Notes under the pieces: generated by a model
What the model was told of the DNA's origin: nothing
The model's input: the letters and a program-made list of their open reading frames with translations, nothing else
The model's database searches: none
Shown: piece by piece, positions 1 to 29,770 of the stretch
Numbering within the stretch: position 1 is the stretch's first letter
Layout: each line of letters starts with the position of its first letter
Source: a virus
Reading direction: 5' to 3' (one strand)
IMG/VR virus record: IMGVR_UViG_3300025133_000448
Location: 1 to 29,770 of that record
DNA length: 29,770 bases
Position numbers and translations under genes: made by a program

Positions 1-2
1 AG

Positions 3-161
3 CTCAAGGTCCTTGACCCGGTTGGCACTGTCGTTGAACTCTGGGACCTCAAGGGTTGCTGGCTGACCAACATCGAATACGGAGACCTTGACTACGATGT
101 CTCGGACGCGATGGAAGTCTCCATCACCATTCGCTACGACAACGCTGTTCTCCAGTACTGA
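3..161 (+). CDS. Tail tube protein, C-terminal part (T4 gp19-like)
   Basis: The window opens inside this gene; only the last 52 codons are visible. The residues end in a pattern of the type MEVSITIRYDNAVLQY, preceded by VELWDLKGCWLTNIEYGDLDYD. This beta-strand-rich ending (basic or aromatic strand, 'D..MEV.ITIRYDNA') is typical of the T4 gp19 family of contractile-tail tube subunits. The product would polymerise into hexameric rings forming the inner tail tube through which DNA is ejected. A small gene starts 12 nt downstream, and the rest of the tail module follows, which fits. The upstream part, where a tail sheath gene would be expected, is outside the window. The call rests on the C-terminal fragment only. 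Confidence 0.72.
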   Translation, partial: LKVLDPVGTVVELWDLKGCWLTNIEYGDLDYDVSDAMEVSITIRYDNAVLQY

Positions 162-173
162 TTGGATTAAACC

Positions 174-383
174 GTGAAGATTGCTCGAAATCTGCTCCGG
201 ACGATGATCGTTGAAGCACTCGAAGAGCAGGGACTCGAAGACCGAGTGTATTCCGCTCTCGAAGACTGCATCTTCGAGAGCGTGCCAGAGACAGAAGAAT
301 ATGTCAGCGCTGAAAACTGGCACGTCATCGAAAGAACACGCCGAGCGGCTCTTGTCGATCTTCGGAATCAAGGAGTTCGCTAA
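174..383 (+). CDS. Small protein with N-terminal basic LRxMIVEAL motif, function unknown
   Basis: This 69-residue protein starts with GTG. I keep that start because it gives the N-terminus MKIARNLLRTMIVEAL, closely similar to the starts of the next genes (MKFTLGRLRRIISENL, MKITVREIKRVIAEEF, KKGDLRRMIVEEL). An ATG at 204 would remove the motif. No good Shine-Dalgarno sequence is visible, so translation may be coupled to the tail tube gene ending 12 nt upstream. The rest is acidic and predicted helical (EALEEQGLEDRVYSALEDC). The stop overlaps the start of the next gene (TAATG). The I-V-E tripeptide matches the (L/I)-x-E signal cut by T4-type prohead proteases, so a packaged internal protein is possible, but that is inference. 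Confidence 0.62.
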   Translation: MKIARNLLRTMIVEALEEQGLEDRVYSALEDCIFESVPETEEYVSAENWHVIERTRRAALVDLRNQGVR

Positions 384-877
384 TGAAGTTTACGCTAGGT
401 CGGCTTCGTCGGATCATCTCAGAGAATCTCACCTGTCTTCGGGAGAGCAGCCTCCAGGCCGGTGATCTTGTTGACGTAGCTAACGACTTTAACAAGTATG
501 TTGCTGTCCGAATCGAAGATACTCTCGATGATGTGTCGCAACACTCAGGCCTCGATAGCGGAGCAGGCTTTTCGGGTACAACTCCCAACGGTGAAGAGAT
601 CATCTTTAGTGCTGATCAGATCATTCCGGGTTCGTACGAGAAGTACTTTTGGGCGGATGATAAGAACACGGGTATGCGCTTGAACCCATCGTACGGAGAT
701 TTAGCGCATACTAAGTCAGGTGATTCTTACTTTTTCTCGGGCCCTGGCAGCGATCGAGGCTCGTTCCGCGGTCAGAAGGCTCGGTGGACTGGTAGCCGCT
801 ACGAGCCCGAAGGAGACAACGTTTCGCTCGCACGAGATGACGTTGAAGAATGGCTTCCTAAGTCTTGGGTAGACTAA
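383..877 (+). CDS. Unknown protein with N-terminal LRRIISENL motif
   Basis: The product is 164 residues and starts at an ATG overlapping the previous stop codon, which suggests translational coupling. Residues 1-16 (MKFTLGRLRRIISENL) carry the motif shared by the neighbouring genes, with I-S-E as a possible protease site. The remainder has no domain I recognise. It is polar, with acidic and Gly/Ser-rich parts (around residues 48-65 and 110-130) and a C-terminus ending EEWLPKSWVD. A 14-bp hairpin terminator follows 48 nt after the stop, so this gene closes the transcription unit that includes the tail tube gene. A structural or internal virion protein is the best guess from context only. Confidence 0.65.
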   Translation: MKFTLGRLRRIISENLTCLRESSLQAGDLVDVANDFNKYVAVRIEDTLDDVSQHSGLDSGAGFSGTTPNGEEIIFSADQIIPGSYEKYFWADDKNTGMRLNPSYGDLAHTKSGDSYFFSGPGSDRGSFRGQKARWTGSRYEPEGDNVSLARDDVEEWLPKSWVD

Positions 878-924
878 GTCTACCAGTCATTCTAAGAACA
901 TTCGGGCTGTGCTGAGGACCTTTC

Positions 925-960
925 AAGAACTCCGAGGTTGTTACATACCTCGGAGTTCTT
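925..960 (+). terminator. Strong hairpin terminator after the tail-tube operon
   Basis: A perfect 14-bp stem (arms at 925-938 and 947-960, beginning AAGAACTCC) closes an 8-nt loop. It is followed by a short, imperfect T-rich tail (CTGTTGTG). It lies between the stop at 877 and the next gene at 1027, the largest gap in this part of the window. It is probably an intrinsic terminator; the weak U-tract leaves partial read-through possible. Confidence 0.7.
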
Positions 961-1010
961 CTGTTGTGCACGTACGTCTCTGAGTGGATATGTATCTGCT
1001 GTGGTGTTTT

Positions 1011-1024
1011 GAAGCAGGGGCTTC
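1011..1024 (+). promoter_or_regulatory. Small hairpin presenting the RBS of the 1027 gene in its loop
   Basis: GAAGC (1011-1015) pairs with GCTTC (1020-1024) around the loop AGGG, which is the only purine-rich Shine-Dalgarno candidate for the ATG at 1027. The stem is short, and the effect on translation cannot be judged from sequence. A GATATGTATC element at 987-996 is loosely similar to the promoter motif described elsewhere in the window. Confidence 0.3.
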
Positions 1025-1026
1025 TA

Positions 1027-1338
1027 ATGAGACTTCGTGAATCAGCTATTCGACAGATCGTTCGTGCAGAGCTCCAGCTCCACGAATCACGCCTTGAAGT
1101 TCCCGATAGCATGACCTGGTTTACGACGTTCTATCCGGGTCACATGACTCCAGCACCAATGGTGCAAGATGATGTTGGAATGAAGATGCCAGATCCTGGA
1201 ACGTATCAAACGTCTAACGGCATGGTTGTTGCAACGAACACTGACGGCGAAGTTTTCGTATGGCCTTCTGACGATACGACTGAGTCGATCAACGATATTC
1301 TTACCCGATTGCAGGGTGCTGGATTCGTGGAATCATAA
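1027..1338 (+). CDS. Small protein with N-terminal IRQIVRAEL motif, function unknown
   Basis: The product is 103 residues. The frame is open upstream to 964, but ATG 1027 is preferred because it has an AGGGG ribosome binding site and gives the N-terminus MRLRESAIRQIVRAELQLHE. That matches the motif family of the neighbouring genes, although here the glutamate is shifted by one residue. The central part is rich in Met, Pro and Asp (MTPAPMVQDDVGMKMPDPGTY). The C-terminal part (GEVFVWPSDDTTESINDILTRLQGAGFVES) looks like a small folded unit with a terminal helix. No family is recognised. The gene sits alone between a terminator and a candidate late promoter. Confidence 0.62.
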   Translation: MRLRESAIRQIVRAELQLHESRLEVPDSMTWFTTFYPGHMTPAPMVQDDVGMKMPDPGTYQTSNGMVVATNTDGEVFVWPSDDTTESINDILTRLQGAGFVES

Positions 1339-1356
1339 GAATCCACACTACTGACT

Positions 1357-1379
1357 GATACTTACTCCCGACTAGGAGT
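1357..1379 (+). promoter_or_regulatory. Candidate late promoter overlapping an RBS-masking hairpin
   Basis: GATACTTAC at 1357-1365 recurs, with variation at one or two positions, in front of several other genes here. ACTCC (1364-1368) pairs with GGAGT (1375-1379) around a 6-nt loop, extended outward by two G-T pairs. This buries GGAG (1375-1378), the ribosome binding site of ATG 1386. If the motif is a -10 type promoter, its transcript would start in the loop near 1371 and lack the left arm, leaving the binding site free. Read-through RNA would be masked. Confidence 0.5.
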
Positions 1380-1385
1380 GGCATA

Positions 1386-2207
1386 ATGAAGATCACTGTC
1401 CGCGAAATCAAGAGAGTCATTGCCGAAGAGTTCGCTAAGGGTGATGACCCTGATCTCCTCGACCTTGAATTTGATACTGTCAAGCAGGATGACCTCGACG
1501 AGGCAACACCGCTCAAGGGAGTTGCCAGTACACCATCTGGTCGAGGTCGCCGAGGTCGCTCTGTTCGCCGCCCGGAAGATGCAATCGGCGATGACGAAGA
1601 GATGAATCTGCCTGCCAGTGCATCTACTGCTGCCGCTAATCGACGAGCTTCTAAGTCCACTGCAATGCAGGACGCAATGCAGGCTTTGGGAATGGCGATG
1701 AAGGCGATGAACAGCTTTAATCCGCGCTGGCATCGATGGGTTTGTCGAACAGAGCAGGGCAAGGAGATGTCTGACATCACCATCAATCTTGAGCGTGGCC
1801 TCAAGACTCTGCATCGTGAACTAATGAGTGTCTCAGAGGCACGTATTCTCACGGCTGAGGACATCCGACGGATCGTGGCTGAAGAAGTTGAAAAGTCAGG
1901 TCAGCTGGATGAGCTCGGTTCGTTCCTGGGCATGTTCAAGATTCCAGGTCTTGGAAATCGTGGTCGCGAAAGGGCACAGGCGGCACGAGGCCGGAAGGCA
2001 GCACCAGCCGCTCCCGTTACTGCACCGGCACAGGACACTCGAAAGGTCTCGCCCACCATTCAGAAGGTGCGGACAATGATCTCAGACATGTCTCACCTCT
2101 ACGACACCTTCACGCCCCAGATGAGAAGGAAGATGTGCCTCGGCGCTGCTGGAGACGAGCTCGTTCAGCGTCTTATCACTCTGGATGACATGCTAGGAAA
2201 GCTCTAA
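1386..2207 (+). CDS. Unknown protein with two copies of the basic IRRIVAEE-type motif
   Basis: The product is 273 residues, with ATG 1386 behind GGAG at 7 nt spacing. It carries the shared motif twice: at the N-terminus (MKITVREIKRVIAEEF) and again near residues 154-166 (LTAEDIRRIVAEEV). Each copy heads a segment of about 120-150 residues. The first segment is acidic, then Arg/Gly-rich (GRGRRGRSVRR) and Ala/Ser-rich. The second has an Ala/Pro-rich linker (KAAPAAPVTAPAQ), then a compact helical end (DMSHLYDTFTPQMRRKMCLGAAGDELVQRL). The layout suggests fusion of two genes of the same family; an in-frame ATG at 1824 precedes the second copy but lacks a clear RBS. The function is unknown. Basic linkers and protease-like I-A-E sites would suit a DNA-associated internal capsid protein, which is inference. 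Confidence 0.62.
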   Translation: MKITVREIKRVIAEEFAKGDDPDLLDLEFDTVKQDDLDEATPLKGVASTPSGRGRRGRSVRRPEDAIGDDEEMNLPASASTAAANRRASKSTAMQDAMQALGMAMKAMNSFNPRWHRWVCRTEQGKEMSDITINLERGLKTLHRELMSVSEARILTAEDIRRIVAEEVEKSGQLDELGSFLGMFKIPGLGNRGRERAQAARGRKAAPAAPVTAPAQDTRKVSPTIQKVRTMISDMSHLYDTFTPQMRRKMCLGAAGDELVQRLITLDDMLGKL

Positions 2208-3001
2208 TGGAAAAGAAGCTCAAGAAAGGAGATCTTCGACGCATGATCGTCGAGGAGCTCCTGACAGAAACACCCAGCTCTTTTGTTACGATCCATCCCG
2301 AAACTGGACCGATGGAAGTTGATTTCGAAGTTGATCCGTCAACGGGTGCACCTATCGTTCGATTTGGTAACCGCTTTACGCTGTCAGGAATGACGTTTGG
2401 CGATTTCATGAAGCTCTCCCAAATGTTTCGTCAGGCTGCAGAGCTTTCAGAGTCAGCGGGTACTAGCGGCAATCTCTTGACAGAAGAAGAGTACGATTGC
2501 ATGCGAGACTATCGAGCGGGTACAATGTCTCGTCAAGAGTACGAGGACTGCTTGCGTCAATTCCGAACAACTGCAGGCAACTATGGTTCGGGAGACGGTC
2601 GCGGCAACTACGGCGGCTATGGACGTCGTTCAAAGTACAAGAAGAAGCGTCACAATCCGTACAGGGGGCCAAGGACAACATACACAACTCATGATCCCGA
2701 AGCTCTTGTGATCATTGATGAGTTGATTGCACAGCGTCCCAATAGTGGATTCTTTCAGTCGATTAGAAAGCGAATCGCTGCTGGTCAGGCACTCTCACCA
2801 CGTCAGAAGTCAGCAATGCAAAAGGTTCTGATCGACTTCGGAATGGACGACAAGTTGTCTCTGTTTGAGTGCGGTGAGCCGAATGACCCACTTCTTAGTG
2901 ATGTGTACGGCGACGAGAATGTTACGAATCTTTCGCTGGATCCGGAGCATGTTGAAGAACTGCCTCCCGAAGAACCTGGTCGGTCTGTAACACCCTGGTA
3001 A
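2207..3001 (+). CDS. Unknown protein with N-terminal LRRMIVEEL motif and Gly/Tyr/Lys-rich middle
   Basis: The product is 264 residues and its ATG overlaps the previous stop (TAATG). The N-terminus KKLKKGDLRRMIVEELLTE is the most typical copy of the shared motif, with I-V-E and L-T-E as possible processing sites. Residues 25-75 look like a compact domain (HPETGPMEVDFEVDPSTGAP). Around residues 125-155 there is a low-complexity basic stretch (NYGSGDGRGNYGGYGRRSKYKKKR). A helical part follows (residues 163-220), and the tail is acidic and proline-containing (EHVEELPPEEPGRSVTPW). The Gly/Tyr/Lys region could bind nucleic acid. No family is recognised. It is the last gene before the tail-assembly block. 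Confidence 0.62.
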   Translation: MEKKLKKGDLRRMIVEELLTETPSSFVTIHPETGPMEVDFEVDPSTGAPIVRFGNRFTLSGMTFGDFMKLSQMFRQAAELSESAGTSGNLLTEEEYDCMRDYRAGTMSRQEYEDCLRQFRTTAGNYGSGDGRGNYGGYGRRSKYKKKRHNPYRGPRTTYTTHDPEALVIIDELIAQRPNSGFFQSIRKRIAAGQALSPRQKSAMQKVLIDFGMDDKLSLFECGEPNDPLLSDVYGDENVTNLSLDPEHVEELPPEEPGRSVTPW

Positions 3002-3049
3002 CGAAAATATCTACCAGACAACAACGCACTCACGATTTTTTAGTCTTGG

Positions 3050-3096
3050 GATATTTACCCTCCGTACACGTGAACATAAGATTCGTGTAGCGGAGG
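3050..3096 (+). promoter_or_regulatory. Candidate late promoter plus hairpin that fully pairs the RBS of the 3104 gene
   Basis: GATATTTAC (3050-3058) is directly followed by the left arm of a 12-bp hairpin: 3059-3070 pairs with 3084-3096 with a single bulged G at 3090 and a 13-nt loop. The outer end of the left arm is CCTCC, which pairs exactly with GGAGG (3092-3096), the ribosome binding site of TTG 3104. A transcript starting about 6 nt after the motif would begin near 3064 and lack CCTCC, so only longer upstream transcripts could mask the site. Confidence 0.55.
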
Positions 3097-3103
3097 ACTA
3101 GCT

Positions 3104-3982
3104 TTGTCAGATAGAAACAACCAGATCTTCTCCCAGGGAGATCCCGAGCAGATGGCATCCGTACAGGCAGTACGTGAAGCTGGACAGCAGGGGCGAGCCC
3201 GGGATATTATGCGTGACGACTTCGGGTTTGAAATTCCCGTCGAGTCCGTTCCACTCCCGTCAGGAGGAAAGGTCTACCCAGTCGGTCATCCTTTGCACGG
3301 TCAGCAGGTCCTTGAGATCACAGCTATGACTGCGCGCGAAGAGGATATTCTGACGTCTCGGGCACTCATTAAGAAGGGTACCGTCATCACAGAGCTTATC
3401 AAGTCGTGCCTTGTTGACAAGCGCATTCGACCTGAGAATATGCTCGCCGGTGACCGAAACGCTCTGATGGTCTCAATTCGTGTGACTGGTTACGGTCGTG
3501 AGTATCAAGCTGAGATCGTATGTGATGCTTGCAATGAGAGATCCGAGTCTTCTTTCGACCTAGCAGGTCTCCCTATCAAGAGTCTAAGCCTTGATCCCGT
3601 TGAAGTGGGCCAGAACCTCTTTGAGTTCAAGCTCCCTAAGACGGGCGCCAAAGTTCGGTTTGCCTTCCTGACGGGTAGCGATGAAGAGCAGCTAGTCGCC
3701 GAGCACGACCGCAAGCGCAAGAAGCTGAAGCTGAAGTCTGAGTCTCTCGTTACAAGCCGCCTCGAGCGTTCAATCCTTTCAGTCAATGGCATCGAAGATC
3801 GAACTAAGATCACGATGTTTGTGCGCAGGATGCCCGCCGCAGATTCGCGAGCACTCCGAAAGTTCATGGAAGAGCACGAGCCGGGAATCGAGATGAAGGC
3901 ATGGACTCAGTGCGAAAGCTGCGGGGAGGACCAGTTGGCATCTATGCCGATTGGTGCCAAGTTTTTTTGGCCTGACGCCTGA
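3104..3982 (+). CDS. Baseplate hub / tail assembly protein, T4 gp26-like, zinc-ribbon type
   Basis: The product is 292 residues. The TTG start is chosen for its GGAGG at 7 nt spacing. The N-terminal third (FEIPVESVPLPSGGKVYP) has the 'I P vesvpLPSgG..Y' signature of T4 gp26-like baseplate proteins. The following helical region (EITAMTAREEDILTSRALIKKGTVI) is also typical. Two Cys-x2-Cys pairs (CDAC near residue 144, CESC near residue 270) probably form a zinc ribbon. Gene order supports a tail-assembly role: it lies just upstream of the tape measure gene. Its last codons (AAG TTT TTT TGG) run over seven Ts, where a second reading frame continues, as in the programmed frameshifts of tail assembly chaperone genes. 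The family call is good; the assembly-chaperone role is inference. Confidence 0.75.
   Translation: MSDRNNQIFSQGDPEQMASVQAVREAGQQGRARDIMRDDFGFEIPVESVPLPSGGKVYPVGHPLHGQQVLEITAMTAREEDILTSRALIKKGTVITELIKSCLVDKRIRPENMLAGDRNALMVSIRVTGYGREYQAEIVCDACNERSESSFDLAGLPIKSLSLDPVEVGQNLFEFKLPKTGAKVRFAFLTGSDEEQLVAEHDRKRKKLKLKSESLVTSRLERSILSVNGIEDRTKITMFVRRMPAADSRALRKFMEEHEPGIEMKAWTQCESCGEDQLASMPIGAKFFWPDA
3959..3970 (+). other. Probable programmed ribosomal frameshift site (run of seven T)
   Basis: Codons AAG TTT TTT TGG cover the heptamer T(7) at 3962-3968 in the last seven codons of the gp26-like gene. A +1 slip (or a -2 slip) by tRNA-Phe moves the ribosome into the frame that reads GGC CTG ACG from 3969 and stays open to 4232. 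A +1 product would be 375 residues. The second frame has no convincing start codon or RBS of its own. Confidence 0.5.
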
Positions 3983-4232
3983 TTACAGGACGATCCAGCT
4001 CGAACACATGTTCCTCCTGATGTACTACGGAGGATTTGCGTACACTGAGGCGAGAAAACTTCCGATTCCTTATCGTCGATGGTTCATCGAGAGGATCAAC
4101 AAGGAGTTTGCAAAGTCGCAGGAGGCCGGCGAAGGCCAGTCTCGCGCAGCACATCATAACACGCCTACGACCCGAGCAATGCAAGGCCGCGCCCGTGAGA
4201 ACGTCCCAGCTCGAATGGCACGATTTACCTGA
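3969..4232 (+). CDS. Second-frame extension of the gp26-like gene (tail assembly chaperone / gp51-like part)
   Basis: This frame encodes about 87 residues beginning GLTPDYRTIQLEHMFLLMYYGG and continuing FAYTEARKLPIPYRRWFIERINKEF. The pattern 'Lmyyg(g)f.y.ea..lPi.yRrwfieri' recalls small tail-assembly proteins such as T4 gp51 and the second part of frameshifted tail chaperones, in which short helices precede a basic WFI.RI segment. The C-terminal 30 residues are polar and Arg-rich. Possible independent starts are TTG 3951, about 22 nt from the nearest purine-rich site, and ATG 4008, also without a proper RBS. I therefore favour expression by frameshifting at 3962-3968. The coordinates give the frame after the slip, not an initiation codon. 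Confidence 0.55.
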   Translation, partial: GLTPDYRTIQLEHMFLLMYYGGFAYTEARKLPIPYRRWFIERINKEFAKSQEAGEGQSRAAHHNTPTTRAMQGRARENVPARMARFT

Positions 4233-4237
4233 GTCTG

Positions 4238-4262
4238 GATAGTTACACCTGACGGAGGCGTG
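4238..4262 (+). promoter_or_regulatory. Candidate late promoter with weak RBS-masking stem
   Basis: GATAGTTAC (4238-4246) starts 6 nt after the stop at 4232. CCT (4248-4250) can pair with AGG (4256-4258) inside the GGAGG (4254-4258) that serves GTG 4265. The stem continues past an A-C mismatch with three more pairs (4244-4246 with 4260-4262). The hairpin is weaker than those at 3059 and 4604, but the arrangement of motif, left arm and RBS is the same. Confidence 0.38.
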
Positions 4263-4264
4263 CT

Positions 4265-4600
4265 GTGACTCAATTGACCCCAGAATTGGTCGATGAAATG
4301 CTTACTGAGTCGGTCGATTCAAAGGCTGTTTTGAATGAGCATTTTCGCGTCAGTGCTGTAGGAAAACTTTTCTTGGCAGCGCTTGCCGGCTACGTGCTAG
4401 GCAAGAAAACGGGCTATAAAGTTCGAGGAACACCTCAAGAGGTCGCAGCTGTTAAGTCAGCACTGATGTCGTCCAAGGCTTTTCGTCGTGAGCTTGAAAA
4501 GCCTGGTGCCTCTGTCGAGTCTGTCATCAACAAGCTGAATCTAAAGAGAGCATCAGCTAGAGAGTTCGAAAAGAAGCTGGGAATTCCCTGGCCACTCTGA
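4265..4600 (+). CDS. Small probable virion protein with hydrophobic segment, function unknown
   Basis: The product is 111 residues from GTG 4265, with GGAGG 6 nt upstream. The N-terminus (LTPELVDEMLTESVD) contains L-T-E, which could be a prohead-protease-type site but lacks the basic half of the motif seen upstream. Residues about 32-50 (VGKLFLAALAGYVLGKK) form a short hydrophobic segment, possibly an amphipathic or membrane-active helix. The second half is a basic helical domain (KVRGTPQEVAAVKSALMSS, then FRRELEKPGASVESVINKLN) ending FEKKLGIPWPL. I recognise no named family. The gene lies between the tail chaperone-like gene and the tape measure gene. Confidence 0.6.
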   Translation: MTQLTPELVDEMLTESVDSKAVLNEHFRVSAVGKLFLAALAGYVLGKKTGYKVRGTPQEVAAVKSALMSSKAFRRELEKPGASVESVINKLNLKRASAREFEKKLGIPWPL

Positions 4601-4603
4601 CCG

Positions 4604-4648
4604 CCCGAGAACTGGGCCTGGTCGATAGTTAAAGCCAGGAGTTTCGGG
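4604..4648 (+). promoter_or_regulatory. Candidate late promoter in the loop of an RBS-masking hairpin (tape measure gene)
   Basis: Three paired blocks form a long hairpin: CCCGA (4604-4608) with TCGGG (4644-4648), AACT (4610-4613) with AGTT (4640-4643), and CCTGG (4617-4621) with CCAGG (4635-4639). The left arm has small bulges of one and three G. The right arm contains AGGAG (4637-4641), the ribosome binding site for TTG 4653. GATAGTTAA (4624-4632), a variant of the promoter motif, lies entirely in the loop. A transcript from it would start after the left arm and be free to translate. Confidence 0.52.
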
Positions 4649-4652
4649 TACA

Positions 4653-7637
4653 TTGGCTGACAATCTTACCATCCATCAGCAGATTAACTCTCTGCTGAGT
4701 CAACGAACTAAGGTTCTGAGTGTCCACAATGACATTCTCAAGGACCAGCTTGCGCTCGCAAGCACTCTTCGGGACTCTCTTGAGGGAGCTGAGCCCGAGA
4801 AGCTCGTTGATCGATTCACCGAGGTCCGAGAAGCGCTGGACGAAGTAGCTGATTCTTCGCGACGTACGGGCCAGTCAATGGATAGTGACTTTAGGCGCGG
4901 AGCCGAGGGTGTTGTAGAGGCAAAAAAGGAGTCGCAAGGATTCCTTCACACTCTCAAGGAGATTGCCAAGAAGCCCTTCGTAATTGCTGGTGCTTTCTTG
5001 GCTGGTATTGGTGACGTCGCAGTCAAGGCCGTCAAGCTTCTGTGGAACACGGGAAAGATCACACTAAGCACCTTTGTGCAGATTGCTGAGAGTGCCTGGA
5101 ACATCGGTTCAGCAATCGTCTCGTTCCCAATGCGAGTCTTTGAAGGCTTGCTTGCGATGTCAGATGCTCTAGCGCAAGCATTCTTGCATATTGCGCGGCA
5201 GTGGGAAGCAGTCAGGAAGGAGTTCGGTGATCCTACTGAGGACGTAAATCGGTCTATTCATGGCCTCGTCCGAAACATGAGATCCTTCAGTGGCGAAGTC
5301 AGCTCAGTCACCAGGCTTGGTCTCTACTCAGTCTTCAACGATCAGGCTGATGCAGCAGCATATGCAGCGGAAGTATTCGGTGCACTCGGTTCTACAGCTT
5401 CGATTCTAGGCAAGCAGATTGAAGAGCTTGGCATGGACTTCGTTGTCTTCCAGAAGGGTATGGGACTGTCGGGCGAAGAGATGCGTGCTCTTGGTGAACG
5501 CGCCATCACGTCCGGACGACCAATTCAGGAAGTGCTGCACGAAGTTGCCAACATGTCACTCCAGCTTTCTGAGGCATTCGGCTTCTCGGGTAAGCTAGTA
5601 TCGAAGGACATGGGCAAGATGGTCAAGGACGTAGGTCGCTTTGGCAACCTGTCAGTCCGAAGCCTTGGTGAAGTTGCTATTCGTGCTCGCTCGTTGGGGC
5701 TCGAGGTTGAATCACTAGGAAAGGTTGTAGACAAGTTCCTCACCTTTGATGACGCTGCTGAGTCAGCAGCTAAGCTAGCACAGGCCTTCGGCATCAACGT
5801 CGACTCAATGACTCTCATGCGAGAAGCTTCAAACGGCGGCATGGGAGCAATTGACGAGCTGCGTAGAGCATTCTTTGAAGCAGGTCACGATGCTGAAAAG
5901 ATGAGCCTTGTCCAGCTCCGCCTTCTGGCACAGAACACTGGCCTCTCTGAGGAAGAAGCTCGTCTCGCATTCTCTATGAAGAATCGCGGCCGCTCAATGG
6001 AAGACATCTCCAAGCAGTCTGGAATTGCGGAAAAGAAGGAGCTCTCTCAGGCTGAGGCGATGTCGAAGCTGGCTGACGCAACAGAGCGTTACATCCGCTT
6101 CATCGAAATGAGTGGCGGCTTGTTCGACCGATTCGCGCAGGGATTTGCACGAGGAATCAAGCATAATCACAAATTCCTCGAGACGATGTTTAGTCTTCGT
6201 GCAGTGTCAGAGGAAGTGCAGTGGGCCGGTTTCGAGCTGGGGAAGGTCTTTGTTGATGCATTCCCTGGCGTAACGAAGATGCTTGGTGCACTTCAAGAGC
6301 TCTACAGCCCAGCGAAGTATAAGAAGCTGATGACAAAGGTGAAGGGAGCATTCACCGAATTCTTTGAAGATCTGAGTGATCCGAAGAAAATGGCCGAGGC
6401 TACGCGAAACCTCATGTCTGGTCTTAAGTCAGCACTTTTTGAGTCATGGACCGGCCCCGGCTCTATTAAACTCCTCGATGGAGTCAAGGACTTTTTGAGC
6501 GGGATCGGTCATGCTATCGCTGGATTTATTCCAGTCATGGCCGAACAGTTCGCAAACGGTCTCGGGCGCCTGGGCGACGTCATTGAAGGGAAAGGCTCAA
6601 CAGGCCTTGACTCATCTCTTCAAGTTGGAATGGACAAGATGGGTGATGGAGCATTCGACGCGATTATGGGTCTCGTAACACCGATCACTGATGCTCTGAG
6701 TCGGCTTTGGAAAGATGGGACAATTCAGGAAGCTCTAGTTAAGTTCCTGTCTCGTGTAACAAATCAGATGAATGAATGGGCACGGAATCCGGGAGACGAT
6801 CGAGGAGTCGGCGAGGCGCTCGGGGAGTTCATGTTTGCTGCACTCAATCTCGCCTGGGAGCTAGGTGTTAAGCCAGCTCTTCCGGGGTTGAAGGCCAAGC
6901 TGTCTGAGGGTATGAGCATGGTATGGGACGCAGCAAAGGAAGCTGTCCTCTTCAAGCTATCCGAGATGTGGGAAGATGTTATCAACTACTCAAGTGAAAA
7001 GTTGCAGTTCGTGTCTGACTATCTCCAGACACTGGCTGCGGATGTCGGGGATGTTGCTGTTGCAATCTCGAGCCCCTTCCAGGATGCCTGGAACACCATC
7101 GAAGAAATCTTCGACTTCAAGGTCGCCATGAATCTGATGGAGGAATTCACCAAGGGAATGGCCAAGGGCTTGGGTGACGCTGAAGAGAGCCCAGCTTTCA
7201 TGACCCTTGTGGGGTCCATGCAGGCGATCCTCGAGTTCCTCGACATCAACTCCCCTTCTCGCTTCGCAGAGAAGATGATCGGTGAAAACCTGGGTAAGGG
7301 TCTCACACACGGTGTAGAATCATCGTTGGGTGGCTTCTCTGACACGATGCTCGACAACATGAACTTGCCTGCGACCAACGACGCCATTGCGCTGATGAAG
7401 AGCAATCTTCAGGCAGACATCAAGGCTATCAACCGGTCGCTTGAGAGCATTCCGGACATCGATCTCTCAGCTAAGATTAGTCCGATGGGCAACGGTATGG
7501 GAATCAACGGCGACACATTGACAGTTGAAGCCGGACGACTGAACCTCAACCTTCACCTGACAGTTACAATGGAAGCCGATCAGGTTGCTACTGTCCTTGT
7601 GGACAAGGCCTCGATGGTTCGAAAGGAGAGAATCTAA
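4653..7637 (+). CDS. Tail tape measure protein (T4 gp29 position)
   Basis: The product is 994 residues from TTG 4653, behind AGGAG. It is long, helical and rich in Ala, Lys and Glu, with a coiled-coil-like N-terminus (residues 1-95, LSQRTKVLSVHNDILKDQLALASTL). Hydrophobic stretches include residues about 108-135 (KPFVIAGAFLAGIGDVAVKAV), and the central part is helical. The C-terminal SPSRFAEKMIGENLGKGLTHGVESS is the 'SPS..f..iG.nig.Gl..G' signature found near the end of many tape measure proteins. It would set tail length during tube assembly and be ejected with the DNA. The ends of this gene and the next overlap (TAATGA), so they are probably translated together. Confidence 0.85.
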   Translation: MADNLTIHQQINSLLSQRTKVLSVHNDILKDQLALASTLRDSLEGAEPEKLVDRFTEVREALDEVADSSRRTGQSMDSDFRRGAEGVVEAKKESQGFLHTLKEIAKKPFVIAGAFLAGIGDVAVKAVKLLWNTGKITLSTFVQIAESAWNIGSAIVSFPMRVFEGLLAMSDALAQAFLHIARQWEAVRKEFGDPTEDVNRSIHGLVRNMRSFSGEVSSVTRLGLYSVFNDQADAAAYAAEVFGALGSTASILGKQIEELGMDFVVFQKGMGLSGEEMRALGERAITSGRPIQEVLHEVANMSLQLSEAFGFSGKLVSKDMGKMVKDVGRFGNLSVRSLGEVAIRARSLGLEVESLGKVVDKFLTFDDAAESAAKLAQAFGINVDSMTLMREASNGGMGAIDELRRAFFEAGHDAEKMSLVQLRLLAQNTGLSEEEARLAFSMKNRGRSMEDISKQSGIAEKKELSQAEAMSKLADATERYIRFIEMSGGLFDRFAQGFARGIKHNHKFLETMFSLRAVSEEVQWAGFELGKVFVDAFPGVTKMLGALQELYSPAKYKKLMTKVKGAFTEFFEDLSDPKKMAEATRNLMSGLKSALFESWTGPGSIKLLDGVKDFLSGIGHAIAGFIPVMAEQFANGLGRLGDVIEGKGSTGLDSSLQVGMDKMGDGAFDAIMGLVTPITDALSRLWKDGTIQEALVKFLSRVTNQMNEWARNPGDDRGVGEALGEFMFAALNLAWELGVKPALPGLKAKLSEGMSMVWDAAKEAVLFKLSEMWEDVINYSSEKLQFVSDYLQTLAADVGDVAVAISSPFQDAWNTIEEIFDFKVAMNLMEEFTKGMAKGLGDAEESPAFMTLVGSMQAILEFLDINSPSRFAEKMIGENLGKGLTHGVESSLGGFSDTMLDNMNLPATNDAIALMKSNLQADIKAINRSLESIPDIDLSAKISPMGNGMGINGDTLTVEAGRLNLNLHLTVTMEADQVATVLVDKASMVRKERI

Positions 7638-7867
7638 TGAGCAAGTCAATCCTCGACATGGTAAAGGAGAGTTCTGACTATCAGCGTGCTCTTGACATGG
7701 CACCTGAGGCTGATCGCGCTCGGATTGAGGCAAATGCCAGCCGGCTTGCAGGCGTAATGCAAAATCTCGCCGAGCAGCTCCGGAAGGTCGCCGAAGACCC
7801 CGAGGCACGTGAAAAAATGCGCGACGCTCTCAAGGGACAGATGACGGGGGCGAACCGTGTCTCGTGA
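7637..7867 (+). CDS. Small acidic/basic helical protein after the tape measure gene, function unknown
   Basis: The product is 76 residues. The ATG overlaps the tape measure stop codon, and the stop overlaps the next gene's GTG by 11 nt, so the three genes are coupled. The sequence is almost entirely helical and highly charged (DMAPEADRARIEANASRLAGVM, shown in part, then EDPEAREKMRDAL). Position and size suit a small tail-assembly or hub-associated protein, but no family is recognised. Confidence 0.6.
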   Translation: MSKSILDMVKESSDYQRALDMAPEADRARIEANASRLAGVMQNLAEQLRKVAEDPEAREKMRDALKGQMTGANRVS

Positions 7868-10800
7868 AGATGTCGAAGATATCTCCTATCAGGTAGACGG
7901 AACTGGCCCCGATGGGCAGTTTCAGTGGGGTACTGATGACCTCGAGAAGGATCTTAAGCGAACACTTGCTGACTTTCTTCATTGTGTGACATCTGAGTCT
8001 CCGACGAATAACAAGTACGAAGTCCCTAGCGGCTATGAAGAGGGAACTTATCGTGAGCCGGATGGCTCTCCCGCAGCAATTCAGACAGGCGGCCCGTACC
8101 GAGATAACGCTTTCTCGACAGATCCCTCACTAGAGTCTTTTTCAAACCCGTTCCTTGATGCACTATCAGACACTCTTCGTGTTGCTGACTATCTTGATAA
8201 GGGCGAAGACGGTCATGATCTCCTGAGGGGCATCGACGGAAACGATCTAAACAGAACGGGTCGTTCTATTGCAACTGATGGGAGCACAGATGTTCAGAAG
8301 CAAGTCTCCCAGGTTCTAAGATCCAATCGATGGAATCCAACTGAGGGGAATACGCCCTACGTCACTGGAGATCAGCAGCCTGATCCTCCCAAGCTTGTTC
8401 CCAATGAGAGCTCACTGGGAGCTTTCCGTGATCCCGTCACTGGTGAACTTCTGGCAACCGCAGTGTCGGTTGAGACCATGCGGAAAGTTGCGCTTAGCCT
8501 GATGCTCAAGGCTACTGGTGATGATCCGAACGGCACACAAGATCCCGACAGCGCAAATCCTCTTGCTCCCACATTTGTGCAAATCGGCTCAAGCCGAATT
8601 GAGCCCACTGAGCTTGAGGCCCGACGCGCTTATGAAGTCAATGAGCTCTCTCGGGTAACACTGGACTCAGACTTTCCACGCAAGAGTGATGATGACTACA
8701 AGTCATACGGAAACCTCAACAGCTTTCTTGAGCCTTTTGATGGATTCCTGCCGCTCGGAATGATTGCACTAGCAGCCACAACGACAGTCACCCTGATCGT
8801 CTCTGCACAGGTCATCTTCAGCATCCTGGCACTCATCACCAGCAATGAGGGCAAGTCTGTTCGAATCGACCCAGGGCCATACATCCCAGGTCAGTATGGC
8901 AAGCCTGAGCCGAGCGGACTTCTGGGAGCTCTGGTAAGCCCAAGAACTCTCGGCCTTGTACACACTGAGAATCAGTTCTCTGATGCTGCTCTAAGAGGTG
9001 CCAACGTCTTCTTCGGGTTCTCTGGTGACAATCTTGCTGATGCTTCGTCGACTGCGCTTCTCAACATTCTACAAGCTCCTGGCTACTATGCAGTCACGAC
9101 GCGGACAATCTTCAGAAGCCTCAACACGATTTCAAATGCACTGAAGGATGTTGACTTCTCGAATCCCGTGGGTGGTGCTCAGGCTGCTCTGGGAATGGTT
9201 GATGTCATTCGGTCTTCGAAGGTAGTGTCGTTCTTTAACGTCATTGCAGGCCTCGGCGACATTGCGCTTCGCCTCGAGCAGCAGGGTTACACAGTTGAGC
9301 CCGGATCCAAGCAGCTCATCTCTATGGTTGATGATTTGCCGGATAATCCAGCGACACACGTCATGAAGAGTCGTGCAAAGGACGGCCCATCGGGCATGTC
9401 TTTGGCATGGAGGACGTCATCAACAGCAGCAGCTTATCTTCTCCCAGCTTCTCTGCTTACTGCAGCGGGAGACTTCGGGGCAGGCCAGAAAACGGTAGCT
9501 GGCTTGTTAGGAACCTCACTGGCAGCAGAGTCTTGGGTCGATGGTGCTGGAAAGAGTCGCTCTTCACTCATGGCCGATCGAGACCTTTTGGGCAGCAATC
9601 GCATCCATCCAGAAGTCGTACAAGAAATTGAAGATGTCTTAGACGGAGAGTATGTTCCGTTTTATTTTCACGATCTCAGAACAAACGAAATTGTTTCGTT
9701 TCACGCGTTCCTGTCAAGCTTGAGTGATGACTTCTCAGTCAATTACGAAAGCACAGAGGCTTATGGTCGAATCGATGCAGTAAAGACTTACAAGAATACT
9801 GAGCGTTCGATTAGCCTCTCCTTTCACGTTGCTGCTACTAGTAGAGAAGATTTTGATGTCATGTGGTGGAAGATCAACAAGATGATCACACTTCTCTATC
9901 CACAGTGGACGCAAGGTCGCCTAATGCAGAACTCGGTTGGATCGTCGTTCATTCAGCCCTTCTCTCAGATTCTTTCTGCTTCGCCGCTTATCCGAATGCG
10001 AGTCGGCGACGTTATCAAGACGAATTATTCTAAGTTCAATCTTGGACGTCTCTTCGGGTTGGGCACCGAAAGCTTTAAGCCTGATCCAGGGCAAGAGTCG
10101 TCGAACTTTGGTGACGGTATCGGTGTATCAGTGATCGACGAGGCCACACGGACCGTGACAACCATGATGCGAGATCCAGATCTCAATGGAAGCGACTACG
10201 GCTACGTTGTTGGCGATCGCGTCTTCCTTAAGCCTTCGAACAATGGAAACTACCTCGAAGCAGATCCCGTTGGCAATGTACTCCAAAAAGCTGCGTCTAT
10301 TATCACAGGAGGTAGTGCTCGGAAGCGTCTTCGCACCAAGCAGGAATATGAGGTCGAAATCACGGGCCGGCAGGAAAAGACTATTGACCGCAATAAGACA
10401 CCGCTCATGACTGGCCAGAAGACGCTCTACCAAGTTAAGTTCGTCGGGTCAGTCGTTCCACCTGGGTTTGAAGACTCTGAGGTTAAGTGTACGCACACCG
10501 ATATTCGCATCGATCCTGACTGGGTTGTTACAAAGATGGGAATCAATGAATCTCTGGCCAACCATGAAGAAGTCAACAGCATTACCAGCGATTTCCTTTC
10601 TTCTGAAAGCAATCCGATTGTTCGGTCATTTGAGTCTGCCAAGGGCCGAGGCCTTGCAGGTGTTATTACCAGCATGAACTTCGATTGGTATGAGCCCACT
10701 TGGGAAACTGATCCGGGTGCTCGAGCACCCCAGTGGTGCAAGATTGAAATGAACTTCTCGCCTATTCACGATATTCCGCCTGGCTTGGATGCTGACGGAT

Positions 10801-10943
10801 TTAATCGTGCGCCTGTCTACCCAGTGGGACTAGTTGGTGAGATGGTGGGTGATGTTCATGGGTCAGATCCAGCAGCTCTGAAGGACAAAATTCGAGAGTT
10901 GATTTCGCATGTTGATGCATTTCTCTCTGAGAATGGTGCGTGA
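7857..10943 (+). CDS. Large baseplate / tail structural protein with a transmembrane-like segment
   Basis: The product is 1028 residues from GTG 7857. The N-terminal 270 residues are polar and Asp/Pro/Ser-rich. Residues about 298-328 form a long uninterrupted hydrophobic segment (LGMIALAATTTVTLIVSAQ and following). The C-terminal half, from about residue 590, has the most conserved-looking part: VPFYFHDLRTNEIVSFHAFL, then a YGRIDAVKTYKNTERSISLSF block and a WWKINKMITLLYPQW block, ending in IRMRVGDVIK. I associate these blocks with baseplate or tube-proximal proteins of distant T4-like marine myoviruses, but I cannot name a T4 counterpart with certainty. It follows the tape measure block and precedes a LysM-like gene, as expected for a baseplate operon. 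Confidence 0.65.
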   Translation: MSREDVEDISYQVDGTGPDGQFQWGTDDLEKDLKRTLADFLHCVTSESPTNNKYEVPSGYEEGTYREPDGSPAAIQTGGPYRDNAFSTDPSLESFSNPFLDALSDTLRVADYLDKGEDGHDLLRGIDGNDLNRTGRSIATDGSTDVQKQVSQVLRSNRWNPTEGNTPYVTGDQQPDPPKLVPNESSLGAFRDPVTGELLATAVSVETMRKVALSLMLKATGDDPNGTQDPDSANPLAPTFVQIGSSRIEPTELEARRAYEVNELSRVTLDSDFPRKSDDDYKSYGNLNSFLEPFDGFLPLGMIALAATTTVTLIVSAQVIFSILALITSNEGKSVRIDPGPYIPGQYGKPEPSGLLGALVSPRTLGLVHTENQFSDAALRGANVFFGFSGDNLADASSTALLNILQAPGYYAVTTRTIFRSLNTISNALKDVDFSNPVGGAQAALGMVDVIRSSKVVSFFNVIAGLGDIALRLEQQGYTVEPGSKQLISMVDDLPDNPATHVMKSRAKDGPSGMSLAWRTSSTAAAYLLPASLLTAAGDFGAGQKTVAGLLGTSLAAESWVDGAGKSRSSLMADRDLLGSNRIHPEVVQEIEDVLDGEYVPFYFHDLRTNEIVSFHAFLSSLSDDFSVNYESTEAYGRIDAVKTYKNTERSISLSFHVAATSREDFDVMWWKINKMITLLYPQWTQGRLMQNSVGSSFIQPFSQILSASPLIRMRVGDVIKTNYSKFNLGRLFGLGTESFKPDPGQESSNFGDGIGVSVIDEATRTVTTMMRDPDLNGSDYGYVVGDRVFLKPSNNGNYLEADPVGNVLQKAASIITGGSARKRLRTKQEYEVEITGRQEKTIDRNKTPLMTGQKTLYQVKFVGSVVPPGFEDSEVKCTHTDIRIDPDWVVTKMGINESLANHEEVNSITSDFLSSESNPIVRSFESAKGRGLAGVITSMNFDWYEPTWETDPGARAPQWCKIEMNFSPIHDIPPGLDADGFNRAPVYPVGLVGEMVGDVHGSDPAALKDKIRELISHVDAFLSENGA

Positions 10944-10946
10944 CGT

Positions 10947-11243
10947 ATGGCAATGAGACGATACACACGCTCGCCGGTCCTTAGGGGAGGGGCACAATAT
11001 GGAACATCACAGGCTGCTCGTTTAATTCGAACAGCGATTGAGAATGGTGAGATCAAAGTTGACATTGTAGTGACGTCTCGCGGTGACCGCCTGGATTCAC
11101 TTGCAGGTCGTCAATATGGGGATTCCCGACTCTGGTGGATCATTGCGGCAGCTTCTGGTGTAGGATGGGGCCTCCAGGTTCCTCCCGGTACCCGTCTTTT
11201 GGTGCCTCGGGATTTGTCTGAGGTTTCTGAGGTCGCCGGCTGA
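10947..11243 (+). CDS. LysM-like small baseplate protein (gp53 / tail protein X type)
   Basis: The product is 98 residues. The core DIVVTSRGDRLDSLAGRQYG, followed by DSRLWWIIAAASGVGWGLQVPPGTRLLVP, has the LysM layout: a first strand, 'GD.ld.la...ygd...ww.ia.an', then 'pG..l.iP'. LysM-like folds occur in T4 gp53 and in P2 gpX-type tail proteins, where they help join tube and wedge. The gene starts 4 nt after the preceding stop, and its own stop overlaps the next ATG (TGATG), so it is part of the baseplate operon. The basic N-terminus (MAMRRYTRSPVLRGG) precedes the domain. The domain call is fairly firm; the exact baseplate role is inferred. Confidence 0.68.
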   Translation: MAMRRYTRSPVLRGGAQYGTSQAARLIRTAIENGEIKVDIVVTSRGDRLDSLAGRQYGDSRLWWIIAAASGVGWGLQVPPGTRLLVPRDLSEVSEVAG

Positions 11244-13963
11244 TGTCAAATTCAGATCTTGCAGCAGCGGTAACTGAGCTCAAAGAAGTCCTTGCAGTCT
11301 CAGGCCGAGACGATTTACTTAGACAGTCCATTGTCTCAACAGCAGAGAATGTCTCCGAAAGATCGATGTTGTTAAAGCTTGTCCTTGACATTGTTGATGG
11401 CGGAACTTCTACAAAGGACATCATTAAGAATCTTCGTGAGTTTGAGAAGGCCGCGCCAGACATTGATATCTCGTCGCTTGTCTCCATCATTTACGCTACT
11501 GACGATGGAGATTTTGCTGCGGGTTCTATCAATGAGATTTCGGGTGAGCAAACTAACAATGCGACTGATGCACCATCAAAGGCAAGCCCCCAAATCTCTC
11601 TCATTCAAGTACACCCGGTAAACATTACGCCAGGTAGTCGCCAGGCAGATGCTGCAGCCATCTTGATGAACAGCATTCCGTCGTATGAGTGGTCCCGCGC
11701 TATTCCCTATCTCAATGTTACTCTGCTGCTCGGCCGTCCCGCCGTCGATGATAGAGGTAAAGTCACTGCTATGTCGCTGGGACGATTCTTAGTTGGCGGG
11801 ACAACAGTAGAGGGCACTGAGCGAAAAATTATTGAATCAGCTGAGATCGGCGACGAGACAACATCCCAACGTTCAACTGCCGGAATGGAGCTCTTTACGT
11901 CTCCTCAAACTTTGGTGAATGCAAATGAGGGTCGTGGCGAGGGTGGCGAATCTGCTCGATATGCTCCAGTTCTAGACATTTTTCGTCCGTTTATGTCTCT
12001 CAAGAAGCTTGAGCTTAGCATTGCTAACATGGGTGCAGGTCTGATTCCTTACAAGCATGGAAAGCTTAATCTCACTCTCCATGACCGTTCGCGCCTTGGA
12101 GAGATTGCAGATTTGGTCCGGCCGGATCTTTACTCTTCAACGGAGATGCTCATTGAATACGGGTGGAGTCATCCGGATGGCGGCCCAGCTTCTACAAATG
12201 CTTTTGGAAAGTTGATCAATGCTTCTCGAATCAAGGAGAAGTATGGCATCAAGAACTCGTCTTTTTCTTTCGAAGAGGGCGGACAGGTCGAAATCACGCT
12301 AGAGTTGGTGACTAAGGGGATCACCGACATAGCCACCTCCAAGATTGCTGAGACTCGGGAGGTCATGACAGCCATTCAAGAAGTGGAAAGACTGACGGAA
12401 GTCATTGCCACGATTCGATCAAGGGTGATCAACAGCCCTCTCCAAAAGGAGATTGCGCCCACGCAGATTTTGGATTCAACGTCTGACCTCAGTCGTGTTA
12501 TGTCGCTTTCCAAGCCGGTCAAGGCTGCCATCGACAAGTTTCTGCATCCAACGGGTGAGACTAGCGAAGACACCCAAGAGCTCATTGCTGCGCTTGAAGA
12601 CCTTCTAGGGACCTCGGGTGACGGTACTGATGGTGCAGTGGGTGACCTCGAGAATGCTCTGCAGAAATCCCTAAAGCAGAAGAGTGAGTCTTTGTCAAAC
12701 GGTGAAGATCCAATGCTTGTGACTGGGCTCCCTACAGAAATTCAGTCGAACTATACTTCTGCTTCGCATGTCTCACTGGGTAAGCTTCTTCTTCGTTTCA
12801 TGGCTGAGCCACTTACATCGACGGGGCGCTTCGATGAGGTCCAGCTTATCACCTACTCGTTCAATACGGGTGCAGGCAAAATGAGAAATGCCAACATCGG
12901 CTCTCTCCCAATTCAGACATCTAGTTTCAAGACTGAGTTTGAAGCGTATACAGCTAGTCGTAATAAGTTCAATCTGACTATTCGAGAGTTTATGGAGTAC
13001 ATCACCAACAGCTTTGTTGATGACATTACGAATCCAGCTTACGGTGTAACAGACACCGAAGAGTACTCCGTTGACTTCGCAAACGGTGAACGAGTCAGCA
13101 TCTCGCCACTTGAAGACTCAGAGGCAACAGCGCTTCATACTGAAATCGAAAAAAAAATGAAGAGCTTGGGAATTCCTGATGGCGAATTCGTTCCTCCCAA
13201 GATCTCGTTCCACTTCGAGACAGTCCCAAGAGCATCTGCAAGCGAGATCGACCCGGGTGATCCTGGATATTCACTCCTTCGAATTCATGTTTTTGACGAA
13301 GCAGCAACACCCTACGACATGTATCTTCGTTTGATGAATGCAATGAAGGATCGTCACTTAGGCACTATCGGCGTCGATACCAGCACAGAAGAGAGCAATG
13401 CAAAGCATCGAGAACTTGCTGAGAAAGTTCTGAAGGCAGCATTCGATGCGGGTCTCGTCGAGTACGTGAACGAGCAGAAGGGCGTCTACAAGATGAGCGA
13501 TGACGTCACACCAGCACGCATCAAGCGGTTTGTGGCTGCTCGAGTTCCCTCCATTCGCTACGGCACGTCAGCATCTGGAATCAAGAACGCCTCAATGCGT
13601 TCAATTCAGGATTCACTGCTGAGCACAGACCACATGCAGAGAATGGGGCTTGGTGATCCGTCTGCTGCACCCGGTGTCGATGGTGACATTGTCCCTCTCC
13701 GAATGCTTCCTACAGAGCTTGAGATGGAGACTATCGGGAATCCACACTTTACGTACGGTCAGCAGTTCTTTATCGACATGGATAGTGGTACAACTGTTGA
13801 CAACGTCTACCTCATCACGGGCGCAACATACTCCCTTGAGCAAGGCAAGTTCGACACAAGTGTCAAGCTTATCAACATGCAGGCGTTCGGTACATTCAGA
13901 TCAGCAGTATCGTCTATTCAGGCCGCCGTGGATTATTTGAACGCCGAGCAGAAAGGAATCTGA
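11243..13963 (+). CDS. Large baseplate protein, possibly the central hub (gp27-like role)
   Basis: The product is 906 residues. It begins with about 100 residues of helical, polar sequence, then a beta-rich domain (ITPGSRQADAAAILMNSIPS, then the RAIPYLNVTLLLGRP part). Blocks that look conserved are FRPFMSLKKLELSIANMGAG, LTLHDRSRLGEIADLVRPDL and TEMLIEYGWSHPDGG. The C-terminus includes NPHFTYGQQFFIDMDSGTTV, then DNVYLITGATYSLEQGKFDT. This 'GQ.fFID..sgTT.DN.Y.itG..H.l..G.F.T' ending resembles hub proteins of contractile tails (T4 gp27 class). The sequence between about residues 380 and 520 is charged and of low conservation appearance. The last gene of the tail block, it is followed by DNA polymerase. 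Structural role likely; hub identity uncertain. Confidence 0.6.
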   Translation: MSNSDLAAAVTELKEVLAVSGRDDLLRQSIVSTAENVSERSMLLKLVLDIVDGGTSTKDIIKNLREFEKAAPDIDISSLVSIIYATDDGDFAAGSINEISGEQTNNATDAPSKASPQISLIQVHPVNITPGSRQADAAAILMNSIPSYEWSRAIPYLNVTLLLGRPAVDDRGKVTAMSLGRFLVGGTTVEGTERKIIESAEIGDETTSQRSTAGMELFTSPQTLVNANEGRGEGGESARYAPVLDIFRPFMSLKKLELSIANMGAGLIPYKHGKLNLTLHDRSRLGEIADLVRPDLYSSTEMLIEYGWSHPDGGPASTNAFGKLINASRIKEKYGIKNSSFSFEEGGQVEITLELVTKGITDIATSKIAETREVMTAIQEVERLTEVIATIRSRVINSPLQKEIAPTQILDSTSDLSRVMSLSKPVKAAIDKFLHPTGETSEDTQELIAALEDLLGTSGDGTDGAVGDLENALQKSLKQKSESLSNGEDPMLVTGLPTEIQSNYTSASHVSLGKLLLRFMAEPLTSTGRFDEVQLITYSFNTGAGKMRNANIGSLPIQTSSFKTEFEAYTASRNKFNLTIREFMEYITNSFVDDITNPAYGVTDTEEYSVDFANGERVSISPLEDSEATALHTEIEKKMKSLGIPDGEFVPPKISFHFETVPRASASEIDPGDPGYSLLRIHVFDEAATPYDMYLRLMNAMKDRHLGTIGVDTSTEESNAKHRELAEKVLKAAFDAGLVEYVNEQKGVYKMSDDVTPARIKRFVAARVPSIRYGTSASGIKNASMRSIQDSLLSTDHMQRMGLGDPSAAPGVDGDIVPLRMLPTELEMETIGNPHFTYGQQFFIDMDSGTTVDNVYLITGATYSLEQGKFDTSVKLINMQAFGTFRSAVSSIQAAVDYLNAEQKGI

Positions 13964-13994
13964 ACACTGACTCTGCCCTGATGTAGGGTGCGGT

Positions 13995-15188
13995 GTGAAA
14001 ATCTGTCTGGCTAAGACTACTCTTGGGACTCCTGGACATCTTGTCTGGGAAGAGGGTAGTGGATATACGTGGGTCCGGAAGATTCCCGTTGGTGCATGGG
14101 TGTTTGGTTCGCCAGGCTGTTGTCTTGACTTGTCGGAGCTTGCTCATGCACAGGGAGGATCACACACCTGGGAACCTCCCAAGGCTCACCACCGATCGCT
14201 AACAGAGCTGCTGGGCGAAGACGGTGATCACCTGCGCGTGCGATGGGATCTTATACTGCCTCCTGCGCTGTACAAGAAGCAGCTGCGAGACCTATTCCAG
14301 AGGTCCCAGGAGCTCCTTAAGAACTCGGATGAGTGGAAATACCAGGAGACTTTTGAAAGGACTCAGAAGGCGCTGTGCGACCTTGCACCAGTAACGGTAG
14401 ATAGAACAGCATTGGGTGTCCACCTTCGAACGTGCCCTCAGGGTCGGAAGGACGAGCTCCAGTCGTTTCAGGGTGACAAGCAAGCTCGATACTCGCGAAC
14501 AACATCGACCGGTCGACTTACAGTTGCCAGTGGACCTAAGCTTCTCACTCTCGATAAGCGATTCCGGAACATTTTGAAGTCGCGTCATGGTGATCAAGGC
14601 TCAATCATTCAGCTGGACTATGTCTCTCTTGAGCCTCGGACTTTGCTTGCATTGACTGGTCAGGATGCACCTGATGACGTTTATAGCATTCTTCAGAGTC
14701 GAACGGGAAAAATGTCTCGTGACAAGCTGAAGCGGGCTACTATGCTGGTTCTCTACGGCGGCGGCATCGCAAGCCTGAGAAAGATCCTGGACCCCGCTGA
14801 TGATCCCGTGAAGGTGATGGACGGAATTCGTGCTGCTTTCAAGCTTCGGTACTTGGGAGACGCACTCACCGCAGAGAATGAAGTTAGCGGGATGCTTACC
14901 AATTTCTACGGACGCGTTATGCATCCCAAGAGATCACAGCCAGGCTACCTCGTTGCGATGTACACACAGTCAACCGCAGTAGACGTTGCACTGCAGGGAT
15001 TCGGACAAATCCGAGAAGAAATTCAGGACATCGACGGAATCGACGCTATCGGCATTGTGCATGATGCTTTGTGGTTAGATGTACATCACAGCTGCGCAGA
15101 GTACACTAAAAGGTTACGTGAAGTCGGCTCTAAGATCCCCGGCTTCGATATTCACTTTCCCCTGGACGAACAACATGTCAGCAGCTGA
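13995..15188 (+). CDS. polA: Family A DNA polymerase, short form without 3'-5' exonuclease domain
   Basis: The product is 397 residues from GTG 13995. The polymerase motifs are visible: motif A as LDYVSLEPR (D208, E213, R215; DYSQIELR in Pol I), motif B (O helix) as R242...K246...M250...Y254-G, and motif C as IVHDALW (H356, D357). The two catalytic aspartates are therefore present. The upstream YSRTTSTGRLTV block is the usual 'R.sstGRL.s..PnL' region. There is no exonuclease domain, and the protein is much shorter than Pol I or T7 polymerase. Proofreading may come from a separate gene outside the window, as in Rhodothermus phage RM378, where the functions are split. Position 762 (E. coli numbering) is Met, and the Glu after the motif C Asp is Ala, both unusual. 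Its stop lies 13 nt inside the next gene. Confidence 0.85.
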   Translation: MKICLAKTTLGTPGHLVWEEGSGYTWVRKIPVGAWVFGSPGCCLDLSELAHAQGGSHTWEPPKAHHRSLTELLGEDGDHLRVRWDLILPPALYKKQLRDLFQRSQELLKNSDEWKYQETFERTQKALCDLAPVTVDRTALGVHLRTCPQGRKDELQSFQGDKQARYSRTTSTGRLTVASGPKLLTLDKRFRNILKSRHGDQGSIIQLDYVSLEPRTLLALTGQDAPDDVYSILQSRTGKMSRDKLKRATMLVLYGGGIASLRKILDPADDPVKVMDGIRAAFKLRYLGDALTAENEVSGMLTNFYGRVMHPKRSQPGYLVAMYTQSTAVDVALQGFGQIREEIQDIDGIDAIGIVHDALWLDVHHSCAEYTKRLREVGSKIPGFDIHFPLDEQHVSS

Positions 15189-15765
15189 TCGCATTGAAAA
15201 GAACTTTCTTACCTTCCAGAAGTTATGTCGTGCCCTGGGTAACCGTCGACCGGAAGCAGAGCTCCTTGTTGATGAGATGGCAAATGAAATCGCCATGTGC
15301 CCTGCCTCGTCGAGGAAGTCTTTTCATGACTGTTATCCGGGTGGGCTAGTTGAGTATTCGCTTCGAGTCTTGCGCAATGCTAAGCAACTGAACACGCAGT
15401 ACGACTTCTCTTGCAGCGAAGAGTCGATGATTCTCGTTTGTCTTTTCCACGCAATTGGCAAGGCAGGTGATCTCGACGGTCCGTTCTATGTCCCGCAGGA
15501 ATCAGAGTGGCATCGTGAGAAGCTGGGCCAGATGTTCAAAACATCTGATGAAATCGTTCCGATGTCCTGGAACGACCGCTCGCTTTTTCTTCTGCAGCAC
15601 TTCGACGTTGAAATTCAGCAGGATGAGTGGATTGCTATCCGTATGTGCGACGGCGTTTATCGACAGAGCACCAGCAGCTACTACGGCGGACATGAAGAGC
15701 CGGGGCTAGCAACACTCCTGGAGATGGCAGTGAAGCTCGCAGTCATGCAAGGAAAGGGGCTCTGA
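15175..15765 (+). CDS. Degenerate HD-domain protein (HD phosphohydrolase fold, likely inactive)
   Basis: The product is 196 residues from ATG 15175; the frame is open further upstream, but that part lies inside the polymerase gene. The fold-defining blocks of an HD-domain family common next to phage replication genes are present: SFHDCYPGGLVEYSLRVLRNA, LVCLFHAIGKAGDL, RSLFLLQHFDVEIQQDEWIA and EEPGLATLLEMAVKLA. The metal ligands are largely lost. The usual His in 'GG.v.HslrV' is Tyr, the HD dyad is HA, and the Asp of the last 'lA..l..AD..a' block is Val. It is therefore probably a pseudoenzyme or structural partner rather than a nucleotide phosphohydrolase. It overlaps the polymerase gene by 14 nt, suggesting co-translation. 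Confidence 0.68.
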   Translation: MSAADRIEKNFLTFQKLCRALGNRRPEAELLVDEMANEIAMCPASSRKSFHDCYPGGLVEYSLRVLRNAKQLNTQYDFSCSEESMILVCLFHAIGKAGDLDGPFYVPQESEWHREKLGQMFKTSDEIVPMSWNDRSLFLLQHFDVEIQQDEWIAIRMCDGVYRQSTSSYYGGHEEPGLATLLEMAVKLAVMQGKGL

Positions 15766-15777
15766 CTGACGCGGGTC

Positions 15778-15786
15778 GATACTTAC
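15778..15786 (+). promoter_or_regulatory. Candidate late promoter motif
   Basis: GATACTTAC is identical to the element at 1357-1365. It lies 12 nt after the HD-protein stop and ends only 4 nt before GTG 15791. A transcript starting about 6 nt downstream would be leaderless for that GTG, or would serve an internal start such as ATG 16082. No RBS-masking hairpin is seen here. Confidence 0.4.
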
Positions 15787-15790
15787 TAGG

Positions 15791-16333
15791 GTGCCTTTCG
15801 CAGATTCCAATCGTGGTAGTCGTAGAGCGGGACAAGGTGGTGGCGGAGGCCCGGTCGACAAGAAGTTCGGCGTCTCTACACAGCCTTGGCCGACACGGCA
15901 GAGTGGTGGACAGAGTTCAGCTGCTGACACAACTGCTTCGCAGCGAATGTCAGTGGGCTTCTCAGATGCCGAAACTTACACTCCAGGCGACGAGAACGTT
16001 CTTCACCCGCGCCCGTCCGATCACGAAGGCGAAGCCGGTTGCGACAGCGACGGCAACTGCGTCAGGCCCTACGGAGACAACATGTTCGGTGAGAATCTTC
16101 TGAGAACGTTCATTCGAGAAGCTCTGGCATTCGGCGCAGCTCCCTCAGATCTAGATGAGGTTGACCTGGTCGACGAAGACGAAGACGAACAGTATCCGGA
16201 CAAGAATGAATTCTCGGCTGTCGGCGGCGGAGCAGGCGGAGCGTTTCAGGTCCGTGGATATACGCTCCCGATGGGTGGCAAATCCGCCCGCCCGAAGACC
16301 AAGAAGAAGGGTAAGAAAACCACCCACGGGTGA
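15791..16333 (+). CDS. Low-complexity protein with internal LLRTFIREAL motif; start uncertain
   Basis: The open frame gives 180 residues from GTG 15791. Residues 1-97 are Gly/Ser/Pro-rich and polar (RRAGQGGGGGPVDKKFG), and then comes MFGENLLRTFIREALAFG, a clear copy of the motif that begins the genes at 174-2207. The Met of this copy is ATG 16082, which has GGAG at a good distance (CGGAGACAACATG), so a shorter 83-residue product is plausible. After the motif come a very acidic stretch (DEVDLVDEDEDEQYPD), a Gly-rich turn and a strongly basic tail (KSARPKTKKKGKKTTHG). The acidic-then-basic layout and the late-type promoter motif at 15778 suggest a virion-internal or DNA-associated protein lying among replication genes. 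Function unknown. Confidence 0.5.
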   Translation: MPFADSNRGSRRAGQGGGGGPVDKKFGVSTQPWPTRQSGGQSSAADTTASQRMSVGFSDAETYTPGDENVLHPRPSDHEGEAGCDSDGNCVRPYGDNMFGENLLRTFIREALAFGAAPSDLDEVDLVDEDEDEQYPDKNEFSAVGGGAGGAFQVRGYTLPMGGKSARPKTKKKGKKTTHG

Positions 16334-16356
16334 TTACTCGCTGCTTTCCGCGCGGT

Positions 16357-16518
16357 ATTGTAAGGATACAATCGGAGGCAAACAAGACAAGACGACAACA
16401 AGCAAAGAACTCAAAAAGAACTTGAACAAGTAAGCAAACCAACCGTAAAATCAACAAGCTCAACCAAGCAAATAACAGCCAACAGCAAAACAGCTAATAG
16501 GCAACAGGATAGAAATAC
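16357..16518 (+). promoter_or_regulatory. Long A/C-rich unstructured leader of the gp32-like gene, headed by a small inverted repeat
   Basis: No gene is seen between 16334 and 16518. The left end has ATTGTA-AGGA-TACAAT (16357-16372), a perfect 6-bp inverted repeat that also contains a -10-like TACAAT. From about 16381 to the ATG the sequence is made almost entirely of CAA, AAC, AAG and CAG words, with about a dozen Ts in 138 nt, so it can hardly fold. T4 gp32 represses its own synthesis by binding cooperatively to an unstructured leader next to a nucleating fold. This leader has the right form for the same control. The RBS is weak (GCAACAGGATAG). Confidence 0.5.
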
Positions 16519-17349
16519 ATGGGACTCGATCTCGACGCAATTCGTAAGAAGCTCGCCGGCCTTTCCGGCGGCAACCGCCCCAAGAAGATCAAGTTTGAGG
16601 ACGGCAAGCAGCGCGTGTTGCGCATCGTTGCCTTCCCTGACAACGACGGACAGCCCTTCAAGGAGCGCTACGTCTACAGTATCGGCAAGGAGTGGAATCT
16701 CCTCGCCCCCTTCCAGTTCGGTAAGGATGACCCGATCAAGGCTCTCACCGACAAGCTTCGCTCTCGTGAAGGCAAGTCAGAGTCGCAGGCTTCTGAGGAC
16801 TGGAATCTCGCCAAGCAGCTCCTGGCGAAGATGAAGCATCACGCTATCGTCATTGATCGTGATGACGAAGCCGCCGGTCCGATTCTCTGGCCGTTTAGCC
16901 AGTCGGTTGCCAAGCGCCTCTACGAGATTATGCTCGATGAGGATTACGGTGACATCACTGACCTTGAGCAGGGCTTCGACCTGAAGGTCAAGCGAGTCAA
17001 GGAAGACAACGGATTCCGCGCTTACAAGATTGACCCGCGCCCGAAGCAGACTCCGCTGTCCAAGGACGGTGACCAGGCCGCCAAGTGGCTGGACAATCTC
17101 CCGACTGACATCGACGGTCTCTACAAGGAGAAGTCCTCTGATGAGCTTGATGCCATCCTCACCAAGTACCTGAATGGCGACGAAGAGGCTGACGGCGCGA
17201 GCGGTAGCACTGGCACTGAGCGCGGAGGCTCTTCCAAGAGCTCTTCGTCTAGCGCAGAGACTGCTGCTGCTGGGGACGACTCCGTATCTGGACAGACCTT
17301 CGAGGATCTGGACAGCGCGTTTGACGACCTTATGACTGAAGACGCCTGA
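16519..17349 (+). CDS. Single-stranded DNA-binding protein, T4 gp32-like
   Basis: The product is 276 residues. A basic N-terminal region (DLDAIRKKLAGLSGG, then NRPKKIKFEDGKQRVLRIVAF) leads into a beta-rich core of the OB-fold type. Conserved-looking parts are KERYVYSIGKEWNLLAPFQFG, given here in part, and GPILWPFSQSVAKRLYEIML. The C-terminal third is a Ser/Gly-rich linker ending in an acidic tail (FEDLDSAFDDLMTEDA), as in gp32, where the tail recruits replication partners. I see no zinc-binding Cys/His set of the T4 gp32 kind. The protein would coat ssDNA in replication and recombination. The gene precedes uvsX and is followed by two hairpins, so it is likely highly expressed as its own unit. 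Confidence 0.82.
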   Translation: MGLDLDAIRKKLAGLSGGNRPKKIKFEDGKQRVLRIVAFPDNDGQPFKERYVYSIGKEWNLLAPFQFGKDDPIKALTDKLRSREGKSESQASEDWNLAKQLLAKMKHHAIVIDRDDEAAGPILWPFSQSVAKRLYEIMLDEDYGDITDLEQGFDLKVKRVKEDNGFRAYKIDPRPKQTPLSKDGDQAAKWLDNLPTDIDGLYKEKSSDELDAILTKYLNGDEEADGASGSTGTERGGSSKSSSSSAETAAAGDDSVSGQTFEDLDSAFDDLMTEDA

Positions 17350-17393
17350 AAAGGCGTCTCGTCAATCAATCGACGGGGGCGAAAGCCCCCGTC
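17340..17393 (+). terminator. Two consecutive hairpins between the SSB and uvsX genes
   Basis: The first hairpin pairs AGACGCC (17340-17346) with GGCGTCT (17353-17359) around TGAAAA and spans the stop codon. The second has 9-bp perfect G/C-rich arms (17372-17380 and 17385-17393) around a GAAA tetraloop, a very stable GNRA hairpin. Neither is followed by a T-run, so they may act as mRNA-stabilising or processing structures as well as, or instead of, a terminator. Confidence 0.6.
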
Positions 17394-17401
17394 ACTGTTC
17401 G

Positions 17402-17428
17402 CCACCATGAGGTGGAGTACCACAGGAG
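17402..17428 (+). promoter_or_regulatory. Mutually exclusive short stems before the uvsX RBS
   Basis: CCACC (17402-17406) can pair with GGTGG (17411-17415) around ATGA. The same GGTGG can instead pair through its last four bases with CCAC (17420-17423), directly next to AGGAG (17424-17428), the ribosome binding site for ATG 17438. The two folds exclude each other. This could tune uvsX translation, but the stems are short and may be chance. Confidence 0.25.
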
Positions 17429-17437
17429 TGTAGCCAG

Positions 17438-18745
17438 ATGGCTAAGCAAACCGATGCGGTGGACGACTTCACCTCTGACCTCATTAAGTCCCTCAACAAA
17501 GAAGCTGGCTCAAAGGTTGCTTTCAACCTGGCCGAGGACGAATCTCCAACACACGTAAAGCGTTGGATCTCGTCAGGAAGCCGCTTGCTTGATTGGATTG
17601 TTGCCAACAAGGTTGAGGGAGGCTATCCCGAAGGTCGAATTGTCGAAATCTTCGGCGATCCTGGCATTGGAAAGTCACATATCGCTGCGCAGATTTGTCG
17701 GTCAGCACAGAAGATGGGCGGTCTTGCTGTCTACATTGACACTGAGAATGCTACCAGCCCTGAAAACCTTGATCAGCTGGGCGTTCGAATTGACCGACAG
17801 TTCGTCTATGTCTCGGAGCATTGCACAGAGAATGTGCTGAGTTACGCTGAGAAGACGATGATCAAGGCGCGAGCTCTCATGGGCAGCGGAAAGGATATCC
17901 CAGTTGTCATCATCTGGGACTCTGTTGCTGCGACGTCTCCCAAGGCAGAGCTCGACGGCGAATACGACCAGAACTCCATCGGGCTTCAGGCTCGAACCAT
18001 CTCAAAGGGAATGCGAAAGATCACTGGAATTGTCGGTGATAACAACGTTCTTCTCGTTTGCCTCAATCAGACACGAACAAAGATTGGCGTCATGTACGGC
18101 GACCCGACCACAACATCGGGCGGAAAGGCGATTCCATTCCACAGCTCAGTCCGCATTCAGCTCTTTGGTGGGAATCACATCAAGAACGATTTGGGCGAGA
18201 TCATTGGAATCCACGTGAAGGCCAAGACGATCAAGAACAAGGTGGCAATGCCCTTCAGGCGCGCCGAGTTTGAGATTCATTTTGGCTATGGGATCAAGGA
18301 GTCAACGCAAATCTTCGAGCTCATGAAGGAATACGGTCCGACGCTTATCGGTGACAAGATCGTAGGTATTGGCAACTTCGCGGGGGACGGTCATCGTAAA
18401 ATGATTGTTCTTCCGACTGCCAACGGAGAATTCAGTCTCGACGACTTTGAGTTCAATAAGAAGAAGAATCGCTTCAAGTGGCCGACGAAGGGCAATTTCC
18501 AGAAGAAGAAGATGGCTGAGCAGGCTCTAATTCACAAAAGCTTCTATCTGAAGGCTTTCGAGGATCTGCTCGAGGATCCCGATGTCAAGGATTACCTCGA
18601 CGCACTGCTAGCCAAAATCATGACTCGCACATCTAAGAAGCGATTCGACGAAGACTCGGACATCAATCCTGAGTCCTATGTAGAGATGCAAGCGCTCGCG
18701 GCTGAGATCGAAGAAGGTCTTGGTGATTTGAGCGACCTGGAGTAG
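17438..18745 (+). CDS. uvsX: RecA/UvsX-family recombinase
   Basis: The product is 435 residues. The Walker A motif is GDPGIGKS (residues 73-80) after the typical GGYPEGRIVEIFG lead-in. The MAW-like region follows as DTENATSP, then VVIIWDSVAATSPKAELDG (Walker B with IWDS), and LVCLNQTRTKIG with GGKAIPFHSS corresponds to the L2 and core region. It would form filaments on ssDNA, with the SSB from the preceding gene, and drive strand exchange and recombination-dependent replication. The C-terminal 130 residues carry a lysine-rich part (EFNKKKNRFKWPTKGNFQKKK) and an acidic tail (EIEEGLGDLSDLE). The ancestral downstream start (ATG 18748) lies 3 nt after the stop, now belonging to a gene remnant. 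Confidence 0.9.
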   Translation: MAKQTDAVDDFTSDLIKSLNKEAGSKVAFNLAEDESPTHVKRWISSGSRLLDWIVANKVEGGYPEGRIVEIFGDPGIGKSHIAAQICRSAQKMGGLAVYIDTENATSPENLDQLGVRIDRQFVYVSEHCTENVLSYAEKTMIKARALMGSGKDIPVVIIWDSVAATSPKAELDGEYDQNSIGLQARTISKGMRKITGIVGDNNVLLVCLNQTRTKIGVMYGDPTTTSGGKAIPFHSSVRIQLFGGNHIKNDLGEIIGIHVKAKTIKNKVAMPFRRAEFEIHFGYGIKESTQIFELMKEYGPTLIGDKIVGIGNFAGDGHRKMIVLPTANGEFSLDDFEFNKKKNRFKWPTKGNFQKKKMAEQALIHKSFYLKAFEDLLEDPDVKDYLDALLAKIMTRTSKKRFDEDSDINPESYVEMQALAAEIEEGLGDLSDLE

Positions 18746-18747
18746 TA

Positions 18748-18827
18748 ATGCAGAGCTCGGCGCCCATTCTTATCGTCGACGTTTCGTCAGTCACTTTGTA
18801 GCTGGTCTGCCTACCTACTCTCGATGA
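18748..18827 (+). pseudogene. Broken 5' end of a 5'-nuclease gene (remnant left of a homing endonuclease)
   Basis: ATG 18748, 3 nt after uvsX, encodes MQSSAPILIVD, of which SSAPILIVD is identical to the N-terminus of the intact nuclease gene 0.9 kb downstream. The frame then breaks. From 18783, two bases out of step, it reads FVSHFVAGLPTYSR and stops, which parallels FTRHFIA of the intact protein (F..HF.A shared). Relative to the intact gene about 10 nt are missing at the ALNL codons. It is the start of a second, diverged copy of the same gene, inactivated by a small deletion and cut off by the endonuclease gene whose ATG (18824) overlaps its last codons. Confidence 0.75.
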
Positions 18828-19690
18828 GTCGGGCACACAACTACAAGCATCTCTCGGCAGAGGCTTTGTCCTCTGCTGTTGCTGCGTTCAGAGACGGTTC
18901 GACAATCGACGAAGTTCGAGAGTCTTGCGGTGTTGGACGAAACAAGATGATTCGCCTCCTCAAGGAGGCATTGGGCGAAGAGTACGAGTCTGTTGCAAAG
19001 CAGACACGCATTCGTCGATCCGCCCGCGAGGCACATCGAGCAAACACGGGACGAAAGAGAGGCCCGATGCCGATGTCTCAGCGACAGGCAATCTCCCAAG
19101 CGAAGATGGGTAAGTCTCTGTCTGATGAGCATCGACAGAGTATTTCTGAGGGACTTCATCGACATATTGCAGACAATGGGTTCTGGCACGACAAGGCGAC
19201 GTGCCTCGAGATTGGCAGAAAGTCTCGCGATACGAAGCGACAGCAAGGCCTCTACGAAGAGTTCGGCAGAAAGATCAGCCAGCGATGGGCCGAGGGATGC
19301 TATGAGAATCTCTACGGGAGTGGGCTGTGGCGTTCCAAGATCGAGGAGAGAGTCGAAGAGGTACTCTCAGATGTGTACGAGGTAGAAGGATCACATCGAC
19401 TTGCTGTCGAAGGACGCCGCTACTGCTTTGACATCCTGCTGGTCGAGCACCTCCTTCTCATCGAGATCAACGGCGACTACTGGCATTGTAACCCTTCGAA
19501 GTACGATGCTGAGTTTTTTCATCCTCATCGGAAGCTGAACTCCAAGGCCATCTGGGAGTATGATTCACTGAAGGCTGCTGATGCCCAGGTCGCAGGGTTC
19601 AACACTCTCACACTCTGGGAAGAGGATGTGAATCGATGGACGGACAACGAGATTCTCGAGGCAGTCAAGTGTCATCTGCACCAATCCTGA
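18824..19690 (+). CDS. Vsr-like (EDxHD-type) homing endonuclease, free-standing
   Basis: The product is 288 residues. The N-terminal part is a helix-turn-helix-like segment (STIDEVRESCGVGRNKMIRLL). A NUMOD3-like linker follows (MSQRQAISQAKMGKSLSDEHR). The C-terminal catalytic domain contains RYCFDILL, LLLIEINGDYWHCNPSKYD and TLTLWEEDV, the pattern of Vsr/PD-(D/E)xK-like EDxHD homing nucleases such as I-Bth0305I and those described beside fractured phage genes. It sits between uvsX and the 5'-nuclease gene and overlaps the restored start of the latter by about 20 nt. There is no room for an intron ribozyme on either side. The RBS is poor, so expression may be low. It would cut unoccupied alleles and spread by repair. 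Confidence 0.82.
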   Translation: MSRAHNYKHLSAEALSSAVAAFRDGSTIDEVRESCGVGRNKMIRLLKEALGEEYESVAKQTRIRRSAREAHRANTGRKRGPMPMSQRQAISQAKMGKSLSDEHRQSISEGLHRHIADNGFWHDKATCLEIGRKSRDTKRQQGLYEEFGRKISQRWAEGCYENLYGSGLWRSKIEERVEEVLSDVYEVEGSHRLAVEGRRYCFDILLVEHLLLIEINGDYWHCNPSKYDAEFFHPHRKLNSKAIWEYDSLKAADAQVAGFNTLTLWEEDVNRWTDNEILEAVKCHLHQS

Positions 19691-20643
19691 TTGTTGATGC
19701 ACTAAACTTGTTTACGCGACATTTCATTGCGAACCCTGCAATGGTGTCTACGGGTTATCGCGCAGGCGAGCCCGCGGGCGGCATTGTAGGGTTTTTGAAC
19801 TCTCTGAGATGGCTGATTGATACTCAGCATCCCAGCAGAGTTGTTGTTGTATGGGAGTCTGGGGGTTCGGCACGCAAGCGGAATCTGTTCAAAGAGTACA
19901 AAGCTCATCGACGGCCCCAAAAGCTCAATCGATACTACGAAGACGACATCCCGGATACTACCGAGAATCGAAATTGGCAAGTTGCAACGATTGTGGCACT
20001 TCTTCGATTCGTAGGCATCAATCAGGTCTATGTTCAGGACTGTGAAGCGGATGATGTCATTGGCTACATCTGTCGATACAAGTTTCCTGGACGACGAAAG
20101 GTAATTCTCTCGTCAGACAAAGACTTCTATCAGCTCCTGGACAAGGACACGCGTGTCTACAACCCTATGGGAAAGCGTTACGTGCTACCCGAGGATGTTT
20201 TTGAGCGCTTCGGAATCAAGCCACACAACTTTTGCACTGCCAAGGCACTGTGTGGTGACCCATCTGACAATATTCCGGGAATCAAAGGGGTCGGCTTTAA
20301 GACGCTTGCCAAGCGATTTCCGCAACTCGCGTCAGAAGATGATGTCTCTGTTCGCGACATCATTGCAGACGCCCAGAGCCGAATCGATCCCAAGGGAAAG
20401 GGTCCCAAGATCTACCAGCGCATTGTCGACGGAGAAGAGATTCTTCTTCGCAATTGGAAGCTGATGTATCTTGATACTCAAAACCTGTCGGGAAATCAGA
20501 TTAAGCGCATTGAGCACGCAATTGATAATTTCAGCCCTGTGCGCGATAAGATGGGCCTCATGAGGAAGCTGGTGAAGGAGGGCATCTCCTCCTTCGATGC
20601 TGATCGCTTTTTCACAGTCTGCAGGACCTACCTCAGAGACTAA
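19669..20643 (+). CDS. FEN-type 5'-3' exonuclease / flap nuclease (T4 RNase H-like)
   Basis: GTG 19669 gives 324 residues. It has GAGG 7 nt upstream and yields MSSAPILIVD, the same N-terminus as the broken copy at 18748; ATG 19636, inside the endonuclease gene, is an alternative. Conserved elements are ILIVDALN, VVVVWESGG with KRNLFKEYKAHR, DCEADDVIGYI, ILSSDKDFYQLL and the helix-3-turn-helix GDPSDNIPGIKGVG. The acidic metal-binding set is therefore in place. It would remove RNA primers and flaps, supplying the 5' nuclease absent from the short polymerase. Its first codons are carried inside the 3' end of the homing endonuclease gene. It is followed 15 nt later by the helicase gene. Confidence 0.88.
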   Translation: MSSAPILIVDALNLFTRHFIANPAMVSTGYRAGEPAGGIVGFLNSLRWLIDTQHPSRVVVVWESGGSARKRNLFKEYKAHRRPQKLNRYYEDDIPDTTENRNWQVATIVALLRFVGINQVYVQDCEADDVIGYICRYKFPGRRKVILSSDKDFYQLLDKDTRVYNPMGKRYVLPEDVFERFGIKPHNFCTAKALCGDPSDNIPGIKGVGFKTLAKRFPQLASEDDVSVRDIIADAQSRIDPKGKGPKIYQRIVDGEEILLRNWKLMYLDTQNLSGNQIKRIEHAIDNFSPVRDKMGLMRKLVKEGISSFDADRFFTVCRTYLRD

Positions 20644-20658
20644 TCCCAAGAGGAAAGA

Positions 20659-22065
20659 ATGACCGACACACCTGGTCAGGGCACAGTTGTCCCTCACTTC
20701 AACAGGTACGATAAGCCCTTTCAGGAGAAGATCCTTCAGGCTCTACTGACTGACCGCGACTGGTCAGCTCAAATGGTCGAAGTGATGACTCCAGAGTACT
20801 TTGAGCTCAAGTATCTACACTTCCTGACCGAAAAGTACTTCGAGCACTTTCAGCGTCACCGGACATTCCCGTCCATCTCGCTCATTGCGGCGATGGTCAA
20901 GGATGAGCTCCGCGGAACCGATGAGCGAATTCTCAAGCAGCAGATCGTTGAGTATCTTCATCGCATCAAGTTCACGCCGGCACTTCAAGATCTTGCGGAG
21001 GTAAAGGATAGGACCATTGAGTTCTGTCGAAAGCAGGCGATGAAGGAGGCACTCACGCAGTGTGTGGATCTCATTGAGGAGGGAAAGAACGAGCAGGTCA
21101 CGGAGGTCATGAAGACTGCGCTTTCTGTGGGCGTTCCCACCTCTACAGGGCACGATTTCTTCGAAGACTTCGAAGCTCGGTTCGCGGCACAAACTCGAGT
21201 ACCTTGTCCGACGGGAATCCCACAGCTTGACCGAGAAGATGTTTTGGCGGGAGGTCTAGCTCGAGGAGAGCTGGGTGTCATTACTGCTAATACTGGTGTC
21301 GGCAAGTCTCACATGCTTGTCAATTTCGGAGCTCACGCACTTCGACAGGGCAAGAACGTACTCCACTACACGTTTGAGCTTTCAGAAACAAAAGTTGGAC
21401 TTCGCTACGACTCCAATCTGTGTGACATTCCAAGCAACGAAGTGATTGTGAACAAGGAAACTGTTCGCAAGGCTTATGAAGGGATGGAACTGGGCCGGCT
21501 CATCATCAAGGAGTACCCGACTGGATCAGCGTCAGTTGTCACTTTGCGCTCTCACATTGAGAAGCTGCAAATGAAGGGTTTCAAGCCGTCCCTCATACTT
21601 ATCGATTACGCGGACATCATGCGGTCCACGCGAAGCTACGATTCAATGAGGCACGAGCTCAAGCTGATCTACGTTGAAGTCCGAAACCTTTCGCAAGAGC
21701 TTGGTGTCCCCATCTGGACTGCTAGTCAGGCCAACCGGGATTCTGCAAACTCTGAGATTGTGGGTCTTGAGAACATGGCTGAGGCGTATGGCAAGGCCAT
21801 GGTCGCCGATGTTGTCATCTCGATCTCTCGAAAGGCGTCCGAGAAGGCAACTGGCTTCGGTCGACTGTTCGTTGCTAAGAATCGTGCTGGTCGAGACGGC
21901 TTGCTCTTTCACATCAAGTTGGATACTGCACGGTCGAAGGTGACTGCTGCAGATCCAGATGAGGAGCAGACGTTTGCTGAGGCAGCGGTGCAAGACGAGG
22001 CATACAAAAAGACTCGTCTGACTGAGGCCTACAATGAACTCAAGGCTGAAATCGCGGCTAAGTGA
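20659..22065 (+). CDS. Replicative DNA helicase, DnaB / T4 gp41 family
   Basis: The product is 468 residues with an AGAGGAAAG ribosome binding site. The N-terminal domain (about residues 1-170) is helical, as in DnaB-type helicases. The RecA-like core has Walker A ITANTGVGKSHM, Walker B LILIDYADIM, and the PIWTASQANRD block with its sensor residues. Later blocks include GKAMVADVVISISRK and GRLFVAKNRAGRDG, where the arginine-finger region of the family lies. It would form a hexamer on the lagging strand and unwind the fork. The gene is uninterrupted, although gp41 genes of related phages are known to carry inteins at conserved sites. No primase gene is seen in the window. Confidence 0.88.
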   Translation: MTDTPGQGTVVPHFNRYDKPFQEKILQALLTDRDWSAQMVEVMTPEYFELKYLHFLTEKYFEHFQRHRTFPSISLIAAMVKDELRGTDERILKQQIVEYLHRIKFTPALQDLAEVKDRTIEFCRKQAMKEALTQCVDLIEEGKNEQVTEVMKTALSVGVPTSTGHDFFEDFEARFAAQTRVPCPTGIPQLDREDVLAGGLARGELGVITANTGVGKSHMLVNFGAHALRQGKNVLHYTFELSETKVGLRYDSNLCDIPSNEVIVNKETVRKAYEGMELGRLIIKEYPTGSASVVTLRSHIEKLQMKGFKPSLILIDYADIMRSTRSYDSMRHELKLIYVEVRNLSQELGVPIWTASQANRDSANSEIVGLENMAEAYGKAMVADVVISISRKASEKATGFGRLFVAKNRAGRDGLLFHIKLDTARSKVTAADPDEEQTFAEAAVQDEAYKKTRLTEAYNELKAEIAAK

Positions 22066-22127
22066 ACTGAGTATAGTATCGTGCCTGTAAAGTTCGCATT
22101 GAACAGCGTACGCTCTGGAGAGGCCTA

Positions 22128-25100
22128 ATGGCGACATTGCAAGAAGTGACAGCAGCGTCACTCGACTATTTCAACGGCGACAAGCTCGCGGCAAACGTTT
22201 TTGCGACAAAGTATCCGTTGATGTCACCAGACGGCGACATTCTAGAAGTGACGCCCGATGATATGCATCGCCGGATGGCTCGGGAGTTTGCGCGAGTTGA
22301 GTCAAAGTACGCCAATCCCATGTCGGAAGATGACATCTACGAGCTCCTAAAGGACTTCAGATACGTTATCCCTCAGGGCTCTCCCATGTCTGGGATCGGG
22401 AACTCCCACCAGATTCAGTCATTGTCAAACTGCTTTGTCGTCGAGTCGCCCTATGACTCGTATGGCGGCATTATGAAGACTGATCAAGAGCTGGTTCAGA
22501 TCATGAAGCGGAGAGGTGGAGTCGGGACCGATGTCTCTTCACTCCGCCCCGAAGGGATGGGCACTAGCAATGCTGCCAAGACCTCTACCGGCATCGTGTC
22601 CTTTATGGGTCGCTACTCGAACACAACTCGAGAAGTAGCACAGAACGGCCGGCGAGGGGCGCTGATGATCTCAGTGTCCATTCATCACCCGCAGATTCTG
22701 GACTTCATTCGGTCCAAGCGCAACCGAGATAAGGTCACGGGTGCCAACATCTCTATTCGTCTTACAGACGAGTTCATGGAGGCTGTGCTCGCCGACGAGG
22801 ACTACGAAGTCCGATTCCCAGTTGACAGTGACACGCCTCTGGTTTCCCAGCGTGTTAGTGCAAAGGAGATCTGGGACGAGATTGTTGAGTCAGCTCACCA
22901 GTACGCTGAGCCCGGACTGCTGTTCTGGGACAATGTCACTAAGTACTCACCTGCTGACATTTACGCCGATCTGGGGTTTAAGACAATCTCGACGAATCCT
23001 TGCGTGACAGGCGACACGCTCATCGCTGTTGCCGATGGTCGAAACGCTGTACCCATTTCACAGCTTGCCGCCGAAGGAGTTGATGTTCCTGTCTACTCTG
23101 TTGATCCGAAGTCCGGAAAGACTGTTATCAAGATGGGACGAAATCCTCGAGCAACCAAGACAAATCAGCCGATTTGGAAGGTCACTCTCGACGATGGCTC
23201 AGTGCTTCGAGGGACGTATGATCACCGAATCCTGGTGAAGACTTCGAACGGCCGAGAATACGTTGAGCTCTACAAGTTGCAACCAGACGACAGCATTGTG
23301 CCGTTTAACTCGTTCAACTCAAACGGTTATCGGCAGGTCTGCAACACGGGAGCACCTCTCAAGGGAGAGGGCTTCAGGAATCGTCGTCAGTATCGACTAG
23401 TTCACGAATTCTATGAAGGTGAAACTAACGCAAAGACTCACGCGATTCATCACCGGAATTTTGACAGTCTCAATGACTCGATTGACAACCTGGAGATCAT
23501 GTTGCACGAGGATCATCGAGCACTCCATGCAGATCGGATTCGCGGTGATCAAAATCCGTATCACCAGATGTCGAATGAGTGGAAAGAATCATTTGCTTCT
23601 CACTCTGGAGAGACCAATGGTCACTACAGTGGGCTTACGAATGAGGAGCTGATTTCTCTTGGGCGAGACGTCTATGCTCGAGAGGGCCGATTCACAAAGT
23701 GCCTCTGGGCCGACGCAGCAAAGTCTTCGGGCGCTCCGATTCATGTCGCAAACGACTTTCGATTCGGATCTTTCTCGAACTTCAAGAGTAGTGTGATCGG
23801 AAACCACAAGGTTGTCTCAGTAGAACACACAATGGAGCGAGAGGATGTCTATAACATCACAGTCGATGACAACCATAACTACTGTGTAATTACATCAACT
23901 GAGGATGATCGGTTCGTCAAGTCCTCGGGTATCTGCATCAAGAATTGCGGAGAAATTCCACTCTGCGCATACGATTCGTGTCGTTTGATGGTCATCAATT
24001 TGCTGTCGTTTGTGCGAAATCCTTTCACGGATTTGAGTGCTTTCGATTTTAATGCCTTTTCGCTTGTTGTTCAGCAGGCCCAGCGGTTGATGGATGACCT
24101 TATCGATCTTGAGCTCGAGCAGGTTGAAAAGATCATTGCCAAGATCGAGGCTGATCCTGAGCCAGACGATGTCAAGCAGGCAGAGCTCGACCTCTGGTGC
24201 AAGATTCGTGAGAAGGCTGTCAATGGTCGCCGGACAGGCCTGGGTGTAACAGCTGTTGGTGACATGCTGGCAGCACTGGGAATTCGTTACGGCTCTGACG
24301 AGAGCATCGACTTTGTCGAGCAGGTCTATAAAAATCTCAATCTGAATGCTTACCGGTCGTCATGCCAACTTGCTAAGGAGCGGGGAGCGTTCCCGATCTT
24401 TGACTTTGAACGTGAGCAAGGTCACCCATTCATGGAGCGTATCTGGGAGGCAAATCCCGAGCTTCGCGAGATGATGCGCGAATTTGGCCGACGGAACATC
24501 GCACTTCTCACTACTGCACCAGCAGGGTCGGTGAGCTTGATGACCAAGTCGGTGGGTGATTACTTTGGTGTCACTTCGGGTATTGAGCAGTCGACATATT
24601 TGAAGCTCACACGACGCAAGAAGATCATGCCAGGTGAAGATGTCCCTGTCGACTTCATTGACCAGAACGGTGATAAGTGGACTGAGTTCGATGTCTCTCA
24701 CGCAGGATTCAAGGCTTGGGCCGAGATTACTGGGAACAGCACTGATGACGTGGAGAAGAGCCCTTATTGCGGCGCAACTATCGATGACGTTGATTGGGTT
24801 GCTAAGGTCAAGATGCAGGCAGCAGCACAGAAGTGGGTCTGTCACGCCATCTCAAACACTACAAACTTGCCTGAAGATGTCTCTCGAGAGGTTGTCTCGC
24901 AAGTCTACTTGGCCGGCTGGCAGTCGGGATGCAAGGGTGTCACTGTCTACCGAGAGGGTTCACGGACGGGAGTCATTGTCAAGGAGTCCGCAGCTACACC
25001 CGAGGACGTTCACGTTCCGCATTCTGCTGTCAAGCGCCCCGAAGAGCTCCCGTGCGAGATCCATCAAGTCTCCATCAAGGGTGAGAAGTGGACTATTCTC

Positions 25101-25565
25101 GTGGGTATGATGTCTGGACTTCCGTACGAAGTCATGGGCGGACTCTCTGAGATGATTGAGATTCCACGCAAGTACAAGCAAGGAACGCTGATCAAGCGAG
25201 CTCGAAAGACGATGCCATCGATTTACGATCTCAAGGTGGGAGAGAACGGAGACGAGTTCAAGATCAAGGACATCGTCGACGCCTTCGACAATCCAGAGCA
25301 CTCCACGCACACTCGCCTGCTGTCGCTTGGGTTGCGCCACGGCGCCAGCGTCAATTATGTTGCTGAGCAGCTTCACAAGGGCGACAAGGAATCTGATCTC
25401 TTCAGCTTCTCCAAGGTTCTTGCTCGCGTGCTCAAGAAGTACATTGATGACGGAACAAAGCCTGGCGGGTCAGCTAACTGTCCCGACTGTGGAGCTGAAG
25501 ATTCAATGCGCTACACCGAAGGCTGCGTTGCTTGTCTGTCATGTGGCAGCAGTAAGTGTTCATGA
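22128..25565 (+). CDS. nrdJ: Class II (cobalamin-dependent) ribonucleotide reductase, interrupted by an intein
   Basis: The precursor is 1145 residues; without the intein (residues 292-606) the enzyme is 830. The reductase barrel shows SNCFVVESPYDSYGGIM, RRGGVGTDVSSLRP and NTTREVAQNGRRGALMISV. The active-site loop NP-CGEIPL is split by the intein immediately before the Cys expected to carry the thiyl radical. LLTTAPAGSVSLM and the YCGATIDDVDW region follow. The C-terminus has a TSCPD-like domain (CEIHQVSIKGEKWTILVGMM) and a Cys-rich end (CPDCG, CVACLSCGSSKC) typical of NrdJ. It reduces ribonucleotides using adenosylcobalamin, needs no NrdB partner, and is followed by a thioredoxin gene, its likely reductant. 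The RBS is GGAGAGG. Confidence 0.92.
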   Translation: MATLQEVTAASLDYFNGDKLAANVFATKYPLMSPDGDILEVTPDDMHRRMAREFARVESKYANPMSEDDIYELLKDFRYVIPQGSPMSGIGNSHQIQSLSNCFVVESPYDSYGGIMKTDQELVQIMKRRGGVGTDVSSLRPEGMGTSNAAKTSTGIVSFMGRYSNTTREVAQNGRRGALMISVSIHHPQILDFIRSKRNRDKVTGANISIRLTDEFMEAVLADEDYEVRFPVDSDTPLVSQRVSAKEIWDEIVESAHQYAEPGLLFWDNVTKYSPADIYADLGFKTISTNPCVTGDTLIAVADGRNAVPISQLAAEGVDVPVYSVDPKSGKTVIKMGRNPRATKTNQPIWKVTLDDGSVLRGTYDHRILVKTSNGREYVELYKLQPDDSIVPFNSFNSNGYRQVCNTGAPLKGEGFRNRRQYRLVHEFYEGETNAKTHAIHHRNFDSLNDSIDNLEIMLHEDHRALHADRIRGDQNPYHQMSNEWKESFASHSGETNGHYSGLTNEELISLGRDVYAREGRFTKCLWADAAKSSGAPIHVANDFRFGSFSNFKSSVIGNHKVVSVEHTMEREDVYNITVDDNHNYCVITSTEDDRFVKSSGICIKNCGEIPLCAYDSCRLMVINLLSFVRNPFTDLSAFDFNAFSLVVQQAQRLMDDLIDLELEQVEKIIAKIEADPEPDDVKQAELDLWCKIREKAVNGRRTGLGVTAVGDMLAALGIRYGSDESIDFVEQVYKNLNLNAYRSSCQLAKERGAFPIFDFEREQGHPFMERIWEANPELREMMREFGRRNIALLTTAPAGSVSLMTKSVGDYFGVTSGIEQSTYLKLTRRKKIMPGEDVPVDFIDQNGDKWTEFDVSHAGFKAWAEITGNSTDDVEKSPYCGATIDDVDWVAKVKMQAAAQKWVCHAISNTTNLPEDVSREVVSQVYLAGWQSGCKGVTVYREGSRTGVIVKESAATPEDVHVPHSAVKRPEELPCEIHQVSIKGEKWTILVGMMSGLPYEVMGGLSEMIEIPRKYKQGTLIKRARKTMPSIYDLKVGENGDEFKIKDIVDAFDNPEHSTHTRLLSLGLRHGASVNYVAEQLHKGDKESDLFSFSKVLARVLKKYIDDGTKPGGSANCPDCGAEDSMRYTEGCVACLSCGSSKCS
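23001..23945 (+). mobile_element. Intein with HNH homing endonuclease in nrdJ
   Basis: The 315-residue in-frame insertion begins with Cys (CVTGDTLIAVADG, block A). Block B is RGTYDHRILVKT with the T-x-x-H pattern, block F is VYNITVDDNHNYCVI, and it ends SSGICIKN directly before the extein Cys (block G, terminal Asn). The residue before the terminal Asn is Lys rather than the common His. Between blocks B and F lies an HNH nuclease (AIHHRNFDSLNDSIDNLEIM, then EDHRALH; precursor residues about 440-470). The remaining residues up to block F probably bind DNA. The insertion point is the NP-CGE active-site loop, a classic choice that cannot be lost imprecisely without killing the enzyme. Confidence 0.9.
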
Positions 25566-25587
25566 TTAACAAACTCTAGGAGAGAGC

Positions 25588-25893
25588 GTGAGCCCGATTG
25601 ACAATTTTGAAACCGATGTCCTCAACTCCGGCGTGCCAGTCTTGGTAGACTTTTACGCTGATTGGTGTAGCCCTTGTCGTGCGCTTGCACCCAAGCTGGA
25701 CGCACTTAGTGAGATTCACGGTGAAGCTTTGCGAGTTGTCAAGGTTGACATTGAAGAGTTTCCTGATCTTGCTTCGCAGTACAGCATTCGAGCCCTTCCT
25801 ACTCTGATGACTTTCAAGTCAGGAGAAGTGGTAGGCACACACGTCGGAATGGCAAGCAACGATCAGCTTAATGCCCTGGTTGGTGTCCTGTAA
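25588..25893 (+). CDS. trxA: Thioredoxin
   Basis: The product is 101 residues from GTG 25588 with AGGAGAG upstream. The active site is FYADWCSPCRALAPKLD, a WCSPC instead of the usual WCGPC. The cis-proline region is ALPTLMTFKSGEVVG. The length and strand order match a minimal single-domain thioredoxin. It lies 22 nt after nrdJ, so it most likely re-reduces the NrdJ C-terminal cysteines. The Gly-to-Ser change in the CxxC is seen in some thioredoxins and may shift the redox potential. Confidence 0.92.
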   Translation: MSPIDNFETDVLNSGVPVLVDFYADWCSPCRALAPKLDALSEIHGEALRVVKVDIEEFPDLASQYSIRALPTLMTFKSGEVVGTHVGMASNDQLNALVGVL

Positions 25894-25912
25894 TCAGCGT
25901 GCATCTAAGGTT

Positions 25913-25934
25913 TGCTGTGTAGTAAAATACAGCA
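25913..25934 (+). promoter_or_regulatory. Inverted repeat with AT-rich centre upstream of the cca gene
   Basis: TGCTGT (25913-25918) and ACAGCA (25929-25934) flank a 10-nt centre containing TAGTAAAAT. It could be a small hairpin or the -10 area of a promoter. It does not cover the cca ribosome binding site (GAGG at 25942-25945). Confidence 0.3.
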
Positions 25935-25950
25935 GCATGACGAGGTGAAC

Positions 25951-27168
25951 ATGAGTCTCTCTTTTCTGTTTGAGGCCGAGCGACGCGAGAAGTTCCAGAT
26001 GGACCTTCCAGCTGATTTGCTGAGCCTTGCCAAGGTCATTCGTAGCAAGGGTGAGCTTTTCGTCGTTGGTGGCGCTGTCCGCGATGTCCTCCTGGGCAAG
26101 GAGCCTAAGGATTACGACCTTGCAACTGACTTGCCGCCCGACGAGATCATCGCGCTCTTTCAAGGGCAGCCGGATCTTAAGATCGACCTTACGGGCAAAG
26201 ATTTTGGCGTTGTTCGAATCTGGACTCCTGAGGGTAGCGAGTACGAGATTGCGACCTTCCGAGAAGACTTGGGAGACGGCCGGCGACCTGACGCGGTCCG
26301 CTGGGCAACGATTGAAGATGACGTCAAGCGACGGGACCTTACCGTCAATGCACTGTTCTTCGACATTGACAAGGGCGAGATCGTTGACCTTGTCGGCGGC
26401 ATTGACGACCTGCAGAACGGTGTCATCCGCGCCGTTGGAGAGCCCTCTCTGCGATTTGAAGAGGATCCCCTGCGGACGCTTCGTGCAATCCGCTTTGCGG
26501 CAAGGATGGGCTCTGAGCTTGATCCTGAGACTTCCCGAGCAGTTGCTGCTGTTGCATCGAAAGCGTTGTCAGGTGTCTCTGCTGACCGAATCCAGGATGA
26601 ATTCGTCAAGGGCATCAAGAGTGCAGTAGATCCCGCGCAGTACGTAGAGCTGGCGAAGACACACAATCTTTTGCCTCACATCTTTCCGGGATTGACCATC
26701 GCAACGACTGCTGTCCCGCGCTCAAGCCTCGAAGTTCAGCTGGCTACGATGCTCCTGGGGAACAACCCCAAGGTCGTCCAGCAAGTCTTTGCAAAGATGC
26801 GTTTCAAAAGTGCGGTGTCAAACCAGACTGCGTTCCTTCTCCGGTTCGTCGAGATTGATTCCACGTCGGGCCCCAGCTTCAAGAAGGAGGCTAAGCGGTA
26901 CAAAGTCACTGATGAGCAGCTACGACAGTTCTCAGCTGCTGTGGGTGCACCAGAGTCGCGGGTTGTTGAAGCTTTCATTCAGTTCTCGAAGCAAGGCCCA
27001 GCAGCCAATCCTCGGGATCTGATGGCTCAAGGAATCCAGGGCGCGGCGCTCGGCAAGGCGCTCAATGCAGCTGAGACGGAAGCATTCGTTTCGCTACTCG
27101 GAGAGGCACTAAGAGCAACTCGAGTCTCCCAGGTACTAAGGCGAAAGATTCTTTCGGAGCTTGTGTAA
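25951..27168 (+). CDS. cca: tRNA nucleotidyltransferase (CCA-adding enzyme) / poly(A) polymerase family
   Basis: From ATG 25951 (GAGG at 5 nt; the frame is open a little further upstream) the product is 405 residues. The class II nucleotidyltransferase signature is clear: LFVVGGAVRDVLLGKEPKDYDLAT, with GGxVRD and the DxD metal site (DYD). ATFRED and RRDLTVNALFFD follow, then GGIDDLQNGVIRAVGEPSLRFEEDPLR (quoted in part: FEEDPLRTLRAIRFAARMG, motif with ERxxxE-like helices). The C-terminal part is less conserved. It would repair or complete tRNA 3' ends, or act on other RNA 3' ends. Its position after nrdJ and trx puts it in a metabolic support block. No tRNA gene is visible in the window. Confidence 0.88.
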   Translation: MSLSFLFEAERREKFQMDLPADLLSLAKVIRSKGELFVVGGAVRDVLLGKEPKDYDLATDLPPDEIIALFQGQPDLKIDLTGKDFGVVRIWTPEGSEYEIATFREDLGDGRRPDAVRWATIEDDVKRRDLTVNALFFDIDKGEIVDLVGGIDDLQNGVIRAVGEPSLRFEEDPLRTLRAIRFAARMGSELDPETSRAVAAVASKALSGVSADRIQDEFVKGIKSAVDPAQYVELAKTHNLLPHIFPGLTIATTAVPRSSLEVQLATMLLGNNPKVVQQVFAKMRFKSAVSNQTAFLLRFVEIDSTSGPSFKKEAKRYKVTDEQLRQFSAAVGAPESRVVEAFIQFSKQGPAANPRDLMAQGIQGAALGKALNAAETEAFVSLLGEALRATRVSQVLRRKILSELV

Positions 27169-27170
27169 AC

Positions 27171-27206
27171 CCACCTCCTCCTGTTGTAAGATATTTGAAG
27201 AGGTGG
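27171..27206 (+). promoter_or_regulatory. RBS-masking hairpin with promoter-like motif in its loop
   Basis: CCACCTC (27171-27177) pairs perfectly with GAGGTGG (27200-27206), which contains the ribosome binding site of ATG 27210; two more inner pairs are possible after one mismatch. The loop holds GATATTTGA (27190-27198), a variant of the GATA-N-TTAC motif. RNA reading through from cca would be masked. RNA starting from the loop would carry only the right arm. Confidence 0.45.
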
Positions 27207-27209
27207 CAC

Positions 27210-27497
27210 ATGGCAGAAACTTTCTATCTCGGTTCCTGGGCGGGTTGGCCCGCAGATCTCGCTCGTGAGCTGGGAGCGACAGAAGAAGTTGTCAAAAACG
27301 CAAAGGGCGAAGACTCCACCGTTTTTCTCGTCACGCTCGAAGCCGAACAGATTTTCGAATTGTCTCACAAATACGACGTGATGATTACCACACGATCAGA
27401 ACACCTCTCCAGGAAGCAGCTTCGCCAAGGCGTAAAGGCACAAACATGGAGAACTCTCTGGATCGATACGCAGGGCCGCCGCTTCTCGGTGCGCTAA
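27210..27497 (+). CDS. Small protein of unknown function
   Basis: The product is 95 residues from ATG 27210, with GAGG 6 nt upstream inside a hairpin arm. The frame is open 15 nt further (TTG 27195), but that codon has no RBS. The sequence is MAETFYLGSWAGWPADLARE, then an apparent alpha/beta part (TVFLVTLEAEQIFELSHKYDVMI) and a basic C-terminus (SRKQLRQGVKAQTWRTLW). No family is recognised. Confidence 0.6.
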   Translation: MAETFYLGSWAGWPADLARELGATEEVVKNAKGEDSTVFLVTLEAEQIFELSHKYDVMITTRSEHLSRKQLRQGVKAQTWRTLWIDTQGRRFSVR

Positions 27498-27586
27498 ACA
27501 ATTCAGCCTAGTATCCACTCGGATTGAGTTCTTCTAGCTCTCTCTGATTGACCCATCTATCTCTAGCAGCATCCAGGATGACCTTC

Positions 27587-27799
27587 ATGAGCAACGAAAA
27601 CACCAGCCCCGCTGCTACTAGCAAGCCCACGATTCTCTTGGTCTTTGACTCGGATGCAGATCGTCTGGAGTTCATCGGTCGCTACACGAATTCGGGGGAG
27701 CAGGAGATTGGCATCTATGCTTCGCCTATGGACAAGTCCGCGTCGTATCCCGAGAATTGGTACACGATGAAGATGGAAGTCGAAGAGCAGGAGTACTAA
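27587..27799 (+). CDS. Small acidic protein of unknown function
   Basis: The product is 70 residues from ATG 27587, preceded by CCAGGA at about 8 nt; in-frame ATGs at 27548 and 27578 are alternatives. It begins with a Ser/Thr/Pro-rich tail (NTSPAATSKPT), then TILLVFDSDADRLEFIGRYT, a strand followed by a helix. It ends in a very acidic segment (MKMEVEEQEY). The 89 nt before it hold no other gene. No family is recognised. Confidence 0.5.
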   Translation: MSNENTSPAATSKPTILLVFDSDADRLEFIGRYTNSGEQEIGIYASPMDKSASYPENWYTMKMEVEEQEY

Positions 27800-27800
27800 G

Positions 27801-28046
27801 TTGGATAACGTTTTTTGGCAACATGAACTTCGTGAAGCTGCATGCTTTGGCAGTGTCGACGACATCGAACTAGACGCAACGCGCCCGACGCCCGAAAATC
27901 CCACGCCATATGGCTACGATGTCAGTCATAGCATTCACGGTTCTTGGCAAGTTGCATCTGTGTCTGTGATTTTCAACAATACAGTTCTCATTGTCTGGAA
28001 GCGCCTCCTCATCGAGATTGACTCTCCGGAGAGGATGGAGCCGTGA
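27801..28046 (+). CDS. Small protein of unknown function
   Basis: The product is 81 residues from TTG 27801, 1 nt after the preceding stop, so probably translated by coupling (the upstream end GAGCAGGAG may serve as RBS). The C-terminal half (GSWQVASVSVIFNNTVLIVWKRLL) is beta-rich and hydrophobic. The N-terminal half is acidic. The stop overlaps the next GTG by 4 nt. No family is recognised. Confidence 0.5.
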   Translation: MDNVFWQHELREAACFGSVDDIELDATRPTPENPTPYGYDVSHSIHGSWQVASVSVIFNNTVLIVWKRLLIEIDSPERMEP

Positions 28047-28618
28047 ACAGCAAAGCTAAGCTTATCAAGGAAATTACGCAAGACGTCCATGAGAAGTGGA
28101 AGCCAGTTCTTGATGAAGAGATTCCCGACGATAGCTTAGCAGAGATCTATTCCAAAGTCCTGGGATCGATGAAGCCCAAGTGGAATGTCGACGATCTTGT
28201 TGAGATCTGGATCAAGAGTCCTGCGATTGGCTTGATCATTAGTCGAAGCTATCGAACTACTTCGATGACTTACGTGTACGAAGTTCTCGCTGATGGAGAA
28301 CTCCACGAAAGACGAGAGTCTAAGGTTTATGACATTGGCAAATCAGAGCAGCCCTTCTCATTTCCGAAGATTACAAACCCACCACACCAACTGATCCCTC
28401 AAGACATCATCAAAGTGCAACCGATGACTGCACCCAAGGGAAACATTTTTTACCTTGACTACACCTACGGAGACAAAGACAATGAGCAAGTTGAGCCGAC
28501 CCTCACAGCTGAGAGCAGTACAGAACGAATCGTTTCTGCTGTTCAAGAAGAAGAATCAGGACTATGGGGACGCATTTGCGGACTTTGGTCCCGTTGGCGT
28601 TCTGGTTCGCCTGGGTGA
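28043..28618 (+). CDS. Unknown protein with long C-terminal overlap into the next gene
   Basis: GTG 28043 has GGAG 10 nt upstream in the preceding gene. The product is 191 residues. The first 140 (DVHEKWKPVLDEEIPDD, WNVDDLVEIWIKSPAIGLII, MTYVYEVLADGELHERRESK) look like a small, partly beta domain. The last 45 residues overlap the downstream DUF1599-like gene by 137 nt and are of low-complexity, Trp/Arg/Gly-rich appearance (GLWGRICGLWSRWRSGSPG). The ancestral stop was therefore probably lost, so that the frame runs on. No family is recognised. Confidence 0.5.
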   Translation: MNSKAKLIKEITQDVHEKWKPVLDEEIPDDSLAEIYSKVLGSMKPKWNVDDLVEIWIKSPAIGLIISRSYRTTSMTYVYEVLADGELHERRESKVYDIGKSEQPFSFPKITNPPHQLIPQDIIKVQPMTAPKGNIFYLDYTYGDKDNEQVEPTLTAESSTERIVSAVQEEESGLWGRICGLWSRWRSGSPG

Positions 28619-28913
28619 CAAGCTTCGTCGCTTCACTTCGATCACGCAGTCGGGTGTGGCACTTGTCGATGACGAGAGTCTACGCGATACCCTCATTGAT
28701 CTTCACAACTACGCAGCAATGGCAGTCATTCTGATGGATGAGACTGCTGTCGACGCCGAAGACTTGGGTCCCGAATCAACGGACTTTGAAGATGCGTTTG
28801 ACGATTTGCTTGACACGCTATCTTGTGAGACCTCTTCGCCAGTTGACGATCGCGATATGCTTTCGAAGACTTGTGACGCCTTTGATCAGATGATCCAGAA
28901 TGGTGAGGACTGA
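28482..28913 (+). CDS. DUF1599-like protein (nucleotide modification associated domain 1)
   Basis: ATG 28482 (GGAG 9 nt upstream) gives 143 residues. The core FLLFKKKNQDYGDAFADFGP, then VGVLVRLGDKLRRFTSI and DDESLRDTLIDLHNYAAMAVILM, carries the signature 'kN.DYGdaf...G..g.liRl.DK..R...l......vddEsl.DTllDL.nYa.m'. This is the DUF1599 / NMAD1 pattern, a helical, MazG-like family seen in phages and tied to nucleotide modification or pool control. The C-terminal 50 residues are acidic and variable. The stop overlaps an ATG (TGATG) that begins the Fpg gene remnant. A role next to nucleotide metabolism fits; the biochemical function is not settled. Confidence 0.7.
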   Translation: MSKLSRPSQLRAVQNESFLLFKKKNQDYGDAFADFGPVGVLVRLGDKLRRFTSITQSGVALVDDESLRDTLIDLHNYAAMAVILMDETAVDAEDLGPESTDFEDAFDDLLDTLSCETSSPVDDRDMLSKTCDAFDQMIQNGED

Positions 28914-28936
28914 TGCCTGAAAGACCGATCCCTTAG
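28913..28936 (+). pseudogene. Remnant start of an Fpg/Nei glycosylase gene
   Basis: ATG 28913 overlaps the preceding stop (TGATG) and has GAGG upstream, a normal operon junction. It encodes only MPERPIP before TAG. MPE(G/A)PE is the near-invariant N-terminus of Fpg/Nei glycosylases, with Pro2 and Glu3 catalytic, and the intact coding sequence (PEAPEVR) resumes 0.7 kb downstream after a GIY-YIG gene. I read this as the original gene start, cut off by the insertion. The matching part is short (Pro2, Glu3, Pro5), so the claim leans on context. Confidence 0.55.
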
Positions 28937-28937
28937 G

Positions 28938-28962
28938 CATAGTTACTTCTTGACGGAGTAAC
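28938..28962 (+). promoter_or_regulatory. Candidate late promoter overlapping an RBS-masking hairpin (GIY-YIG gene)
   Basis: CATAGTTAC (28938-28946) is a one-base variant of the promoter motif. GTTACTTC (28942-28949) pairs with GGAGTAAC (28955-28962) around a 5-nt loop with a single T-G pair. GGAG (28955-28958) is the ribosome binding site of ATG 28964. The promoter motif overlaps the left arm, so its own transcript would lack that arm. T4 I-TevI, another GIY-YIG enzyme, is controlled in the same way. Confidence 0.55.
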
Positions 28963-28963
28963 A

Positions 28964-29587
28964 ATGAAGCATGTCATTTATTTGACAACGAATTTGGCCA
29001 ATGGAAAGAAGTACATCGGTCGTTGTTCAAAGATGGATCGATGGGAGGCTGGGTACTTAGGCTCTGGTACCCTCCTCAAGAAGGCAATTAAAAAGTACGG
29101 AAGAGATTCTTTTGAGAGAGAGATTCTCGAAGTTGTTGAAGGTTCTCTTCGAGAAGCTATCGATTCTGAGTGTGCCTGGCTTGCTAAAATGAACGTTGTT
29201 GAGGATTCTACGTTCTACAATATGTCCAGCAATACAGGTGGCTTCGGTGTCGGAGATACTCACAGTGTCGAGACTAAGAAAAGACTATCAGATGCCATGA
29301 AGCATTATGCTATCGACGGTTTGCCATTGTCGCATCGTGAAAATGTTGTCAATGCTCTTAAAGGTCGAACACCCTGGAACAAGGGATATCGAATGACTGT
29401 GGCTGAAAAGCAAGAGCTTCGCTTAAAGCGACGAAAGGGCATCAAACTGTCGATATCTGACGTTGAAGACATTAGAGAGCGATACGATTCGGGTGAATCG
29501 GCATCTCGTATTGCAGCAAGCTATAACGCGTCACATCACACGATTTTGAAGGTCGTGAGAAAAATAGGAAAGTACAATGACATGTGA
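28964..29587 (+). CDS. GIY-YIG homing endonuclease, free-standing (Seg/I-Tev type)
   Basis: The product is 207 residues. The catalytic domain begins at once: HVIYLTTNLANGKKYIGR (GIY as VIY, YIG intact), then EAGYLGSGTLLKKAIKKYG and FEREILEVVEG, with a Glu in DSECAWL. DNA-binding modules follow: a NUMOD3-like segment (SVETKKRLSDAMKHYA, GRTPWNKGYR) and a C-terminal helix-turn-helix (SRIAASYNASHHTILKVVRKI). It lies between the remnant start and the intact body of an Fpg/Nei gene, whose start region begins 9 nt after this stop. No intron core fits in the 36 nt before or the 8 nt after it. Expression is probably late, through the hairpin upstream. Confidence 0.88.
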   Translation: MKHVIYLTTNLANGKKYIGRCSKMDRWEAGYLGSGTLLKKAIKKYGRDSFEREILEVVEGSLREAIDSECAWLAKMNVVEDSTFYNMSSNTGGFGVGDTHSVETKKRLSDAMKHYAIDGLPLSHRENVVNALKGRTPWNKGYRMTVAEKQELRLKRRKGIKLSISDVEDIRERYDSGESASRIAASYNASHHTILKVVRKIGKYNDM

Positions 29588-29595
29588 GGTGTATC

Positions 29596-29770
29596 ATTCC
29601 TGAAGCTCCAGAAGTTCGGACAATCGTGAATGGGCTTCAGAAGATCATCGAGGGCCGCGACCTCGTTCGAGTCCAGATTCTTGGAGGGCGTTTCACAAAG
29701 ACACCACCAAAGGGCTGGACAGACTTCAAGAATGCTCTTGGCATCGGCCCTCTCAAGGTCGAGAAGGTCG
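29596..29770 (+). CDS. Fpg/Nei-family DNA glycosylase, N-terminal part, apparent ATT start
   Basis: The first 58 residues are visible: PEAPEVRTIVNGLQKIIEGR, then VRVQILGGRFTKTPPKGW. The enzyme family removes oxidised bases from DNA using the N-terminal proline (Pro2) and Glu3, so Pro must directly follow the initiator. The only codon before CCT is ATT (29596), and it has GAGG (29586-29589) at an ideal 6-nt spacing. GTG 29584 is in frame but would place three residues before the proline and probably destroy activity. An ATT start is rare (infC is the known bacterial case). The original ATG appears to be stranded at 28913, upstream of the GIY-YIG gene. The gene runs out of the window. Confidence 0.72.
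   Translation, partial: MPEAPEVRTIVNGLQKIIEGRDLVRVQILGGRFTKTPPKGWTDFKNALGIGPLKVEKV

Follow-up and report, generated by a model that had tools for sequence, protein, structure and literature searches.

A Vsr-like endonuclease gene in the start of a phage exonuclease gene, followed by a second start written in different codons

Free-standing phage endonucleases of the T4 SegF type mediate intronless homing, and the donor's target is resistant by sequence divergence. As in the locus described here, these endonucleases adjoin their target; they differ in that they sit between intact genes and leave no truncated native start, whereas our locus has one. Vsr-like enzymes are found in other settings: I-Bth0305I is encoded by an intron, and the "fractured gene" endonucleases lie between split inteins. 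Endonucleases of this Vsr-like (EDxHD) kind have the same catalytic fold as the enzyme of the window (the whole 29,770-nt stretch of viral DNA analyzed here), in which an intron or split inteins are absent.

In fungal mitochondria, mobile ORFs with replacement gene C termini have been described in Allomyces atp6 and in Glomus sp. atp6, atp9, cox2, and nad3; the two 3′ ends of the Glomus sp. atp6 gene are 63.5% identical in DNA, while the protein is nearly conserved (PMC3630166). There, as in the window, an endonuclease and a foreign gene end were inserted, the native end was kept as a remnant, and the DNA copies are strongly diverged. The fungal elements replace a 3′ end, encode LAGLIDADG or GIY-YIG enzymes, and reside in mitochondria, whereas the window element is Vsr-like, resides in a phage, and concerns a 5′ end, with the endonuclease gene and the new start overlapping. 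The hallmark of the fungal type, a retained native end together with a carried diverged copy, was thus found at the 5′ instead of the 3′ end, and by analogy the window can be read as a 5′ mirror image, in a phage, of the fungal mitochondrial mobile ORFs.

A homing endonuclease also lies upstream of T4 gene 60, where a 50-nt bypassed insert possibly protects against cleavage (PMC5009743). As in the window, a free-standing phage endonuclease sits beside an altered gene proposed to be cleavage-protected; gene 60 relies on the bypassed insert, whereas the window would rely on synonymous codons and would not need bypassing. HomeR home-and-rescue drives, which are synthetic, Cas9-based, and designed for insects, offer an analogy only: the drive cuts an essential gene and brings a recoded rescue (PMC7968924). 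Full-text searches of the literature available without subscription returned no described phage case.

Two starts of one exonuclease gene

Our evidence at the exonuclease gene comes from one locus on one metagenomic contig (Table 1). Past the uvsX stop codon (TAG, 18743-18745), an upstream frame opens as MQSSAPILIVDVSSVTL* and is broken off after the ninth codon that it shares with the intact gene. These shared codons encode the peptide SSAPILIVD as AGC TCG GCG CCC ATT CTT ATC GTC GAC (18754-18780), and the same peptide is encoded again downstream of the endonuclease ORF as TCA TCT GCA CCA ATC CTG ATT GTT GAT (19672-19698). All nine residues are identical, all nine codons differ, and 11 of the 27 nucleotides are changed; the sequence-only reading of this DNA had given the same counts, and they are exact to the base. 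It had also placed the intact start within the last endonuclease codons and proposed that the element carries its own replacement 5′ end. Our analysis supports both points: the endonuclease gene lies inside the native exonuclease start, with a complete new start at its 3′ end, where the frame from GTG 19669 runs (M) S S A P I L I V D A L N L F T R H F... and is overlapped by the last seven endonuclease codons, stop included. Since these seven codons lie inside the replacement start, the endonuclease gene and the replacement start are physically fused. To call the insertion "scarless", as that reading did, is too strong: a 54-nt remnant ORF of the native start stays behind, and its second residue (Gln) is missing from the replacement start.

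Table 1. Positions of the features discussed (window coordinates unless preceded by a locus name)
Feature	Position	Strand	Evidence or remark
uvsX/RecA-like recombinase gene, left flank (homology arm)	17438..18745	+	Pfam RecA 1.4e-61, PHROG UvsX 3.2e-65
Truncated native exonuclease start, MQSSAPILIVD then VSSVTL*	18748..18801	+	sequence; canonical place, 2 nt after the uvsX stop
Free-standing homing endonuclease; predicted Vsr-like/EDxHD catalytic domain (about 170-288) preceded by a helical region that putatively binds DNA	18824..19690	+	profile, Foldseek, AF2
Shine-Dalgarno-like GAGG for the restarted exonuclease, within the endonuclease gene	19658..19661	+	7-nt spacer to GTG 19669
Replacement exonuclease start, GTG + SSAPILIVD	19669..19698	+	overlaps the endonuclease 3′ end and includes its TGA; 9/9 codons unlike the native copy
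Intact 5′-3′ exonuclease gene	19669..20643	+	Pfam 5_3_exonuc_N 6.8e-30; conserved uvsX-exo-dnaB order
DnaB-like helicase gene, conserved right flank	20659..22065	+	Pfam DnaB_C 4e-21
Bypass-like loci at the glycosyltransferase start	L144:3461-3545, L088:3352-3415, L106:3515-3595, L243, L195, L262, L103, L247, L213, L254-L271

Which of the two starts is native was judged from exonuclease relatives. Scanned at the protein level with the exonuclease, IMG/VR yielded 80 loci, and a second exonuclease query added a further set, in which we saw no further endonuclease at this uvsX-exonuclease site. The relatives keep the order uvsX-exo-dnaB, and an endonuclease of this kind is absent between their uvsX and exonuclease genes. 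In 70 of 73 distinct endonuclease-free relatives, the exonuclease start falls between -11 and +18 nt relative to the uvsX stop; one such junction (L032) reads 'gagtag t ATG caa TCT TCC' (MQSSTRPVILVDAYN). The three exceptions are L080 and L077, whose spacers of 1.0 kb and 3.7 kb, respectively, hold other genes, and one locus without a usable start. By its canonical place, at +2, the upstream fragment is identified as the native start; the intact gene has been displaced, to +923. From the DNA of the window alone, endonuclease-free relatives had been expected to have a single start just after uvsX that matches the upstream version. The single start near the uvsX stop was confirmed, and likeness of the upstream version to endonuclease-free starts was found in the glycosyltransferase loci described below. 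The closest exonuclease relative in the IMG/VR protein scan has 68% protein identity. Searches for a near-identical endonuclease-free allele gave nothing in two exact DNA scans, one 51% match in bacterial and archaeal genomes, and no match above 60% in the phage collection.

We then compared the codon differences with what might arise by chance. For two copies sampled independently according to the codon usage of the window, the probability that nine of nine codons differ is 0.025. Between exonuclease relatives, codons at identical residues differ in 46% of cases at 80-90% protein identity and in about 57-59% at lower identity, and these rates give probabilities of 0.002 and 0.012-0.02, respectively. 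An any-frame, generic repeat score was unremarkable (about 7% of random flank pairs scored equally high); the case for a doubled start stands because of the position and frame of the peptide, which forms the first codons after uvsX. A recent tandem duplication of the start was rejected on the 41% nucleotide difference between the copies. As far as these comparisons go, the protein appears to have been held while its DNA was replaced to an unusual extent, and the recoding is consistent with selection for cleavage resistance, short of proof.

The same pattern could be a scar of one-sided homing, in which an endonuclease lying in front of the exonuclease gene of a diverged donor phage was copied in from the right together with the donor's gene start, while the left end was joined illegitimately to the cut start of the recipient. 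Donor and recipient would then differ in their codons by ordinary divergence, and the remnant would be debris; the facts above would stand, and the claim of selected recoding would go. In favor of this reading, members of the endonuclease family are commonly found touching or overlapping a neighboring gene start where no remnant exists, full synonymous saturation leaves only a modest codon excess (P about 0.02, hence not impossible), and by eye the 43 nt that separate the remnant from the start of the endonuclease resemble neither copy. However, the variable residues SSAP are the same in both copies, and all nine residues are common only to relatives of at least 85% protein identity, in which no more than five of the nine codons differ (25 pairs below 99% identity). 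A remnant with a replacement start was also seen again in several glycosyltransferase loci. We consider such a scar unlikely, although it is the main rival to a selected replacement start.

A free-standing Vsr-like endonuclease

The endonuclease ORF lies outside the exonuclease frame and has its own start and stop. Pfam and NCBIfam gave it no usable name, generic family libraries being of little help, and a PDB search with the single sequence returned coiled-coil noise only. With a profile made from a 32-member alignment of fetched loci, we obtained PDB matches (E 0.003-0.007) to the catalytic domain of I-Bth0305I (3r3p), to the Vsr-like 3hrl, and to the DNA-binding part of I-TevI (1i3j). The AlphaFold2 model has a mean pLDDT of 81.8, mostly above 94 in the catalytic part, and its top two Foldseek matches were Vsr (1cw0, E 1.1e-3) and I-Bth0305I (3r3p, 2.6e-3); these E-values are modest, yet both matches have the same fold. 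On profile and model evidence, the protein is a Vsr-like homing endonuclease related to I-Bth0305I, with putative cleavage activity, and its N-terminal helical region presumably binds DNA.

Vsr-like endonucleases are known in group I introns (I-Bth0305I), and a group I or other self-splicing intron that joins 18780 to 19699, making the second SSAPILIVD intronic, would formally restore ...ILIVD|ALNLF. However, only about 40 nt belong to neither the endonuclease ORF nor one of the two starts, the downstream copy has a ribosome site and an in-frame start codon of its own, and Rfam gave no match to intron families around the endonuclease at the gathering threshold or even at E<=1; splicing here is very improbable. 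We also found no intein signal at the insertion and no RNA fold signal at the junction (z 0.05), and the T4 gene 60 type of bypass signature is absent from the window, as the junction is in frame without a stop. The endonuclease thus appears, from its sequence context, to be free-standing and neither intron- nor intein-encoded, in agreement with the earlier proposal of an insertion without intron or intein.

Other mobile elements were noticed along the way. In the window, a ribonucleotide reductase-like gene (22128-25565) has an apparent in-frame intein (CVTGDTLIAVADG...ICIKN) in its ORF translation, and a second homing endonuclease gene, of the GIY-YIG type (28964-29584; SegE_GIY-YIG 1.4e-7, NUMOD3, HTH), lies near the contig end. 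In L077 (4952-8124; the phage type of L321 and L322), a DnaB helicase gene is split, with intein-like halves on either side of a Vsr-like endonuclease ORF, an arrangement that resembles a "fractured gene".

Glycosyltransferase genes with the same layout

We searched for peptides encoded twice, on both sides of related Vsr-like endonucleases, and found a second target, a glycosyltransferase-like gene with the N-terminal motif KIKVLVVPSDRTGVSYFRS and a weak Glyco_trans_1_4 match. In four loci, L144, L088 (= L087), L103, and L106, a cut-off native start precedes a Vsr-like endonuclease gene, which is followed by a differently written second start. L132 is apparently a fifth occurrence of the layout with the endonuclease reversed: the endonuclease is antisense, and in the antisense reading the doubled start agrees at 15 of 15 residues, with 10 of 15 codons differing. 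In both DNA and protein, the upstream fragments of the four loci are nearer to 40 endonuclease-free starts than to 19 element-borne starts, and the latter have common leaders such as TPVSRK or NGRERIR. Between 3 and 10 of the 12-14 shared residues are recoded, and many codons are common to both copies, so complete recoding is no general rule. At the same glycosyltransferase gene, further members of the endonuclease family reach up to or into the gene start with no remnant beside them; L213, first grouped with the duplicated-start loci, was dropped when its native remnant proved absent. As read from their gene layout, these loci show that endonucleases of the window's family carry altered gene starts elsewhere.

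This recurrence also bears on the idea that the window, a single metagenomic contig, is a chimera assembled from two related phages, of which only one had the endonuclease. The same architecture appears on other contigs, GC3 is similar across the joint (0.55-0.61), and the junction of a chimera would have to fall exactly on the conserved catalytic codons, all of which make this origin improbable.

In the remnant-bearing glycosyltransferase loci, the gene does not simply continue in the frame of the replacement start. A stop follows right after GV(G/S), and a codon for the same amino acid, 2-10 nt in total further on, resumes the gene. Take-off and landing read AGC-TGAA-AGC (L144), AGC-TGACA-AGC (L106), GGT-TAACTAAA-GGT (L195), and, in many loci, GGC-TGA-GGT; L213 is the sole mismatch of take-off and landing. 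The take-off codon comes just after the end of a strong hairpin, whose z is -2.9 to -6.3 in nine loci and -1.4 in L195. RNAalifold gave no structure for these hairpins from ungapped input, and automatic alignment displaced the 5′ arm. The combination of hairpin, Gly/Ser take-off codon, stop, and landing codon was found at glycosyltransferase starts in about 20 distinct phage loci, in most of which a Vsr-like homing endonuclease gene lies immediately upstream, and it suggests that these replacement starts may use programmed translational bypassing similar to that of T4 gene 60. The putative bypassing at the glycosyltransferase gene is a separate discovery, perhaps larger than the finding in the window.

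In L144 (3693-5843) and L088 (3412-5751), the glycosyltransferase gene has an in-frame intein in addition to the 5′ endonuclease/bypass insertion. L195 (2905-3000) and L211 (2905-3005) have the same hairpin-stop-landing element, and no endonuclease was detected in the flank that was fetched; this looks like loss of the endonuclease with retention of the altered gene start. A bypass-like GGT-TGAATAAA-GGT also occurs at a related gene in L132 and L136, where the glycosyltransferase is on the minus strand.

A cassette that may carry its own rescue

Overall, our analyses favor, with a probability of about 0.7, a free-standing Vsr-like endonuclease cassette in the 5′ end of the exonuclease gene that carries a cleavage-proof replacement start. 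The insertion lies at the codons of the conserved catalytic motif (ILIVD|ALNLF). The mobile unit would comprise the endonuclease gene and the replacement start, which shares the last endonuclease codons with its ribosome site, its start codon, and its first codons. We infer cutting, homing, resistance, and expression of the cassette as follows. The enzyme would cut near the D|A codons of an exonuclease gene that has no insertion. Repair templated by the donor could then use uvsX together with the fragment of the native start as the left homology arm and the body of the exonuclease gene as the right one; the cassette would be copied in, and the exonuclease would be translated from the replacement start. 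The changed codons would make the rejoined site uncuttable and may also prevent loss of the cassette through recombination between the two starts.

More broadly, and with about even odds in our judgment, Vsr-like phage endonucleases may form a natural "cut-and-rescue" class that carries a cleavage-proof replacement start of the invaded gene, in which the rescue would come either from complete synonymous recoding, as in the exonuclease gene of the window, or from a hop across hairpin, stop, and landing codon, as in the glycosyltransferase loci.

Endonucleases without an intron or intein must spare both the function of the target gene and their own copy, and a recoded start would solve both problems. 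Such a cassette would account for the presence of a free-standing endonuclease in the most conserved codons of a gene that is needed, and the remnant would directly record where the cut probably falls. A recoded-start cassette of this kind would be the phage counterpart of a recoded-rescue gene drive.
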